A program made the translations under genes and the position numbers. The notes under the pieces were generated by a model. That model did no database searches. It was not told where the DNA came from and saw only the letters and a program-made list of their open reading frames with translations. DNA of 64,000 bases from Thermobifida alba (GTDB lineage Bacteria; Actinomycetota; Actinomycetes; Streptosporangiales; Streptosporangiaceae), in NCBI RefSeq assembly GCF_023208015.1, contig NZ_CP051627.1, positions 4,136,422-4,200,421 of the forward strand, read 5' to 3'. Positions within the stretch are counted from its first letter, which is position 1; every line of letters begins with the position of its first letter. Below, one piece after another: positions 1-64,000 of this stretch.

Positions 1-1382
1 CGGCAGGTGCCCGCGGGGTGGTAGACGGTGTGCGCGGCGCGGCGGCCGTACTCGCTCAGCGCCTCGTCGGTGGTGATGTCCGGTCCCGGAGCGACCTCGC
101 GCTTGAGCCAGGACCGGAACGGTTCGGTCCGCGCGATCTCGCGGGCGATCTTGAGCCCGTCCACGATGGTGGTGGCGTCGTAGTCGTCCGGGTCGGTGAA
201 GTAGCGGAAGTCCAACGCGGGTTTGACCGAGGGGTCCGCGCTGGTCAGCCAGAGTTTGCCGCGGGACCGGGAGCGGGGGATGTTGGGCGTCATGCAGATC
301 GCGTGCTCGGGGCGCGGGTAGCCGAGTCGCTCGATGTTGTCGGCGAAGGGGATCTGGTAGATGTGGAACATCAGGTCCGGACGCGGGTCGCTGGTGTCGC
401 GCCTGATGAACAGGGCCGCGTCGGAGTCCATGACCGTGTTGTGCGGCAGTTCGTCGGTCTCCCACATGATGATCGACTCCGGGTGGTCGAGCAGGTTCTC
501 GCCGACGCCGGGAAGGTCGTGGCGCACCGTGATCCCCACGTCGGTCAGGTCCCCGGCGGGGCCCACCCCCGACAGCAGGAGGAGTCGGGGCGTGTCGATG
601 GCGCCGGCGCACAGGATGACCTCCCGCTCGGCGCGGACGGTCACCGGACCGCCCGACGGCGGGTGGACGCGCACCCCGGTGGCGCGGTCGCCGTCGAACA
701 GGATCTGGTCGGCCCAGGTCTCCACCATCAGGGTGAGGTTGGCGCGTCGTCCGATGATCGGATGGAGGTAGGCGACCGACGCCGAGGAGCGGTAGCCGGT
801 GTACGGGTCGTAGGCGATGGACAGGAAGCCGACGCCGTCGTGGAAGCCGCCTCCGTCGTGGAAGCCGCCTCCGTGGGAGAGGGCGGCGTTGAAGTCCTCG
901 ATGACGGGGACGCCGGTGGCCGCGGACGCGGCGGTGATCCAGTCCCGGACGACGGAGTTGCGGTCCTTCTCGGCCACCGGGACGATGTTGCACTTGATCC
1001 GGTCGGCGTAGGACTGGACGGTGGCGTTGTCCCAGCCGGCGGCTCCGGCGGCCACCCAGTCGTCGAGGTCCTCGGGGAACGGGCGGAAGCTGATCAGGGT
1101 GTTGTGCGAGGAGCAGCCGCCCAGGACGCGGGCCCGCGAGTGGCGGATGAAGGAGTTGCCGCGCGGCTGCTCCACGGTCGGGTAGTCGTAGTCGAGGTCG
1201 CTGCCGAGCAGGCTGAGCCAGTCACGCAGTTTCAGGACCCGCTCCAGTCCCACGTCGGACGGTCCGCCCTCGATGACGCACACGGTGGTGTCGGGGTCCT
1301 CGGTGAGCCGGTCCGCGATCACCGATCCCGCGGTGCCGCCGCCGACGACGACGTAGTCGAACGTGGATTCGGATGCTGCCAC
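1..1382 (-). CDS. betA: GMC oxidoreductase, probable choline dehydrogenase (3' end outside window)
   Basis: FAD-dependent GMC oxidoreductase, probably oxidising choline to betaine aldehyde. The GTG start at 1382 follows AGGAGAG by four to five bases. The N-terminus FDYVVVGGGTAGSVIADRL is the Rossmann FAD site (residues 8-26), followed by the GMC signature ARVLGGCSSHN and by GAIDTPRLLLLSGVGP in the middle. The frame is open to the left edge, giving 460 codons, and the C-terminal histidine region is only partly present. It starts 67 bp after the stop of the betaine-aldehyde dehydrogenase gene, so the two probably form one leftward operon with betB first. The choline substrate is inferred from this pairing; other GMC alcohol oxidases are possible. 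An 18-bp tandem repeat lies inside it. Confidence 0.85.
   Translation of the reverse strand, partial: MAASESTFDYVVVGGGTAGSVIADRLTEDPDTTVCVIEGGPSDVGLERVLKLRDWLSLLGSDLDYDYPTVEQPRGNSFIRHSRARVLGGCSSHNTLISFRPFPEDLDDWVAAGAAGWDNATVQSYADRIKCNIVPVAEKDRNSVVRDWITAASAATGVPVIEDFNAALSHGGGFHDGGGFHDGVGFLSIAYDPYTGYRSSASVAYLHPIIGRRANLTLMVETWADQILFDGDRATGVRVHPPSGGPVTVRAEREVILCAGAIDTPRLLLLSGVGPAGDLTDVGITVRHDLPGVGENLLDHPESIIMWETDELPHNTVMDSDAALFIRRDTSDPRPDLMFHIYQIPFADNIERLGYPRPEHAICMTPNIPRSRSRGKLWLTSADPSVKPALDFRYFTDPDDYDATTIVDGLKIAREIARTEPFRSWLKREVAPGPDITTDEALSEYGRRAAHTVYHPAGTC
837..872. repeat. 18-bp tandem duplication inside the choline dehydrogenase gene
   Basis: Two identical adjacent 18-bp units (837-854 and 855-872) keep the reading frame and encode GGGFHD twice in a row. 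The insertion lies in the substrate-domain part of the GMC enzyme. It looks like a slippage product; its effect is unknown. Confidence 0.8.
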
Positions 1383-1448
1383 AGGTCTCTCCTCGCTTCT
1401 CGTCACTCGGGGGATGTCCGTTGCGGTCCGGGCTGCGGTCCGCCGGGG

Positions 1449-2978
1449 TCAGGAACCGAACCAGCGCTGCGGGCGGGGGTCGAGGTTGCGGTAGAGGTGC
1501 TTGGCCTCCCGGTACTCGTCCAGTCCGGCGGGGCCGAGTTCCCGTCCGATCCCGGAACGGCCGAACCCGCCCCATTCGGCGCCGGGGATGTAGGGGCCGA
1601 AGTCGTTGATCCACACTGTTCCGTGCCGCAGTGCCGCGGCGACGCGTTCACCGCGCGCGACGTCGGAGGTCCACACCCCGCCGCTCAGCCCGTACCGGGT
1701 GTCGTTGCCCAGCTCGATCGCCTCGGCCTCGGTGCGGAACCGTTCGACGGTGGCGACCGGTCCGAAGACCTCCTCCTGCACGATGGACATGCCGCGGTGG
1801 CAGTCGACGAACAGGGTGGGCCGGTAGAAGTAGCCCCGGGCCAGTTCGGGGTCGTCGGGGCGGTGTCCTCCGGCGATGATCCGGGCGCCCTCCTCGGTTC
1901 CGCGGGCGACGGCCGCCTCGACCTTCGCGCGGTGCTCGGCGGAGACGAGCGGGCCGCACTCCGTCCCCGCGGCCAGGGGGTGTCCGAGGGTGATGGCCTC
2001 GGCTCGCCGGGCGAGTTCGGCGGTGAAGGCGTCGTGGACGTCCTCGTGCACGATGAGCCGGGCCCCCGCCGAGCAGACCTGGCCCGAGTGCAGGAACGCG
2101 GCGGTGAGCGCGTAGTCCACGGCGGTGTCGAGGTCGACGTCGTCGAAGATGATGTTGGGGTTCTTGCCGCCCAGTTCGAGGGCGACCTTCTTGACCGTGG
2201 GCGCCGCCGCGGCCATGATCCCGCTTCCGGTCGCCAGTCCTCCGGTGAAGGAGACCAGGTCCACGTCGGGGTGGGCGACCAGGGCCGCGCCGACGGTGGC
2301 TCCCGCCCCGGGGACCAGGTTGACGACGCCGGCCGGGACTCCCGCCTCGACCAGGAGTTCCATGAGTTTGAGGGTGGTCACCGGGGTGACCTCGCTGGGT
2401 TTGACCACCATGGTGTTGCCCGCCGCGAGGGCCGGGGCGACCTTCCAGGAGAGCTGGAGCAGCGGGTAGTTCCAGGGGGTGATCATCGCGCACACGCCGA
2501 CGGGTTCGTAGACGACGCGGCTGAGCACCCCCTCGGGGGCGGGGACGATCCGTCCGGCGTCCTTGTCGGCCAGGCCCGCGTAGTAGCGGAAGACGGCGGT
2601 GACGTCGTCGACGTCGATCTCGCCCTCCCGCAGGGTCTTCCCGGTGTCCAGGGACTCCATCAGCGCGATCTCGGCGCGGTCGCGGACCAGGAGGTCGGCG
2701 ACGCGGTGCAGCAGTTCACCGCGTTCACCCGCGGACACGGACCGCCAGGGGCCGCCGTCGAAGGCGGCGCGTGCGGCGGCGACGGCGTCGTCCACGTCCG
2801 CGGCGGTGGCCTCACTCACCACGGTCAGCACACTGGCGTCGTAGGGGTTGGTGATCTGGCGCACGCCTCCGTCGGAGGCGGGCCGCCAGGATCCGCCGAT
2901 GTGCAACCCGACCGCCGTGGTCGACCCGGGGGCGGACAGGTAGGGCTTGTCAGGGAGTGCTGCGTAGGTTTCGGTCAC
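1449..2978 (-). CDS. betB: betaine-aldehyde dehydrogenase (NAD-dependent ALDH)
   Basis: Aldehyde dehydrogenase of about 509 residues, normal for BetB, oxidising betaine aldehyde to the osmoprotectant glycine betaine in the cytoplasm. Visible family motifs are PWNYPLLQLSWKVAPALAAG (NAD-binding region), VALELGGKNPNIIFDD with the general-base glutamate, and HSGQVCSAGARL with the catalytic cysteine. The GTG at 2978 (VTETYAALPDK) is chosen; a TTG at 3011 would add 11 residues with no better ribosome-binding site. It lies directly upstream of the GMC dehydrogenase on the same strand, which supports the choline-to-betaine assignment over other ALDH substrates. No BetI-type regulator is adjacent. Confidence 0.88.
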   Translation of the reverse strand: MTETYAALPDKPYLSAPGSTTAVGLHIGGSWRPASDGGVRQITNPYDASVLTVVSEATAADVDDAVAAARAAFDGGPWRSVSAGERGELLHRVADLLVRDRAEIALMESLDTGKTLREGEIDVDDVTAVFRYYAGLADKDAGRIVPAPEGVLSRVVYEPVGVCAMITPWNYPLLQLSWKVAPALAAGNTMVVKPSEVTPVTTLKLMELLVEAGVPAGVVNLVPGAGATVGAALVAHPDVDLVSFTGGLATGSGIMAAAAPTVKKVALELGGKNPNIIFDDVDLDTAVDYALTAAFLHSGQVCSAGARLIVHEDVHDAFTAELARRAEAITLGHPLAAGTECGPLVSAEHRAKVEAAVARGTEEGARIIAGGHRPDDPELARGYFYRPTLFVDCHRGMSIVQEEVFGPVATVERFRTEAEAIELGNDTRYGLSGGVWTSDVARGERVAAALRHGTVWINDFGPYIPGAEWGGFGRSGIGRELGPAGLDEYREAKHLYRNLDPRPQRWFGS

Positions 2979-3204
2979 GGCGGCCTGTCTGCCCCGGGCA
3001 AAAGGGTGCAAACAGAACTTTTCTCTTTTTTGTGGCTCTGAGGCAGGCTCTCTATGACGGCGTGACCTGTGGAAATGTGGCCGAGGTCACTTTTTTGCGT
3101 ATTTCTTCCTGACCGAATCCCTCGGGACGCCGTTCTGCGGACACGTTCCGCGCCCTGGAAAAGGGGGCGGCGGAAGGGACCGGACGCATTTCTTCCCAAA
3201 AGCG

Positions 3205-3250
3205 GCGGCCGCCTGCCGCTCCACCGAGTGGTGGAGCGGCAGGCGGCCGC
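3205..3250 (-). terminator. perfect 20-bp hairpin after the XRE gene
   Basis: Arms 3205-3224 and 3231-3250 are perfectly complementary around a 6-nt loop. The hairpin lies 34 bp past the stop of the leftward XRE gene and before betB, so it probably ends the ABC-XRE transcript. Only a short T-run (TTTT) follows on the minus strand. Confidence 0.75.
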
Positions 3251-3283
3251 GGGCTCGACGCGGTGGACGCCCCGCCCCGCCGG

Positions 3284-3526
3284 TCACTCCGCCCCCGCCG
3301 TGCTGCCGATCCGGGGGAACGGGGTGGTCGAGAAGACCACCTCCACGGGAACCTCGAAGTACTCGGCGATCCGCAGCGCCAGGTACAGACTCGGACGGTA
3401 CTCGCCGCGCTCCAGGTATCCGATGGTCTGGTAGTGCACCCCCAGGGCCTCGGCGAGTTGGCGGCGGGACACGCCCCGCTCGACGCGCAGCACCGCGATG
3501 CGGTTGTAGACGGTCTCGCCGCCCAT
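3284..3526 (-). CDS. XRE-family helix-turn-helix regulator
   Basis: Small DNA-binding protein of 80 residues, essentially one Cro/C1 helix-turn-helix domain: YNRIAVLRVERGVSRRQLAE, then ALGVHYQTIGYLERGEYRPS and LALRIAEYFEVPVEVVF. The ATG at 3526 has GGAGG eight bases upstream; an in-frame ATG at 3544 is less well placed. It starts 25 bp after the ABC permease stop, so it is the third gene of an ATPase-permease-regulator operon. By analogy with similar small XRE proteins it probably represses or tunes the exporter in response to a substrate; that role is inferred. No effector domain is present. Confidence 0.85.
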   Translation of the reverse strand: MGGETVYNRIAVLRVERGVSRRQLAEALGVHYQTIGYLERGEYRPSLYLALRIAEYFEVPVEVVFSTTPFPRIGSTAGAE

Positions 3527-3551
3527 CGCCCTGCCTCCGCTCATCCCCGGA

Positions 3552-4418
3552 TCACCCGATTCGCTGCATCGCCTTGTGCCGCCGCTCCTCCAGGCTGCTA
3601 CCGGACTCGCGCCGGGCCATCCGCCGCAGCACGATCGGGGCCAAGAGCAGACCGACGAGCGCCCACGCGCCCAGCACGCCGACGGTCTCCAGGGTCCGCC
3701 AGGACTCGCCGATCTCCTCCACCACGGCGGTGTCGGGCAGCAGCCCCGAGCGCATGCCCAGGCCGAGCCAGTAGATCGGGAAGACCTGGACGACCCAGTG
3801 CAGCCATTCGGGGAGCATGGAGATCGGGAAGAAGATGCCGGAGACCATCATCAGGCCCATGAGCAGCAGCACCAGGACGCCTACGATAGCCCGCGGGTTG
3901 GTGAACAGCGACCCCAGGATCGCGCCGGCCGGGAGGGTCGCCAGGAGACCCAGAGCGGTGACCCACAGCAGGGTCAGCGACCCCTGCACGGTGAACTGGA
4001 ACCCGTCGATCAGCAGCACCGCCGGCACGAGGATCACCAGCATGCTCAGCAGGGTGATCAGGGAGACGGAGACCACCTTGCCGACCAGGTAGCCCTGGGT
4101 GCCCCGGGGGAGGGCCTTGGCCCGCAGCAGGGTGCCGTCCTCCCGGTCGGTGGACAGGAGTTGGGCCATGGACACGATCCCGCCGAACACCAGCATCGTG
4201 GCCAGCACGCCGGGCATCGCCAGCGTCGCCTGGGTGATGCCCGTTCCGAACAGCGCGGTGTTCTCCATCTCGTTGCCGTCCATGAACAGCAGGACGGCCA
4301 CGAAGATCACGCTGTTGAGCAGGTAGGAGCCGAGTTCGGAGAGGATGGTCAAGGTCTGGCGGAACTCGGCCCAGCCCCGCAGCAGCCCCAGACGGAGGGC
4401 GAAGAGCATCGTGTTCAC
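3552..4418 (-). CDS. ABC-2 type exporter permease
   Basis: Integral membrane subunit of about 288 residues. It has an early membrane segment (LGSYLLNSVIFVAVLLF), a TDREDGTLLRAKALP motif typical of ABC-2 permeases, and several later hydrophobic helices (LITLLSMLVILVPAVLLI, AIVGVLVLLLMGLMMVSGIF, VGVLGAWALVGLLLAPIVL). The GTG start at 4418 overlaps the TGA of the upstream ATPase gene (GTGA), indicating translational coupling; an ATG at 4409 is an alternative. It forms a two-component exporter with the ATPase. The substrate cannot be read from the sequence; drug, peptide or lipid export is typical. Confidence 0.88.
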   Translation of the reverse strand: MNTMLFALRLGLLRGWAEFRQTLTILSELGSYLLNSVIFVAVLLFMDGNEMENTALFGTGITQATLAMPGVLATMLVFGGIVSMAQLLSTDREDGTLLRAKALPRGTQGYLVGKVVSVSLITLLSMLVILVPAVLLIDGFQFTVQGSLTLLWVTALGLLATLPAGAILGSLFTNPRAIVGVLVLLLMGLMMVSGIFFPISMLPEWLHWVVQVFPIYWLGLGMRSGLLPDTAVVEEIGESWRTLETVGVLGAWALVGLLLAPIVLRRMARRESGSSLEERRHKAMQRIG

Positions 4419-5383
4419 CGGTTCTCCCCTCCAAACCCGGGCTCGTCGTCGCCCGCGACACCGGACTCGTGCCGGTGCACCATGGCCATGTAGACGTCCT
4501 CCAACGTGGCGCGGCGTACCTCCAGGTCGCCGATCTCCTCGCCGTACTGGGCGAACAGTTCGCGGACGAACGCGGTGCCGTCGTCGGCGGAGTGCACGAA
4601 CCGCTGGCCGCCGCGGGTCCAGCGGATCTCGGTCTTGCGGCTCACCTGCCGGGAGAGTTGGTCCGCGCTGCCGTCGGCGACGATCCGGCCGCCCGCGAGG
4701 ATGAGGATGCGGTCGGCCAGTTTCTCCGCCTCGTCCAGGTCGTGCGTGGTGAGCAGGACGGTGGTGTCCTCCAGGTCGGCCAGGCGGTGCACCAGGTCGT
4801 GGAAGTCCCGGCGGGCCTCGGGGTCGAACCCGGCGGTCGGCTCGTCGAGGAAGAGCAGTTCGGGACGGCCGACGATGCCGATCGCGACGTCGAGTCGGCG
4901 GCGCTGGCCCCCGGAGAGCGTCCTGACCTGCTTGTTGGCATGCTCGGCCAGGCCCACGATGTCGAGCAGTTCCGCGGTGCCGCGTGGCCGACTGATCTCG
5001 GCCGTGGAGTAGGGGCGGTAGTACCGGCCGAAGTGCTCCAGCAGTTCGGCGACCCGCCACTTGCCGTGGTCGCGCCAGGACTGCAGCACCACGCCCAGGC
5101 GGGCCCGCCACCGCTCGTCGCCGTGGGCGGGGTCGGAGCCCAGCACGTTCACCTGTCCGGCCGAGCGCATCCGGAAGCCTTCGAGAATCTCGATAGTGGT
5201 GGTCTTTCCCGCGCCGTTCGGACCCAGCAGGGCCAGCACCTCGCCCCGCTCGGCCCGGAAGGTCACCCCCTTGAGCACGTCCGTCGAACCGTAGCGCATC
5301 CGCAGGTCGTGGACCTCGATCACGGGCTGGTCGGCGGAGCCGGGTGCTGGGGAGGCGGTGACGGGATGGGGGGCCGCCGCCAT
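4415..5383 (-). CDS. ABC exporter ATP-binding protein
   Basis: Cytoplasmic ATPase of 322 residues, DrrA/CcmA-like. It has Walker A GPNGAGKTT, signature LSGGQRRRLDVAIG, Walker B LLFLDEPTAGFD and the H-loop LLTTHDLDEAEKLADR, followed by the C-terminal extension usual for ABC-2 drug exporters. The ATG at 5383 has AGGAG eight bases upstream; an upstream in-frame ATG at 5446 has no ribosome-binding site and gives an unlikely N-terminus. It is the first gene of a leftward operon with the permease and an XRE regulator. A possible promoter lies just upstream. Confidence 0.9.
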   Translation of the reverse strand: MAAAPHPVTASPAPGSADQPVIEVHDLRMRYGSTDVLKGVTFRAERGEVLALLGPNGAGKTTTIEILEGFRMRSAGQVNVLGSDPAHGDERWRARLGVVLQSWRDHGKWRVAELLEHFGRYYRPYSTAEISRPRGTAELLDIVGLAEHANKQVRTLSGGQRRRLDVAIGIVGRPELLFLDEPTAGFDPEARRDFHDLVHRLADLEDTTVLLTTHDLDEAEKLADRILILAGGRIVADGSADQLSRQVSRKTEIRWTRGGQRFVHSADDGTAFVRELFAQYGEEIGDLEVRRATLEDVYMAMVHRHESGVAGDDEPGFGGENR

Positions 5384-5417
5384 ATTCCTTCTCCTCACTG
5401 TTGTTGTTCTATAGAAA

Positions 5418-5446
5418 GAGATAGCACAAGTACTACATGACGGCAA
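5418..5446 (-). promoter_or_regulatory. candidate promoter of the ABC-XRE operon
   Basis: On the minus strand TTGCCG (5446-5441) and TATCTC (5423-5418) are separated by 17 bp, about 35 bp before the ATPase start. The stretch is AT-rich for this genome. Confidence 0.4.
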
Positions 5447-5579
5447 TCCCCTGCTATGCTACGCAGTGTGGTGGAAAGCCTACGAAAATGGTCGAGACCG
5501 TTTCGAGGGCTTGGAGCGGGACCGGTGGAGCGGCAGAATGTGGTGCAACACCTGTCCGGCGGCTCTGGAGGAGACGCCC

Positions 5580-5972
5580 GTGCGAATGAGCTACGTCCGA
5601 CTTCTGGCAGACGACTACGAGGCGTGCTTCCGGTTCTACGCTGACGTGCTGAAACTCCCCGTGCTACGGGGATCTGAACTCACCCGCTACGCCGAGTTCG
5701 AGACGGGGGCCAACACCAAGCTCGCGCTGAACCAGCGCGAGGTGGTCGCCGAGGCGCTGGAGACCGACATGGAAGACCCCTACCTGCCCCGCCAGGACCG
5801 GGTAGCGGTGATCTTCGAGGCGGACGACGTGGACGCCAAGGCGGCCGAACTCATCGCGGCGGGTGTCCCCCTGGTCTCCCCGGTCAAGGAGTGGACGGCG
5901 CTCGGCATCCGCGCGGCGCACTTCCGCGATCCCGACGGCTACCTGCTGGAGCTCAACCAGCCGCTGCTGTGA
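5580..5972 (+). CDS. VOC superfamily (glyoxalase/bleomycin-resistance fold) protein
   Basis: Protein of 130 residues with the repeated beta-alpha-beta-beta-beta modules of the vicinal-oxygen-chelate fold. The N-terminal half runs VRLLADDYEACFRFYADVLK and the C-terminal half ends FRDPDGYLLELNQP, the usual VOC closing strand with its metal-ligand glutamate. The GTG at 5580 has GGAGG eight to nine bases upstream; a start at 5466 would add a 38-residue tail unlike the family. It is divergent from the ABC exporter. The function is open: glyoxalase, dioxygenase and resistance proteins share this fold. Confidence 0.8.
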   Translation: MRMSYVRLLADDYEACFRFYADVLKLPVLRGSELTRYAEFETGANTKLALNQREVVAEALETDMEDPYLPRQDRVAVIFEADDVDAKAAELIAAGVPLVSPVKEWTALGIRAAHFRDPDGYLLELNQPLL

Positions 5973-6005
5973 GCGGCGCCCCACCGGCCCGGTCCGGCGC
6001 CGGCC

Positions 6006-6791
6006 TCAGGGCCAGCGGACCGCGGCCGGGGCCAGGTGCCGCAGCAGCAGGTCGTTGACCAGGTCCGCGCGTTCCACGTTGGCCAGGTGCGCGGCCCCGC
6101 CGACCACCTCGAAGCGGGCGTTGGGAAGCAGCCCGGCGAGTCTGCGGCCGTGGCCCGGGGGAGTCTGCGGATCGTGTGCCCCCGAGATGACCACCGTGGG
6201 CGCGTGCACCCGCCGGGCCAGCGGACGGTGGTCGACGTTCGCGACCGCGTCACAGCATCCGGCGTAGCCCTCCGGGGAGGTCTTCTCGAACTCTTCGAGG
6301 AACCGCTCGGCGATGTCGGGCCGCCGCTCGCAGAAACCGGGGGTGAACCACGAGCGGGTGACCTCGTCGGACACCGAGGCCACGCCGAAGCGGCGCACCC
6401 GCTCGCCGATGTTCTGCCAGCGCGGCGACGGCGGTGTCCAGGCGGTGGTGGACACCAGCGCCAGCCGGGTGGTCCGGGAGGGGGCGGCCGCGGCCGTCCA
6501 CAACGCCACCATCGCCCCCAGACCCACGCCGATGAAGGAGACCTGCTCCAGCTCGTAGCGGTCGAGCAGCGCCAGCAGGTCGCCGCCCAGCTCCGGCACG
6601 GAGTAGGGACCGGGGGGTGCGGGAGAGGAGCCGTGTCCGCGGTGGTTGACCCGGAGGACCCGCAGGCGTCGGGTCAGCTCCGGCATCTGCGGCTCCCACA
6701 CCGACCACTTCGCGCCGAGCGTGGGGACCAGCACCACCACCGGCGCGGTCCGCGGCCCGTCGAAGCGGTGCTGAAGGGGGACAACGGCCAT
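6006..6791 (-). CDS. alpha/beta hydrolase, 3-oxoadipate enol-lactonase-like, nucleophile serine replaced by glycine
   Basis: Alpha/beta-hydrolase fold of 261 residues that resembles PcaD: HG-region VPTLGAKWSVWEPQM, RVNHRGHGSS, and the PcaD-like SPEGYAGCCDAV. The acid (Asp207 in SGAHDPQTPP) and base (His235 in GGAAHLANVE) are present. The nucleophile elbow reads FIGVGLGAM, so the Gly-X-Ser-X-Gly serine at residue 90 is glycine (codon GGT). The ATG at 6791 follows AGGAGG; the upstream start at 6818 is less likely. No other protocatechuate-pathway gene is nearby, so the protein may be non-hydrolytic. The gene is convergent with the VOC gene. Confidence 0.85.
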   Translation of the reverse strand: MAVVPLQHRFDGPRTAPVVVLVPTLGAKWSVWEPQMPELTRRLRVLRVNHRGHGSSPAPPGPYSVPELGGDLLALLDRYELEQVSFIGVGLGAMVALWTAAAAPSRTTRLALVSTTAWTPPSPRWQNIGERVRRFGVASVSDEVTRSWFTPGFCERRPDIAERFLEEFEKTSPEGYAGCCDAVANVDHRPLARRVHAPTVVISGAHDPQTPPGHGRRLAGLLPNARFEVVGGAAHLANVERADLVNDLLLRHLAPAAVRWP

Positions 6792-6837
6792 CTGGGACCT
6801 CCTGGGACAGCGAGCCAAAGCCTACCGACATTCCCTC

Positions 6838-6860
6838 GGGCCGAAAGGGGGTTTCGGCCC
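6838..6860 (-). terminator. hairpin terminator after the kinase gene
   Basis: A 9-bp perfect stem (6838-6846 with 6852-6860) with a G5 loop lies just past the kinase stop and before the hydrolase start. Confidence 0.6.
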
Positions 6861-6886
6861 GCCCCGCACGGAACGGACCCCCGCGG

Positions 6887-8701
6887 TCACTGGCCGGTCG
6901 GAGAGACGGCCACCCGTCCGGCCTCCCCGCTCCCCCAGGAACTGCTGTTCCCGGTCGGCGCGCCCTCCTGCGTTCCGGTCTCCTGCGTTCCGGTCTCCTC
7001 GGTCGGCTCGGAGTTCTCCTCCCACCCGGGGGTGTCGGTCCACTGCTCCTCCTCGGAGACGGTGGGATCGGGGTGCGGGTCCACCGGGGGGTGCGTGGAG
7101 TGGCCGTCGGTGGGCACGTTCGGGGCGTAGGTGTCCCCGCCGACGTCGGCCTCCGTCTCGTGGTCCACCACGGACGGCGTGGAGTCGGGACGGTCGTCGC
7201 CCTCCTGCCCGGAGACGTCGGTCGTGGCGCCGTCCACCGGCGTGGCCTCGGGGGACCGTCCGCCGTCGAACGACAGGAAGGCGCTGATCAGGTACCAGCC
7301 GCCCGCCAGGGCGACGATGAGGATCCCCGCGGCCATGATCCAGGACAGGGTCCGCTGGGCACTTCCCCCGCCGTGCTCGGACCGCCGGGGCAGCGACGGC
7401 TGACCACTCGGCGGGACGGCCCCGCCGGAGTCGAGGCCGTGACCGCCGCCGTGACCGCCGGCCTGCCCGGGGACGGCTTCGGCGGTACCGCCGACCGCGC
7501 CGTGCCGGGGTCCGGCGGTGCCGCCCGGAGGGGTGGTCCTGCCGGAAGCCGCCGCACCGACCTGCTTGGTCGGCCCCGTGTCGACCAGCGCGGCCAGGCC
7601 GCTCGTGGTGCGCATCGGGCCGCTCGCGGGGCCGCTGTCGGGGGCCCCGTCCGGGGCGCCGTCGGTCGGACGGGCCGTGGCCAGCGCGGCCAGGCCGCCG
7701 GCCGTCGGCCGCTCCGGAGCGTCGGTGTCCGTGGCCTCCTCGGCCGCGGACAGGACCGCGGTGGGGGCCGCCCCCGCCACCTCCTCGGCCGTGGGAATCG
7801 GCAGTACCGCGGTGGCGGCGATCTGCGTCTGCTCGCTGAGGGCCGCGGTGTAGCCGTTCTCCAGGACCTCCTCGACCGGCACCTGGGCCACGTTCGCCGG
7901 GTCGTGGCCCACCAGCGCGCCGAGCACCTGTACGGCGGTGGGACGGCGCTCGGGCTCCTTGGCGAGGCAGGCCTCCAGCAGCGGCCGCAGGCGCTCGTCC
8001 ACACCGTCCAGGCGGGGCGGGCGGTTGAGCACCCGGTTGATGATCGCGGGCAGGGTCTCGTCGTGGAACGGGGATTCCCCGGTGGCGGCGAACACCATGA
8101 CCCCGGCCCAGGCGAAGATGTCCACCGCGGGGGTGAGCTCCCGGCCCTCCACCTGTTCGGGAGCCATGTAGGCGGGGGTGCCCACGATGGAGTTGGTCGC
8201 GGTCACCGTGGCCTCCGCGGACCGGGCGATGCCGAAGTCGATCACCCTGGGGCCGTCCGGCCCCAGGAGCACGTTGGCCGGTTTGAAGTCGCGGTGCACC
8301 ACGCCCGCCTGGTGGATGGCGACCAGCGCGGTGGCGGTGGAGATGGCGAGCCGGTCCAGCGCGGCACCGGAGCGCGGCCCGTCGCGGAGCACGGCCTCAC
8401 GCAGCGACGGGCCCTCGATGTACTCGCTGACGATGTAGGGCGGTTCCGCGTCGATGTCGGCGTCCAGGAGCGCCGCGGTGCAGAAGGGGGCGACCTTGGA
8501 GGCGGTCTCGATCTCCTTGGCGAACCGGTTGCGCGCCCGGGAGTCGGACGCCCAGGAAGTCTCCATGACCTTCACGGCGACCCGGGTGCCGTCCGGAGCC
8601 TGACCGAGATACACCACGCCCTGGCCACCCTTACCGATCCGGGCGACAATTTCGTAATCCCCGATCCGAGCGGGATCCTCGGGTCGCAGCGGACTCGTCA
8701 T
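6887..8701 (-). CDS. membrane-anchored Ser/Thr protein kinase (PknB/Hanks type)
   Basis: Eukaryote-like kinase of 604 residues. The N-terminal domain (about 13-268) has glycine loop RIGKGGQGVVYLG, ATP lysine in VAVKVME (K44), catalytic loop VVHRDFKPANVLL (D138), DFG (155-157) and IVGTPAYMAPEQ. A Pro/Ala/Gly/Thr-rich juxtamembrane linker follows, then one membrane helix at about 453-477 (WIMAAGILIVALAGGWYLIS) and an acidic Thr/Glu/Pro-rich extracellular tail of about 125 residues with no PASTA repeats. The ATG at 8701 follows GGGAGAG. Targets are unknown; the DivIVA protein at 36.9 kb is the kind of substrate such kinases phosphorylate in mycobacteria. Confidence 0.93.
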   Translation of the reverse strand: MTSPLRPEDPARIGDYEIVARIGKGGQGVVYLGQAPDGTRVAVKVMETSWASDSRARNRFAKEIETASKVAPFCTAALLDADIDAEPPYIVSEYIEGPSLREAVLRDGPRSGAALDRLAISTATALVAIHQAGVVHRDFKPANVLLGPDGPRVIDFGIARSAEATVTATNSIVGTPAYMAPEQVEGRELTPAVDIFAWAGVMVFAATGESPFHDETLPAIINRVLNRPPRLDGVDERLRPLLEACLAKEPERRPTAVQVLGALVGHDPANVAQVPVEEVLENGYTAALSEQTQIAATAVLPIPTAEEVAGAAPTAVLSAAEEATDTDAPERPTAGGLAALATARPTDGAPDGAPDSGPASGPMRTTSGLAALVDTGPTKQVGAAASGRTTPPGGTAGPRHGAVGGTAEAVPGQAGGHGGGHGLDSGGAVPPSGQPSLPRRSEHGGGSAQRTLSWIMAAGILIVALAGGWYLISAFLSFDGGRSPEATPVDGATTDVSGQEGDDRPDSTPSVVDHETEADVGGDTYAPNVPTDGHSTHPPVDPHPDPTVSEEEQWTDTPGWEENSEPTEETGTQETGTQEGAPTGNSSSWGSGEAGRVAVSPTGQ

Positions 8702-9503
8702 TCGACTGCTCTCTCCCTCCACTCCACCGAGCATGGACGGCTCCGAACCGCGTCACACCGGAAACCGTCCGGGAATGAGCGGGGCAGACCGGGTGGATGG
8801 CCGCTGGAACGATCGTGCCCCACCAGCGAACCACACTGTGAGTAGCCCTGCCAGGGCACATTCCCATTCCCCGCAGGCGCAACGCACCCCATGGGAACAG
8901 ATGCACGAAATCACAGAACGGTTCGCTCTGTCGAAAGGGGCGAACCCTCTTTTCGGCCCCGAACACCACGAACCGGCTGTCCGATACCGGAGCCGTTTTC
9001 CGCCCCGGCGCCGCGGGCGAGGCGGCCGGCCGTGCCTTTGCGGGCCGATCGGCCGCCGCCCCGTGGCCGCTGCCGCCCGAACCGGCGAAGAAGTGTCCGG
9101 GCGGGGAAGGGGCGGTGCGCGCCCGCCGGGAGTCCGCCTGCGGACCGGGGCTCGGCTCCGCCCGGCCGGACGGCGGCCGGCCGGGCGCCTCGGCCGACCG
9201 TGCGGAGGAAGCGCAAAGGCCGCCTCCGTGTCCCCCCTCAAAGCACGGAGGCGGCCTTCGCTTGGGAACGGCCGCCGGCTCCTCCCCCCAGAAGTCGGCG
9301 GCCTCGGAAAGGTCCGCATCACGGGAGTCTGTGGCTCTCTCACCGTGGTGACACCCAGATTACCTACGCCCATCTGGTGAAACAACCGTACGTCACCGAG
9401 TGGCACTTAAAGTGATGGCTATTCGTTCCTCAGTCCCCCGTCAACTTCCGCCGGGACGCGGGGGCGCCGCGGGATCCCCGCCCGGCACGCATAGCCTGGG
9501 AAC
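8702..9503. other. 800-bp intergenic region, no supported gene
   Basis: The region separates the divergent kinase and SURF1 genes. Open frames on both strands here have Arg/Pro/Gly-rich translations without domain character and are rejected. It should hold the kinase promoter near 8750-8850 and contains the hairpin listed at 9216-9258. Just before SURF1, TAGCCT at 9492-9497 lies six bases from the GTG. Confidence 0.6.
9216..9258. terminator. perfect 15-bp hairpin of unknown purpose in the kinase-SURF1 gap
   Basis: Arms 9216-9230 and 9244-9258 pair perfectly around a 13-nt loop. On the plus strand it would stop transcripts heading towards SURF1; no gene ending here is seen, so it could be an attenuator, the end of a small RNA, or an insulator. 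Confidence 0.5.
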
Positions 9504-10337
9504 GTGCGTTTCCCACTTCTGCGGCCCCACTGGCTCGGCATCCACCTGGTCGCGCTGGTCGCGGTGCTCGTCTGCTTCCTGCTGGGCTACTGGCAGTACG
9601 AGCGCGCCCAGCGGCCCGACCGCGAGACGATCACCAATCCCGTCGAGGACCTCGCCTCGGCGGAGAGCATCGACACGCTGCTCGAACCCGGGCAGTACAT
9701 GCCCCAGGCCATCGCCAACGAGGCCGTCACCGCGACCGGAACCTACGACACCGGGCGCCAGCTGCTCGCCCCGGCCCTGTCCCCGGAGGGCGAGGAGGGC
9801 TACTACGTGGTGGTCCCCCTGGTGGTCGAAGACGGCGTCGCGGTGGTGGTGAACCGGGGGTGGATCCCCGTCGACGCGGTCGACGCGGTCCCGCCCGCGC
9901 CGCAGGGCGAGGTCACCGTCCGGGGGTGGTTGCAGATGCCCCAGAACGAGGCGTACCGGGGCTACTCGCCGATCGTCCCCGAGGGGCAGGTCGCGCGGAT
10001 CTCCTCGGCCCTGCTGGTCAACGAGTGGCCCTACCGGCTCTATGAGGGGTACGTCACCCTGGGGGAGCAGACGCCGCCGACCCCCGCCGGAGCGGACGTG
10101 GCACTGAAGGAGATCCCGCCACCGGACCCGCCGCAGGAGACCGTCTGGAACTTCAGGAACCTGAGCTACGCCGCCCAGTGGTGGGTGTTCGGGGCGGCCG
10201 CCATCGTGTTCTGGGTCTCACTGGTGCGGCGCGAACGGGAGGAGCAGCGCGCGGGGCGGGAGAGCGGCGGCAGCGACGGGGCCGCGGCTCCCACCGCCGA
10301 ACCGGCTCAGCCCTCGGCGGACGCGGCCGCGGACTGA
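9504..10337 (+). CDS. SURF1 family cytochrome oxidase biogenesis protein
   Basis: Membrane protein of 277 residues with the SURF1 layout: an N-terminal helix (LVALVAVLVCFLLGYWQYER), a large extracytoplasmic domain containing YYVVVPLVVEDGVAVVVNRG and VTVRGWLQ, and a second helix near residues 222-242 (WWVFGAAAIVFWVSLVRRE) with a cytoplasmic Ala/Glu tail. SURF1 proteins help insert haem a into cytochrome c oxidase. The start is GTG; a TAGCCT -10-like box six bases upstream suggests a leaderless message. Its 3' end overlaps the convergent DUF3817 gene by 31 bp. Confidence 0.9.
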   Translation: MRFPLLRPHWLGIHLVALVAVLVCFLLGYWQYERAQRPDRETITNPVEDLASAESIDTLLEPGQYMPQAIANEAVTATGTYDTGRQLLAPALSPEGEEGYYVVVPLVVEDGVAVVVNRGWIPVDAVDAVPPAPQGEVTVRGWLQMPQNEAYRGYSPIVPEGQVARISSALLVNEWPYRLYEGYVTLGEQTPPTPAGADVALKEIPPPDPPQETVWNFRNLSYAAQWWVFGAAAIVFWVSLVRREREEQRAGRESGGSDGAAAPTAEPAQPSADAAAD

Positions 10338-10726
10338 GCGGCTGCCCTCTCCTCGGCGTCGATCGCGGCCTTCTCCGTGGCCGCGACCCTGTGCTCCACG
10401 AAGAACCCCACCACCGGGATCGTTCCGGACAGCATCACTCCCACGGTCTTCGACGCGTTCCACCGGCGCTTCAGGGCCAGCCACAGCACCGACAGCACGA
10501 ACACCATGTAGATGTAGCCGTGCGGGATCGCGATGTACATCATCAGCGGGGTGTCCGCGCCGAACCACTGCTCCATGCCCGCGGGCGCGTCCGCCAGGGA
10601 GAACCGCGCGGTCTCCCCGACGAGGTACTTGGCGGGCATCGCCACGAAGGTCAGCAGCAGCAGCCACGTCGAGGTGACGTAGGCCAGGACGCGGTAGAGC
10701 GTGAGTGGAAGACGCTTGTTCTCCAA
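10307..10726 (-). CDS. DUF3817 integral membrane protein
   Basis: Protein of 139 residues with three or four membrane segments (RVLAYVTSTWLLLLTFVAMP, IAIPHGYIYMVFVLSVLWLA, TVGVMLSGTIPVVGFFVEH) and an Ala/Glu-rich tail, matching the actinobacterial DUF3817 family often found beside SURF1. The start is TTG at 10726 with GAGGTG upstream (MENKRLPLTLYR). The molecular role is unknown; the neighbourhood suggests the respiratory membrane. The C-terminal codons overlap the end of SURF1 on the opposite strand, so the two messages are antisense at their 3' ends. Confidence 0.85.
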   Translation of the reverse strand: MENKRLPLTLYRVLAYVTSTWLLLLTFVAMPAKYLVGETARFSLADAPAGMEQWFGADTPLMMYIAIPHGYIYMVFVLSVLWLALKRRWNASKTVGVMLSGTIPVVGFFVEHRVAATEKAAIDAEERAAAQSAAASAEG

Positions 10727-10891
10727 CGGGGCACCTCGGCTCGGATCTCGCGACCGGACCCGGCTGTCCGGGCGGCGCCGCCTGGCGTACCGCCGGACGG
10801 CCGGGTCCGGGCTGTTCTTCTCTTCGAGCCTAAGTGCTGGGAGGGTCGACCGTGATCCGGGTGGCGGTCGGCGCTGCCCGGACGGTCCCGG

Positions 10892-12442
10892 TCAGGTCTT
10901 GATCGACACGCGTTCGGGGCTCTTCCAGCGGCCGTCGGACTTGGCGGTCCACGCCTGCGGGATGGTGAGCAGCGTCAGGTAGGAGTCGAGCAGCCGCAGC
11001 GGCAGGAAGAACAGTCCGTAGAACAGGTAGCCGGGACGCCGCCGCACCATCGCGATGACGCAGGTGAGGATGTAGTCGGGGACGAAGAGGCCGACCGCCA
11101 CCGTGCTCAGCGGCAGCACCGACGTCACCGCCGTGTACCCCTCGGCGTACCAGTCCACGGCGAGCACGCCGTCCCCGAACAGCGCCGGAGGCAGCACGAA
11201 CACGAAGATCAGCGCGGTGACCAGGAGCATGGCCGCGACGAGCACGACCTCCAGGATGTAGAAGAACAGCGAGAACCAGAACAGGCTCGGCCAGATGCCG
11301 TGGCGCCGCACCGTCTGCCAGAAGCCGAGGCTCCACCGCCGCACCTGGCTCTTGTAGTCCCGCAGGGTGAAGGGGTCCTGGGAGTACGCCTTGGTGTCGG
11401 GCCGCATCGAGATGCGGCCCAGCTTCTTGTGGTGCACCTCGAAGGTCATGTTGAAGTCCTCGATGACCAGCCCCTTGGGGTTGATCTCCAGGTGCTTCAG
11501 GACGCTGGTGCGGTAGGTGCTGGCGAAGCCCGGGACGATGAAGGTGACGCTGGTGAAGCGCCACGTCTGACCGAACCGGAGCATGTACTGCAGCAGCCAG
11601 TAGAGCCGGTCGCGGTAGGCCGCGATCAGCCGGCCGACGACGGTGCGCTGCTGCGGCTTCCACTCGGCGACGACGAACCCGGCGACGGCGGCGACCGTGG
11701 GGTCCCGCAGCTGGTCGCGCACGCCCCTGACGTAGTCCTCGTGCAGTTCGGTGTCGGCGTCCAGGATCACCACGCCGTCGTAGTTCTCGATGAGGTCGAA
11801 CTCCTGGATGACCGCCTCGATCGCGCCCGCCTTGCCGCGGTTGGTCAGCAGTTCCAGGACGTTGACGCCGGTCTGCGCGGCGATCTCGGCCGTGGCGTCC
11901 TTGGAGCTGTCCGACACCACGTAGATGTCCCAGCGGTCGAACAGGCGCAGCGCGGACCGGATCGCCCCGTCGATGACCGGCTCCTCGTTGTGCGCCGGGA
12001 TGATGACCGCCAGCGTGATCGTGTCCGGGTCGGTGTTGACCCTGGGGATCTCGAACTGTCCGGTGTCGGGGTTGAGGACCGGGGCGAGGTCGCCGCGGCG
12101 TCTGGCGCGGCGGCCGTCCTCACGGGAGCGGGTGGCGACCGTCACCCGTTTGTCCTCGTCCCGGATGCGGGTGCCCGCGGGAAGCGGAGCTTCCCTGCGG
12201 GGCAGGAGCGTGGCGTTGCCGCGTCCCAGCAGTTTGTGGATCCCCTCGTCCACCAGCCTGATCAGGCCGATGACCGACCAGACCATGAGGTTGAGGCCCA
12301 CCCCGATGAGCAGGAGCAGGATGATCGGGGTGTCTTCGGCCGAGCCGAGTACGAACCTGAGCCACAACACGAAGAGCAGGGCCGCGGTCGACAGTGAGAG
12401 CAGGCCCGCGAGCCAGCTTCCGATGAAACGGGCGGTGCGCAC
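10892..12442 (-). CDS. membrane-bound family 2 glycosyltransferase (processive type)
   Basis: Glycosyltransferase of 516 residues. Two N-terminal membrane helices (LAGLLSLSTAALLFVLWLRF and PIILLLLIGVGLNLMVW) precede a GT-A domain with LAVIIPAHNEEPVI, VVILDADTELHEDYV (the DxD), VIEDFNMTFEVHH (catalytic Asp) and SQVRRWSLGFW (the QxxRW signature of processive synthases); three or more helices follow. This layout fits PgaC/cellulose-synthase-like enzymes that polymerise and extrude polysaccharide. The GTG at 12442 has GGAGG eight bases upstream, preferred to an ATG at 12514. It is divergent from WbqC, PIG-L and epimerase genes and may share their pathway; sugar specificity is unknown. Confidence 0.88.
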   Translation of the reverse strand: MRTARFIGSWLAGLLSLSTAALLFVLWLRFVLGSAEDTPIILLLLIGVGLNLMVWSVIGLIRLVDEGIHKLLGRGNATLLPRREAPLPAGTRIRDEDKRVTVATRSREDGRRARRRGDLAPVLNPDTGQFEIPRVNTDPDTITLAVIIPAHNEEPVIDGAIRSALRLFDRWDIYVVSDSSKDATAEIAAQTGVNVLELLTNRGKAGAIEAVIQEFDLIENYDGVVILDADTELHEDYVRGVRDQLRDPTVAAVAGFVVAEWKPQQRTVVGRLIAAYRDRLYWLLQYMLRFGQTWRFTSVTFIVPGFASTYRTSVLKHLEINPKGLVIEDFNMTFEVHHKKLGRISMRPDTKAYSQDPFTLRDYKSQVRRWSLGFWQTVRRHGIWPSLFWFSLFFYILEVVLVAAMLLVTALIFVFVLPPALFGDGVLAVDWYAEGYTAVTSVLPLSTVAVGLFVPDYILTCVIAMVRRRPGYLFYGLFFLPLRLLDSYLTLLTIPQAWTAKSDGRWKSPERVSIKT

Positions 12443-12805
12443 TGGGGACCTCCGAAGGGTGACGGGGCGACAAAGGATGACGGAACCACCGTTGTAGGGA
12501 CGTTTCAACGGCACGACCAGTTGCCCTGCGTGAGCAGCGGAACCAGACCGCGGAAAACTCGTGTGCGAACTCGGCGCAAGTCTGCACCATTGCTCCGGTA
12601 ATCCGGGATCGGCGGCTCACCTTATGGATTGTCCCGCACAAAACATCGTCGTAATTGGGGATGCATCGATCAGTTGGGTCACGGATATATGACTTGGGTG
12701 ATGAAAGAGCCTGCGTCGGGTCAAGAAGAGGACGTCCCGGCCGCAGGTCCCGTAATCTCGACACGGACCACGAGCGCTCGACAGTCTGCTTGAAGGGGAA
12801 TCGCC
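12443..12805. other. divergent promoter region between the GT2 and WbqC genes
   Basis: 363 bp without a supported gene. It is less GC-rich near 12600-12700 and should hold both promoters. I saw no convincing operator or riboswitch. Confidence 0.5.
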
Positions 12806-13513
12806 GTGCGTGTTGCCTTGCACCAGCCGCACTACCTGCCCTGGTTGGGCCTTCTGGACAAGATTGACCGCTGTGACCTGTTCGTAGTGCTCGATCACGT
12901 TCAGTTCGAACGGAGAGGATGGCAGCACCGCAACTACGTGGCCTCGAAAAATGGCCCGATCCTGCTCACGGTTCCGGTCGTGCAGCGCAGCCGGGACGAG
13001 CGGATCATGGACAAGGCCGTCAGCAACGGCTCACCGTGGTGGGAAAGGCACAGCAGGACGCTGGAGCAGAACTGTTACCGCAGGGCTCCGTTCTGGGAGG
13101 AGTTCGGGGCCGGGATCACGGCGATCTACGAGCGCCGCTGGGAGCGGCTGGTCGACCTTTCCATGGCGACCACCGAGTTCGTGCTCAACGCGTTCGGGAT
13201 CACCACTCCCGTGGTCCGCTCCAGTGAACTGGGCGAGTTCACCGCGCAGAAGAGCGAACTGATCGCGCAGATCAGCGCCAAGGCGGGGGCGACGACCATG
13301 CTCTCCGGCGAGGGCGCCCGCGACTACCTCGACCCGGAGGTGTTCCAGCGGTACGGGATCGAGATCGAGTGGCAGGACTTCCGGCATCCGGAGTACCCGC
13401 AGCACAACCGGCGCGGGCAGGAGTTCCTGCCCCGCATGGCGGCCGTGGACCTGCTGCTGAACGTCGGACCCGAAGGCATGGACCTGGTTCGTGCCGCCCG
13501 TACCGCCTCCTGA
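12806..13513 (+). CDS. WbqC-like family protein
   Basis: Protein of 235 residues matching the WbqC family: N-terminus VALHQPHYLPWLGLLDKI, then CDLFVVLDHVQFERRGWQHR and LTVPVVQ, ending with NVGPEGMDLVR. WbqC proteins occur in polysaccharide gene clusters and their chemistry is poorly defined. The GTG start at 12806 follows AAGGGGA. It is first of three co-directional genes (WbqC, PIG-L deacetylase, NAD-dependent epimerase) separated by less than 100 bp each, and divergent from the GT2 gene, which supports a role in making or decorating a surface glycan. Confidence 0.88.
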   Translation: MRVALHQPHYLPWLGLLDKIDRCDLFVVLDHVQFERRGWQHRNYVASKNGPILLTVPVVQRSRDERIMDKAVSNGSPWWERHSRTLEQNCYRRAPFWEEFGAGITAIYERRWERLVDLSMATTEFVLNAFGITTPVVRSSELGEFTAQKSELIAQISAKAGATTMLSGEGARDYLDPEVFQRYGIEIEWQDFRHPEYPQHNRRGQEFLPRMAAVDLLLNVGPEGMDLVRAARTAS

Positions 13514-13602
13514 CTCCCACCGCCCGTCCCCGTCACCGAGTCCGCGCGGCCCGTGCGGGTCGCCTTTTCACCCAATGCCCTATCTGCATTTAAGGACGCC
13601 GA

Positions 13603-14316
13603 ATGACGATCGACTGGTCCCGTGAGCGGATTCTCATTCTCGCGCCGCACCCCGACGACGAGACGCTCGGTTGCGGGGGCCTGATGCGCAAGGCCAAGGA
13701 CGCGGGAGCCGAGGTCTACATCCAGTTCATCACGGTCGGAGACACCGCGGACCTCTCCGCCAAGGGGCTGTCCACCGCGGACGAGCGCTACGGGGAGGTC
13801 AAGCAGGTCGCCGAGTTCTTCGCGTGGGACGGCTGGGAGTTCGCCTTCCCCGGCGACCGCTACCACCTGAAGCTCGACGCCCTGCCCCGCTTCGAGCTGG
13901 CCAACGCACTCGAACGGAACAGCCCGCTGTCCATCGCGGAACTGCGGCCGACCACGGTGATCGCGCCGCACCGCACCAGCTACAACCAGGACCACCAGGT
14001 CACCGCGGAGGCCCTGCACACCGCGCTGCGGCCGTCCAACACCCGGCTGCGCCACCACCCGCGTCTGGTCCTGGCCTACGAGCAGGCCGCCGACCAGTGG
14101 CGCTACGACGCCGCGCCGCCGCCCAACTTCTTCGTCGAACTCACCGAAGAGCAGGTGGAGGCCAAGATCCAGGCGATGCACCTGTACGGGACCCAGACCC
14201 ACGACCACCCGCACACCCGCTCCGACCTGACCCTGCGCAGCCTGGCGGCGCTGCGCGGAATGCACGCGGGAGTGCCCTACGCGGAGGCCTACCACATGAT
14301 GCGCTGGCTGGCCTGA
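13603..14316 (+). CDS. PIG-L/LmbE family deacetylase
   Basis: Zinc-dependent deacetylase fold of 237 residues. The family signature ILILAPHPDDETLGCGG gives the metal-binding His/Asp-Asp, and HRTSYNQDHQVTAEA supplies the third ligand region. Relatives remove acetyl groups from N-acetylglucosaminyl compounds such as mycothiol precursors, GPI anchors and lipids. An AAGGA box lies eight bases before the ATG. Its place between WbqC and an epimerase suggests an amino-sugar substrate in glycan synthesis; mycothiol enzymes MshB and Mca share the fold, but no other mycothiol gene is near. Confidence 0.88.
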   Translation: MTIDWSRERILILAPHPDDETLGCGGLMRKAKDAGAEVYIQFITVGDTADLSAKGLSTADERYGEVKQVAEFFAWDGWEFAFPGDRYHLKLDALPRFELANALERNSPLSIAELRPTTVIAPHRTSYNQDHQVTAEALHTALRPSNTRLRHHPRLVLAYEQAADQWRYDAAPPPNFFVELTEEQVEAKIQAMHLYGTQTHDHPHTRSDLTLRSLAALRGMHAGVPYAEAYHMMRWLA

Positions 14317-14399
14317 CCGTCGCGGCACGGCGCCGCCGCGCGGATGCCGTGAACAGTCAACGCCCTTCCCGGGCCGTGTCTTTTCGGAGGAGAAACAGC

Positions 14400-15359
14400 G
14401 TGAAAGCCCTGGTCACTGGCGGCGCCGGGTTCATCGGCTCCCATCTGTGCGACTACCTGACCGCTCACGGGCACCAGGTGACGGTGCTCGACGACCTTTC
14501 CACCGGTTCCAAGGAGAACCTGGTCCAGCTCTCCGACGCTCCCAACTTCGAGTTCGTCGAGGGATCCATCCTGGACACCGCTCTGGTCGACAGCCTGGTC
14601 GGCTCGTGCGACACCGTGTTCCACCTGGCCGCCGCGGTCGGTGTGCACACCATCGTGGACAAGCCGCTGGAGTCGCTGCGCACCAACCTGCACGGCACCG
14701 AGAACGTGGTCGACGCCGCGGCCCGGCACGGGGCGCGCATCATGGTCGCCTCCACGAGCGAGGTGTACGGCAAGAACGACGCGGACGGCCTGAGCGAGGA
14801 CGCCGACCGCATCCTCGGGTCGCCGCTGAAGAGCCGCTGGTCCTACGCGGCGGCCAAGGGACTGGACGAACTGGTCGCCTACGTCTACGGCAAGGAGACC
14901 GGCATCCCGACGGTCATCACCCGGTTCTTCAACATCGTCGGCCCGCGCCAGACCGGCCGCTACGGCATGGTCGTCCCGCGGTTCGTCGGACAGGCGATGG
15001 CGAACGAACCGATCACCGTCTACGGTGACGGCTCCCAGCGGCGCTGTTTCGGTTCGGTCTTCGACGTCGTTCCGGCCGTGGTGAAACTGATGGACACGCC
15101 GGAGGCGTACAACCAGGCGGTCAACCTCGGCGGTCTGGAGGAGGTCTCCATCCGCGGGCTCGCCGAGCGGGTCATCGAACTGACCGGGTCGGACAGCACC
15201 ATCGAGTACATCCCGTACGAGAAGGCGTACGGCGAGGGCTACGAGGACATGCGCCGCCGCATGCCCGACACTTCGCTGGCCAGGGAGCTCATCGGCTACG
15301 AGCCGACGCTCCGCCTCGACGACATCATCAACTCCATCATCGAGTCCAAGCGGTCCTGA
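14400..15359 (+). CDS. NAD-dependent sugar epimerase/dehydratase
   Basis: Extended short-chain dehydrogenase of 319 residues acting on nucleotide sugars. The NAD site is VTGGAGFIGSHLCDYL, DDLSTGSKENL follows beta-2, STSEVYG supplies the catalytic Ser/Thr, and WSYAAAKGLDE carries the Tyr-X-X-X-Lys pair; RFFNIVGPRQ and VYGDGSQRR are sugar-nucleotide-binding motifs of the UDP-glucose epimerase/UDP-glucuronate decarboxylase group. The GTG at 14400 follows GGAGGAG. It is the last gene of the WbqC-PIG-L-epimerase operon and is followed by a strong hairpin. The exact reaction cannot be decided by eye. Confidence 0.9.
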   Translation: MKALVTGGAGFIGSHLCDYLTAHGHQVTVLDDLSTGSKENLVQLSDAPNFEFVEGSILDTALVDSLVGSCDTVFHLAAAVGVHTIVDKPLESLRTNLHGTENVVDAAARHGARIMVASTSEVYGKNDADGLSEDADRILGSPLKSRWSYAAAKGLDELVAYVYGKETGIPTVITRFFNIVGPRQTGRYGMVVPRFVGQAMANEPITVYGDGSQRRCFGSVFDVVPAVVKLMDTPEAYNQAVNLGGLEEVSIRGLAERVIELTGSDSTIEYIPYEKAYGEGYEDMRRRMPDTSLARELIGYEPTLRLDDIINSIIESKRS

Positions 15360-15366
15360 CCGCGGG

Positions 15367-15407
15367 CGGCGGCCGTGGCACCGGGGAGTCCGGTGCCACG
15401 GCCGCCG
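15367..15407. terminator. 18-bp perfect hairpin between convergent genes
   Basis: Arms 15367-15384 and 15390-15407 pair perfectly with a 5-nt loop, just after the epimerase stop and just before the end of the leftward DUF202 gene. It probably works in both directions. Confidence 0.85.
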
Positions 15408-15410
15408 GCG

Positions 15411-15755
15411 TCAGCGGGGAAGCGCGGACAGGGCGGTGGCCGCGCCCAGGCCCATCACGGCGACGCCCAGCAGGACGAGCGTCCAGGGCCGGGCCAGCGG
15501 CGCGGGCGGCCGGCCCCGGGCGCGGGTGTGGGCGGTGCGCCGCCAGCGCCGCCGCAGGTGCAGGAGGAGCACGGCGCAGACCCCGAGCAGGACGGCCACC
15601 ACCGCCAGTTGGCCGGCCAGGCCGCCGGGAGCGTCCTCGACCGGGACGCGCAGGTACAGCAGGGTGACCACGGCCAGGCCGAACAGGGTGCGCTGCCAGG
15701 CCAGCAGGGTGCGTTCGGGCTGCAGGCCGCTGTCGCGCTCCGGGGGACGGTTCAC
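15411..15755 (-). CDS. DUF202 membrane protein (second of pair)
   Basis: Protein of 114 residues: a short N-terminus with LQPERTLLAWQRTLFGLAVV (the DUF202 E-R-T-x-LAW-x-RT motif), then membrane helices around AVVAVLLGVCAVLLLHLR and WTLVLLGVAVMGLGAATALS. The GTG at 15755 overlaps the TGA of the preceding DUF202 gene, so the pair is translationally coupled. DUF202/YidH-like proteins occur as pairs in many bacteria; their function is unknown. Confidence 0.85.
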   Translation of the reverse strand: MNRPPERDSGLQPERTLLAWQRTLFGLAVVTLLYLRVPVEDAPGGLAGQLAVVAVLLGVCAVLLLHLRRRWRRTAHTRARGRPPAPLARPWTLVLLGVAVMGLGAATALSALPR

Positions 15756-16123
15756 GGCCAGTAGTTCCCCACGACGACGGCCAGGCAGATCAGTCCGACG
15801 CCGACCGCGGTGACCAGCGGCAGCGGTGTGGTCGGCAGGGGTCGGTCGTGCCGCATGGCGCGCTGCACCCGGCGCCAGCGGACCGGCGCGTAGCCGGTGA
15901 TGACCACGGCCAGCACGGCGAGCGCCAGTCCGACCGAGACCTGGGTGCTGTCGTGCCACCGCAGCGGAACCAGGTGCAGGACCGCCACCGACCCGGCCAC
16001 CAGCGCCAGGGCGGTGCGGATCCAGGCCAGAAAGGTGCGTTCGTTGGCGAGGGTGAAACGGTAGTCCGGCTCCTTGCCGTCCCCGTCGTCCGCCCCGCGA
16101 CCCGTACCGGAGAGCACGCCCAC
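15752..16123 (-). CDS. DUF202 membrane protein, YidH-like (first of pair)
   Basis: About 123 residues with the DUF202 motif FTLANERTFLAWIRTALALV and three hydrophobic segments (AGSVAVLHLVPL, VGLALAVLAVVITGYAPV, VTAVGVGLICLAVVVGNYW). The GTG at 16123 follows a purine-rich GGGGAAGGGGGG; GTGs at 16117 and 16159 are possible. It overlaps the next DUF202 gene by four bases. No function is assigned to the family. Confidence 0.8.
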   Translation of the reverse strand: MGVLSGTGRGADDGDGKEPDYRFTLANERTFLAWIRTALALVAGSVAVLHLVPLRWHDSTQVSVGLALAVLAVVITGYAPVRWRRVQRAMRHDRPLPTTPLPLVTAVGVGLICLAVVVGNYWP

Positions 16124-16324
16124 GAGTCCCCCCTTCCCCGGCGGCACCGTTCCAGCCACCGAATCTACGCGCCGACGTTTTTTCCTCCCAAATCGGTATT
16201 GGTCTGGGGTTTTGTCGGTTTCAACGGGAGAGGGCGCGGCCGCCTCGGGGCGTGCGGAACAAACGAGCGGGCAGAACCGCTCTACGCAGAGAGACCGTTG
16301 CCGACGCCACGATCAGGAGGGCCT

Positions 16325-16705
16325 GTGGCCACCATCGAACTGACCAAGGACAACTTCAACCAGACGCTCCAGGAGAACGACTTCGTCCTCATCGACTTCT
16401 GGGCCTCCTGGTGCGGGCCGTGCAAGATGTTCGCCCCGATCTTCGAACGGGCCTCGGAGAAGCACGACGACCTGGTCTTCGCCAAGGTCGACACCGAAGC
16501 CCAGCAGGAGTTGGCCGCCAGCTTCAACATCCAGTCGATCCCGACGCTGATGATCGTGCGCGACCGGACCGTGCTCTACGCCCAGCCGGGAGCCCTGCCG
16601 GAGGCCGCGCTGGAGGACCTGATCCAGCAGGCCCGCGATCTGGACATGGACGAGGTCCGCAAGCAGATCGCCCAGCAGCAGGGCAACGGCGCCGCCCAGG
16701 AGTGA
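16325..16705 (+). CDS. trxA: thioredoxin
   Basis: Cytoplasmic disulfide reductase of 126 residues with the active site FWASWCGPCKMFAP (about residues 24-37) and the cis-proline motif SIPTLMIV. About 20 C-terminal residues rich in Gln/Glu extend beyond the usual 105-110-residue thioredoxin core. The GTG at 16325 is preceded by AGGAGG. Thioredoxin genes of actinomycetes are often SigR targets, and a SigR-like factor lies at 22.7 kb, but I did not find a clear SigR promoter (GGAAT-N18-GTT) here. Confidence 0.92.
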   Translation: MATIELTKDNFNQTLQENDFVLIDFWASWCGPCKMFAPIFERASEKHDDLVFAKVDTEAQQELAASFNIQSIPTLMIVRDRTVLYAQPGALPEAALEDLIQQARDLDMDEVRKQIAQQQGNGAAQE

Positions 16706-16736
16706 GCGGCGCGGTGCCGGGGGCGGCGGGGAGCGG

Positions 16737-17246
16737 TCAGCGGTCGTCCCCGCCGCCCCCCGCCAGCTCGGCCGCGGCCTCGCGCTGCAGCCGCGCGGCC
16801 TCGCGCAGGAAGCCCTCGATCGTCTCCAACTGCTCGTCGGTGTAGTGCTCGTAGAGCTTCTCCAGGCGGGTGAGCAGTCCGGTGAAGGCCGACCCGACGT
16901 CCCGGTGCAGCGCGTCCGTGTCGCTGATCCGTACGACGACGCGCCTGCCGTCCTGCGGGTCCCGGTCGCGTCGGACGTAGCCGCGGCGCTGGAGGCGGTC
17001 CACCACCCCGGTGATTGACGCCGGCGCGAGCCCGGAGCGGCGCACCAGTTCTCCCGCGGTCATGGGACCGTGCCGTTCCAGCAGGTCGAGGGTCTTCCAC
17101 TCGGTGGCTCCCAGGCCCAGTCGTTCGGCCAGCACGGTGTGGAACACGACCGCCGCGTTGCCCAGTTCCCGGCCTCCGGCGCTGATCCGGTCGACCAGGG
17201 CGGCCCGGTGGCCGGAGTCCCGGCGGGGGGAGGGGTCCGTTGACAT
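16737..17246 (-). CDS. MarR family transcriptional regulator
   Basis: Winged-helix regulator of 169 residues. The DNA-binding core reads WKTLDLLERHGPMTAGELVR, SGLAPASITGVVDRLQRRGY and VRRDRDPQDGRRVVVRIS (wing), with helical dimerisation ends. The ATG at 17246 follows GAGAGGAG; a much longer open frame upstream reads through the divergent monooxygenase gene and is not real. It faces a FAD-dependent monooxygenase across 76 bp containing a near-perfect palindrome, the classic arrangement for a ligand-responsive repressor of a detoxifying enzyme. The inducer is unknown. Confidence 0.92.
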   Translation of the reverse strand: MSTDPSPRRDSGHRAALVDRISAGGRELGNAAVVFHTVLAERLGLGATEWKTLDLLERHGPMTAGELVRRSGLAPASITGVVDRLQRRGYVRRDRDPQDGRRVVVRISDTDALHRDVGSAFTGLLTRLEKLYEHYTDEQLETIEGFLREAARLQREAAAELAGGGGDDR

Positions 17247-17265
17247 GGTTCTCCTCTCGACATAT

Positions 17266-17287
17266 ATTTCGTTCGTACGAAAGAAAT
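17266..17287. promoter_or_regulatory. 22-bp palindrome, likely MarR operator
   Basis: 20 of 22 positions are symmetric around GTAC at 17275-17278, in an AT-rich patch between the divergent MarR and monooxygenase genes. Size, symmetry and position fit a MarR dimer site. Confidence 0.65.
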
Positions 17288-17322
17288 AAATCTGCGATGT
17301 CGATCCTATCGGGAGCCCCGCT

Positions 17323-18537
17323 ATGAGAGCACTGGTCATCGGCTCCGGTATCGGCGGGCCGGTCGTCGCGACGGCCCTGCGCCGGGTCGGGGTGGAGGCG
17401 GTCGTCCACGAGGCGCACGACGGCCCCGCCGAGGGCCTCGGCAGCTTCCTCACCCTGGCCCCCAACGGCCTGGCCGCCCTGCGCACGCTCGACCTGCTCG
17501 CCCCGGTCCGCTCCGCCGCGCTGTTCCCCAGCACCCGCATCGAGTTCCAGAACGGCTCGGGACGCCGGCTCGGACTGCTCGACGACGGCTCCGACGAGTT
17601 GGACGACGGCCTCCAGACCGTCACCGTGATGCGCGGAACCCTGCAGCGCGTCCTCGCCGAGGCCGCCCGCGCCCAGGGGGCGCGCATCGAGTACGGGCGG
17701 CGCCTGGTCGGCTTCACCGCCACCGACGACGGCGTCACCGCCGAGTTCGCGGACGGGAGCACCGCGCACGGCGACGTCCTCATCGGAGCGGACGGCCTCC
17801 ACTCGCCGGTGCGCCGCATCATGGACCCCGCCGCTCCCCGCCCCGCCTACACCGGGCTGCTCAACCTCGGCGGATCCGCTCCGCCCCTGCCGGTCCCCGC
17901 CACACCGGAGCGGACGATGCGCATGGTCTTCGCCCGGCGGGCCTTCTTCGGCCACCAGACCGCCGCCGACGGCCGGACCCACTGGTTCGTCAACTTCCCG
18001 CACCCCGAACTCGACCGCGCCGCGATCGCCGAACGGGACGCCGAGCAGTGGCGGCGCCACGTCCTGGCCCTGTTCGCCGACGACCACCCCGCCATCACGC
18101 AGATCCTGCGGGCCTCCCCGGTCGACGGCTTCCGCCCGGTCGGCGTCTACGACATCGCCTCGCTGCCCCGCTGGACCTCGGGGCGGGTCGCGCTGCTGGG
18201 CGACGCCGCGCACGCGGTGTCCCCCTCCAGCGGCCAGGGCGCCTCCCTGGCCGTGGAGGACGCCGTGCTCCTCGCCGCCTGCCTGCGCGACGTGGCCGAC
18301 CCCGCCGCGGCCCTGCGCACCTACGAGAGGCTGCGCCGCGGCCGGGTGGAGCGGATCGTCGCCGAGGGCCGGCGCAGGGGCGGCCAGAAACTCGTCACCA
18401 GCCGGATCGGGGTGCTCTTCCGCGACCTGACGCTCCCGCTGGTCTTCCGGCTCATCGCGATGCGCGGCGGGCACTCCTGGATGTTCGACCACCGGGTCGA
18501 CCTCGCCGACCCGGTGCGGGAGACGGTCAGCGGCTGA
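17323..18537 (+). CDS. FAD-dependent aromatic-type monooxygenase
   Basis: Flavoprotein monooxygenase of 404 residues in the PHBH/UbiH/TetX-like group. Motifs are ALVIGSGIGGPVVATAL (GxGxxG FAD site), DVLIGADGLHSPVR (the DG motif) and RVALLGDAAHAVSPSSGQGA (the GD motif). Such enzymes hydroxylate aromatic or polyketide-like substrates using NAD(P)H and oxygen. GGGAG lies about eight bases before the ATG. It is divergent from the MarR regulator and probably controlled by it. The 3' end overlaps the convergent spermidine synthase-like gene by 11 bp. Confidence 0.9.
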   Translation: MRALVIGSGIGGPVVATALRRVGVEAVVHEAHDGPAEGLGSFLTLAPNGLAALRTLDLLAPVRSAALFPSTRIEFQNGSGRRLGLLDDGSDELDDGLQTVTVMRGTLQRVLAEAARAQGARIEYGRRLVGFTATDDGVTAEFADGSTAHGDVLIGADGLHSPVRRIMDPAAPRPAYTGLLNLGGSAPPLPVPATPERTMRMVFARRAFFGHQTAADGRTHWFVNFPHPELDRAAIAERDAEQWRRHVLALFADDHPAITQILRASPVDGFRPVGVYDIASLPRWTSGRVALLGDAAHAVSPSSGQGASLAVEDAVLLAACLRDVADPAAALRTYERLRRGRVERIVAEGRRRGGQKLVTSRIGVLFRDLTLPLVFRLIAMRGGHSWMFDHRVDLADPVRETVSG

Positions 18538-19225
18538 GCTCCGCGGCGCCGGGGCGGACCAGGTACACCACGTCCGGCTCGCCCCGGGGCACCGGAACCC
18601 GGATCTCCTCGACCGTGCCGAACCGGCGCTCCAGCAGTGCCGCGAAGTCCGGCGCGGGCATCGCGCTCCAGAACGCCACGGCACCGCCGGGAGCGGTGAT
18701 CCGCGCCACCCGGTCCAGCCCGTCCGGGCCGTACAGCCTCCGGTTGCCCTCGACCACGGTCCAGTCCGGTCCGTTGTCGATGTCCAGGCACACGGCGTCG
18801 AAGGTCTCCGTCGCGGTGGACAGCCACTCGACCAGGTCGGCACGGGAGACCCGGCAGCGGGGGTCGTCGACCGGACGCCCCGCGACCTCTCCCAGCGGAC
18901 CGGAGTGCCAGGCGACGACCTGTGGCTCCACCTCGACCACCCGCACCAGCGAGACCCGGGGACAGGCCAGCGCCTCGGCCGCGGAGAACCCCACGCCGAG
19001 CCCGCCGACCAGGACCCGCAGGCCGGTGCGCCCGGCGGGAAGGGCGCGCAGGCAGGCGCGGACCAGTTCGCGTTCGGACCGGCCGTCCCGGGTGTCCATG
19101 AGGAACACGCCGTTGCTGATGATCTCGTAGTCGGAGCCGACCCGCCGCAGCACCAGTTCCCCGCCGCTCACCCCCGGGGCGCGGTCGACGACCACGGGCA
19201 CGTCGGAATCGGTGGGAGACAGCAT
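18527..19225 (-). CDS. spermidine synthase-like methyltransferase-fold protein
   Basis: Protein of 232 residues with the Rossmann core of polyamine synthases: LRVLVGGLGVGFSAAEAL (nucleotide-binding loop), VRVVEVEPQVVAWH with the acidic residue after beta-2, and FDAVCLDIDNGPDWTV. It is shorter than classical SpeE and lacks clear N-terminal tetramerisation strands, so the substrate is uncertain. The ATG at 19225 sits almost on its AGGAGG, an unusually short spacing. It begins 28 bp after the hisG stop and is probably the last gene of hisE-hisG. Confidence 0.75.
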   Translation of the reverse strand: MLSPTDSDVPVVVDRAPGVSGGELVLRRVGSDYEIISNGVFLMDTRDGRSERELVRACLRALPAGRTGLRVLVGGLGVGFSAAEALACPRVSLVRVVEVEPQVVAWHSGPLGEVAGRPVDDPRCRVSRADLVEWLSTATETFDAVCLDIDNGPDWTVVEGNRRLYGPDGLDRVARITAPGGAVAFWSAMPAPDFAALLERRFGTVEEIRVPVPRGEPDVVYLVRPGAAELSR

Positions 19226-19253
19226 TCCTCCTGCGGACCTTCCCGGCCGCCCG

Positions 19254-20108
19254 TCACAGGCGGCAGGCGTAGATGTCGGTGACCAGAATGGCACGCGCCC
19301 CGATCTCCCAGAGGTCGTCCATGATCCGCTGGGCCTTGCGGCGCGGCACCATGGCGCGCACCGCCACCCAGCCCTCCCGGTGCAGCGGGGAGACCGTGGG
19401 CCCCTCCATGCCGGGGGTGAGCGCGACGGCGGCCTCCAGGCGCTCGGCGTGCACGTCGTAGTCCATCATCACGTAGTCACGGGCGACGAGCACACCGCGC
19501 AGCCGCCGCAGCAGCTGTTCGACCTTCGGATCGTCGGGCGCCCCCTGGCGGCGGATGACCACGGCCTCGGACTCCAGGATGGGCTCGCCGAACGGCTCCA
19601 GTCCCGCTTGGCGCAGGGTGGTGCCGGTCGACACCACGTCGGCCACCGCGTCGGCCACGCCCAACTGGATCGAGCTCTCCACCGCGCCGTCCAGGTGGAT
19701 CACCCGGGCGTCGATACCGCGCTTGGCCAGGTAGGCGGTGAGCAGCCCCTCGTAGGAGGTGGCGATGCGCTTCCCGGCGAGGTCCTCGACCGTCATCGAG
19801 GAGCCGTTGCGCGCGGCGAAGCGGAACGTGGAGCCGCCGAAGCCCAGCGGCAGCAGCTCCTCGACCGGGGCGCCGGAGTCGAGCAGCATGTCGCGGCCGG
19901 TGATGCCGACGTTGAGGATGCCCTCGCCGACGTAGACGGCGATGTCCTTGGGACGCAGGAAGAAGAACTCGGCCCCGTTGTCGGGGTCGAGCATGACCAG
20001 GTCGCGGGAGTCCTTGCGCTGGCGGTACCCGGCCTCGCGCAGCATGGCGACGGCGGGTTCGGAGAGTTGGCCCTTGTTGGGCACGGCGATGCGCAGCAGG
20101 TCGTTCAT
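19254..20108 (-). CDS. hisG: ATP phosphoribosyltransferase, long form
   Basis: First enzyme of histidine biosynthesis, joining ATP and PRPP. At 284 residues it is the long, hexameric, histidine-inhibited HisG. Motifs include [14 protein letters not shown] at the N-terminus, the PRPP-binding [18 protein letters not shown], and a C-terminal ACT-like regulatory domain ([20 protein letters not shown]). GAGGAAG precedes the ATG. It follows hisE by 81 bp on the same strand, the arrangement common in actinomycetes; the other his genes are not in the window. Confidence 0.96.
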
Positions 20109-20189
20109 GGGTGCTTCCTCAGCTCACGGGGGGTTCCGGACAGGGGACGCCAGAGCGGGTCGGTCGCGCACGGGAGGGGCGGGACCGAC

Positions 20190-20453
20190 CTAGAGATGCC
20201 GGTAGACGTCCTCCAGGCGCAGGCCGCGCGCCAGCATCAGAACCTGGAGGTGGTAGAGGAGCTGGGAGATCTCTTCGGCGGTCGCTTCGTCGCTCTCGTA
20301 CTCGGCGGCCATCCAGACCTCGGCCGCCTCCTCGACGACCTTCTTGCCGATCGCGTGCACACCGGCGTCCAACTGGGCGACCGTACCCGACCCGGCAGGC
20401 CTGGTCCGCGCCTTCTCGGACAGTTCGGCGAACAGCTCTTCGAAGGTCTTCAT
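20190..20453 (-). CDS. hisE: phosphoribosyl-ATP pyrophosphatase
   Basis: Second step of histidine biosynthesis. The 87-residue protein is the all-alpha MazG-like HisE alone, without a fused His[15 protein letters not shown], then [16 protein letters not shown] with the acidic Mg-binding residues and [19 protein letters not shown]. It is upstream of hisG on the same strand. Confidence 0.95.
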
Positions 20454-20574
20454 GGTCTCTTTCCTCGACTGCGTGCCCTCCTAGGGTAGGCGCAGCCGGA
20501 CGCGGACGGGAACCGGAGGAGGCCGAAGCGGAGGTGAACAGTCTTCGCGCGGCGGCGTACGCCGAACCGGGCGG

Positions 20575-21402
20575 TCACCGGCCGATCCGCTTGGCCACCG
20601 TGTTGAACAGCCCGGACGGAAGGGCGTGCAGCAGGGCGTTGACCGCCTTGTACTGCGGCCCGGGCACCACCCGGGCGCGTCCCGCGGCCCAGGCGCGCAG
20701 CGAGTCGGCGACCACGCGCTCCCGGGGGACGAACGCGACGTCGGGCAGGCCCATCTCCTGGACGTAGCGGGTCATGTCGGTGCGGACGTAGCCGGGGACC
20801 ACGGCGGTCACCCGCACGCCGCTGCCGGCCGTCTCGACCGCGAGCGTGTCGGTGAAGGACAGCACGTAGGACTTGGAGGCGGCGTAGACCGCGCCGCCCG
20901 GGGAGGAGGGGAGCAGGCCGGCCACCGAGGCGACGTTGATCACGCCGATCGGCCGGAGGCGTCCGGCGGAGCGCAGCCGTTCCGCGCGCTCGATCTGGGG
21001 CGGCAGCACGGCGCGCGCCAGTCGGGTGAGCGCCCGGATGTTCAGCGCGATCGTGCTGTCGACCGCCTCGACGGGCTGGGTGGCGAACGTGCCGCCGTGC
21101 CCCTGGCCGGCGTTGTTGACCAGCAGGTCGACGGGGGCGTCGGCGGTGTCGCCGGCGGCCCGCAGCCGCTCCTCCACCGCGGCCAGGTCCGCGTCGGCGG
21201 TGAGGTCGGCGGGCAGGGGCTGCACCCGCACCCCGTAGCGGTCGGCCAGGTCGGTGGCGAGGGCGGTGAGCCGGTCGGCGCTGCGAGCCACCAGCACCAG
21301 GGAGTAGCCGCGTTCGGCCAGCTGCCGGGCGTACTCCTCGCCGATTCCGGCGGAGGCCCCGGTGATCAGCGCGGTGCGGGGGTGTGCGCGGTGGTCGCTC
21401 AT
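20575..21402 (-). CDS. short-chain dehydrogenase/reductase
   Basis: Classical SDR of 275 residues: TALITGASAGIGEEYARQL (cofactor loop), LLVNNAGQGHGG (NNAG), INVASVAGLLPS (catalytic Ser) and YAASKSYVLSF (Tyr-X-X-X-Lys), followed by VTAVVPGYVRTDM. The substrate is unknown; the C-terminus resembles hydrophobic-substrate SDRs of actinomycetes. The ATG at 21402 has no clear ribosome-binding site, but a TACCAT -10-like box eight bases upstream suggests a leaderless transcript; GTG at 21408 is an alternative start. Confidence 0.88.
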   Translation of the reverse strand: MSDHRAHPRTALITGASAGIGEEYARQLAERGYSLVLVARSADRLTALATDLADRYGVRVQPLPADLTADADLAAVEERLRAAGDTADAPVDLLVNNAGQGHGGTFATQPVEAVDSTIALNIRALTRLARAVLPPQIERAERLRSAGRLRPIGVINVASVAGLLPSSPGGAVYAASKSYVLSFTDTLAVETAGSGVRVTAVVPGYVRTDMTRYVQEMGLPDVAFVPRERVVADSLRAWAAGRARVVPGPQYKAVNALLHALPSGLFNTVAKRIGR

Positions 21403-21486
21403 GGCCACGGATGGTATCGCTGCTCTCCGCCCGATGCGAGACGGTTGCCCGAAGGGTCCGGGAAGCGGGGATCCGCCTCCCGCGGG

Positions 21487-21930
21487 TCACCCTCCGGCCG
21501 TGGCGGCGGCCAGCCGGAGTTCGGCCGCGGGCAGCAGGCACAGCCGCTTGGCCAGCAGCACCGTGGTCCGCCCGTCGGGTTCGACGTCGAAGGCGACCTC
21601 GTCCATGAGGGAGTGCATCAGGAAGATGCCCCGTCCCGACTCGGCGTCCGCGGTGGGACGGGACGGCACGGCCGCCGGGGTGAAGTGACGGCCGGTGTGC
21701 GTGATCCTCAGGGTGCAGAAACTCCGCTCGATGCGGACCGAAACCTGGTAGTTGGGAGCCGGGTCGCCGTGGTCGACGACATTCGCGCACGCCTCGGAGG
21801 CCGCCACCAGGATGTCGCGCCGGCACTCGGGACAGACGCCGTGGATCTGCAGGGTGCTGCCCAGGAAACTGCGCAGCACGGGGACGGTGTACGCCGCCCT
21901 GGGCAGCGCGACCAGGAATCGCTCATCCAT
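21487..21930 (-). CDS. RsbW-like ATP-binding protein (anti-sigma/regulatory kinase fold)
   Basis: HATPase_c domain protein of 147 residues, alone without a receiver or sensor domain. The N-box is ILVAASEACANVVDHGD and the G-box DAESGRGIFLMHSLMDEV. This is the actinomycete RsbW/SpoIIAB-type family, which includes anti-sigma factors and partners of SpoIIE phosphatases. Cysteines CPEC at about 33-36 are unusual for the family. No sigma factor or anti-anti-sigma gene is adjacent on the same strand, so the partner is unknown. The gene lies between purS and an SDR. Confidence 0.85.
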   Translation of the reverse strand: MDERFLVALPRAAYTVPVLRSFLGSTLQIHGVCPECRRDILVAASEACANVVDHGDPAPNYQVSVRIERSFCTLRITHTGRHFTPAAVPSRPTADAESGRGIFLMHSLMDEVAFDVEPDGRTTVLLAKRLCLLPAAELRLAAATAGG

Positions 21931-22038
21931 CCGAGTCAGCCCCCAAACCCGTTGGCACGGTTAGAGACTTTCCCGAGGCGTTTCCTGTGAAACCGCTTAA
22001 TTCCGGACAGATGGCGAAGGCGGTCTGATAACGCTGCG

Positions 22039-22281
22039 TCACTCCACGCGGAGCGAGAAGTCCTCGATAACGGGGTTGGCGAGCAGCGTTTCGGCGAGTT
22101 TGCGGACCTCGGCGAGGCGCTCCTCGTCGGCCTCCCCCTCGATCTCGATCTCGAAGCGCTTGCCCTGGCGGACCTGGGTCACCCCGGAGAAGCCGAGTCG
22201 TCCGCAGGCGCCCATGATGGCCTGTCCCTGCGGGTCCAGGATCTCGGGCTTGAGCATGACATCGACGATGACGCGGGCCAC
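22039..22281 (-). CDS. purS: phosphoribosylformylglycinamidine synthase subunit PurS
   Basis: Small subunit (80 residues) of the PurSQL FGAM synthetase of purine synthesis. The start VARVIVDVMLKPEILDPQGQ, then GFSGVTQVRQGKRFEIEIEG and AETLLANPVIEDFSLRVE, is diagnostic. The GTG at 22281 follows GGAGG. Usually purS is directly followed by purQ and purL; here the next gene downstream is the RsbW-like protein and no purQ or purL is seen. Confidence 0.93.
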   Translation of the reverse strand: MARVIVDVMLKPEILDPQGQAIMGACGRLGFSGVTQVRQGKRFEIEIEGEADEERLAEVRKLAETLLANPVIEDFSLRVE

Positions 22282-22733
22282 GGGTCCTCCAGGGTTGTGC
22301 CGCACCGGTGGTGGAGGCGCCGTCCGTGTCAGCGGGACACGGGGCGCGGGGCCGGTCGCCGAGCGGGGACCGGCAGGTCCCGGTTGCGGCTCGGGTACGG
22401 CCCGGACAACCAGAGCGTACGGCACCGCCAGCACGGGAGGAAACCGGCTGTTCGGCAGCGGCATGTGTGCGACGCCCTCTCCCGGGAAGCGGATCCGTGG
22501 TGCCGGACAGGCGGACCACAGGAGGGGAAATCCGTGGATGCTGCGCCCGGCGCCGACGGTGTGAGTCCGCCCCTGAGGCAGCGCCAACGCTCCTTTTTAC
22601 CGGACTCCTGACGTGAGCAGCCCCTGACGTGGGGTGTTCGTGACCTTAATCACCCGGGGTCCGAGCATCGCCGATCGGTTCGGAGCGCGTCTCACCAAGT
22701 AACAGCATCCTCGGTCGTCGTGAGGGGGAAACT
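22282..22733. other. divergent region between purS and the sigma factor gene
   Basis: About 450 bp without a supported gene; frames on both strands are Pro/Arg/Gly-rich shadows. Promoters for purS and the sigma factor must lie here, but I found no confident -35/-10 pair, PurR box or SigR-type promoter. Confidence 0.5.
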
Positions 22734-23333
22734 TTGGCGACCATTGAACTCGACCGCCCAGCGGATGCCACCGCCGCCGCGGAGGCTCCCGACTTCATCG
22801 AGGCCGTCACGCCCTACGCGGACCAGCTCTACCCGGCGGCCCTGCGGATGACCAGGAACTCGGCCGACGCCGAGGACCTCGTGCAGGAGACCTTCACCAA
22901 GGCGTTCGCCAACTTCCACCAGTTCCGGGCGGGCACCAACCTGCGCGCCTGGCTCTACCGGATCCTCACCAACACGTTCATCAACGGCTACCGCAAGAAG
23001 CAGCGCGAGCCCCGCCAGGAGATCACCGACGAGATCAAGGACTGGCAGCTCGCCGCGGCCGACACGCACGCGTCCACCGGTTCCCGCTCGGCGGAGGCCG
23101 AGGTGCTCGACCGGCTGCCCGACTCCGCGGTGCGCACGGCGCTGGCCCGCCTGCCCGAGGAGTTCCGTCTGGTCGTCTACCTGGTCGACGTCGAGGGCTT
23201 CTCCTACAAGGAGGTGGCCGAGCGGATGGACACCCCGCTGGGGACGGTCATGTCCCGGCTGCACCGGGCGCGCCGGCAGCTGCGCGTCCTCCTCGCCGAC
23301 TACGCCAGGGAGTGCGGTCTGCACGCGGGGTGA
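22734..23333 (+). CDS. sigR: ECF sigma factor, SigR/SigH (redox stress) family
   Basis: RNA polymerase sigma factor of 199 residues. Region 2 reads [40 protein letters not shown] and [17 protein letters not shown]; region 4 reads [20 protein letters not shown] and [17 protein letters not shown]. This matches Streptomyces SigR and mycobacterial SigH, which control thioredoxin and thiol-stress genes. The TTG start at 22734 follows GAGGGGGAAAC. The anti-sigma gene rsrA normally lies immediately downstream, but the next 390 bp encode no HxxxCxxC zinc anti-sigma protein. A thioredoxin gene is 6 kb away. Confidence 0.9.
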
Positions 23334-23721
23334 CCCGGCCCCTCCGGAGTGCGGCGACCGTGCCGCTCCCTTCCCCCGACTCCTCACGAGACGGCCGGAA
23401 GGCCGTGGTGTCCGCACCGGTCGCTCCCGCCGTCGGCGCCTCCCGGACCATCCGCGATCCAGAAAGTACTAGGACGGCCGATTTTTTATTCGGATTCCCT
23501 TGTATTTTCTAGGAAGACCTGGTATTTGGGCTTTTTCTCGTTCTGCGGGATCATGAGCCGGACGACGCGAGGTGGCGCTGGGGTCTTGCGCTGTCCATAG
23601 TGATATCTGTCACGATGGCGGTAGGGCTGCCCGACCGCACCCGTTACCCCGGGCGGATCGGGCGGACAGCAGGCCGACCAGCGGCACCCCGCCAGTCGGC
23701 CACGAGACCGAGGAGCGACAG
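23334..23721. other. intergenic region with an AT-rich patch, upstream of the E1-E2 operon
   Basis: No gene is supported. Bases 23461-23545 are unusually AT-rich with T-runs, and a short dyad GTGA-N6-TCAC lies at 23600-23613. It should hold the promoter of the dehydrogenase operon. No anti-sigma gene is present. Confidence 0.5.
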
Positions 23722-24834
23722 GTGTCCGACAGCACCGCTCGTGAAGAGCCAGAGCTCATCCAGCTCTTGACCCCCGGCGGAGAGTACGTCCCGCACCCCG
23801 ACTACCCGTTCGACCCCGACGCCGGACAGGTCCGCGACCTGTACCGCGACCTCGTCCTGGTCCGCCGCGTCGACGCGGAGGCCGTCGCCCTGCAACGGCA
23901 GGGCGAACTGGGCCTGTGGGCCTCCCTGCTGGGCCAGGAGGCCGCCCAGATCGGTTCGGGCCGCGCCCTGCAACCGCAGGACATGGTCTTCCCGTCCTAC
24001 CGGGACCACGGAGTGGCCTGGTGCCGAGGAGTCGGCTTCCGGGACCTGCTGGCCATGTTCCGGGGCGTCACCAACGGCGGCTGGGACCCGTTCAAGTACA
24101 ACTTCCACCTCTACACGATCGTCATCGGCAGCCAGACGCTGCACGCCACCGGATACGCGATGGGCGTCCAGCGGGACGGCGCGCTCGGCGCGGACGGCAC
24201 CGCCGTCATCACCTACTTCGGCGACGGCGCCACCAGCCAGGGCGACACCAACGAGGCGTTCAACTACGCCGCGGTCAACAACGCGCCGGTCGTCTTCTTC
24301 TGCCAGAACAACCAGTGGGCCATCTCCGAGCCGTCGGACCGCCAGAGCCGGGCGCCGATCTACCGCAGGGCCGCCGGATTCGGCTTCCCCGGACTGCGCG
24401 TGGACGGCAACGACGTGTTCGCCTGCCTGGCGGTCACCCGGGAGGCGCTGCAGTGCGCCCGCGAGGGACAGGGGCCCACGCTGATCGAGGCGTTCACCTA
24501 CCGGATGGGCGCGCACACCACCTCCGACGACCCCACCCGCTACCGCACGTCGGCGGAGGACGAGGAGTGGCGGCGCAAGGACCCGATCGCCCGGGTGCGG
24601 GCCTACCTGGTCCGCGAGGGCATGGCCGACGACGACTTCTTCGCCGCGGTCGACGCCGAGGCGGAGGAGCTGGGAGAGCAGGTGCGCGCCGAGTGCCGCG
24701 CCCTGCCGGACCCCGCACCGCTGGACATCTTCCGCGAGGTCTACGCCGAACCGCACAGCGAGCTGGACCGGCAGCGCGCCGAATTCGCGGATTACCTGGC
24801 CTCCTTCGAGGACGCGGAAGGAGCGGCCCGATGA
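23722..24834 (+). CDS. 2-oxoacid dehydrogenase E1 component, alpha subunit
   Basis: Thiamine-diphosphate-dependent decarboxylase subunit of 370 residues for a branched-chain 2-oxoacid or pyruvate dehydrogenase complex. The ThDP/Mg motif runs from GDGATSQGDTNEAFN to VVFFCQNNQWAISEPSDRQS, and the phosphorylation-loop-like YRMGAHTTSDDPTRYR is present. The GTG at 23722 follows GAGGAG; an upstream ATG at 23572 gives a non-homologous extension. The stop overlaps the E1beta ATG. E1alpha-E1beta-E2 order without E3 is typical of Bkd-type operons. Confidence 0.93.
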   Translation: MSDSTAREEPELIQLLTPGGEYVPHPDYPFDPDAGQVRDLYRDLVLVRRVDAEAVALQRQGELGLWASLLGQEAAQIGSGRALQPQDMVFPSYRDHGVAWCRGVGFRDLLAMFRGVTNGGWDPFKYNFHLYTIVIGSQTLHATGYAMGVQRDGALGADGTAVITYFGDGATSQGDTNEAFNYAAVNNAPVVFFCQNNQWAISEPSDRQSRAPIYRRAAGFGFPGLRVDGNDVFACLAVTREALQCAREGQGPTLIEAFTYRMGAHTTSDDPTRYRTSAEDEEWRRKDPIARVRAYLVREGMADDDFFAAVDAEAEELGEQVRAECRALPDPAPLDIFREVYAEPHSELDRQRAEFADYLASFEDAEGAAR

Positions 24835-25814
24835 GCGGAACCGAACTCACCCTGGGCAGGGCGATCAACGCGGGGCTGCGCCGCGCCATGGAGGACGACC
24901 CCAAGGTCCTCGTCATGGGCGAGGACGTCGGCCGGCTCGGCGGGGTCTTCCGGATCACCGACGGCCTGCACAAGGACTTCGGCGCGGACCGGGTGATCGA
25001 CACCCCGCTGGCCGAGTCCGGCATCATCGGCACCGCGATCGGCCTGGCGATGCGCGGCTACCGCCCGGTCTGCGAGATCCAGTTCGACGGCTTCTTCTTC
25101 CCGGCCACCAACCAGACCTTCACCCAGCTCGCCAAGCTCCGGGCACGCTCCGAGGGGCGGCTGCGACTCCCCGTCGTCATCCGCATCCCCTACGGGGGCG
25201 GCATCGGCGCGGTGGAACACCACAGCGAGTCGCCCGAGGCCTACTTCACCCACACCGCCGGGCTCCGGGTGGTCACCGTCGCCACCCCCGAGGACGCCTA
25301 CTGGACGATCCAGCAGGCCATCGCCTGCGACGACCCGGTGGTCTTCCTGGAACCGAAGCGCCGCTACTGGGACAAGGCCACGGTGCGCACCGAGGGCACC
25401 CCGGGCACGGCCACCCCGATGGGCGCCGCCCGCATCGCCCGCCGGGGCAGCGACGTCACCCTGGTGGCCTACGGGCCGATGGTCAAGGTCGCGCTCCAGG
25501 CCGCCGAGGCCGACACCGAGCGTTCCATCGAGGTCATCGACCTGCGGTCGCTCTCCCCGGTGGACTACGACACCGTCTTCGAGTCGGTCCGCCGCACCGG
25601 GCGGCTCGTCGTCGCCCACGAGGCCCCGGTGACCAGCGGCCTGGGCGCGGAGATCGCCGCCCGGGTCACCGAGTCCTGCTTCTACCACCTGGAAGCCCCG
25701 GTCATCCGGGTCGGCGGGTTCGACACCCCCTATCCGCCGTCGCGGTTGGAGGAGCACTACCTGCCGGACCTGGACCGGGTCCTGGACGGCGTCGACCGCT
25801 CGTTCGCGTTCTGA
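24831..25814 (+). CDS. 2-oxoacid dehydrogenase E1 component, beta subunit
   Basis: 327 residues, pairing with E1alpha to form the alpha2beta2 decarboxylase. Family motifs are VLVMGEDVGRLGGVFRITDG, IDTPLAESGIIGTAIGLAMR, CEIQFDGFFFPATNQ and VVIRIPYGGGIGAVEHHSES, followed by the transketolase C-terminal domain (SDVTLVAYGPMVKVALQAAE). The ATG overlaps the E1alpha stop (ATGA), implying coupled translation in equal amounts. Confidence 0.94.
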   Translation: MSGTELTLGRAINAGLRRAMEDDPKVLVMGEDVGRLGGVFRITDGLHKDFGADRVIDTPLAESGIIGTAIGLAMRGYRPVCEIQFDGFFFPATNQTFTQLAKLRARSEGRLRLPVVIRIPYGGGIGAVEHHSESPEAYFTHTAGLRVVTVATPEDAYWTIQQAIACDDPVVFLEPKRRYWDKATVRTEGTPGTATPMGAARIARRGSDVTLVAYGPMVKVALQAAEADTERSIEVIDLRSLSPVDYDTVFESVRRTGRLVVAHEAPVTSGLGAEIAARVTESCFYHLEAPVIRVGGFDTPYPPSRLEEHYLPDLDRVLDGVDRSFAF

Positions 25815-25824
25815 GGGGCTGGGC

Positions 25825-27180
25825 ATGACTCAACAGGGAATCCGTCAGTTCACGCTGCCCGACGTGGGCGAGGGCCTGACCGAGGCCGAGATCCTGTCGT
25901 GGAACGTGCAACCGGGTGACGAGGTCAAGGTCAACCAGGTCATCTGCGAGATCGAGACGGCCAAGGCCGTGGTGGAGCTGCCCAGCCCGTTCGCGGGCCG
26001 GGTGAGCGACCTGCTGGTGGAGGCCGGAACCACGGTGGCGGTGGGCACTCCGATCATCGCGGTGGACACCGGCGGCACGGACGGGGCTCCCCGGACGGCC
26101 CAGTCCCGGACCACCGCACCAGCCCCCGACCAGCCGGCGGAGGAGAAGCGCGAACCGGTGCTCGTCGGCTACGGGGTGAAGAGCGGGGCCACCCGGCGCC
26201 GCCCCCGCCGCGGCACCGGACCGGCCGCGGTACCCCGCCCGGCCACGCCGGAACGGGACACGGCCCGGAGGGTGGTGCTGGCCAAGCCTCCCGTGCGCAA
26301 GCTCGCCAAGGACCTCGGCGTGGACCTGCGCGCCGTGACCCCCAGCGGACCGAACGGGACCGTCACCCGTGAGGACGTGCGGCGCCACGCGGAGCAGGTC
26401 CAGTCGCACGCCCCGGCCCCCCGCGCCCCCGAGCCGGCGGCCGCCGAACCGGCGCCGGCCGCCGCCGACCGCACCGCGCGGGAGGAGCGCATCCCGATCA
26501 GGGGTGTGCTGAAGCACATGGCGACGGCGATGGTCGACAGCGCCTTCACCGCCCCGCACGTGAGCGAGTTCCTCCAGGTGGACGTCACCAGGACGGTGAA
26601 GGCCGTGCGACGGCTGCGGCAGCGGCCGGAGTTCGCCGACGTGAAGGTCTCCCCGCTGCTGCTGGTGGCCCGGGCGCTGCTCATGGCGGTACGCCGCCAC
26701 CCGCGGATCAACGCCTCCTGGGACGAGGCGAACCAGGAGATCGTCGTCAAGCACTACGTGAACCTGGGGATCGCGGCGGCCACGGAACGCGGCCTGGTGG
26801 TGCCCAACATCAAGGACGCCGACCGGCTGCCGCTGCCGGAACTGGCCCGGGCCCTGAACGGCCTCACCGAGACGGCGCGGGCCGGGCGCACCCCGCCGGC
26901 GGACCTGACCGGAGGCACCATCACCATCACCAACATCGGCGTCTTCGGCGTCGACGGGGGGACCCCGATCCTCAACCCCGGGGAGGCCGCGATCCTGGCG
27001 TTCGGCCAGATCCGCGACATGCCGTGGGTGCACAAGGGCAAGATCAGGATCCGCAAGGTGACGACGCTGTCGCTCTCCTTCGACCACCGCCTGATCGACG
27101 GAGAACTGGGCTCGAAGGTGCTGCGCGACGTCGGCGCGGTGCTGGAGAACCCCGAGGAGATGGCCCTGGCCTGGGGCTGA
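25825..27180 (+). CDS. dihydrolipoamide acyltransferase (E2)
   Basis: Core acyltransferase of 451 residues. It has one N-terminal lipoyl domain with the lipoylated lysine at about residue 47 (CEIETAKAVVELPSP), a basic and Pro/Ala linker, a peripheral-subunit-binding domain (KPPVRKLAKDLGVDLRAVTP), a second Ala/Pro linker, and a catalytic domain ending in LSLSFDHRLIDGE with the active-site His and Asp. It follows E1beta by 10 bp. E3 (lipoamide dehydrogenase) must be supplied from elsewhere. Pyruvate versus branched-chain specificity cannot be settled by eye. Confidence 0.94.
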   Translation: MTQQGIRQFTLPDVGEGLTEAEILSWNVQPGDEVKVNQVICEIETAKAVVELPSPFAGRVSDLLVEAGTTVAVGTPIIAVDTGGTDGAPRTAQSRTTAPAPDQPAEEKREPVLVGYGVKSGATRRRPRRGTGPAAVPRPATPERDTARRVVLAKPPVRKLAKDLGVDLRAVTPSGPNGTVTREDVRRHAEQVQSHAPAPRAPEPAAAEPAPAAADRTAREERIPIRGVLKHMATAMVDSAFTAPHVSEFLQVDVTRTVKAVRRLRQRPEFADVKVSPLLLVARALLMAVRRHPRINASWDEANQEIVVKHYVNLGIAAATERGLVVPNIKDADRLPLPELARALNGLTETARAGRTPPADLTGGTITITNIGVFGVDGGTPILNPGEAAILAFGQIRDMPWVHKGKIRIRKVTTLSLSFDHRLIDGELGSKVLRDVGAVLENPEEMALAWG

Positions 27181-27201
27181 CCGGGCACGGCCGAGGAGTC
27201 G

Positions 27202-27242
27202 CCGGCCCCCGGGCGCGGGCATGCGCCCGCCCCGGGGGCCGG
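27202..27242. terminator. hairpin terminator after the E2 gene
   Basis: A 12-bp outer stem (27202-27213 with 27231-27242) and a 6-bp inner stem (27215-27220 with 27225-27230) form one long GC hairpin between convergent genes. Confidence 0.75.
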
Positions 27243-27271
27243 TGCCCTCCCGGGGCCGCGGTGAGGGCGGG

Positions 27272-27505
27272 TCAGGAGGGGGGATTCTCAGCGGTCCCCT
27301 CGGACTGCCGGGTGTCCTCCTCGGAGCGCTGGGCGTCGAGGGCCACGCGGATGGCGTTCTCGGCGGCGTCGATCGCGGCGCGGGCGGTGATGGCATGGGT
27401 GTGCGCGCGGTCCAGATTCCCGAGCGCGATGCAGTCGAACGACACCCGGGCGTCGTGGATGGCCTGCTCCAGTTGGCGTGCGGCTTCTTCGAGGCCGACG
27501 TGCAT
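27272..27505 (-). CDS. small helical hypothetical protein
   Basis: 77 residues, mostly predicted helix: LEEAARQLEQAIHDARVSFD, then HTHAITARAAIDAAENAIRV, with an acidic polar tail. It resembles short actinomycete proteins with helical-hairpin character, but I do not recognise a family. GGGGGG lies five bases before the ATG at 27505, a good ribosome-binding site, and third-position GC is high, so it is probably real. It is divergent from the exonuclease gene. Confidence 0.65.
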   Translation of the reverse strand: MHVGLEEAARQLEQAIHDARVSFDCIALGNLDRAHTHAITARAAIDAAENAIRVALDAQRSEEDTRQSEGTAENPPS

Positions 27506-27634
27506 GGTTTCCCCCCGAGAACGGTCTCCTGGTGTGCCCGGGAGTATCCCCGGGGCGCCCGACGGTATTCACCCTGCCCCATTCGACCCGGTGAACAGGA
27601 GTTTTCTGTCACCGTCGCCCAGTAGAGTCGCGGC

Positions 27635-28387
27635 ATGACGGACAACAGCCCGACCTCTCCCGGTTGGCACCTGCGCCCCCTGGCTGCCTTCGACCTGGAG
27701 ACGACCGGGATCGACCTCGAACGCGACCGTGTCGTGACCGCCGCGGTCATCGAGACGGTCGCCGACGACTCCCTCAGCACCCGGCGGACCTGGCTGGTCG
27801 ACCCCGGAACCGAGATCCCCGCCGCGGCGTCCGCGATCCACGGCATCAGCACGGAGAAGGCCGCCGCCGAGGGGCGGCCCGCCGCCGCCGCGGTGGCGGA
27901 GATCACCGACACCCTGGAACGCATCCTGGTCGCGGGAATCCCGCTGGTCATCATGAACGCCCCCTTCGACCTCACCATCCTCGACCGCGAGTGCCGCCGC
28001 CACGGAGTCGTCCCGCTGTCGGAACGGGTCGACGCGGTGGCCCCGGTCATCGACCCGCTGATCCTGGACCGGCACATCGACCGCTACCGCCGGGGCAAAC
28101 GCAACCTGGAGGCGCTGTGCACCCACTACCGGGTGCGCCACGGCGGGGCCCACGAAGCGGGCGCGGACGCGGCGGCGGCCGCGGCGGTGGCCCGCGGCAT
28201 CGGCCGCTCCGCCGCGCGACTGGCCGCCCTGTCCCCCCAGGAGCTGCACGAACTCCAGGTGCGCGCGGCGGCCGACCAGGCCGCGTCCTTCGAGGAGTTC
28301 CTGCGGCGCAAGGGGCGGACCGACGCGCGGATCAGCCGGTCCTGGCCGCTGATCCCGCTGGAGGAGGCGTCGGCGGACCCGGTGTGA
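27635..28387 (+). CDS. DEDDh 3'-5' exonuclease (DnaQ/PolC-epsilon family)
   Basis: Exonuclease-domain protein of 250 residues: Exo I LAAFDLETTGIDLERD, Exo II VIMNAPFDLTILDREC, and Exo III HEAGADAAAAAAVARG with the catalytic histidine and aspartate. The C-terminal 60 residues are an unassigned charged extension. In actinomycetes such stand-alone DnaQ-like proteins are annotated as 3'-5' exonucleases in repair or RNA turnover. TAGAGT at 27623-27628 is a -10-like box exactly six bases before the ATG and there is no ribosome-binding site, so the message may be leaderless. Confidence 0.88.
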   Translation: MTDNSPTSPGWHLRPLAAFDLETTGIDLERDRVVTAAVIETVADDSLSTRRTWLVDPGTEIPAAASAIHGISTEKAAAEGRPAAAAVAEITDTLERILVAGIPLVIMNAPFDLTILDRECRRHGVVPLSERVDAVAPVIDPLILDRHIDRYRRGKRNLEALCTHYRVRHGGAHEAGADAAAAAAVARGIGRSAARLAALSPQELHELQVRAAADQAASFEEFLRRKGRTDARISRSWPLIPLEEASADPV

Positions 28388-28462
28388 GCAGGAACGATTC
28401 GGAGCGGGACGCATGAACGGCGGACGGCCGGGGAAGTCGGGAGAGGCACAATTTCCTGCTCC

Positions 28463-30313
28463 GTGCTCTCACCGAAGGAGGCGGCGCACCCGCGCCGGTT
28501 CGTCGTGGTTCGATCAAATGACCAATCATCCGACAACGCGGCCGCCCCGGTCGAGAACCGGGCCCTGCTGTGGGAACCGCCTCTGGTCGCCGAGGCCGAA
28601 CGGGCCCCGCGGACGGACAGGGTCGTCTTCGTCGCGGCCGCGACCATCACCGTGGCCTTCGTGCTGTGGGGAGCGATTTCCGACGAGTCGCTGGCCGGGG
28701 TCGCCGGAAGCCTGCTGGCCGGTCTGATGCGCTACGGCGGCTGGGTGTTCGTGCTCACCGCCTCGGTGTTCGTGGTGTTCGCGCTGTGGCTGGCCTTCAG
28801 CAGATACGGCCGTATCACCCTGGGCCGGGAGGGAGAACCGCCCCAGTACACGACGGTGTCGTGGATCGCGATGATGTTCGCCACCGGCATGGGCATCGGG
28901 CTGATGTTCTACGGTGTGGCCGAACCGCTGGCCCACTACGTCGACCCGCCGCCGGGCACCGAGGGGGGCGGCGAGTCGCAGCGCGCGCTGACCGCGATGG
29001 CCACCACGCTGTTCCACTGGTCGCTGCACCCGTGGGGGATCTACGCGGTGGTCGGCATGGCCATCGCCTACACCACCTTCCGCCACGGCCGCAGCCAACT
29101 GATCAGCGCGGCGTTCATCCCGCTGATCGGGGAGCGGGCCGCGAGCGGGCCGCTCGGCAGGACCATCGACGTGATCGCCATCCTCGCCACCCTGTTCGGG
29201 TCGGCGTGCTCGCTGGGACTGGGCGCGCTGCAGATCGGGGGCGGCCTGCAGAGCCTGGGCTGGACGGAGGAGACGACGATCGGCCTGCTCCTCCTGATCA
29301 TCGCGATCATCATGGCCTGCTACCTGGCCTCCGCGGTGTCGGGGATCTCCCGGGGCATCAAGTGGCTGTCCAACACCAACATGGTCATGGCCGTGGTGCT
29401 GCTGCTCTTCGTCCTGGTCGCCGGGCCCACCGTGTACATCCTGGACCTGGTCCCGAGCGTGCTGGCCACCTACTTCCAGGACTTCTTCCAGATGGCGGGG
29501 CGCACCGACGCGGTCGGCGGCGCCACCGCCGAGTGGCTGTCGACGTGGACGGTGTTCTACTGGGCCTGGTGGATCTCCTGGGCTCCGTTCGTGGGACTGT
29601 TCATCGCCAAGATCAGCCGGGGACGCACCATCCGGGAGTTCGTGGCGGGCGTCATCCTGGTGCCGAGCGCGGTCAGCCTGATCTGGTTCTCCGTCTTCGG
29701 CGGCGCCGCGATCCACCTCCAGTCGTCGGGGATCGACCTGGCCGCCTCGGGGGCGATCGAGGAGCAGTTCTACGGGATGCTGGGCTACTTCCCGTGGAGT
29801 ACGGCGGTGAGCGTGCTGGTCGCCGTGCTGGTCGCGATCTTCTTCATCACCGGGGCCGACTCGGCGTCGATCGTGATGGGCACCCTCACCCAACGCGGTG
29901 TGGACAAACCGCAGCTGCCCATGACGGTGCTGTGGGGGCTGCTGATCGCCGCGGTCGCCGCGATCATGCTGCTCGTCGGCGAGGGGGGCAGCACAGCCAT
30001 CGACGGACTGCAGAACATCACCATCCTGGGGTCCGCGCCGTGGCTGATCGTGATGCTCCTGTTGTGCGTGGCGCTGTTGAAGGGGCTGCGCCGCGACCCC
30101 ACCGCGATGCGCGCCCGCAAGGCCCAGGAGCTGATGAACGAGGCGGTCATCACCGGTGCGCGCACCTACGAGGGGGAGTTCCAGCTCTCGGTGGCCCCGG
30201 CCCAGCAGCCGGTCCTGTCCCCACGGGAGGAGGGGAGGGAAATCCGGCCGGACCGCCCGCATGACACGGACACCGGGGGTAGTGGACGGCGGAGTGAACC
30301 ACCCCCGACGTGA
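28463..30313 (+). CDS. BCCT family betaine/carnitine/choline transporter
   Basis: Secondary transporter of about 616 residues with 12 predicted membrane helices. The family hallmarks are MMFATGMGIGLMFYGVAEPL, HWSLHPWGIYAVVGMAIAY and VFYWAWWISWAPFVGLFIAK followed by ISRGRTIREFVAG. The aromatic Trp cage of the substrate site is within these helices. Uptake of choline or glycine betaine would serve osmoprotection and feed the betaine genes at the left end, though they are 25 kb apart. The start is uncertain: GTG 28463 or GTG 28505; a GGAGG at about 28477-28481 serves neither well. Confidence 0.92.
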   Translation: MLSPKEAAHPRRFVVVRSNDQSSDNAAAPVENRALLWEPPLVAEAERAPRTDRVVFVAAATITVAFVLWGAISDESLAGVAGSLLAGLMRYGGWVFVLTASVFVVFALWLAFSRYGRITLGREGEPPQYTTVSWIAMMFATGMGIGLMFYGVAEPLAHYVDPPPGTEGGGESQRALTAMATTLFHWSLHPWGIYAVVGMAIAYTTFRHGRSQLISAAFIPLIGERAASGPLGRTIDVIAILATLFGSACSLGLGALQIGGGLQSLGWTEETTIGLLLLIIAIIMACYLASAVSGISRGIKWLSNTNMVMAVVLLLFVLVAGPTVYILDLVPSVLATYFQDFFQMAGRTDAVGGATAEWLSTWTVFYWAWWISWAPFVGLFIAKISRGRTIREFVAGVILVPSAVSLIWFSVFGGAAIHLQSSGIDLAASGAIEEQFYGMLGYFPWSTAVSVLVAVLVAIFFITGADSASIVMGTLTQRGVDKPQLPMTVLWGLLIAAVAAIMLLVGEGGSTAIDGLQNITILGSAPWLIVMLLLCVALLKGLRRDPTAMRARKAQELMNEAVITGARTYEGEFQLSVAPAQQPVLSPREEGREIRPDRPHDTDTGGSGRRSEPPPT

Positions 30314-30331
30314 CGACTCCCGGAGGGCGCG

Positions 30332-30484
30332 ATGCTGAAGCTCATCCTGGTGCTGCTGGCCGTCTGGCTGGTGCTGTCCATCCTCGGCCTGGTCATCGAA
30401 GGACTGTTCTGGCTGTTCGTCATCGGAGCCGTGCTGTTCGCGGCGACCGCGGTCTGGGGGTGGATCCAGAACCGGACCCGGTGA
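30332..30484 (+). CDS. 50-residue membrane peptide
   Basis: The ATG follows GGAGGGCGCG and the frame encodes a hydrophobic protein: LILVLLAVWLVLSILGLVIE and LFWLFVIGAVLFAATAVWGW, ending IQNRTR. It has two membrane segments and a basic C-terminus. Similar short peptides are common in actinomycetes and have no known role. It lies 18 bp after the BCCT stop and may be co-transcribed with it. Confidence 0.75.
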   Translation: MLKLILVLLAVWLVLSILGLVIEGLFWLFVIGAVLFAATAVWGWIQNRTR

Positions 30485-30526
30485 GGCGCGGGGTGCGGGG
30501 CCGGGCCGGTCCCGCACCCCGCCTCC

Positions 30527-31258
30527 TCAGCCGACCCGGACGAGCCGGCGCAGCGCGAGGCGCTCCAGCAGCGTCCACGCTGTGGACGCCGCCAGGTAGA
30601 TCCCGGCCGCCAGCGGGGCGAACACGGCGACCAGCACTGTCGTGAACGGCAGGTAGGTGAGGAGGCCCGGGGCGGGGGCCTGCGGTCCGCCGGACGCCTG
30701 CTGGACGAGGGCGGGCAGGGTCAGCCAGCGCCGGGTGGCCCAGGCGAGGGCCGCGAGCAGGGCGAGCAGCACCAGGAAGACCGGGACGGAGCCGGCGGCC
30801 CCGCCCGCGACCGCCTGCGGCAGGGTTGTCCCCAGCGGAGCCCCCGCCAGCGGGAGGGCGAGCAGGGCGTTGGCGGCGCCGTCGATCTCCGGGATCGTGA
30901 ACAGGCCGTAGAGCACGGTGAACACCGGAGCCTGGGCGAGCGCGGGCAGACAGCCGGCGAAGGGCGAGGTGCCCTCCCGGGCGTAGAGTTCCCGGGTCTC
31001 GGCCACCAGGCGCTCCGGATCACGGCCGTGCCGTTCCCGGAGGGCGGCCAGTCGGGGGGCCAGCCGGGCGCGGGTCTTCTCCCCGCGGACCTGGAGGTAG
31101 CTGAGGGGAAGCAGGAGCAGGCGGACGCCGAGGGTGAGGCAGGCGACCGCCGCCGCGGCCGACGCCGTGCCGAGGAACGGGGCCAGTGCGTCGCTCACGG
31201 TCATGGTCAGGGTGTGGGCGGCGGCGAGCACCGCCGTGAACGGACCGAACACGGTCAT
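30527..31258 (-). CDS. YidC/Oxa1-type membrane insertase paralogue
   Basis: 243 residues with the Oxa1 core: LTLGVRLLLLPLSYLQVRGE with the groove arginine, a cytoplasmic helical hairpin (RLAPRLAALRERHGRDPERL), YAREGTSPFAGCLPALAQAP and VFTVLYGLFTIPEI, then further helices. It is smaller than the main YidC (usually beside rnpA) and lacks a large periplasmic domain, so it is an accessory insertase. The ATG at 31258 follows GAAAGG. It lies downstream of a DUF6412 gene on the same strand, a pairing seen in Streptomyces. Confidence 0.9.
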   Translation of the reverse strand: MTVFGPFTAVLAAAHTLTMTVSDALAPFLGTASAAAAVACLTLGVRLLLLPLSYLQVRGEKTRARLAPRLAALRERHGRDPERLVAETRELYAREGTSPFAGCLPALAQAPVFTVLYGLFTIPEIDGAANALLALPLAGAPLGTTLPQAVAGGAAGSVPVFLVLLALLAALAWATRRWLTLPALVQQASGGPQAPAPGLLTYLPFTTVLVAVFAPLAAGIYLAASTAWTLLERLALRRLVRVG

Positions 31259-31358
31259 GGGGCCTTTCGTCACGGGAACGGGTGATCGGCGAAAGGCCGC
31301 GCAGGGCAGGGGGAGCCGCCCCGTCCGTGAGGACGGGGGACGGCGCGGGCCCGTGCGG

Positions 31359-31646
31359 TTACGCGGCCGGGACGGCCGCGCCGGGAGCCCGTGGTCGGGG
31401 TTTGCCGGGCACGTTGGGGGCCACGGAGACGACGACGCCGATGCGCTGGTGTCGTCGGCGCAGCGCGCCGGCCCGGGCGTGGGGTTCGGTCTCGGGCGCC
31501 GTGCGGAGGCGGTGGCCGGCGACGGCGAGCCACAGCAGGGTCGCACCGACGGCCAGCGCCGCCAGCACGGTGAGCGGCCCCAGGCTCAGCGGGGCGCCGT
31601 CCACCACGAACAGGAGGGCTTCGGCGAGGAAGAGAACGAACGCCAC
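31359..31646 (-). CDS. DUF6412-like small membrane protein
   Basis: 95 residues with two N-terminal hydrophobic segments (VLFLAEALLFVVDGAPL, TVLAALAVGATLLWLAVAG) and a basic, proline-rich cytoplasmic tail. It matches the small proteins found next to YidC paralogues in actinomycetes. The GTG at 31646 follows AGGAGG. Function unknown; by position it may assist the insertase. Confidence 0.75.
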   Translation of the reverse strand: MAFVLFLAEALLFVVDGAPLSLGPLTVLAALAVGATLLWLAVAGHRLRTAPETEPHARAGALRRRHQRIGVVVSVAPNVPGKPRPRAPGAAVPAA

Positions 31647-31710
31647 GGCACCTCCTGTCCCGCTCCCGAACGGATCTGCTGTAACAGACGTGCGGGAAGG
31701 GGAGAAGGTT

Positions 31711-31740
31711 CCCGCGGCCGGGGCGTGCCCCGGCCGCGGG
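31711..31740. terminator. 13-bp hairpin downstream of the HemC-like gene
   Basis: Arms 31711-31723 and 31728-31740 pair perfectly around a 4-nt loop, directly after the HemC-like stop on the minus strand and before the DUF6412 gene. Confidence 0.75.
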
Positions 31741-31745
31741 GGCGC

Positions 31746-32711
31746 TCAGTGCGAGATGAGAGCGCCCACGCCGCGGCTGAGCAGGGCTGCGGCGACACGG
31801 GTGCCCAGGCGGGTCGGCCGGTTGGCGGCGTCCTGCTCGCACACGTCGACCAGGTGCCTGCCGTCGCGGGTGAAGACCATTCCGCGCAGGGAGAGCCTCC
31901 CGTCCGGCAGGGACCGGCAGTGACCGGCGACGGGACTGTCGTAGTGCGCGCGCAGACCGTGCTGCAGGGCGCGTTCCGCGGTGACGCGGGCCCGGGTGGC
32001 CGGGTCGTCGAGCGTGTAGAGCAGGTCGACGAGGGGGGCGTCGTCGATCCGGCAGGTCACCCCGATGGCCGCCGCCCCGATGGGCGGGCACATCGTCTCC
32101 AGGTCGAGGGTCTGCACGGCCCGCTCCTGCGGCGGGTGGGGGCGGGCGATCTCGGAGCGGGCCACGATCACCGCCTCGTACCCGTCCTGGGCGTCGAGGG
32201 CGTCGATCTGGCTGTCGGCGTCCCCGTGGGTGGTGTGGACGCGCAGGTCGGGACGGAGACGCAGCAGTTGCCCGCAGCGGTGGACGGAGGAGACGCCCAC
32301 ACCGGCTCCCGCGGGCAGTTCGGCGAGCGCCCGGTACGGGGAGCCGGCGCGGAAGACGACGACGTCGTGGACGTCCTCGCGGCGGAGGTAGGCGCCGAAG
32401 GTGATGCCCTCGGGGAGGGGGGAGTCGCCGGGGACCTCCTTCATCCAGTGCACGGCGAGGTCGATCTGGTGGGAGAGCAGGAGCCTGTCGAGTTCCCGTT
32501 TGGCGGCGGTACGACCGTGCGGTGAGGCGAATCCGCCGACGCGGCGCTCCGTGGGGGTCTCCACGGGGATGATCTCCACGGGAGTCTCGGGAAGGGTTTT
32601 GGCCAGCAGGTCGCGCACGTGGAGTGCGTGGACCCGGGCGGTGGGGGAGACGCGGGTACCGATCCGTAAACGTTGCTGTTCTACGAGAAGCACAACCTCC
32701 AAGATAAGCAT
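31746..32711 (-). CDS. divergent hydroxymethylbilane synthase-like protein
   Basis: About 321 residues with the porphobilinogen-deaminase fold: LRIGTRVSPTARVHALHVRD, IDLAVHWMKEVPGDSP, VGVSSVHRCGQLLRLRPDL, DALDAQDGYEAVIVARSEI and ERALQHGLRAHYDSP. The cofactor cysteine appears kept (Cys265 in VAGHCRSLPDG), but the catalytic Asp of HSMKDVP is Glu92, the SSLRR arginine pair is SSVHR, and RGNVGTR is replaced by THGDADSQ. These changes suggest altered or lost tetrapyrrole chemistry, so I do not call it hemC. No other haem gene is nearby. The start is uncertain: ATG 32711, or GTG seven codons in, crowded by TTGGAGG. Confidence 0.8.
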   Translation of the reverse strand: MLILEVVLLVEQQRLRIGTRVSPTARVHALHVRDLLAKTLPETPVEIIPVETPTERRVGGFASPHGRTAAKRELDRLLLSHQIDLAVHWMKEVPGDSPLPEGITFGAYLRREDVHDVVVFRAGSPYRALAELPAGAGVGVSSVHRCGQLLRLRPDLRVHTTHGDADSQIDALDAQDGYEAVIVARSEIARPHPPQERAVQTLDLETMCPPIGAAAIGVTCRIDDAPLVDLLYTLDDPATRARVTAERALQHGLRAHYDSPVAGHCRSLPDGRLSLRGMVFTRDGRHLVDVCEQDAANRPTRLGTRVAAALLSRGVGALISH

Positions 32712-32907
32712 GTTACGCGCATATCAACAGGAATTTAACAAGCTCGAAACATGAAAACTCGGCAATGATTCACCGTGTCCCGGCCCCCGCGGCGGTGTCC
32801 GGAGCGGAAAGGAGGACACGCCGTTCACGCGGCTTTTGTTTACACGGGGTGTGCGGGGGATGACCATTGGGGTGGGAATTGCGCTTCCAGGAGGTGGAGA
32901 GCCAGCC

Positions 32908-33264
32908 GTGCCGATCCGTCCGCACCATCTCGCCGCCATGTCCGCCACCCTCGCCTGGGCCGTGGGCGGCCTCGCCGCGCGCACGGGCGGACCGGTGACC
33001 GTCCGCTACGAGTCGGGCCGCCGGCAGGTGTGCGAGGCGGTGGTCGCCCACCGCCTGCTGCGGGACCAGGGCGGTGTCGTGGCGGTGGAGGCCGACGCGG
33101 ACACCGGCTACGCCCTCTACGCGGGAACGGCCTGGCATCCGACGCTGATCCTGCGTGCGGAGCGGGGCGGGGCCGAGTTCGACATTCCGGTCCGGGCCGG
33201 ATCGATCCGGATCGAGGATTCAGCGATCCATTCCTCGGGGCGAATCCGACCCGGCCGAGGGTGA
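32908..33264 (+). CDS. hypothetical protein
   Basis: 118 residues from GTG 32908 (GGAG about eight bases upstream); starts at 32836 or 32860 are possible. The translation looks like a compact domain, with LAAMSATLAWAVGGLAARTG, then PVTVRYESGRRQVCEAVVAH and DTGYALYAGTAWHPTLILRA. I do not recognise a family. The 5' flank (32690-32760) is AT-rich for this genome and includes the divergent start of the HemC-like gene, so promoters for both may lie there. Confidence 0.5.
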   Translation: MPIRPHHLAAMSATLAWAVGGLAARTGGPVTVRYESGRRQVCEAVVAHRLLRDQGGVVAVEADADTGYALYAGTAWHPTLILRAERGGAEFDIPVRAGSIRIEDSAIHSSGRIRPGRG

Positions 33265-33328
33265 CGGAGCGCTCTTTTCCCGTGCTCTTCCGTGACGCTC
33301 GGCGCGGTATTTTCCCTTTGCGGGGAAA

Positions 33329-33922
33329 TCATCCTCCGGCCATCCCGGCGAGTTTCTCCCACTGGGCCTCGTCGGCCAGAGCCGACCCCACCGCCACCGC
33401 TCGGGCGCCCGCCGTCAGGTAGTCCGCGGCGTCGTGCGCCGAGACCCCGCCGGTCGCCACCAGGTTGGCCTCCGGGAAGGGGCCGCGCATGGCGGCGAAC
33501 CAGCCGACGCCCAGCTGCGCGGCCGGAAACGCCTTCAGCCAGGTGACACCGTGGCGCAGCGCCTGCTGGATCTCGCCGGGGGTCGCCACTCCGGGCAGGT
33601 GCGGCAGGCCCGCCGCGAGCGAGGCGGCCAGGACCTCTCCGTCGAAGCCGGGGGCGACGGTGAACGCGGCCCCCGCCTCGACGGCCGCGGCCACCCGGGC
33701 GGGCGTGGTCACGGTCCCCGCGCCCACGACACGGCCGCGTCGGCGGCCGGCCGCCACCGCGGCACGCAGCGCGGGGACCGCGTCGGGGGACTGGATGGGC
33801 ACCTCCACCAGGCCGATGCCCAGGTCCCAGGCGCGGTTGGCCAGTTCCACGGTGGCGCGCTCGGACATGCCGCGCAGGATCGCCATGACCTGCTGACCGG
33901 CGAAGAGGTCGGTGAAGTCCAC
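33329..33922 (-). CDS. eda: KDPG/KHG aldolase
   Basis: Class I aldolase of 197 residues cleaving 2-keto-3-deoxy-6-phosphogluconate to pyruvate and glyceraldehyde-3-phosphate. Motifs are VMAILRGMS, GIGLVEVPIQSPDAVPALR with the active-site Glu, VVGAGTVTTPARV, and TWLKAFPAAQLGV with the Schiff-base lysine. The GTG at 33922 is only four bases after the kinase stop, so the two are co-translated. With the KDG kinase this makes the lower branch of uronate/pectin breakdown. Confidence 0.93.
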   Translation of the reverse strand: MDFTDLFAGQQVMAILRGMSERATVELANRAWDLGIGLVEVPIQSPDAVPALRAAVAAGRRRGRVVGAGTVTTPARVAAAVEAGAAFTVAPGFDGEVLAASLAAGLPHLPGVATPGEIQQALRHGVTWLKAFPAAQLGVGWFAAMRGPFPEANLVATGGVSAHDAADYLTAGARAVAVGSALADEAQWEKLAGMAGG

Positions 33923-33926
33923 GGGA

Positions 33927-34946
33927 TCACGCTCCGGAGAAGAGAGGGGCGGACGGGTCGAGGGGGAACAGCGCCGGGTCGGGCACGCGCAGGGCCGCCC
34001 AGTCGGACGCGGACAGGGCGAGCAGGCGTTCCCGGGCCGTGCGCGGCGGGAAGGGCGCCAGGTCCGCGACGCTGAGCAGGGTGGCGGCGGCCATGATGTG
34101 CCCCAGCCGCAGGCACGACTCGGGGTCGCGGCCGTCCAGCAGGCCGGAGAGGAAGCCCGCGGCGAAGGCGTCGCCCGCCCCGACCGCCTCGACCACCTCG
34201 ACGCGGGGCGCGGGGACGAAGACCCGCTCCCCCTCCCCGTAGTAGACCGCGCCGACCTCGGCGTCCTTGACCACGAGGCGGACGGCGCCGCCCAGCAGGG
34301 CGTGCACGTCGTCGGCGGTGGCGGTGCGCCACAGCCGTTCGGCCTCGTCCCGGCCGACGAAGACCAGGTCGGCCGCGCGGGCCAGTTCCAGGAGGGGACG
34401 CGCCGCGGTCTCGGCCGACCACAGCGCGGGACGGTGGTTGACGTCGAAGGAGACCGGCGGCAGGCCGGGGAGCCGTTCGACGAGCAGGCGCCGGGTGAAC
34501 GCGGCGCAGTCGGGGGACAGCGCCGGGGTGATGCCGGACAGGTGCAGCAGTGCCGCGTCGCGCAGCTCCGGCCGCTCGGCCAGGTCCGGGCCGAGCGCGG
34601 AGGCGGCGGAGCCCTGCCGGTAGTAGTACACCGAGGTGCCGCCGGGAGCGGGGTCTTTGAGGTAGAGGCCGGTGGGGCGCTCGGGGTCGGTCTCCACCAG
34701 CGTCACGTCCACCCCGTAGCGGGCCAGGGTCCGGGTGATGATCCGCCCGAAGGGGTCGTCGCCGACCCGGCTCATCCAGGCGACCCGGTGGCCGAGTCCG
34801 GCGAGCCCGCAGGCGACGTTGGACTCCGCGCCGCCGATCCGCGGCAGCAGCGGCGGCTGCTCGGCCAGCGGGGTCGGCGAGGCGGGGGAGAGCTGCCCCA
34901 TCGTCTCGCCGACGCAGATCACGTCGTAGGAATCGGCTCCGGTCAC
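33927..34946 (-). CDS. kdgK: 2-keto-3-deoxygluconate kinase (PfkB family)
   Basis: Ribokinase-fold sugar kinase of about 339 residues: N-terminal DVICVGETMGQLSP, GGAESNVACGLAGLGHRVAW, the YYYRQGSAAS lid region typical of KDG kinases, and the anion-hole/catalytic motif EAVGAGDAFAAGFLSG. It phosphorylates 2-keto-3-deoxygluconate to KDPG for the adjoining aldolase. The GTG at 34946 is chosen; an upstream start at 34979 adds a glycine-rich tail. Substrate is inferred from the eda partner. No regulator is adjacent. Confidence 0.88.
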   Translation of the reverse strand: MTGADSYDVICVGETMGQLSPASPTPLAEQPPLLPRIGGAESNVACGLAGLGHRVAWMSRVGDDPFGRIITRTLARYGVDVTLVETDPERPTGLYLKDPAPGGTSVYYYRQGSAASALGPDLAERPELRDAALLHLSGITPALSPDCAAFTRRLLVERLPGLPPVSFDVNHRPALWSAETAARPLLELARAADLVFVGRDEAERLWRTATADDVHALLGGAVRLVVKDAEVGAVYYGEGERVFVPAPRVEVVEAVGAGDAFAAGFLSGLLDGRDPESCLRLGHIMAAATLLSVADLAPFPPRTARERLLALSASDWAALRVPDPALFPLDPSAPLFSGA

Positions 34947-35109
34947 CGTGCCACCACCCTCCGCACCGCCGCCCGTCACACTAGCGTCCTCCGATCCGCT
35001 CAGGGAGGGGCCGGTGCGCGTGACGGGCGGCGGCGCGGGGTCCCCGCCGGGACCGCTCCGGGCGACTCGGCATGCGCTCGGGGCGGGGCGGCGGGTGCTT
35101 CGGCGTGGA

Positions 35110-35688
35110 TCAGGCGACCCGGCGTGCGGAGTGGAAGTTCTGGTCGAAGTGGCCGGACATGCGGACGACCTGGACGTTCTTGCCGCGCCGCGGCGCGTGG
35201 ATCATCCTGCCGTCGCCGACGTACATCCCCACGTGGCTCGGGCCGGAGTAGAAGAAGACCAGGTCACCGGGGCGCAGTTGCGACCGGGAGACCGGCCTGC
35301 CCTGGGTGACCTGGTCGTGGGTGGTGCGTTTCAACGTCACCCCCGCCTGTCTGTAGGACCACTGTACGAGTCCGGAGCAGTCGAAGGAGTCCGGGCCGGC
35401 CGCCCCCCAGCGGTAGGGGGCTCCGATCTTGCTCTCGGCGTGGCGCAGCGCCTCCTCCGCGGTGCTGCTGCGGCTCCTGTCACCGCCCCGGCTGCCTCGA
35501 ACGTGCTGTTCTTCCTGAGAGGAGTCCGCTCCCGGGTCCACGCGGTACGCGGCACCCGTGACCGGGGTGGCGGTCGCGATGCTGACCGTGGCGGCCAGCG
35601 TCAGCGCGGAGAAGGCCGTGGCGGCCCGGCCGATGAGGCGCGGGGCGTTTTCTCTCTGTGACCGACCGAAACCCTCGTTGCAGAACAT
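35110..35688 (-). CDS. secreted NlpC/P60 cell-wall hydrolase
   Basis: 192 residues: a long signal peptide (basic start, then FSALTLAATVSIATATPVTG, cleavage near residue 48), a Ser/Arg-rich linker, and a C-terminal NlpC/P60 domain. The catalytic cysteine is in DSFDCSGLVQWSYRQAG and the histidine in PSHVGMYVGDGRMIHAP. Such enzymes cut the D-Glu-mDAP bond of peptidoglycan stem peptides. The ATG at 35688 follows GGGAAG; the upstream open frame is not credible. Confidence 0.92.
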   Translation of the reverse strand: MFCNEGFGRSQRENAPRLIGRAATAFSALTLAATVSIATATPVTGAAYRVDPGADSSQEEQHVRGSRGGDRSRSSTAEEALRHAESKIGAPYRWGAAGPDSFDCSGLVQWSYRQAGVTLKRTTHDQVTQGRPVSRSQLRPGDLVFFYSGPSHVGMYVGDGRMIHAPRRGKNVQVVRMSGHFDQNFHSARRVA

Positions 35689-36387
35689 GGTGTCTTCCCT
35701 CGATTTGTGGACAAAGGACACATTCGTTGTGCGGAAGGGGATGACGCTGCCCACCGAAACACAGGGGTGCTCTGATTGACGGATATAAAAAGCAGATCGG
35801 CGTGTCTCGCCGAAACGATCGTCGCGGGGGTCTCGACGCGAGCGGATCGGAAGGTCTGGATGGGCGGGCCGGGGAGCGGTGGAAGCGGTCGGGGCATCTG
35901 GCCGGGGAGAGTCGGCGCCGGTTCGCCCGTTATCGGGCCATGCCCTGTCAGCAGGCGGGTTCGGGAGTGTCACGGAGAGGTCACAGGGCGAGTTAACGTG
36001 GACTTTATACATCCGGTCATCCCATGAATCGGAGGATTGGGGAACTGATCCGAATCGGTCACCGGGGGCCCGGGGAGGACGTCGATGGAATCGGCTCGGA
36101 AAAAGTGCCTCCTGTGATTTATTGGCCCTCTCTTGACTCCCGGGAAACCGGTGGAAGCGGGAAATTCGACAACCTCGCCAAAGGGATTTTTCGGAAAAGT
36201 ACGGGGGAATTCTCCGGGCCGCGCCCCGGTGGAGTGCCGGAATCCCTGGTCGGTGCCCGGTTCCCCGCTGCCATCCGGAACCGGGACTCCCCGCAGTGCT
36301 CCGGTCCACTTCCCGTCACCGTGAGTATGGGGCTGATGTGGGGCATCGTCCGGCTTGTGACCGCTGTGGGCTACGATTCCGGGAGCC
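35689..36387. other. 700-bp gap upstream of the NlpC/P60 and GNAT genes, no supported gene
   Basis: GC content dips here and frames on both strands lack third-position bias. On the minus strand TATAAA at 36009-36004 could be a -10 box for the hydrolase, leaving a leader of about 310 nt, though I see no good -35. I compared the leader with the ydaO (c-di-AMP) riboswitch known before actinomycete cell-wall hydrolase genes and found no convincing match. Confidence 0.45.
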
Positions 36388-36837
36388 ATGATTATCCGTG
36401 CGGCCATCCGGTCTGACCTCGGCGCGATCCTGCGGCTCCTGCGTGACCTGGGGGAGGCTGCCCCCACGCAGAGCGGCACCGTTCGCATGTCCTCGGCCAC
36501 CGTCCGGGCCTGGACCCGCATCGAGAACGACCCCGAACGCACCGTGCTGGTGGCCGAACGCCGCGGACAGATCATCGGCACCCTCGACCTCATCGTGATC
36601 GCCAACCTCACCCACGACGCCCAGCCGTGGGCGGTGATCGACAACGTGGTGGTGGACGCGGCCTACCGGCGCACCGGGATCGGCCGGGCACTGCTGGAGG
36701 ACGCGGTCAACCGGGCCGTCCGGGCCGGCTGCTACAAGATCGAGATGCTCGCCCACGAGAGTCAGGGCAGCGCCCGCGAGTTCTGCCTGGCCATGGGATT
36801 CAGCGTGTCCGCCGAGGGCTTCCGCCGCTACCTGTGA
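36388..36837 (+). CDS. GNAT family N-acetyltransferase
   Basis: 149 residues with the acetyl-CoA fold: IIRAAIRSDLGAILRLLRDL at the N-terminus, AVIDNVVVDAAYRRTGIGRA (motif A, with RRTGIG pyrophosphate loop) and EFCLAMGFSVSAEGFRRYL at the end. Substrate unknown. GGGAG lies about five bases before the ATG, and a strong bidirectional hairpin follows the stop. Confidence 0.88.
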   Translation: MIIRAAIRSDLGAILRLLRDLGEAAPTQSGTVRMSSATVRAWTRIENDPERTVLVAERRGQIIGTLDLIVIANLTHDAQPWAVIDNVVVDAAYRRTGIGRALLEDAVNRAVRAGCYKIEMLAHESQGSAREFCLAMGFSVSAEGFRRYL

Positions 36838-36840
36838 CCC

Positions 36841-36891
36841 CGGCACGGCGAGGGGGCGGGACCCGACGGGTCCCGCCCCCTCGCCGTGCCG
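36841..36891. terminator. perfect 24-bp hairpin between GNAT and DivIVA genes
   Basis: Arms 36841-36864 and 36868-36891 are perfectly complementary with a 3-nt loop. It sits 3 bp after the GNAT stop and 12 bp before the end of the convergent DivIVA gene, so it should terminate both. Confidence 0.9.
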
Positions 36892-36903
36892 CGACGCCGC
36901 GCG

Positions 36904-38007
36904 TCACGAGGAGTTGGAGTCCGTGCCCGTCTGCTCCGTGGGCGCGGGGTGGCGGTACACGCCGGTGAGCCCGGCGGCCGAGGGCGGCACGGGAGCCGTG
37001 GCCTCGTCGTCGGTCGGCGCCGGGCCCGCGTAGCGGAAGCCGTGCGGGCGTCCCGGAAGCGGACGCACCGGCTGCGACGTCGGACCGGTCTTCGGCTGCT
37101 CCTCAGGAGCCAGGTTCACCGTGGCCTCGTTGTCGGCCGGGGCCAGTCGGGTGGTGGCCTCGTTGTCGGCCGGGGCCAGTCGGGTGGTGGCCTCGTCGTC
37201 GGAGGAGGCCGGCGCGCGCTGGGCCTCCTGGGCGGGGCCGGCGGACTCGGCGGGCTTCACGGGCGCGGACTCGGACGGCTTGGCGGCCGCGGGCTTGGCC
37301 GCGTCCGCGGAGCCGCTCTCGAAGTCGGAGCGCTTGAGCCCGGCGTCCAGCACCCCGGCCTTGGCCTCGGCCTGGAGCAGTTCGGCGAGGGTGTCGCGCA
37401 TGTCGTTGAGGCGGCGCAGCGCCTCCCCGTGTGTCGCGGTCAGCCGCTTCAGACGCCGGTCCGCGGTGTCGTGGATCTTGTTCGCGCGGGTCTCGGCCTC
37501 GTTCAGCTTGCGCTCGGCCTCCTTGGCGGCCTCGTCACGCAGCCGCTCCGCCTCCTGCTTGGTGGAGGTGAGCAGTTCCTTCGCCTCGTCCCGGGCGCCG
37601 TTGACGATCCGCTCCGCCTGCTCCTGGGCGCTCTTGACCTTGGCCTTGGCCTCCTCCTCGGCCTTGGCCCGGATCTCCTCGACCTCCTTGTCGACCTGGG
37701 CGCGCTTGTCCGCGGCCTCCTCCTCCGCGATGCGCAGGATGTTGGCCAGCCGTTCACTGATCTGCTCGTGCTCCGGCTTGACCGCGGCCTTGGCCTTGGC
37801 CTCGGCGAGCTCACGACGCAGCTGCTCCAGTTCGTCGTGGGCGCGGGCCAGCCGCTCCTGCAGGTCACGGAGCTGGTTGTGGTTGCGGACGACGAAGTCG
37901 TCGACCTGACGCTTGTCGTATCCGCCCTTGCGGACCGTCGGGAAGGCGTCTTCGCGCAGCAGGTTGGGGAGTATCTCTGGGCTGTGTTCGTTCATGTCCT
38001 TGATCAC
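36904..38007 (-). CDS. DivIVA/Wag31-like coiled-coil protein
   Basis: Cytoskeletal-type protein of about 367 residues. A DivIVA N-terminal segment (FPTVRKGGYDKRQVDDFVVR) leads into a coiled coil from about residue 40 to 215, rich in Ala/Glu/Lys/Arg. The last 140 residues are disordered and contain DDEATTRLAP, DNEATTRLAP, DNEATVNLAP and DDEATAPVPP. DivIVA proteins mark curved membrane at poles and septa and guide apical growth. The start is uncertain: GTG 38007 or ATG 37995, both with poor ribosome-binding sites. It is somewhat different from canonical Wag31 and not in the dcw cluster, so it is probably a paralogue. Confidence 0.85.
   Translation of the reverse strand: MIKDMNEHSPEILPNLLREDAFPTVRKGGYDKRQVDDFVVRNHNQLRDLQERLARAHDELEQLRRELAEAKAKAAVKPEHEQISERLANILRIAEEEAADKRAQVDKEVEEIRAKAEEEAKAKVKSAQEQAERIVNGARDEAKELLTSTKQEAERLRDEAAKEAERKLNEAETRANKIHDTADRRLKRLTATHGEALRRLNDMRDTLAELLQAEAKAGVLDAGLKRSDFESGSADAAKPAAAKPSESAPVKPAESAGPAQEAQRAPASSDDEATTRLAPADNEATTRLAPADNEATVNLAPEEQPKTGPTSQPVRPLPGRPHGFRYAGPAPTDDEATAPVPPSAAGLTGVYRHPAPTEQTGTDSNSS
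37121..37186. repeat. 33-bp tandem repeat in the DivIVA-like gene
   Basis: Two identical 33-bp units (37121-37153 and 37154-37186) followed by a partial third unit from 37187 encode repeated NEATTRLAPAD segments in the disordered tail. Confidence 0.85.
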
Positions 38008-38334
38008 CAGGTCGACAGTGGTCGGATCGGGGGGATGGGCTTTTACTCTCTGCCTATCGTTCCCATAACGCCTCCGGTACGAGGTGGGGGAATCCTAGTT
38101 CGCAACGGGGGAATGCGATATGCGAGCGGGGGCCGGACGGGGTGCGGGCGTGACCGCGGGGCGGCGGAGGCGTCCCGGCGGTGACGTGTCCGGACCGCTC
38201 GGCGGCGGCGTGCGCGCAGCCCCCGTCGAACCGGCCAGGGGCCACCCCACTAAAGTATGGGCGATCACGCCCGTGCATGGACGGTATCGGTCATCTTCCC
38301 TGTCCGCACGTGGTCCTGTTCAGGAGGAGGTCGC

Positions 38335-38874
38335 ATGTCCGGCGGCGGAGCGGGTCCGCGGATCGGATCGGCTGACTTCGGCGAGCCGGTGATCCACCCC
38401 GAGGCATGGATCGCGCCGGGAGCCGTGGTGGTGGGACGGGTCCGGATCGGCGCCCGCAGCAGTGTCTGGTACGGGTCGGTGCTGCGGGCCGACACCGAGG
38501 ACATCGTCGTGGGGGAGCGCTGCAACATCCAGGACCTGTGCTGCCTGCACGCGGATCCGGGGGAGCCCGCGATCCTGGGCGACGGGGTGAGCCTCGGCCA
38601 CAAGGCGATGGTGCACGGCGCGGTGGTCGAGGACGGCGCGCTGATCGGGATCAACGCCGTCGTGCTGGGCCGGGCGACGGTGGAGGCCGGAGCGCTCGTG
38701 GCCGCGGGCGCGCTGGTGCCTCCGGGCAAACGGGTCCCCGCGGGGACCCTGTGGGCGGGCGTACCGGGCAGGGTCGTCCGGGAGCTGACCGACGCCGAGC
38801 GGGAGAACCTGGTGGGGACCTCCGAACGGTACACGGGGTACGCCGCGCAGCACCGCGGCGTCGAGTGGCGCTGA
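38335..38874 (+). CDS. gamma-class carbonic anhydrase-like hexapeptide protein
   Basis: Left-handed beta-helix protein of 179 residues. Hexapeptide turns run through the middle (WIAPGAVVVGRVRIGARSSV, VVEDGALIGINAVVLGRATV). The three zinc histidines of the Cam/CamH family appear as LHADPG, GHKAMVHG, with the conserved Arg/Asp (VLRADTEDIVVGERCNIQD). Many family members have unknown substrates, so carbonic anhydrase activity is likely but unproven. The ATG at 38335 follows AGGAGGAGG; the longer frame upstream is rejected. Confidence 0.9.
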   Translation: MSGGGAGPRIGSADFGEPVIHPEAWIAPGAVVVGRVRIGARSSVWYGSVLRADTEDIVVGERCNIQDLCCLHADPGEPAILGDGVSLGHKAMVHGAVVEDGALIGINAVVLGRATVEAGALVAAGALVPPGKRVPAGTLWAGVPGRVVRELTDAERENLVGTSERYTGYAAQHRGVEWR

Positions 38875-38947
38875 TCCCGTACGGACGAGCCCGTCGGCGG
38901 GACCGCGCCGCGGACCCGCCGCAGGACGACGTCAGAGGCCGTCGGGA

Positions 38948-39088
38948 TCAGACCGCGGCGACCAGCCCCGGCGTCGAGAACCACCGGTGCCGCACGTAGC
39001 GCACCACCAGGGTGGCGATGTGGGCGACGAGTGCTTCGACGAGCAGGGCCAGGGTCTTGGCGAGCAGTGTCGAGAGGAAGTCGGACAC
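38948..39088 (-). CDS. 46-residue amphipathic/membrane small protein
   Basis: GTG at 39088 with AAGGA eight bases upstream encodes a short protein with one hydrophobic helix (LSTLLAKTLALLVEALVAHI) and a basic end (VVRYVRHRWFSTPG). It has its own promoter-like sequence upstream and lies 91 bp downstream of the P-type ATPase on the same strand. I do not recognise a family; association with the ATPase is inferred from position. Confidence 0.6.
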   Translation of the reverse strand: MSDFLSTLLAKTLALLVEALVAHIATLVVRYVRHRWFSTPGLVAAV

Positions 39089-39125
39089 GGACGATCCTTT
39101 GACGGTTTGGGTAAGTACGCCCCTT

Positions 39126-39156
39126 TTATAACCGATGGCGAAGACCAGTGCGTCAA
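39126..39156 (-). promoter_or_regulatory. candidate promoter of the 46-residue protein gene
   Basis: On the minus strand TTGACG (39156-39151) and TTATAA (39131-39126) are 19 bp apart, giving a predicted leader of about 30 nt to the GTG at 39088. Confidence 0.5.
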
Positions 39157-39179
39157 CCGACCGCTGTCCAACGAGTGAA

Positions 39180-42100
39180 TCATCCCTGACCAGCAGGTTT
39201 CCCCTCTGTCTGCACCTCCCGCCGCTCCTCCCGGTCGCGCAGCCACCGGCCGAGCAGCGACGCGGCGACGGCGAACCCCGCCGACGCGCCGAGTCCGACC
39301 AGCCAGCCGTACGGCGTCAACGGCCGACAGCCGAAGAAGCGGCTGGCCCCCGGCCACTGCACGATGGCGCCCAGGACGGCGAAGGACGCCGCCCCCGAGG
39401 CGAGCACCACCGGATCCCGCCCGCCCGCGGCGACGGTCTGGGCCAACTGGGCGCCCACCAGGGCGACCAGTGCCGCCGTGTTCGCCTGCCCGCCGGCACC
39501 GCCGAGCAGCCAGGCGGTCAGCGCGGCCGAGGCGGTGGTGACCGAGCGGATCACGATGTCGCGGTTGAGCGCCGACCCCAGGGACTGCTCCGGCCCCTCG
39601 TCGAGCAGCTCTTCCTCGCGCACCCCGTACGGCCGCCGCGTGGCCAGGGCGATGGACGGCAGCATGTCGGTGAGCAGGTTCACCAGGAGCAGTTGCCGCA
39701 CGTTGAGCGGGATCGTGCCGCTGAGCAGTCCCGCGCCGACGGTGAAAGCGACCTCGCCCAGGTTGCCGCCGAGCAGCACCGACAGGGCGTTGCGGGTGGA
39801 CCGCCACATCGCCCGGCTGTCGGCGATGGCGTGCGCGATGGTCTCGATCCGGTTGTCGGTGACCACCACCGACGCCGCCGCGCGCGCCGCGGGGGTGGCG
39901 CGCGTGCCCAACGCGATCCCCACGTCGGCCAGCCGGATCGCGGGGGCGTCGTTCGCGCCGTCGCCGGTGACGGCGACCACGTGCCCGTCCTCGTGCAGCG
40001 CCCGGACGATCCGGGCCTTCTGCTCCGGGCTGACCCGGGCGAACACGGACACCTCGGAGACCACCCCGGTCAGCGCCTCGTCGGAGAGCTCCGCCAGCTC
40101 CGCCCCCGTCATGGTCCTGCCGTCCAGCAGGCCCAGTTCGGCCGCGACGGCCTCCGCGGTACTGGGGTGGTCGCCGGTGACCATGACCACCCTGACCCCC
40201 GCCGACGCCAGCCGCTCCACCGCACCGGCCGCGGCGGAGCGGACCGGGTCGGAGATCCCGACCAGGCCGAGCAGCCGCAGGCCCCGGATGCGTCCGTCCT
40301 CCAGGTCGCTCCGGTCGGAGGCGGCCCGCTCGGCCACGGCCAGCACCCGGTAGCCCTGTCTGGCCAGCCGCTCCACCTCGTGGGCCACCGTGGCCCGGGC
40401 GCGTGCGTCGAAGGGCGCCGTCCGCCCCTGCTCCGTCCAGGTGTCGCAGCGCTCCAGAACGACCTCCGGCGCGCCCTTCACCGCGATCAGCTGCCCCCCG
40501 GGGGTCCGGCCGAGCACGGCGTGGTAGCCGCGTCCGGGCTCGAAGGGCAGTTCGTCGACCCGCTCCCAGGCCCCCACCCCCTCGTCGGGGGCCATGTCCA
40601 GCCACTTCGCGCCGCGCGCGACCGCCCGGTCCGTGGGGTGCGCCAGCTTGGCGCTCCCGTTGCGCTCGGGGTTGGCCCGCAGTGCTCCGGCGATGACGGG
40701 ACGCATCCGCTCCGGGGGCCTCGTGCGCTTGCCCACGGGAGCGGACTCGACGCCGTCGGAGACCAGCCGCAGCCGCAGCCGCCCCTCGGTCAGCGTCCCG
40801 GTCTTGTCGAAGCAGAGGACGTCGACCCGGCCCAGCGGTTCGATGGTCGTCGGGTCCCGGACGAGCACGCCGTGGCGGGAGAGTCGCCGCGCGGTGGCGA
40901 GCTGGGCGGCCGTGGCCAGGAAGGGCAGCCCTTCCGGCACGGCGCCCACGGTGAGTGCCACCGCCGGGCCCAGCGCCTGGGCCAGGCTCCGCCCGCGCAG
41001 CAGCTGTCCCACCATGAGCACGGCTCCCGCCCCCAGGGAGAGGGGCAGGGTGACGGCGGTGAGCTCCCGGAGCCGGGCCTCCACCCCTCCCCGGGGGCCC
41101 TCCCCCGCCCGCGCGCGCATGGTGCGGCCGACCTCGGTGCGCTCCCCGGTGGCGACGACGACCGCGACGGCGTCACCCGCCGCGACGACCGTCCCCTCGT
41201 ACAGCATGGAGTGCCGGTCGGCGACGGCCCGCGCGGCGCTCGGCCGGGCGCTCTTGGCGACCGGCTGCGACTCGCCGGTCAGACCGGACTCGTCGACCTC
41301 CAGGGCCTCGGCGGCCAGCAGGCGGCAGTCGGCCGGGACGGCGTCCCCGGCGGTGAGCGCGATCACATCACCCGGCACCAGCCGGTCGGCGGTCTCCGCG
41401 ACCGGCTCCGGACTGTCCGGACGCCGGACCGAGGTCCGGACCGCGCTCAGGTCGACGAGTCTGCGCAGTGCCCGGTCCGCGCCGATCCGCTGGGCGCCGG
41501 AGACGACCGCGTTCACCCCGAGCACCGCGACGATGAGCAGCGCGTCGACGGCCGAGCCCACCGCGGCCGAGAGTCCGGCCCCCACCGCGAGCACGGGCGT
41601 CAGGGGGTTGTCCAACTCCTCCACCATGAGCTGGCCGAAGCCGGGGGCGCGGTCCCGTTCGCCGTCGGCCTCGGCAGGGCGCCGCCGGGTCGCCTCGTCC
41701 TCGCTCAGTCCCGTCGTCGAGGACCTGAGTCTGGAGAGCACCGCCTCGGCGGACCAGGCGTGCCAGGGGACGCGCTCCTGCGGTACCGGGTCGGGACGCC
41801 GTGCCGCCTCGACGCCGGCCCAGGCGCCCCGGGCTATCGCGACCAGGATCGCCGTGTTGACCGCCGTGGACGCTCTCCGGTCGGCGGTCGCCGCGGGGCC
41901 CGCCGCGGTGAGCAGTGCCCCGGCCGTCGCCCCCAGGGCGGCGATCCGCACGCCGATCTCGCTCATCCGCCGCGCGGTCCGCACCGCGTCGACGACCAGG
42001 CAGGCCCCGGCGAGGTCGGGACCGCACAGCAGGTGGGCCGCCCAGGCGGGGGCGGCCGAGCGTCCGGTGATCCCGATGCCCACGTCGGAGGCGGCCAGCG

Positions 42101-43574
42101 CGGCCTGCTCCCGGGCGCTGACGAGCATCACCCCGTACCCCTCCTCCTGGAGGGAGCGCACCGACTCCGCCAGGGAGGTGCCGCCCGGGACGGTCCGGTC
42201 GGCGCGCAGCCGTTCACCGAGACGGCTGCGCACCCCGGCGACCACCACCGGGCCGACCTTCCGGGCGGACTCGACGACGGCTTCGGCCAGCGGGTCGAGT
42301 TCGGGCAGCACCGAGACCAGGGCGACGGCCTCGTCGCCGCGGGAGAGGAGAAGCAGTCGGGCGCCCCGGTCGCGGCAGGCGCGCGCCCACTCCCTGAACT
42401 CCCGGGGGATCTGCGCCGGGGACGCCCTGACCGCGGACCAGCCGTCGCGTTCGTGGCGCCGCTCGATCCGGGTCAGGTCGATCAGTCCGTGGGCCCGGCG
42501 GAGCGCCTCCTCGGCGGTGACCTCCTCCGTCAGCGGCACCACCTCCTCGAGCGCCAGATCGCCGGTGGCCAGCACGGAGGCGTCGAGGACGACCAGGTTG
42601 ACGCGGTCCAGACGGCGCAGGGCCTCGACGTCGCGGACGAGGACGCCCCGGGAGGCCAGGGCGCGGCCGAACTGGATGGCGAACGCGTCGCGCCCCAGCG
42701 TCCCCGCCCGGGGGACGCCGGAGACCAGCAGGCCCTCGGCCCGGTGCAGGTCCCGGGTGATCGCGTAGGTCGCTCCGAAGGCCGCGAAGGTGAACGGTGC
42801 CGTGCGGATGGCCTTCTCGACGGGCCCCTGCGGCAGCGGGACCGGGCGTTCTCCGGCGGCGACCGGGTCCGTGCGGAAGGCGCCGGGGGCGGAGGCGAGG
42901 TCGTCGTCCCCGCGGTGCCAGGCCTGCTGGTGCGCCAGGTTCTCCACCAGGCGGCCCAGCCGGTGCAGGGCGTCGATCGCCAGCCCGGTGGGTTCCTGGG
43001 CGAGGGTGTGCGAGAGGGTGACCCCGGTTGAGAAGACCAGGTCGGTGGCGCGCGGACCGATCCTCCGTTCCAGTTCGCCGCGGATGCGCGGGGTCATCCC
43101 GGCCAGCACCAGGGAGGGGGTCACCGCGGAGGGGAGCGGGGCGGCGCGCAGCGCTCTGCCGAGGAGGGCGCCCGCGAAGCCCGCGACGTCGGCGCCCACG
43201 AGCGCGACCTCGCGCAGCACGGTCCGCTCGTCGCCGGGGTGCGGGACGGGGGCGAACTCCGCCGTTTCGTGGCCGTACCGCTGCTCCACCTCGGCGACGG
43301 CGGCGGCGAGGTCGTCGACCGGCACCTTGTCCTCATGGAAGACCCTGACCCGGCCGAGCACCGCGTTGACCTCCGCGCGGTGCACCCCGCCGATCCGGGC
43401 CAGCCGGTTCTCCAGGGCGCGCGCCATACGCTCGGTCCCGGGCCGGTGGACGCCCCTGACCCGCAGGTCGGTGTGGCCGGCCCCGCGGCGGGCCTGACGG
43501 GAGTCCGCGGCGCCGGGAAGCGACCGGGCGAGCCGGGCGACGCCGCCGAACAACTCTTTCAGTGACATATCCAT
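39180..43574 (-). CDS. giant P-type cation ATPase, CtpI-like, with degenerate N-terminal ATPase half
   Basis: 1464 residues. The C-terminal half (about 600-1464) is a complete P2-like pump: LTGES (765-769), VPEGLP (879-884), DKTGT (923-927), VTGDHP, TGDGANDAP (1203-1211) and paired C-terminal membrane helices. The N-terminal half repeats the same order in decayed form: RGVLVRDVEALRRLDRVNLV then VLDASVLATG (DKTGT position 331-335 is DASVL), and ASDVGIGITGRSAAP before helices, matching LADVGIALGTRATPA in the second half. Residues 34-100 look like an HMA-type domain without CxxC. The size and plan resemble mycobacterial CtpI/CtpH. The transported ion is unknown. Start ATG 43574; ATG 43568 is possible. 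Confidence 0.9.
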   Translation of the reverse strand: MDMSLKELFGGVARLARSLPGAADSRQARRGAGHTDLRVRGVHRPGTERMARALENRLARIGGVHRAEVNAVLGRVRVFHEDKVPVDDLAAAVAEVEQRYGHETAEFAPVPHPGDERTVLREVALVGADVAGFAGALLGRALRAAPLPSAVTPSLVLAGMTPRIRGELERRIGPRATDLVFSTGVTLSHTLAQEPTGLAIDALHRLGRLVENLAHQQAWHRGDDDLASAPGAFRTDPVAAGERPVPLPQGPVEKAIRTAPFTFAAFGATYAITRDLHRAEGLLVSGVPRAGTLGRDAFAIQFGRALASRGVLVRDVEALRRLDRVNLVVLDASVLATGDLALEEVVPLTEEVTAEEALRRAHGLIDLTRIERRHERDGWSAVRASPAQIPREFREWARACRDRGARLLLLSRGDEAVALVSVLPELDPLAEAVVESARKVGPVVVAGVRSRLGERLRADRTVPGGTSLAESVRSLQEEGYGVMLVSAREQAALAASDVGIGITGRSAAPAWAAHLLCGPDLAGACLVVDAVRTARRMSEIGVRIAALGATAGALLTAAGPAATADRRASTAVNTAILVAIARGAWAGVEAARRPDPVPQERVPWHAWSAEAVLSRLRSSTTGLSEDEATRRRPAEADGERDRAPGFGQLMVEELDNPLTPVLAVGAGLSAAVGSAVDALLIVAVLGVNAVVSGAQRIGADRALRRLVDLSAVRTSVRRPDSPEPVAETADRLVPGDVIALTAGDAVPADCRLLAAEALEVDESGLTGESQPVAKSARPSAARAVADRHSMLYEGTVVAAGDAVAVVVATGERTEVGRTMRARAGEGPRGGVEARLRELTAVTLPLSLGAGAVLMVGQLLRGRSLAQALGPAVALTVGAVPEGLPFLATAAQLATARRLSRHGVLVRDPTTIEPLGRVDVLCFDKTGTLTEGRLRLRLVSDGVESAPVGKRTRPPERMRPVIAGALRANPERNGSAKLAHPTDRAVARGAKWLDMAPDEGVGAWERVDELPFEPGRGYHAVLGRTPGGQLIAVKGAPEVVLERCDTWTEQGRTAPFDARARATVAHEVERLARQGYRVLAVAERAASDRSDLEDGRIRGLRLLGLVGISDPVRSAAAGAVERLASAGVRVVMVTGDHPSTAEAVAAELGLLDGRTMTGAELAELSDEALTGVVSEVSVFARVSPEQKARIVRALHEDGHVVAVTGDGANDAPAIRLADVGIALGTRATPAARAAASVVVTDNRIETIAHAIADSRAMWRSTRNALSVLLGGNLGEVAFTVGAGLLSGTIPLNVRQLLLVNLLTDMLPSIALATRRPYGVREEELLDEGPEQSLGSALNRDIVIRSVTTASAALTAWLLGGAGGQANTAALVALVGAQLAQTVAAGGRDPVVLASGAASFAVLGAIVQWPGASRFFGCRPLTPYGWLVGLGASAGFAVAASLLGRWLRDREERREVQTEGKPAGQG

Positions 43575-43647
43575 TCCGCAGTGTTACGGTGATTGACCAC
43601 AAAAAGGCTGCGGCCGAAACACGCCAGCCGCAGCCCGTCCGCGAATC

Positions 43648-44076
43648 TCAGGACTTCTTGCCCCGGCTCTTCTTTTCGGCCACCTCGGCCACGGTTTCCG
43701 GGGTCGCCTGGGACTTGGTCTTTCGGTCGTCGGAGGACTTCGCGGACTCCTTCTTCTCGTCCTCCGCCCCGCCCTCGGTTTTCTGGCCGAGCAGGCGCTC
43801 GAAGGAGGGCTGGTGCTCCCCGCCCTGCAGGGGCCGTCGGGCGATCGCGGTGCCGACGCCGATCGCGGCGGCCACCGGCCACTCGATGACGCCGAAAGCG
43901 GCCAGTGCGCCCAGTCCCGCGTAGTAGACGAACTGGTCCTTCGGGGGCAGGTAGCCCGCTGCGGTACGCCCGGCCGAGGAGACCTCCTCCTTGTTCACCT
44001 TCGGTACGCGGGGAACAGGAATCCTGAGTTTGTGGATTTTGAACTCAGGAGCGACGACAGGTATGGTGATCGCCAT
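43648..44076 (-). CDS. small single-pass membrane protein upstream of the P-type ATPase
   Basis: 142 residues: a Pro/Val/Lys N-terminus (FKIHKLRIPVPRVPKV), one glycine-rich membrane helix at about 49-79 (YYAGLGALAAFGVIEWPVAA), then a highly charged Lys/Glu/Ser tail ending in EKKSRGKKS. The ATG at 44076 follows GGAG by about nine bases. It is 73 bp upstream of the ATPase on the same strand, so the two are probably co-transcribed. The layout resembles mycobacterial PacL-type partners of metal ATPases (DUF1490) only in general plan; no metal-binding His/Cys cluster is visible. Confidence 0.75.
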   Translation of the reverse strand: MAITIPVVAPEFKIHKLRIPVPRVPKVNKEEVSSAGRTAAGYLPPKDQFVYYAGLGALAAFGVIEWPVAAAIGVGTAIARRPLQGGEHQPSFERLLGQKTEGGAEDEKKESAKSSDDRKTKSQATPETVAEVAEKKSRGKKS

Positions 44077-44786
44077 ATTTCGTTCTCCTCTTTCTCCGCG
44101 GCCGCATCGCACCGGACGCCGCAAGTGGTTCGTCCGTACGGCCAACGGAAGTTTCGGTGGCTTTTTCCCGGCCTCCCGTGCGGACCACTCCTGTCGAGTC
44201 GGGGCTGACTCGAAGAGCGTTGTGGGTGGAATTTTCTTCTTCTATTCCTAGACAGCCTACCCCCCGGACGGGGAGCAGTCGGTAAAGAAATTCCCCATGT
44301 CCGTTAATGTGCGGGGGCGGACCCCGTGCCGGAGCGGCGGACCGGGGCCGCCGTCCGGGGGACGGGGCCGCCGGGCGGCGGCCCGGGACCTCGCCGAGCC
44401 CCCGCGGGGGAGGGCGGAAGCCGGTGAATCCCCTGCTGGGAGCGGGCGCCGCCCCGTTCTGCGGAGCGGTGGACGCCGGCGGCGGGAGAAAGCCGGGACG
44501 ATCTTCTTCCCGTACCGTTGTCGGCGCAGGTCACCACTGTTATTCGGGGTTTCCCCATTTCTTTCGGAGAGTAACGGGAACGGGGTGGAAGAGGGAATGA
44601 GCTAGTCCGTTCGGTCACCGGAAACACTGAATCCGTGACATTGGATAACTAGGCTTCCGGACAGCCGGAAAATGGTCCCTATGGGCCATGTCCCGCTGGC
44701 TACTGCCGCGTAATGTTGGGTGGGACGGTGATGGGGGCGCGGTCCCGGACACGCCTGCGACAGGACTCGGAACGGAGGTGACACGG
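44077..44786. other. 700-bp intergenic region, no supported gene
   Basis: The region separates the leftward ATPase operon from the rightward Sel1 cassette. AT-rich stretches occur at about 44220-44300 and 44500-44660 and probably carry the divergent promoters. Short frames here are Gly/Arg-rich shadows. Confidence 0.5.
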
Positions 44787-44975
44787 GTGGACACCAATCC
44801 CTGCGTGCCTCTCCACGACGCCGTGGCCCTGGCCGAGATCGACCTGTACACCGACGTCCTGGCAGCGGTGAGCGAAGCCGACGCCCCGCTCACCACCGAG
44901 GAACTCGACCGGGTCCTCGGAGTGCGCCCGCGCACGACCGCCTCCCCCGCCCCCGCCCGGGTGTCCCTGGCTTGA
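44787..44975 (+). CDS. small acidic protein preceding two Sel1-repeat proteins
   Basis: 62 residues from GTG 44787, with GGAGGTG nine to ten bases upstream. The sequence is a helical acidic peptide (LAEIDLYTDVLAAVSEADAP, LTTEELDRVLGV) with a basic Ser/Ala/Pro tail. No family is recognised. It lies about 100 bp upstream of a Sel1/TPR gene on the same strand. Confidence 0.6.
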   Translation: MDTNPCVPLHDAVALAEIDLYTDVLAAVSEADAPLTTEELDRVLGVRPRTTASPAPARVSLA

Positions 44976-45078
44976 CCGCTTTCCCGACGGAGCGGACACG
45001 GGGGTGTCCGTGCGGGGCACTGCTCTGCGCTCGGCGTCGAAAAGGGGCGTCGGCAACGGCGGGAGGCAGAGAGGGAGC

Positions 45079-45912
45079 ATGGAATTCTCCGACGAACTCG
45101 CCCGGATCCACGAACTCTTCGACACCGAGGACTACACCGAAGCGGCCGGCGTCCTCGGGGCACTGCTCCCGCGGCTGGCGGAGGCCCTGGGAGAGGAGCA
45201 CGAGGACGTGCTGCACGCCCGGGTGGTGCTGGCCCAGGCGCACAACAGCGCGAACGAACCGGAGCGGGCGCTGGCGCTGGGACAGCGGGCGCTCTCCGAC
45301 ATCGAGGCGCACCTCGGCGCCGACCACCCGCTGCGCGCCCGCGCGCAACTGGTGATCGCTCGGGGACTGGTCCAGCTCAACCGGATCGACCAGGCCGAAG
45401 AATGGTACCGGCGGGCCGCCGTGGACGAACCCGAGGCGATGGTCGACCTCGGCCTCCTCCGCTACCAGCGGGGAGACCGGCTGGAGGCGGCGGTGTGGTG
45501 GCGCCGTGCCGCCGGGACGGGCAACGACAGGGCGATGAGCAACCTCGGCTACCTCCACCGGCAGGAGGGGAGCCCGGGACGCGCGGAGGCGTGGTACCGC
45601 AGGGCCGCCAACCGGGGAAATCCTGAGGCGATGAACAGCCTCGGCTGCCTCCTCTTCGAGGAGGGAGAGGCCGAGGAGGCCGGGTCCTGGTTCCGGCGCG
45701 CCGCCCACCGGGGGAACGTCTCCGCCATGGTCAACCTGGGTCTGCTGCACTGGCACACGGACGACCCGGACGAGGCGGAGCGGTGGCTCCGCCGGGCCGC
45801 CCTGGCGGGCGACACCCACGCGATGCACGAGCTCGCCCGGTACTACCGGGACACCGGCGACGCCGACCGGGCCGAAGAGTGGTCCCGCCGCGCCGCCGAA
45901 GCGGACCACTGA
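45079..45912 (+). CDS. TPR/Sel1-like repeat protein
   Basis: 277 residues. The first 110 form TPR-like helices (YTEAAGVLGALLPRLAEALG), and the rest is a run of about five 32-residue Sel1-like repeats of the pattern AMxxLGxLxxxxGxxxEAExWxRRAAxxG. Such solenoids are protein-interaction scaffolds. ATG 45079 follows GAGGGAG. It is paralogous to the next gene and lies in a cassette with the 62-residue protein; no enzymatic domain or signal peptide is present. Confidence 0.85.
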   Translation: MEFSDELARIHELFDTEDYTEAAGVLGALLPRLAEALGEEHEDVLHARVVLAQAHNSANEPERALALGQRALSDIEAHLGADHPLRARAQLVIARGLVQLNRIDQAEEWYRRAAVDEPEAMVDLGLLRYQRGDRLEAAVWWRRAAGTGNDRAMSNLGYLHRQEGSPGRAEAWYRRAANRGNPEAMNSLGCLLFEEGEAEEAGSWFRRAAHRGNVSAMVNLGLLHWHTDDPDEAERWLRRAALAGDTHAMHELARYYRDTGDADRAEEWSRRAAEADH

Positions 45913-46007
45913 GCCGCACAACCGGTGACTTCGAGGATTGAGGCGGGGACGGCGGAACCCTAGGTTGAGGCCCCAGTGGTCGAAACGAACCCGGGAAGAG
46001 AGGCGAC

Positions 46008-47264
46008 ATGGGGCTGCCGGAACAACTGTCTCGGGCGCGGGAGCTGTGCGCCGCCGCCAGGTACTCCGAAGCGGCCGGAACGGTCCAGGAACCGCTGCCG
46101 AGCCTGGTCGCGGAGTTCGGCGAGCACCACGAGCACGTCCTGGCGGCCCGGCTGCTGCTGGCCCGCGCCCTCGGCGAGCTGGGGGAGCACGGGCTGGCGG
46201 TGGAACTGGCCCGCCAGGCGGCCGCCGAGGTCGACGCCCGCCTGGACGACGGCCACCCGCTGCGGACGGAGGGGCGGTACGTGCTCGGCCACGCGCTGCG
46301 CCTGGCCGAGGAGGGCGCGCAGGCCGAACCCCGGCTGCGGCAGGCCGCCGAGGCGGGCCACCCCGACGCCATGGTCAGCCTCGGCGTCCTCCTGCACCGG
46401 GCCGGGAACCCCGCGGAGGCCGAGGAGTGGTGGCGCAGGGCTGCCGGGACGGGCAACAGCAGCGCCATGTTCACCCTCGGCGCCCTCCACGACCGGCGCG
46501 GTGAGGCCGGTGAGGCGGAACTGTGGTGGCGCCGTGCCGCCGAGGCGGGCCACGTGGAGGCCATGACCAGCCTCGGTGTGCGGTACGCCGGGGCGGGGGC
46601 GGCGGAGGAGGCGCGCGCCTGGTGGCACCGGGCGGCGGAGGCGGGCCACGGCATGGCCATGACCAACCTGGGGCTGCTGCTCGCCCGCAGCGGCGACGCC
46701 ACCGAGGCGCTGTACTGGCTGGGGCGCGCCGCTGGGACCGGTGACCTGTTCGCCATGGACCACCTGGCGCTCCTCCACTACCGGACGGGAGACGCCGCCG
46801 AGGCCGAGACGTGGTGGCGGCAGGCCGCGGAGGCGGGCCACACCAGGGCCGCGGCCAACCTCGGCTCGCTCCTCCAGGAGACCGGGAGGGGCGAGGAGGC
46901 GCGGGGCTGGCTGCGGCGGGCCGCGGAGGGCGGCGACACCGACGCCATGACCAACCTGGGGCTGCTGCTGCACGGGGAGGGCGAGCGAAAGGAGGCGGAA
47001 TCCTGGCTGCGCCGCGCCGCCGAGACCGGGCACGGCGAGGCCGCGGTCAACCTGGGCGTGCTGCTGGAGCGGACGGAACGGCCCCGGGACGCCGAGGCCT
47101 GGTACCGCCGCGCCGCCGAGGCGGGCGACACCGACGCCATGACCAACCTGGGGCTGCTGCTGCACGGGGAGGGCGAGCGAAAGGAGGCGGAGTCCTGGCT
47201 GCGCCGCGCCGCCGAGACCGGCCACCCGGGCGCCCGGGCCCACCTCGAACGCCTCACGGAGTAG
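46008..47264 (+). CDS. Sel1-like repeat protein, larger paralogue
   Basis: 418 residues: TPR-like N-terminal helices (YSEAAGTVQEPLPSLVAEFG) and then about nine 32-residue Sel1-like repeats rich in Trp-Arg-Arg-Ala-Ala. Two of the repeats are almost identical in DNA, 192 bp apart, showing recent repeat expansion. No signal peptide, so probably cytoplasmic. The upstream paralogue ends 95 bp earlier. Partners are unknown; the repeat number may vary between strains. Confidence 0.85.
   Translation: MGLPEQLSRARELCAAARYSEAAGTVQEPLPSLVAEFGEHHEHVLAARLLLARALGELGEHGLAVELARQAAAEVDARLDDGHPLRTEGRYVLGHALRLAEEGAQAEPRLRQAAEAGHPDAMVSLGVLLHRAGNPAEAEEWWRRAAGTGNSSAMFTLGALHDRRGEAGEAELWWRRAAEAGHVEAMTSLGVRYAGAGAAEEARAWWHRAAEAGHGMAMTNLGLLLARSGDATEALYWLGRAAGTGDLFAMDHLALLHYRTGDAAEAETWWRQAAEAGHTRAAANLGSLLQETGRGEEARGWLRRAAEGGDTDAMTNLGLLLHGEGERKEAESWLRRAAETGHGEAAVNLGVLLERTERPRDAEAWYRRAAEAGDTDAMTNLGLLLHGEGERKEAESWLRRAAETGHPGARAHLERLTE
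46932..47221. repeat. 98-bp direct repeats, two Sel1 units apart
   Basis: 46932-47029 and 47124-47221 differ at one base only. The offset of 192 bp is exactly two 96-bp (32-codon) repeat units, while the intervening unit differs much more, as expected for recent unequal exchange or gene conversion. Confidence 0.9.
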
Positions 47265-47361
47265 CCCGGGACGACAGAGACGATCTTGACGAGAACGGGC
47301 CATGATCTGCGATTTCGCGACCACTCGTGGCAAGGTCATGACGGTTTCTGCTGTGACCGGG

Positions 47362-47460
47362 GCGGGTTAGCGTGGGCGGGTGCCCCAGGTCTGGCAGCCT
47401 GGTGGTTGGTCTCGATCAGGACCACGAGAAGCCCCCGGCGGCCACGCTCGGGGGCTTCTT
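47362..47460 (+). ncRNA. candidate small structured RNA ending in a terminator
   Basis: After the Sel1 gene stop (47264), a segment with two short hairpins (CCAGG at 47385-47389 with CCTGG at 47398-47402; GTGGT at 47402-47406 with ACCAC at 47421-47425) precedes a strong 11-bp terminator stem (47427-47437 with 47449-47459) and T-rich end. TAGCGT at 47369-47374 resembles an actinomycete -10 box, but no good -35 is seen. It may instead be the structured 3' end of the Sel1 message. Confidence 0.35.
47427..47459 (+). terminator. 11-bp stem terminator after the Sel1 cassette
   Basis: Arms 47427-47437 and 47449-47459 pair perfectly around an 11-nt loop, followed by T. It is the best intrinsic terminator for the Sel1 transcript. 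Confidence 0.75.
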
Positions 47461-47625
47461 CGCGTCACGGGTCACAGACGCCCGGTGCGCACGGCTCCGA
47501 GCAGCCCCGCCCACTCGGAGGCGGGAAACTCCAGGTGTCCCTTCTCCGGATGCTTCGAGTCGCGCACGGCCGCGGCCGGCTGCTGGTCGACCAGCTCGCC
47601 ACCACCTGACCCGCCCCCGCAAAAC

Positions 47626-47689
47626 GCGGCGACCATGCCCCCAGGGCCAGAATCGGCGTGGCCGATGACCCTGGGGACATGGTCGCCGC
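47626..47689. repeat. two-tier inverted repeat in the convergent gap
   Basis: A 21-bp inverted repeat with one mismatch (47626-47646 with 47669-47689) encloses a second perfect hairpin (47652-47657 with 47661-47666). Neither arm lies in a gene. It could be a bidirectional terminator or a REP/MITE-like element. Confidence 0.75.
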
Positions 47690-47736
47690 CGGTCAGTTGC
47701 TGGCCCGCCCACGGGCCCGGGGCCGCGGAACAAGGG

Positions 47737-47781
47737 AGGGCCGCGGCGTCCGGGGCGGGTCACCCCGGGCACCGCGGCCCT
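47737..47781 (-). terminator. hairpin after the Fe-S reductase gene
   Basis: A 10-bp stem (47737-47746 with 47772-47781) with an inner GC stem lies 46 bp past the stop of the leftward Fe-S gene. Confidence 0.6.
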
Positions 47782-47827
47782 CATCCGGTTGTGCCGGAAG
47801 CCGTGGTCAGGCGGAGAGGCGGGAGGG

Positions 47828-49972
47828 TCAGACCGTCTCCCTGGGCTGCTCCCCCTCCTTCTTCGCCGACTGGAGCAGGAGCTGGGCGACGTCCATGACC
47901 TCCACGGACTCGGCCGCCTCCTTCTTCGCCTTCTTCTCGTTGACCGCGTCGCTCACCATGACCTGGCAGAACGGGCAGCCGGTGGCGATCAGGTCCGGCT
48001 TGGTGGCCAGCGCCTCCTCGACCCGCTCGGTGTTGATGCGCTTGCCGATGCGCTCCTCCATCCACATGCGCGCACCGCCCGCGCCGCAGCAGAAGCTGCG
48101 CTCCCGGTTGCGGGGCATCTCGGTCTTGTTCACCCCGGGCACGCCGGTGATCAGCTCACGCGGCGGCTCGTAGATCTTGTTGTGGCGACCGAGGAAGCAC
48201 GGGTCGTGGTAGGTGACGTTCTTGTCCACCCGCTCGATCGGCGCCAGGCGCCCCTCCTTGACCAGCTGGGCGAGCAGCTTGGTGTGGTGGACCACCTCGT
48301 AGTTGCCGCCGAGCTGCGGGTACTCGTTGCCCAGGGTGTTGAAGCAGTGCGGGCAGGTGACGACGATCCTGGTCGCGCCGACCTCGTTGAGCGTCTCGAT
48401 GTTCTGCTGGGCGAGCATCTGGAAGACGAACTCCATGCCCAGGCGGCGCGCCGAGTCGCCGGTGCACATCTCCATGCCGCCCAGTACCGCGTACTTGACG
48501 CCCGCGATGTGCAGCAGCTCCGCGACCGCCTTCGTGGTCTTCTTCGCGCGGTCCTCCAGCGCGCCCGCGCAGCCCACCCAGAACAGGTACTCGGTGCCCT
48601 CGGGCAGCTTGTCCTCGACGACGGGGACCTCGAAGTCGACCTCGGAGATCCAGTCCATGCGCTTGGACTCGCTCATCCCCCACGGGTTGCCCTTGTTCTC
48701 AAGGTTCTTGAGCAGGGTGTTGGCCTCGGAGGGGAAGCTGGACTCGATCATGACCTGGTAGCGGCGCATGTCGAGGATGTGGTCGATGTGCTCGATGTCC
48801 ACCGGGCACTGCTCGACGCAGGCGCCGCAGTTGGTGCAGGACCACAGCACGTCGGGGTGGATGACGCCGTTCTCCTCCTCGGTGCCCACCAGGGGGCGGC
48901 TGAGCAGGGCCAGCACGTCGTCGTGGAGGTCGGGGGTCTCCTCGGTGAGCCCCTGCATCAGGTACGGGGCCTTGGCGTAGGCGTGCTCCCGCAGGTCCAT
49001 GACCAGCTTCTTGGGAGACAGCGGCTTGCCGGTGTTCCAGGCCGGGCACTGCGACTGGCAGCGGCCGCACTCGGTGCAGGTGGTGAAGTCGAGCAGGCCC
49101 TTCCAGGTGAAGTCCTCGATCTTGCCGACACCGAACGGGTCCTCGTCGGGGTCGGCCTCCTCGAAGTCCAGCGGCTCGCCGTCCTTGTTGAGCATCTGCT
49201 TGGCCGGGCCGAGCGCGGCCGAGCCGTCGGCGTTGCGCTTGAAGTAGATGTTGACCGGCGCGGTGAAGCGGTGCCAGGCCACACCCATGGTCAGGAACAC
49301 GCCGATGGCGATGAAGAACAGCCAGGAGATGATCAGCTTGAAGGCCGCGACGGAGGCCAGCAGGGGTTCGCTGGCCGGGAGGACCGCACCGAAGGCGTGC
49401 GAGACCGGGGTGGCCCACACCGGGAAGGCGAAGTCGCCCATGGCGACCTTGACGCCGCGGATCACGAAGATCGAGACCAGCAGGGCGATGATGTAGGCCT
49501 CGACGTAGTAGGCCGTCCAGTGTCGGGAGTTGGCGAACTTGGACCTGCGGCCCAGGACGCGCGGCCCGCGCAGCTGGCGGTAGATCGTCAGCCCGATGAT
49601 GCCGGCGAGGCTCAGGGCTGCGATGACCTCGATGAACAGGCCGTAGATCGTCCAGTCGTGGATGATCGGCAGGTGGAAGCGCGGGTCCCACACCTCGCCG
49701 TGCGCCTCGGCCACCGTGAACACCAGTGCCGGGAACGACACCATGATGAACCAGTGGGCGATGCCGATCCAGCGCCACTTGAGCATGCGTGTGTGACCGA
49801 CGGTCTCGATCAGCGTGTTCGTGATGCGTCGCCCGAAGTCTGCCTTTCGAGCGGCTTCCACCGGACGGCCGACGCGCAGGACGCGGACCATCCGGCTGAT
49901 GCCGTAGGCCCACACGGCGACTCCGACCACGGCGAAGGCGGTCGTGATGATCCCCAGTATCAGGTAGAGCAT
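47828..49972 (-). CDS. membrane-bound Fe-S/CCG-domain reductase (HdrD/GlpC-like, Rv0338c type)
   Basis: 714 residues. The N-terminal third has about six membrane helices (LGIITTAFAVVGVAVWAYGI, FIMVSFPALVFTVAEAHGE, YYVEAYIIALLVSIFVI, LIISWLFFIAIGVFLTMGVA). Two 4Fe-4S motifs follow (CTECGRCQSQCPAW, CTNCGACVEQCPVD), then two cysteine-rich CCG domains (WVGCAGALEDR with CPHCFNTLGNEYP; HDPCFLGR with SFCCGAGGARMW). This layout matches the essential mycobacterial Rv0338c group, a quinone-linked electron carrier of unknown donor. ATG 49972 follows GGGAGG. In M. tuberculosis the orthologue also lies near dnaK, so the synteny is old. Confidence 0.92.
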   Translation of the reverse strand: MLYLILGIITTAFAVVGVAVWAYGISRMVRVLRVGRPVEAARKADFGRRITNTLIETVGHTRMLKWRWIGIAHWFIMVSFPALVFTVAEAHGEVWDPRFHLPIIHDWTIYGLFIEVIAALSLAGIIGLTIYRQLRGPRVLGRRSKFANSRHWTAYYVEAYIIALLVSIFVIRGVKVAMGDFAFPVWATPVSHAFGAVLPASEPLLASVAAFKLIISWLFFIAIGVFLTMGVAWHRFTAPVNIYFKRNADGSAALGPAKQMLNKDGEPLDFEEADPDEDPFGVGKIEDFTWKGLLDFTTCTECGRCQSQCPAWNTGKPLSPKKLVMDLREHAYAKAPYLMQGLTEETPDLHDDVLALLSRPLVGTEEENGVIHPDVLWSCTNCGACVEQCPVDIEHIDHILDMRRYQVMIESSFPSEANTLLKNLENKGNPWGMSESKRMDWISEVDFEVPVVEDKLPEGTEYLFWVGCAGALEDRAKKTTKAVAELLHIAGVKYAVLGGMEMCTGDSARRLGMEFVFQMLAQQNIETLNEVGATRIVVTCPHCFNTLGNEYPQLGGNYEVVHHTKLLAQLVKEGRLAPIERVDKNVTYHDPCFLGRHNKIYEPPRELITGVPGVNKTEMPRNRERSFCCGAGGARMWMEERIGKRINTERVEEALATKPDLIATGCPFCQVMVSDAVNEKKAKKEAAESVEVMDVAQLLLQSAKKEGEQPRETV

Positions 49973-50324
49973 CGCCCGCGGCCTCCCAACGTGATGTCGT
50001 GTCCTGGTGTGCGGCCACACCAGGGATCCACTCAATGTTACTAGCGAGTAATACCCGACGGGTCAACACTCCGCCGGCCCCGCCGGTTGACCGACCGGGC
50101 GGGATGGCTGGTTGTCAAGGTTAGTGAAGAGGGTATGCGGCCTCTTCGGGTGGGTAGCCGGTCCGGGGGAGGCGCCGCGGTCCCGGTGCGGCCTCGGGGT
50201 TTCCCTGAGGGGCGGGCCAAGGCTTCCCCGGGGATGTCCCTGAACCGGGGTGATCTGGGAGGAGAAGTCGCGATCACCGGGAACAACCGGTGTGTCTCCT
50301 GCGTTGTCCTGGGTGCGAATGAAA

Positions 50325-50345
50325 CTTGAGTCAGGTCGACTCAAT
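50325..50345. promoter_or_regulatory. HAIR element (HspR operator) upstream of dnaK
   Basis: CTTGAGT at 50325-50331, seven bases, then ACTCAAT at 50339-50345: 13 of 14 bases match the HspR consensus CTTGAGT-N7-ACTCAAG. It lies just upstream of the dnaK -35 box and the hspR gene is in the same operon. Confidence 0.9.
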
Positions 50346-50349
50346 TGAT

Positions 50350-50379
50350 TTGACAGTGAGTCCGTCCCGAAGCAATATT
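50350..50379 (+). promoter_or_regulatory. dnaK operon promoter
   Basis: TTGACA at 50350-50355 matches the consensus -35, with a weak AT-rich -10 near 50373-50379 (CAATATT) at 17-18 bp spacing. Transcription would begin around 50386, about 30 nt before the dnaK ATG. Confidence 0.7.
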
Positions 50380-50416
50380 GCGTTAGACAGGCTCAACTTT
50401 GACGGAGGAAGCACTC

Positions 50417-52258
<1,842 letters not shown>

Positions 52259-52287
52259 GACCGGCTCTGGATGAGGAGGCGTAGCTA

Positions 52288-53028
52288 ATGGCGCTGCCGG
52301 AGAACGAGCACAGCAAAGAGCAGGAGGGGCCGGTGATCCGCGACAACCGGCGCATCGACCCCGAGACCGGCGAGCCGCGCGTCCCGGAGGGGACGGCCGA
52401 GGAGTCCTCCCCGGACTCCGAGGCCGCGGCCGCCGAGCCCACCGAGGCGCAGGCGCCCGCCGAGAACGACGCGGAGCTGGAGCGGCTGCGGCAGGAGGTC
52501 GCGGAACGCACCGACGACCTCAAGCGGCTGCAGGCCGAGTACGTCAACTACCGCCGACGGGTCGACCGGGACCGGGCCGCGGTGCGGGAGCAGGCGCTCG
52601 CCCAGGTCCTCACCGAGCTGCTGCCGGTCCTGGACGACATCGGCCGGGCCCGCGCGCACAACGAACTGGTCGGCGGCTTCAAGTCGGTGGGCGAGGCGCT
52701 GGAGTCCCTGGTCTCCCGGATGGGGCTGAAGAAGTACGGGGAGAAGGGCGACGAGTTCGACCCGACCGTCCACGAGGCCCTGACCATGGTGCCCTCGGCC
52801 GACGTGACCGTCCCGACCATCGTCGAGGTGTTCCAACCGGGGTACCTCATGGGTGAGCGGGTGGTCCGCCCGGCCCGCGTGGTCGTGGCCGGCCCCACCG
52901 AGGAGGACGCGGGCGCCTCCACGGAGGAGGCCGCAACCGAAGAGGCGCCCGCGGCGTCCGAGCCGACGGGGACGTCCGACACGTCGGACCGGTCCGACGA
53001 AGACGAGAAGACCGCGGGCGACGAGTAG
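52288..53028 (+). CDS. grpE: nucleotide exchange factor GrpE
   Basis: 246 residues: an acidic disordered N-terminus, a coiled coil (ELERLRQEVAERTDDLKRLQ), the GrpE core (YVNYRRRVDRDRAAVREQAL, LLPVLDDIGRAR) and the beta-wing VVRPARVVVAG, followed by an unusually long acidic Glu/Thr/Ser tail of about 40 residues. It drives ADP release from DnaK. GAGGAGG precedes the ATG. Confidence 0.96.
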   Translation: MALPENEHSKEQEGPVIRDNRRIDPETGEPRVPEGTAEESSPDSEAAAAEPTEAQAPAENDAELERLRQEVAERTDDLKRLQAEYVNYRRRVDRDRAAVREQALAQVLTELLPVLDDIGRARAHNELVGGFKSVGEALESLVSRMGLKKYGEKGDEFDPTVHEALTMVPSADVTVPTIVEVFQPGYLMGERVVRPARVVVAGPTEEDAGASTEEAATEEAPAASEPTGTSDTSDRSDEDEKTAGDE

Positions 53029-53118
53029 CGCGAGCGGTAGGAAGCCGTGTCCCGGGCCGCGGCCCGGGACACGCGACCCATCCACCACCTGAGCACGGAG
53101 CGGGAGAAGCAGACGTCG

Positions 53119-54258
53119 ATGAGCACCAAGGACTACCTGGAGAAGGACTACTACAAGGTCCTCGGAGTCTCAAAGACGGCCACCGCGGACGAGATCAGGA
53201 GTGCCTACCGCAAGCTCGCACGCAAGTACCACCCCGACGCCAACAAGGGCGACGCCGAGGCCGAGAGCCGGTTCAAGGACATCTCCGAGGCGTACAGCGT
53301 CCTGTCCGACGAGAAGCGCCGCAAGGAGTACGACGAGGCCCGGTCGCTGTTCGGCGGCGCCTACCGGCCCGGCGGGGGCGGCGTCGGCGACTTCCACCTC
53401 GGCGACCTGTTCGGCCAGACCGCGGCCAGCGGCGGCGAGCGGCTCACCGACCTGTTCGGCGGGCTGTTCGGCGGCCGCGGCCGCTCCAGCCAGTCCCGGC
53501 GCGGCGCCGACCTGGAGACCGAGACCACACTCAGCTTCACCGAGGCGGTCAAGGGCACCACCACGACCTTCACACTGACCACCACGGCCTCGTGTCCCAC
53601 CTGCCGGGGCACCGGAGCCAAGCCCGGGACCACCCCGCGGGTCTGCCCCAAGTGCGCGGGCACCGGACACGAGAGCACCAACCTCGGCGGCTTCTCCCTG
53701 TCGGAACCGTGCAGCCTGTGCAAGGGCCGCGGCTTCCTCGCCGACGACCCGTGCACCACCTGCTCCGGCTCCGGGAACGTGAAGAGCACCCGCACCGTGC
53801 AGGCCCGCATCCCCGCGGGCGTGTCCGACGGCCAGAAGATCCGGCTGCGGGGCAAGGGCGAACCGGGGGAGCGCGGCGGCCCCGCCGGCGACCTGCTGGT
53901 GACGGTCCGGGTCACCCCGCATCCCGTGTTCGGCCGATCCGGGGACAACCTCACCGTCACCGTCCCGGTGACCTTCCCCGAGGCCGTGCTGGGCGCGGAG
54001 GTGCGCGTACCCACCCTGGGCGGACTGCCCGTCACCGTGAAGATTCCGCCGGGCACCCGCAACGGGCGCGTGCTGCGCGTCCGCGGCAAGGGCGCCCCCC
54101 GGCGCGACGGAACGACCGGAGACCTGCTGGTGACCGTCGAGGTGGCGGTGCCGCAGAATCTCAACAGAGAGGCGCGGGAGGCGCTGGAGCGGTTCCGGGC
54201 CGCCACAGCCGACCACGACCCGCGCGCCGACCTGGAAGCTCGGGCGAAGGGGGCGTGA
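53119..54258 (+). CDS. dnaJ: molecular chaperone DnaJ (type I)
   Basis: 379 residues: J domain with the HPD motif ([11 protein letters not shown]), a Gly/Phe-rich linker ([20 protein letters not shown]), four zinc-finger CxxCxGxG repeats ([32 protein letters not shown]) and the C-terminal substrate domain. It delivers clients to DnaK. ATG 53119 is chosen because the J domain begins eight residues later. It ends 5 bp before hspR. Confidence 0.96.
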
Positions 54259-54263
54259 GAACC

Positions 54264-54698
54264 ATGAACGACGCCACGTTCGGCGACGACACTCCCGTCT
54301 ACGTCATCTCGGTCGCGGCGGAGCTGTCGGGACTCCACCCGCAGACCCTGCGCCAGTACGACCGGCTCGGACTGGTGAGTCCGGGGCGTACGGCGGGCCG
54401 CGGCCGACGCTACTCGATGCGCGACATCCAGATGCTGCGCGAGGTGCAGCGCCTGTCCCAGGAGGAGGGCATCAACCTCGCGGGGATCAAGCGGATCCTG
54501 GAGTTGCAGCGTGAGGTGGCCGAGCTGCGCGAGCACATCTTCCACCTGCACAACGAACTGAACGCGGCGCGCTCCGCCGTGGCCCGGCGCGCCACCAGCG
54601 CCCGGCCCTCCGGAGGCGGCGGTGAACTGATCCCGGTCCACCGCACCCGCGTCACCATCTTCAACCACACCACGACCCAGCCCCCCGAGACGCAGTAG
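54264..54698 (+). CDS. hspR: heat-shock repressor HspR (MerR family)
   Basis: 144 residues: a MerR-type winged helix (YVISVAAELSGLHPQTLRQY, DRLGLVSPGRTAGRGRRYSM) and a coiled dimerisation region (LELQREVAELREHIFHLHNE). HspR binds HAIR elements with DnaK as corepressor, making the operon self-limiting. It starts 5 bp after dnaJ and the operator is present upstream of dnaK. The hydrophobic tail motif is modified to VTIFNHTT. Confidence 0.96.
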   Translation: MNDATFGDDTPVYVISVAAELSGLHPQTLRQYDRLGLVSPGRTAGRGRRYSMRDIQMLREVQRLSQEEGINLAGIKRILELQREVAELREHIFHLHNELNAARSAVARRATSARPSGGGGELIPVHRTRVTIFNHTTTQPPETQ

Positions 54699-54699
54699 C

Positions 54700-54726
54700 A
54701 GCCCGGGCCGCCCCAGGCCCCGGGCT
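54700..54726. terminator. weak hairpin between hspR and clpB
   Basis: An 8-bp GC stem (54700-54707 with 54719-54726) lies directly after hspR. It may attenuate read-through into clpB. Confidence 0.4.
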
Positions 54727-54790
54727 CCCTCGGGCCGTCGGCTGGTCAGCGCATACGTCTCACTGTTCTGTGCCTTGAAGGGGCGGCAAA

Positions 54791-57397
54791 ATGGACTACA
54801 AGCTCACCAGGAAGAGCCAGGAGGCGCTGTCGGCGGCGATCCGGAGGGCCACCGCGGACGGAAGCCCGCAGGTCGAACCGGTGCACCTGCTCTCCGCTCT
54901 GGTCGGCCAGGCCGAGGGGGTGGTGCGTCCCCTGCTCAAGGAGGTGGGCGCCGATCCCGGCAGACTCACCTCCCGGGTGGAGGAGGCGATCGCCGCGCTT
55001 CCCCGGGCGTCGGGATCCACGGTCAGCGCGCCGGCGAGCTCCCGGCAGCTCATCGTCTCGCTGAACACCGCGGCGCAGCGCGCCAAACAGCTGGAGGACG
55101 AGTACGTCTCCACCGAGCACCTGCTGGTCGGGCTGGCGACCGACGGCGGCACGGCCGCGACCCTGCTGCGGGAGGCGGGCGCCACACCGGAGGCGCTGCT
55201 GGAGGCGTTCGAGCGGGTCCGCGGCAGCGCCCGCGTCACCTCGGAGACCCCCGAGGACACCTACCAGGCGCTGGAGAAGTACGGGGTGGACCTCACCCAG
55301 CGCGCCCGCGACGGCGAGCTGGACCCGGTGATCGGCCGTGACGCGGAGATCCGCCGGGTGGTGCAGGTGCTGTCGCGGCGCACCAAGAACAACCCGGTGC
55401 TCATCGGCGAGCCCGGTGTGGGCAAGACCGCGGTCGTGGAGGGGCTCGCCCAGCGCATCGTCGCCGGCGACGTCCCCGAGTCGCTGCGCGACAAGCGGCT
55501 CATCTCGCTGGACCTGCCCGCGATGGTGGCGGGCGCGAAGTACCGGGGCGAGTTCGAGGAGCGGCTCAAGGCCGTCCTCAACGAGATCAAGCAGAGCAAC
55601 GGGCAGATCATCACGTTCATCGACGAGCTGCACACCGTGGTCGGCGCGGGCGCGGCCGAGGGCGCGATGGACGCGGGCAACATGCTCAAGCCGATGCTGG
55701 CCCGCGGCGAGCTGCGCATGGTCGGCGCGACCACCCTGGACGAGTACCGCGAGCGCATCGAGAAGGACCCGGCGCTGGAGCGGAGGTTCCAGCAGGTGAT
55801 GGTCGGCGAGCCGTCGGCCGCCGACACCATCGCGATCCTGCGCGGGCTCAAGGGCCGCTACGAGGCGCACCACAAGGTGCAGATCGCCGACTCGGCGCTG
55901 GTGGCGGCGGCCACCCTGTCCGACCGCTACATCACCGCCAGGTTCCTGCCGGACAAGGCCATCGACCTGATCGACGAGGCGGCGTCGCGGCTGCGCATGG
56001 AGATCGACTCCCGGCCGGTGGAGATCGACGAGCTGCAGCGCGTGGTGGACCGCCTCAAGATGGAGGAGATGGCGCTGAGCAAGGAGTCCGACTCCGCCTC
56101 CAAGCAGCGGCTGGAGCGGCTGCGCGCCGATCTCGCCGACCGGCAGGAGCAGCTCAGCGCGCTGGTCGCCCGCTGGGAGCAGGAGAAGGCCGGACTCAAC
56201 CGGGTCGGCGAGCTCAAGGAGCAGCTGGACGAGCTGCGGGGCCAGGCCGAACGCGCCCAGCGTGACGGTGACTTCGAGGAGGCCTCCCGGCTGATGTACG
56301 GGGAGATCCCGCAGCTGGAGCGGCAGTTGGCGGAGGCCGCGTCCGAGGAGGGCTCGGCCGAGCGGCAGGCCACGATGGTCAAGGAGGAGGTCGGCGCCGA
56401 CGACGTGGCCGACGTGGTGTCGTCGTGGACCGGCATCCCCGTGGGCCGGCTGATGGAGGGCGAGACCGCCAAGCTGCTGCGCATGGAGGAGGAGCTCGGA
56501 CGGCGCCTCATCGGGCAGCGGCGCGCGGTGGCCGCGGTCTCCGACGCGGTGCGCCGGGCGCGCGCCGGGATCTCCGACCCCGACCGGCCCACCGGTTCCT
56601 TCCTGTTCCTCGGGCCCACGGGCGTGGGCAAGACGGAGCTGGCGAAGGCGCTCGCGGAGTTCCTGTTCGACGACGAGCGCGCGATCGTGCGCCTCGACAT
56701 GAGCGAGTACGCCGAGAAGCACTCGGTGGCCCGCCTGGTGGGCGCGCCCCCCGGGTACGTCGGCTACGAGGAGGGCGGCCAGCTCACCGAGGCGGTGCGG
56801 CGGCGCCCCTACACGGTGGTGCTGCTGGACGAGGTGGAGAAGGCGCACATCGAGGTCTTCGACACCCTGCTCCAGGTCCTCGACGACGGTCGGCTCACCG
56901 ACGGGCAGGGCCGCCGCGTGGACTTCCGCAACACCCTCCTGATCCTGACCTCCAACCTGGGGTCGCAGTTCCTGATCGACCCCACGCTGGACGAGGCCCA
57001 GCGGCAGGACAAGGTCATGCAGGTGGTGCGGAGCACCTTCAAGCCGGAGTTCCTGAACCGGCTGGACGACGTGATCGTGTTCGACGCGCTGTCCACCGAC
57101 GAGCTGACCAAGATCGTCGACCTGCAGGTGGACCGGCTGGCCCGGCGGCTGGCGGACCGGCGGCTGAAGCTGGAGGTCACCCCGGCGGCCCGCGAGTGGC
57201 TGGCGCTGACCGGCTACGACCCGCTCTACGGTGCCCGTCCGCTGCGCCGGCTGGTGCAGACCGCCATCGGCGACCCGCTGGCCCGTGAACTGCTGTCGGG
57301 TGAACTCGTCGAGGGCGACACCGTCCGCGTGGACCTGAACGAGTCCGCGGACGCGCTGTCGGTGGGCCGGGCGGAGGACGCCGTGTCCACCGGGTGA
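54791..57397 (+). CDS. clpB: disaggregase ClpB (Hsp100)
   Basis: 868 residues. An N-terminal Clp domain, first AAA domain with Walker [19 protein letters not shown], the long coiled-coil middle domain (residues about 415-520), and a second AAA domain with [17 protein letters not shown] and [14 protein letters not shown]. It resolubilises aggregates with DnaK. AAGGGG lies before the ATG at 54791. It follows hspR by 92 bp; no separate HAIR site is clear upstream, so it may be read from the dnaK promoter or regulated differently. Confidence 0.97.
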
Positions 57398-57417
57398 GGG
57401 GCGGCCTGAGGACCACG

Positions 57418-57449
57418 GGGGGCGGCGGCGCGGCAGCGCCGCCGCCCCC
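57418..57449 (+). terminator. 14-bp perfect hairpin after clpB
   Basis: Arms 57418-57431 and 57436-57449 pair perfectly around a 4-nt loop, 20 bp past the clpB stop. Confidence 0.85.
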
Positions 57450-57639
57450 GGTCGTGTCCGCGCCGCGGCCCGCGGGCACCTGAAAACGGGAATCGAATCG
57501 GTTTCTCTTGTGGTGCTGGAGGGGCAGGATTCCTTCTCTGCGAAAAATGGATGATTTGTCCTTTATTCGTAGAAAGTTATAGTCAGCGTGCGGCTGATGC
57601 TTTTGCTGCGTCAGCGCATGTCAAGAACGGAGTCCCCTC

Positions 57640-57843
57640 ATGGAGAAGCAGGTCCCCTGGCACCACGACAACGCCAAGGTCGGGCCTTTCACCGGCCTGA
57701 TGGCCGCAGCCGCCCTTGCCGCTTCCTTCCTGGTGCAGAAGTTCTCCTGGTACGTGTCCCCCGTCCTCCTGGTGGCCATCGCGGCCACCCTGTGGGGCCT
57801 CTACCGGATCTCGGCCAACGCCAAGGCGCAGAAGAACTCCTGA
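57640..57843 (+). CDS. small membrane protein
   Basis: 67 residues with two hydrophobic segments (FTGLMAAAALAASFLVQKFS, YVSPVLLVAIAATLWGLYRI) and a polar tail. GGAG lies about nine bases before the ATG. The 5' region (57490-57600) is AT-rich and probably carries its promoter. No family is recognised. Confidence 0.65.
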   Translation: MEKQVPWHHDNAKVGPFTGLMAAAALAASFLVQKFSWYVSPVLLVAIAATLWGLYRISANAKAQKNS

Positions 57844-58249
57844 CGACGCGGGCCGCTCGCCGTTGACCGCTGATGAGGGGAAGTGGTCGACACCGCGGGA
57901 ACGCGGATCCGGTCCGGGGGTGTAAGGGGAGGGCGGGATGTTCCGCCGGGACCCCGGGACGGACCGCGGCGGGAGGGCGGGCGGAGAGGGCACGGCCGCC
58001 CCGGGACGTCGTCCCGGGGCGGCCGAACCGTTTCCGGCACGGTGGCGGCGCCTGCCGGAGGGAGAGGGAGGAGGCCGCGCGGCGGGGTGGAGGGGGCCGT
58101 CCGGCGCGGCCCGTCCGCCGGAAGTGCTGTACTGGTGGTGACCGGGGCGTACCACCGGCGGCGTGCGGTCCTCTCGTCGCAGGCCCGCCCCGGGACGCCG
58201 TACGCCGCGGCGACGAGGAGAGCACGGATCATGGGGGGAGTACGCGGCC
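57844..58249. other. 400-bp gap, no supported gene
   Basis: Frames here are Arg/Gly/Pro-rich shadows. The region must carry the promoter of the winged-helix regulator; no clear box was found. Confidence 0.5.
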
Positions 58250-58558
58250 ATGACGCATCCGCGCAAGTCGCTCGACGAGGTCATCCACGCCCCGGTGCGG
58301 TTCTCCATCATGGCCGCCCTGGCCGCGGTGGAGTCGGCGGACTTCAAGACCGTGCGCGAGGCCGTGGAGGTCACCGACTCGACGCTGTCCAAGCAGGTCT
58401 CCACCCTGGAGGGCGCCGGCTACGTCCAGGTGCGCAAGACGTTCGTCGGCAAGCGGCCGCGCACCTACCTGTCCCTCACCAAGGAGGGGCGGCGCGCGCT
58501 CACACGCCACATCAACGCGCTGAAGGAGATCGCGGCGGGGGCGGTCGAGACGCCCTGA
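58250..58558 (+). CDS. winged-helix (MarR/PadR-like) transcriptional regulator
   Basis: 102 residues, one DNA-binding domain: RKSLDEVIHAPVRFSIMAAL, then ADFKTVREAVEVTDSTLSKQ, VSTLEGAGYVQVRKTFVGKR and PRTYLSLTKEGRRALTRHI. The ATG at 58250 follows GGGGGGAG. It lies 54 bp before a strong inverted repeat and upstream of an ABC exporter on the same strand, so it probably represses that exporter. Ligand unknown. Confidence 0.88.
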   Translation: MTHPRKSLDEVIHAPVRFSIMAALAAVESADFKTVREAVEVTDSTLSKQVSTLEGAGYVQVRKTFVGKRPRTYLSLTKEGRRALTRHINALKEIAAGAVETP

Positions 58559-58611
58559 CCCCGTCTTCGCGGCCCGTCCGCGCCCGTCACCCGGGCCGGT
58601 CGGGCTTTCTT

Positions 58612-58650
58612 ATTGGCATGTACTTGCCAATCTGGAAAGTACATGCCAAT
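58612..58650. promoter_or_regulatory. inverted-repeat operator upstream of the ABC exporter
   Basis: A 14-bp perfect inverted repeat (58612-58625 with 58637-58650), spaced by 11 bp, contains a nested dyad TTGGCA-N6-TGCCAA at 58613-58630. It sits between the winged-helix gene and the exporter, in an AT-rich stretch that also holds the -35/-10 region. Confidence 0.7.
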
Positions 58651-58721
58651 CTTGAGAAAACATCCGATAAGGAAAGTAGTTCCGCGCCTCGGCGTGGCAG
58701 ACGACGGGAGGGCCGTTGCCC

Positions 58722-59686
58722 ATGACGCCGACCGGCCCCGCGGTGGTCATCGAGAAACTGGTCAAGCGCTACCCCGGCCCCGGAGGCGGAGTCACCGCCG
58801 TGGCCGGGATCGACCTCACGATCGCCGACGGAGAGATCTTCGGACTGCTCGGACCGAACGGTGCGGGCAAGACCACCACCATCGAGACCCTGGTGGGACT
58901 GCGCAGGCCGACCGAGGGCACGGTGCGCGTCCTGGGCCTCGACCCGGTCCGGCAGCGTGCGGAGGTCCGCCGCGTCGTGGCCGTCCAGCCCCAGCAGGCG
59001 TCGGTGTTCGAGTTCCAGACCGTCGCGGAGCTGCTGCACTTCTGGGCCTCCTGCCACCCCGACCCCGCCGACCCCGAGGAGATCATCGAGCGGATGGGGC
59101 TGACCGGGTCGCGGGACGTGCGGACGGCCAAGCTCTCCGGCGGACAGCGGCAGCGGCTGCTGGTCGGCACCGCGCTGGTCTCCCGACCCCGGCTGCTCGT
59201 CCTGGACGAGCCGTCCACCGGCATGGACCCCAACTCCCGCGAGGAGCTGTGGGCCGCGGTCCGCGCCCACCGCGACGCCGGGGGGACGGTGCTGCTGTCC
59301 ACCCACTCCATGGAGGAGGCCGAGGCGCTCTGCGACCGCGTCGCCATCGTCGACCGGGGGCGGATCGTCGCCTGCGGACCCCCGAGGAACTGGTGCACGA
59401 GCACGTCCCCGAACAGGAGGTGCTGTTCACCACGGCCTCCGGAAGCGACCTGGCCGGACTCGGGGAACGCGCCGACGTGCTGGAGATGACCACCACCGAG
59501 CTGTCCGGCGGCGACGTCCGGGTGCGGCTGCGCACCCTCGACCCCGACCGCGTCCTCATGGACGTGCTCACCGGCCCGCTGCGCGTGCGCCGCATCCAGA
59601 CCCGGGAGGCCGGACTGGAGGACGTGTTCCGCCGGGTCACCGGACGCTCCTTCGCCGCAGCCGAGAGCCTTGAGGAGGCCGCGTGA
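58722..59686 (+). pseudogene. ABC exporter ATP-binding gene with apparent frameshift
   Basis: The first 220 codons encode a complete nucleotide-binding domain: Walker A LLGPNGAGKTTTIE, signature KLSGGQRQRLLVG, Walker B LLVLDEPSTGMD, H-loop LLSTHSMEEAEALCDR. At 59376-59384 (GGACCCCCG) the homologous reading jumps to the -1 frame, where TPEELVHEHVPEQEVLF and a normal C-terminal domain continue to 59686. The unshifted frame stops at 59491 with a nonsense tail. One missing base explains it; true mutation, assembly error or recoding cannot be separated here. ATG 58722 follows GGGAGGG. The -1 frame end overlaps the permease start, as in an intact operon. Confidence 0.85.
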
Positions 59687-60447
59687 ACACGTCCCTGATG
59701 CGGGAGCTGACCCTGCTGCAGACCCGCGAGTTCGTCCGTGACCGCAGGTACTTCTACTTCGCGCTGATCTTCCCCCTCGGCATGATGGGCCTGTTCCTCG
59801 GGATGGCCCTGCTCTTCCCCGGCGAGCCCGACCCGGAGTTCAGCCTGCGGGGGATCGTCGTGCCGATGGCGATCTTCATGGCCCTCACCAGCGTCGGCTT
59901 CATGGCGACCGCGGCCCCGCTCGCCGCGATGCGCAGCAAGGGGACGCTGCGGCTGCTGGGCACCACCCCGGTGAGCCGGGCCCAGGTGATCCTCAGCCAC
60001 ATGCCCGCCCGGCTGGGGCTGGTGCTGGCCCAGGTGGCGGCCATGCTCGCGGTCGGGGTGGCCGTCGGTGCGGCGGAACTGTCGGCGGTGCCCGCGCTGT
60101 TCGGCGTCAGCCTGCTCGGCCTGGCCATGTTCGGCGCGCTGGGCTACCTGATGGGCGGACTGCTGGCCACCCCGGACGTCGCCGCCAACGTGAGCACCCT
60201 GGTGCAGTTGGCCGCGCTCTTCCTCAGCGGCTTCGTCTTCCCGCTGGACCTGCTGCCCGACCCCGCCGCGCAGGTGCTCCGCTACCTGCCGACGACCTTC
60301 TTCGCGGACCTGATGGCCACGCAGCTGCCCGGAGGAGAGGCGGTGCACCCGGTCTGGCTGTCGGTGACCGTGGTCCTGGCCACGACGGCGGTCTGCATCC
60401 TGCTGGCGGTCCGTACCTTCCGGTGGGACCAGGGCGAGGCCGGCTGA
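59683..60447 (+). CDS. ABC-2 type exporter permease
   Basis: 254 residues with six predicted membrane helices (FYFALIFPLGMMGLFLGMAL, VVPMAIFMALTSVGFMATAA, LGLVLAQVAAMLAVGVAVGA, LAMFGALGYLMGGLLA, LAALFLSGFVFPLDLLP, LSVTVVLATTAVCILLAV). MRSKGTLRLLGTTPVSRAQV is the ABC-2 cytoplasmic motif. The GTG at 59683 overlaps the TGA of the ATPase -1 frame and follows GAGGAGG. Together with the ATPase it forms an exporter of unknown substrate. Confidence 0.9.
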   Translation: MNTSLMRELTLLQTREFVRDRRYFYFALIFPLGMMGLFLGMALLFPGEPDPEFSLRGIVVPMAIFMALTSVGFMATAAPLAAMRSKGTLRLLGTTPVSRAQVILSHMPARLGLVLAQVAAMLAVGVAVGAAELSAVPALFGVSLLGLAMFGALGYLMGGLLATPDVAANVSTLVQLAALFLSGFVFPLDLLPDPAAQVLRYLPTTFFADLMATQLPGGEAVHPVWLSVTVVLATTAVCILLAVRTFRWDQGEAG

Positions 60448-60460
60448 CCGGGAAACCGGG

Positions 60461-60498
60461 ACCTCCCGGGGGCGGAAGGACGACCGCTCCCGGGAGGT
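60461..60498 (+). terminator. hairpin after the ABC permease
   Basis: A 15-bp stem with one G-U pair (60461-60475 with 60484-60498) followed by TT. Confidence 0.75.
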
Positions 60499-60562
60499 TT
60501 CCTGCTGTTCCGCCGAAGAGGAGGACAATGGCTTCCAGGCGCTTCGGCTGGGAGGAGCAGGC

Positions 60563-61084
60563 ATGCGTGCGAGGCAGGTGCCGCGCCGGGACGACGACAC
60601 GCCTCGGCGTCACCACCACGAGTTCACCAACGTCGTGCTGCGTGCGATCACGTGCCAACTGGGCCCCCGGTTCTTCACCCTGGCCAGGGAGAAGCGGCTC
60701 GCCGAGGGGCTGCTCGGCGCGTGGCAGCGCACCGGGGCCGCGCTGCCCGAGGAGCAGCGGCTGCCGTCCGCCGGGCTGACCACGATCTTCACCGTCCGCG
60801 GGACGCTGGAGGCCGCCGTGGTGGTGCTGCCCCAGCCGATGCGGCCGAAGGAGGCGTACCTGGTGTGCGGGACCCGCGGCGACGACCCGTTCCTCGGCCC
60901 GACCGACCCGGACTTCCACGTCCTGGAGGCCGACCGCACGTTCCACGGCAACAGCACCGAGCGCCGGACCCGACTGGTCCGCTGGACCCGCGACGGGCGC
61001 AGCCTCGACCTGGGCGAGGGGCCGCTGCCCGAGGTCGGAGCGGTGCTGGACGCGATCGTCCGGGTGATGTCCATCGGGTCATAG
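60563..61084 (+). CDS. hypothetical protein
   Basis: 173 residues with a His/Arg-rich N-terminus (RRDDDTPRRHHHEFTNVV) followed by a globular region (LRAITCQLGPRFFTLAREKR, LTTIFTVRGTLEAAVVVLPQ). No signal peptide or membrane segment and no family recognised. GGGAGGAG lies before the ATG at 60563. It stands between the ABC exporter and the acyl-CoA dehydrogenase and could belong to either. Confidence 0.6.
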   Translation: MRARQVPRRDDDTPRRHHHEFTNVVLRAITCQLGPRFFTLAREKRLAEGLLGAWQRTGAALPEEQRLPSAGLTTIFTVRGTLEAAVVVLPQPMRPKEAYLVCGTRGDDPFLGPTDPDFHVLEADRTFHGNSTERRTRLVRWTRDGRSLDLGEGPLPEVGAVLDAIVRVMSIGS

Positions 61085-61114
61085 GGCCGTCACCCAGTCC
61101 CCCTGGCACTCCAC

Positions 61115-61144
61115 TACTACCGAGTAGTAACATTGTTTTGTTAC
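61115..61144. promoter_or_regulatory. candidate operator upstream of the acyl-CoA dehydrogenase
   Basis: Two overlapping dyads lie in the 5' region: TACTAC-CGA-GTAGTA at 61115-61129 and GTAACA-N6-TGTTAC at 61127-61144. This resembles sites of TetR-type fatty-acid regulators, but no TetR gene is in the window. Confidence 0.5.
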
Positions 61145-61198
61145 CAGTCAGTAGATCGCTGTGTGTGAACAGCGGTAGTGACACAGCGGAGCGCGGGC

Positions 61199-63022
61199 AT
61201 GACACACTACAAGAGCAACCTCCGGGACCTTGAGTTCAACCTGTTCGAGGTGTTCAACCGCCAGGAGATCATGGGCTCCGGTCCCTTCGAGGACCTCGAC
61301 GAGGACACCGCCCGTGACATCCTGGCCGAGGTCAACCGGCTGGCCAGTGGAGTCGTGGCGGAGTCCTTCGCGGACGCCGACCGCAACCCCCCGGTGTTCG
61401 ACCCCGAGACCAACTCGGTGACGATCCCCGAGAGCTTCAAGAAGTCCTACCAGGCGTACATGGACGCCGAGTGGTACCGCCTGGACCTGCCCCCCGAGCT
61501 GGGCGGCACCGGCGCCCCCCGCTCCCTGGTGTGGGCCGTGGCCGAGATGATCCTCGGCGCCAACCCCGCCGTGCACATGTACTCCGCGGGCCCCGGCTTC
61601 GCCAACGTCCTCTGGCAGGAGGGCAACGAGGAGCAGAAGAAGTTCGCCAAGCTGGCGATCGAACGCGGCTGGGGCGCCACCATGGTCCTCACCGAGCCCG
61701 ACGCCGGCTCCGACGTGGGCGCCGGCCGCACCAAGGCGATCAAGCAGGACGACGGCACCTGGCACATCGAGGGCGTCAAGCGCTTCATCACCTCGGCCGA
61801 GCACGACATGTCGGAGAACATCTTCCACCTCGTGCTCGCCCGTCCCGAGGGCCACGGCCCCGGCACCAAGGGCCTGTCGCTGTTCCTGGTCCCCAAGTAC
61901 CTGGTCAACGAGGACGGCTCGCTCGGCGAGCGCAACGGCGTCTACGTCACCAACGTCGAGGACAAGATGGGCCTGAAGGTCTCCACCACCTGCGAGGTGA
62001 CCTTCGGCGCCAAGCACCCGGCCATCGGCTACCTCGTCGGCGACAAGCACGACGGCATCCGGCAGATGTTCCTCATCATCGAGTACGCCCGGATGATGGT
62101 CGGCACCAAGGCCATCGCCACCCTGTCCACCGGCTACCTCAACGCGCTGGCCTACGCCAAGGAGCGCGTCCAGGGCGCCGACCTCACCCAGCAGGCCGAC
62201 AAGACCGCGCCCCGGGTCACCATCACCCACCACCCGGACGTGCGCCGCAGCCTGATGCTGCAGAAGTCCTACGCCGAGGCCCTGCGCGCCCTGGTCATCT
62301 ACACCGCCACCCAGCAGGACGCGGTGCAGCTCGCCGCCGCCAACGGCCAGGACGCCGGCGAGTACGAGGCCATGAACGACCTGCTGCTGCCGCTGGTCAA
62401 GGGCGTGGGCTCGGAGCGCTCCTACGCGCTGCTGGCCGAGTCCCTCCAGACCCTCGGCGGCTCCGGCTACCTGCAGGAGTACCCGATCGAGCAGTACATC
62501 CGGGACTCCAAGATCGACACCCTCTACGAGGGCACCACCGCCATCCAGGGCATGGACCTGTTCTTCCGCAAGATCGTGAAGAACAACGGCCAGGCGCTGG
62601 GCAAGCTCATGGGCGAGATCCAGGCGTTCGCCACGAGCGAGGCGGGCAACGGCCAGCTCAAGAACGAGCGCGCGCTGCTCGCCGAGGCCGCCGCGGACGT
62701 CCAGGCGATGGTGGAGACCATGGTCGGCGACGCGATGCGGTCCATGGAGGAGCCCCGCGAGATCTACAAGGTGGGCCTCAACACCACCCGCCTGCTGCTC
62801 GCCCTGGGCGACCTGGTGCTGGGCTGGCTGCTGCTGCGCCAGGCCGAGGTCGCGCTGGCCCGCCTCGACGGCGCCAGCGGAGCCGACCGGGACTTCTACA
62901 CCGGCAAGGTCGCCGCGGCGCGGTTCTTCGCCGACCAGGTCCTGCCCCGGCTGTCCGTCGAGCGCAAGATCGCCGAGCGCACCACGCTCGACCTGATGGA
63001 CCTGCCCGAGTCCGCGTTCTGA
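61199..63022 (+). CDS. acyl-CoA dehydrogenase
   Basis: FAD-dependent acyl-CoA dehydrogenase of 607 residues, longer than the usual 380-400, like the large FadE-type enzymes. Family motifs are [72 protein letters not shown] and [18 protein letters not shown] with the catalytic glutamate in this C-terminal motif. The last about 150 residues form the extra C-terminal domain. ATG 61199 follows GGAG by about six bases. Beta-oxidation of fatty or branched acyl-CoAs is likely. Confidence 0.94.
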
Positions 63023-63069
63023 CGCGTCCGGCACCGGCCCGACGGAGGACGGCGCCGTCCCGGCACCAC

Positions 63070-63097
63070 GAGGCGGGGGTCGCACGGCCCCCGCCTC
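63070..63097. terminator. hairpin between convergent genes
   Basis: A 10-bp perfect stem (63070-63079 with 63088-63097), extendable by a G-U and a C-G pair, lies between the acyl-CoA dehydrogenase and the leftward partial gene and should terminate both. Confidence 0.75.
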
Positions 63098-63100
63098 CGC

Positions 63101-64000
63101 TCATTCCTCCGGTGGCGCCGGACTGCTGCGCACCTCGCTCGACGGGGGACGCAGCGGCGGGATGCCGCTCCGGCGGGGCCTGAGCGCCACGGGGCGGCTC
63201 CGCAGCGCCGGCTTCGCGGGCTCGGACGGCACGGCGTCCGCGTCGGCCCCGGACGCGACGGCGGGCTCTGCGGCGACCGGTTCCGCGGGGGCGGCCGGGG
63301 GCGCGGCGACGGCGGGCTCCGGTTCCCAGCGGTGCGCCTCGTCCCCGGCGGGATCGTCCACGAGTGAGGAGTCGCCCGTCTCCCAGTCGTCCTCCGGGTC
63401 GGTGATGCTCTCCCAGTCCGCGTCGTCCGCCTCGGCGTCCACGGGGTCCGCGTGCGCCGGGCCGGAAGGCCCGGCCGGCTCCTCGGGCTCCTCCCGGCCG
63501 CGGGCTCCCGCGGCCTGCCGGATCGCGCTGCCGCCCGTCGAGGGGACACGCTTGGGCAGACCTCCGCCGTCGGGGGCGGGACCGGCGGGGGCCGGCTCCG
63601 GGAGGTCGGGCCGCTGCACCGGCTCCTCCCGGAAGAAGTCGTCGAACGGGTCCGGCGCGGTCGGCGCCGCAGCGGCCGCCCGGGCGTCCTCCTCCGAAAG
63701 GGGAGCGGGGGACGGCGTGCTGTCCACCACCGGCTCGGGCGGCGGAGGCAGGACGAGGGCGGGCGCCGCCTCCTGCGGCACCGGCACGCGCCCGGAGGCC
63801 CCCTCGGGGGAGGGGGCCACGTCCGGAGCGTGCCGCGCCTCCTCCCGGTCCACGGCCTCCCGGTCCACGGTCCCGTCCCCGGCGGAACTCCGCGGCGCGG
63901 GGACGCGTTCGCCGCGGACCTGCGCCACGATCCACAGCAGCAGCCGGAACGAGACCAGCAGCGCCAGCCACGGCGTGACCGCGACCACGAGCGTCGCCGC
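63101..64000 (-). CDS. membrane protein with long disordered tail (5' end outside window)
   Basis: Open to the right edge. The visible part has one hydrophobic segment at the edge (LVVAVTPWLALLVSFRLLLW, then IVAQVRGER) and about 270 residues of Pro/Ala/Glu/Asp-rich, probably cytoplasmic, disordered sequence ending SSPAPPEE. No catalytic motif is visible, so the identity depends on the missing N-terminal part. The gene is convergent with the acyl-CoA dehydrogenase. Confidence 0.6.
   Translation of the reverse strand, partial: AATLVVAVTPWLALLVSFRLLLWIVAQVRGERVPAPRSSAGDGTVDREAVDREEARHAPDVAPSPEGASGRVPVPQEAAPALVLPPPPEPVVDSTPSPAPLSEEDARAAAAAPTAPDPFDDFFREEPVQRPDLPEPAPAGPAPDGGGLPKRVPSTGGSAIRQAAGARGREEPEEPAGPSGPAHADPVDAEADDADWESITDPEDDWETGDSSLVDDPAGDEAHRWEPEPAVAAPPAAPAEPVAAEPAVASGADADAVPSEPAKPALRSRPVALRPRRSGIPPLRPPSSEVRSSPAPPEE

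Follow-up and report, generated by a model that had tools for sequence, protein, structure and literature searches.

The window, a 64,000-nucleotide stretch of Thermobifida alba DNA, carries on its minus strand (positions 39180–43574) an open frame with an ATG start for a pump of 1464 residues, made up of a pseudo-P1B half followed by a P2-type pump. The best explanation for the whole protein, to which we assign a probability of roughly 0.6, is that it is a Ca2+ exporter with a built-in pseudo-P1B half used for control or anchoring. Comparison of sequences supports the view that the pump combines two classes of P-type ATPase in one chimeric protein, and the dead state of its N-terminal half, the selection acting on that half and its linkage to a small membrane protein likewise rest on comparison.

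Architecture of the two halves

For the comparative analyses, 114 sources gave 112 rows, as L112 and L195 had no long P-type frame. A set of 107 N-terminal halves was taken from these by leaving out two ordinary P1B pumps (L199 and L200) together with L053, L054 and L203, in which no single match to the N-terminal half spanned more than 400 positions.

The C-terminal half (residues 604–1464; 39183–41765, minus strand) forms a complete P2-type pump whose site residues are of the Ca type. A Pfam scan of the 1464-residue protein confined the P-type domains (E1-E2_ATPase, Hydrolase, Cation_ATPase_N and Cation_ATPase_C) to this half, at residues ~604–1440. As the original prediction held, every catalytic motif is found here: TGES at 766 (the sole copy), DKTGT at 923, MVTGD at 1131, GDGAND at 1204 and ADVGI at 1216. 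Across the family, DKTGT and TGE were each present in 107/107 C-terminal halves and GDGxND in 105. The best solved relative in a PDB search was the Listeria Ca2+-ATPase lmo0841 (340 bits), followed by SPCA1 and SERCA. Glu881 in M4, Asn1271 and Glu1274 in M5, and Asn1299, Thr1302 and Asp1303 in M6 were invariant among 67 sequences, and we take these six residues to be the equivalents of the SERCA Ca2+ ligands. The best NCBIfam model of the pump was the Ca2+-type P2 model TIGR01522 (P2A, PMR1-type Ca2+-ATPase), with 397 bits against a curated cut-off of 798 that the pump did not reach. Thus the C-terminal half shares with the P2A Ca2+-ATPases (Listeria lmo0841, SPCA and SERCA) the full motif set and the Ca-type site residues, but differs from them in carrying a 600-residue pseudo-pump and in falling below the TIGR01522 cut-off. 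We consider it likely that this half is a Ca2+-type exporter; it would hydrolyse ATP and export Ca2+ or a similar cation by itself, and would be self-sufficient.

The N-terminal half (residues 33–604; 41763–43478, minus strand) was read as a degenerate P1B-type ATPase from an AlphaFold model, from PDB matches led by P1B pumps and from hhalign. The model of residues 33–604 (mean pLDDT 95.0, pTM 0.93) showed a ferredoxin-like HMA domain, helices readable as MA, MB and M1–M6, a P-domain and a small N-domain remnant, with no A-domain. The HMA-like domain (~35–100; 43275–43472) has no CxxC metal site and was recognised from profile matches to CopA metal-binding domains, among them a two-domain chain that the PDB profile search matched at E 5.9e-13. 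It is followed by the helices read as MA, MB, M1 and M2 (~116–227; 42894–43229), which were assigned from the secondary structure of the model and from the way it superposes on P1B pumps, starting at model residue ~83. Where an A-domain would be expected, between the putative M2 and M3 helices, the model apparently has just ~31 residues (~228–258; 42801–42893); this short linker coincided with a gap in the alignment with P1B pumps, and no E1-E2_ATPase match was obtained at E 0.01 when 75 N-terminal halves were scanned singly with Pfam. In the helices read as M3–M4 (~259–308; 42651–42800), the model and an 80-row alignment placed Pro288 and then Arg289 where P1B pumps have CPC or CPH. The first P-domain segment (309–338; 42561–42650) has DASVL at position 331 in place of DKTGT, as had been noticed originally, and the codon of Asp331 lies at 42582–42584. 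A shrunken N-domain remnant (~339–428; 42291–42560) comes next in the model; in rows L053 and L054 this remnant is mostly lost. The second P-domain segment (~429–521; 42012–42290) has lost GDGxND in the alignment and kept Asp497 of the ADVGI segment, and the helices read as M5–M6 (~522–591; 41802–42011) close the half at the point where P1B pumps also end. The eight-helix order MA–M6 of P1B pumps, with the P-domain between M4 and M5, is therefore present in the predicted model, and the HMA-type fold of the N-terminal domain is present in both the model and the profile searches.

The original prediction described this protein as the P-type order repeated twice. Both halves are indeed P-type, and residues ~250–570 gave P-type matches by profile and by structure; the description does not stand for the A-domain, which is missing from the N-terminal half as a whole and not just in its TGES motif. 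The two segments said to be alignable between the halves are so, namely the strand before the P-site (RGVLVRDVEAL at 309 and HGVLVRDPTTI at 901) and the ADVGI segment (SDVGI at 496 and ADVGI at 1216). Compared with the P1B ATPases CopA, ZntA and CadA, the N-terminal half has in common the HMA-like domain, the eight helices, the P-domain and a short N-domain, but it is without A-domain, CxxC, CPx, DKTGT and GDGxND, and is fused to another pump.

A linked small membrane protein and the role of the N-terminal half

Upstream of the pump gene, at a distance of 73 nt, lies a gene for a small membrane protein of 142 residues (43648–44076, minus strand; ATG at 44076, with AGAGGAG just upstream). The protein has a single hydrophobic stretch that includes a G-rich motif, its tail is charged, and it matched nothing in Pfam (up to E 5) or in NCBIfam. 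When neighbouring frames were clustered, it was the single clear neighbour family, directly upstream of the pump in 47 of 80 loci; no other cluster of open frames, counted for frames of all kinds, many of which are not genes, occurred in more than 11 of the 80. A profile of the small protein (A4) was positive in 56/80 loci, and 56 of its 57 matches lay upstream of the pump; its 32 rows come from these same loci, so that the phylum scan alone is independent. No small protein was detected close to the pump in 24 of the 80 loci, a few of these having little DNA upstream. The phylum scan with the small-protein profile gave 17 matches in 15 genomes including that of T. alba, and all 15 genomes also carry the N-terminal half. 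The small protein adjoined the pump in 14 of the 17 matches, the other three being L287, L291 and L296, and four of the 17 were weak (E 2.5e-6 to 4.7e-4). In L285 the small-protein domain lies within the pump frame itself (1784 residues), after the pump and before Glu/Ala and Lys/Ala repeats.

The arrangement of the genes varies. The small protein is on the opposite strand in Acrocarpospora (L107, L117 and L126), downstream of the pump in L286, L288–L290 and L292, from a genus with CtpH/CtpI-like pumps, and present in two copies on opposite strands behind one pump in L293 (G245:C81). In the window, the pump is also neighboured by genes for a hexapeptide-repeat transferase-like protein (38257–38874, plus strand) and a DivIVA-like protein (36904–38007, minus strand), with nothing to tie either to the system.

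The combination of a live pump with a dead P-type half, which is what the original prediction saw, was found to be retained in the relatives examined, so the regulatory, partner or lid role that it proposed for this half is reasonable. On balance we lean towards an accessory role, regulatory or as a scaffold, exercised together with the small protein. The N-terminal half would then be a fixed accessory subunit packed against the live pump, whose activity, stability or location it would set; its HMA-like domain and membrane bundle would dock on both the pump and the small protein. A predicted model covering both halves (residues 118–1317) was of moderate confidence (pLDDT 84.6, pTM 0.73) and spoke neither for nor against a fixed packing; contact between the halves, control and partner binding are inferred. 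PacL proteins interact with the N-terminal metal-binding domains of mycobacterial P1B pumps and cluster these pumps, according to the available part of PMC13043812. By analogy, the HMA-like domain is the likely cytoplasmic docking site and the small protein its likely partner.

The same analogy bears on whether the N-terminal half and the small protein might do no more than cluster the pump or anchor it in the membrane, with no allosteric control. That PacL proteins cluster or anchor P1B pumps through their N-terminal metal-binding domains speaks for such a scaffold, as does the similar plan of the small protein; PacL (DUF1490) proteins, as portrayed in the available part of PMC13043812, are likewise encoded beside a P-type pump and possess a TM helix together with a charged tail of repetitive sequence. 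However, profile comparison revealed no PacL homology, and we regard a pure scaffold as unlikely. The small protein differs from the PacL proteins in lacking a DUF1490 profile match and in being linked to a P2-type chimera; its membership in the PacL/DUF1490 family was rejected, with an hhalign probability of 0.1 and no Pfam match up to E 5.

We think it improbable that the N-terminal half still moves or senses an ion, as a conduit driven by the C-terminal half in the way that KdpB drives KdpA, or as a metal-sensing half. In favour of this, the eight helices of the N-terminal half are kept with high model confidence, the M4 proline (Pro288) is kept in 78 of 80 aligned rows, and the fusion is kept in the relatives scored. 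Against it stand the ligands. CxxC was found in none of the 107 N-terminal halves in the first 110 residues, which hold the HMA part, and the CPx ligands of M4 are replaced, with Lys or Arg next to the proline in 78/80; CPC, CPH and SPC were absent from M4 of the N-terminal halves, and such triplets occurred in 3/107, all outside M4. Classical metal binding by the HMA-like domain is likewise unlikely because the cysteine pair is missing.

Class and origin of the N-terminal half

In all probability the N-terminal half is a decayed P1B (heavy-metal) pump. Pfam gave nothing at its cut-off for residues 1–610, and NCBIfam gave a P1B hint (TIGR01525, E 1.4e-4) with CopZ matched weakly. In hhalign, the N-terminal half matched its own C-terminal half at 1.7e-13, but P1B was matched better, at 4.5e-25 in an alignment of 495 columns that runs from HMA to M5; P2 and KdpB followed at 2.5e-9 and 1.7e-7. 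The profile–profile score was 182 with P1B (controls: 14–24 with eight N profiles whose columns had been shuffled, 18 with the N profile reversed) and 101 with the own C-terminal half (shuffled 15–22, reversed 20). With the HMM of the N-terminal half, P1B pumps scored 11–68 bits in sets fetched mostly with other queries; the maxima there were 22 for P2 pumps, 15 for KdpB and 17 for the C-terminal halves of the family.

The signal was then divided by region. The HMA part of the profile scored above 10 bits only in P1B rows. The P-domain part exceeded 10 bits in 32/32 P1B rows (median 29.8), a set called unselected that does include two rows which the N profile had found (L199 and L200) and duplicate genes (L188/L252 and L233/L257); the other classes had medians of ~11 and maxima of 23.3 (C-terminal halves), 15.8 (P2) and 23.6 (KdpB), so that the score ranges overlap. 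The P-site segment alone (308–345) left the classes unseparated, with medians of 11.1 and 6.7 for P1B and 6.8 for the C-terminal halves, and the TM stretch alone (115–306) gave no informative sequence match. Among pumps outside the family that scored high with the N profile in the scan of 396 genomes of the phylum, all 20 that were fetched, from the top of these matches though not strictly the 20 best, were P1B by M4 motif or TIGR01525. A PDB profile search with the N-terminal half returned 42 sequences, led by ATP7B, HMA4 and CopA metal-binding domains. The matches below E 0.001 were P1B pumps, their metal-binding domains and CopZ-type chaperones; P2 pumps were absent up to E 1, where two H+-ATPases (0.26 and 0.76) and a few unrelated chains appeared. 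When 75 N-terminal halves were scanned singly, TIGR01525 was matched by 21 and Pfam HMA by 18, the T. alba one being without an HMA match. The P-type models matched in this way were only those of HMA/P1B families, plus the general TIGR01494 once; no P2 family was matched, and there were two stray Pfam matches.

Structural comparison by VIA-align, in which rows with Z within 1 of each other count as tied, ranked CadA (19.1), ZntA (18.8), CopA (18.6), KdpB (17.7) and SERCA (15.5) as relatives of the model of the N-terminal half. P1B pumps also led in Foldseek, with TM-scores by query length of only 0.25–0.49 and large rmsd. Structure by itself leaves P1B and KdpB unseparated, and it is the HMA domain and the sequence that separate them. 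In a 74-row tree of the P-domain region, the N-terminal halves, C-terminal halves, KdpB and P1B each formed a single group; the split {N, P1B} had a support of 98/91, and the branches of the N-terminal halves were long. Because the AU test of the P-domain region did not reject the N- and C-terminal halves as one clade (p 0.403), the P1B origin rests mainly on architecture and profile scores.

That test, with the match between the N and C profiles and its score of 101 against 15–22 for shuffled profiles, is what can be said for an internal duplication, by which the N-terminal half would be a decayed copy of the P2-type C-terminal half with the HMA-like domain added separately. P1B was nevertheless the better match in the profile, PDB and structure searches, and the tree joined the N-terminal half to P1B. 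Moreover, an HMA domain, eight helices in this order and a stop after M6 are characteristic of P1B pumps, and both the HMA-like domain and the extra N-terminal helices are foreign to P2 pumps. The description of this half as a decayed copy of the pump itself is therefore not favoured, the N-terminal half scoring higher with P1B than with its own C-terminal half, P2 or KdpB, and we consider an internal duplication very improbable. On the P1B reading, the N-terminal half would be a pump in which the P1B-like fold survives while the A-domain, a large part of the N-domain, the phosphorylation signature, the metal ligands and the loop that binds Mg have been lost.

Retention across the family and relation to CtpH and CtpI

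The catalytic motifs are lost throughout the family. Neither DKTG nor GDGxND was found in any of the 107 N-terminal halves, nor was TGES, with one chance TGEA in L125. In the 80 aligned N-terminal halves, Asp331 was kept in 77 and Asp497 in 80, and the lysine of DKTGT in none. Eight pairs gave dN/dS values of 0.17–0.40 for the N-terminal half and 0.065–0.30 for the C-terminal half, the former being higher in 8/8. Judged from these sequence comparisons, the N-terminal half is under purifying selection, with a constraint that appears weaker than that on the C-terminal half yet clear.

The N-terminal half was found in 19 of 60 relatives with the own genome counted, one of them (G050) being a weak match to an ordinary 744-residue pump. 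An alignment of 20 N-terminal halves (A1) was also searched against the 396 genomes of the phylum, where strong matches lay mostly in frames of ~1400–1900 residues and also in shorter frames, several of them at contig ends. The best 80 of 171 relatives, from 84,980 species genomes, were all from Actinomycetota, and plasmid records gave no match. In the phylum sample, where at most three candidates per genome were scored in the N-profile scan and at most two in the C-half scan, all 32 relatives of the C-terminal half with at least 590 bits carry the N-terminal half or stop at a contig end. Twenty-eight are in frames of at least 1415 residues with matches to the N-terminal half; of the four in shorter frames, three have N-half sequence beside the C-terminal half, and the frame position of the fourth (G419) points to a cut at the contig start. 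Below 590 bits, ordinary P2 pumps of ~900 residues began at 559, but one fused pump, that of G354, scored 540 and lay among them, so that the 590-bit step is no clean border.

The idea that the N-terminal half is a non-functional relic being lost has on its side its faster evolution in 8/8 pairs and the mostly lost N-domain remnant in L053 and L054, but is hardly tenable given the dN/dS of 0.17–0.40, the retention of this half in all of the 32 relatives not cut short of it, and the residues that are invariant in the pump family across 67–75 sequences.

A second, standalone degenerate P-type ATPase is encoded in the same genome outside the window (L193:1320–3908, plus strand; G000:C1:3431319–3433907). 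This P2-like protein of 863 residues has CVPEAGVL for DKTGT, TGRR for TGES, GGGAHD for GDGxND and PLGL for PEGL. It was also seen in the three other genomes of the genus, at 71–77% identity and with varying broken P-site motifs; in 19 more distant rows, DKTGT was intact in 17 and unreadable in two.

KdpFABC combines a P-type pump with additional subunits, including small ones that span the membrane once, and the T. alba pump differs from it in that its extra part is itself a fused pseudo-P-type pump. Plasmodium guanylyl cyclase-alpha also joins a P-type ATPase, in that case a P4-ATPase domain, to another enzyme; there, the partner is a cyclase rather than another P-type pump, and activity reportedly depends on the ATPase domain (available part of PMC7858053). 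In the open-licence literature searched, we found no description of one P-type class as a fused accessory of another, and no account of the N-terminal segment as a P1B relic.

The pump family is FUPA24 (TC 3.A.3.24; CtpH/CtpI), as assigned from the published description and from motif variants. According to the available part of PMC3573892, these proteins are of approximately twofold length, have a large segment at the N-terminus and carry their functional motifs in the C-terminal half, all of which the T. alba pump shares; the PEGL printed there for CtpI was found in L202 and L205, and the PEGM with DKTGTLS printed for CtpH in L203 and L204. That paper treats the N-terminal segment as just a large extra segment, not as a dead P1B pump, and describes no small partner gene, in agreement with the original remark that such large CtpI/CtpH pumps are known and that the additional half had not been explained. 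In the part available of a 2023 review, CtpH and CtpI form an isolated branch of the P-type tree and are called uncharacterised (PMC10654040), and calcium pumping by CtpH is cited in the available part of a 2022 paper (PMC9180918).

More tentatively, a dead heavy-metal pump may have been recruited as a permanent accessory subunit of a calcium pump which, with its dedicated small membrane protein, could make up a bacterial P-type ATPase of several parts, the pseudo-pump controlling or anchoring a live pump from a different class. For CtpH and CtpI, the pseudo-P1B reading and the linked small protein provide a map of the domains, sites for truncation and a candidate partner gene.
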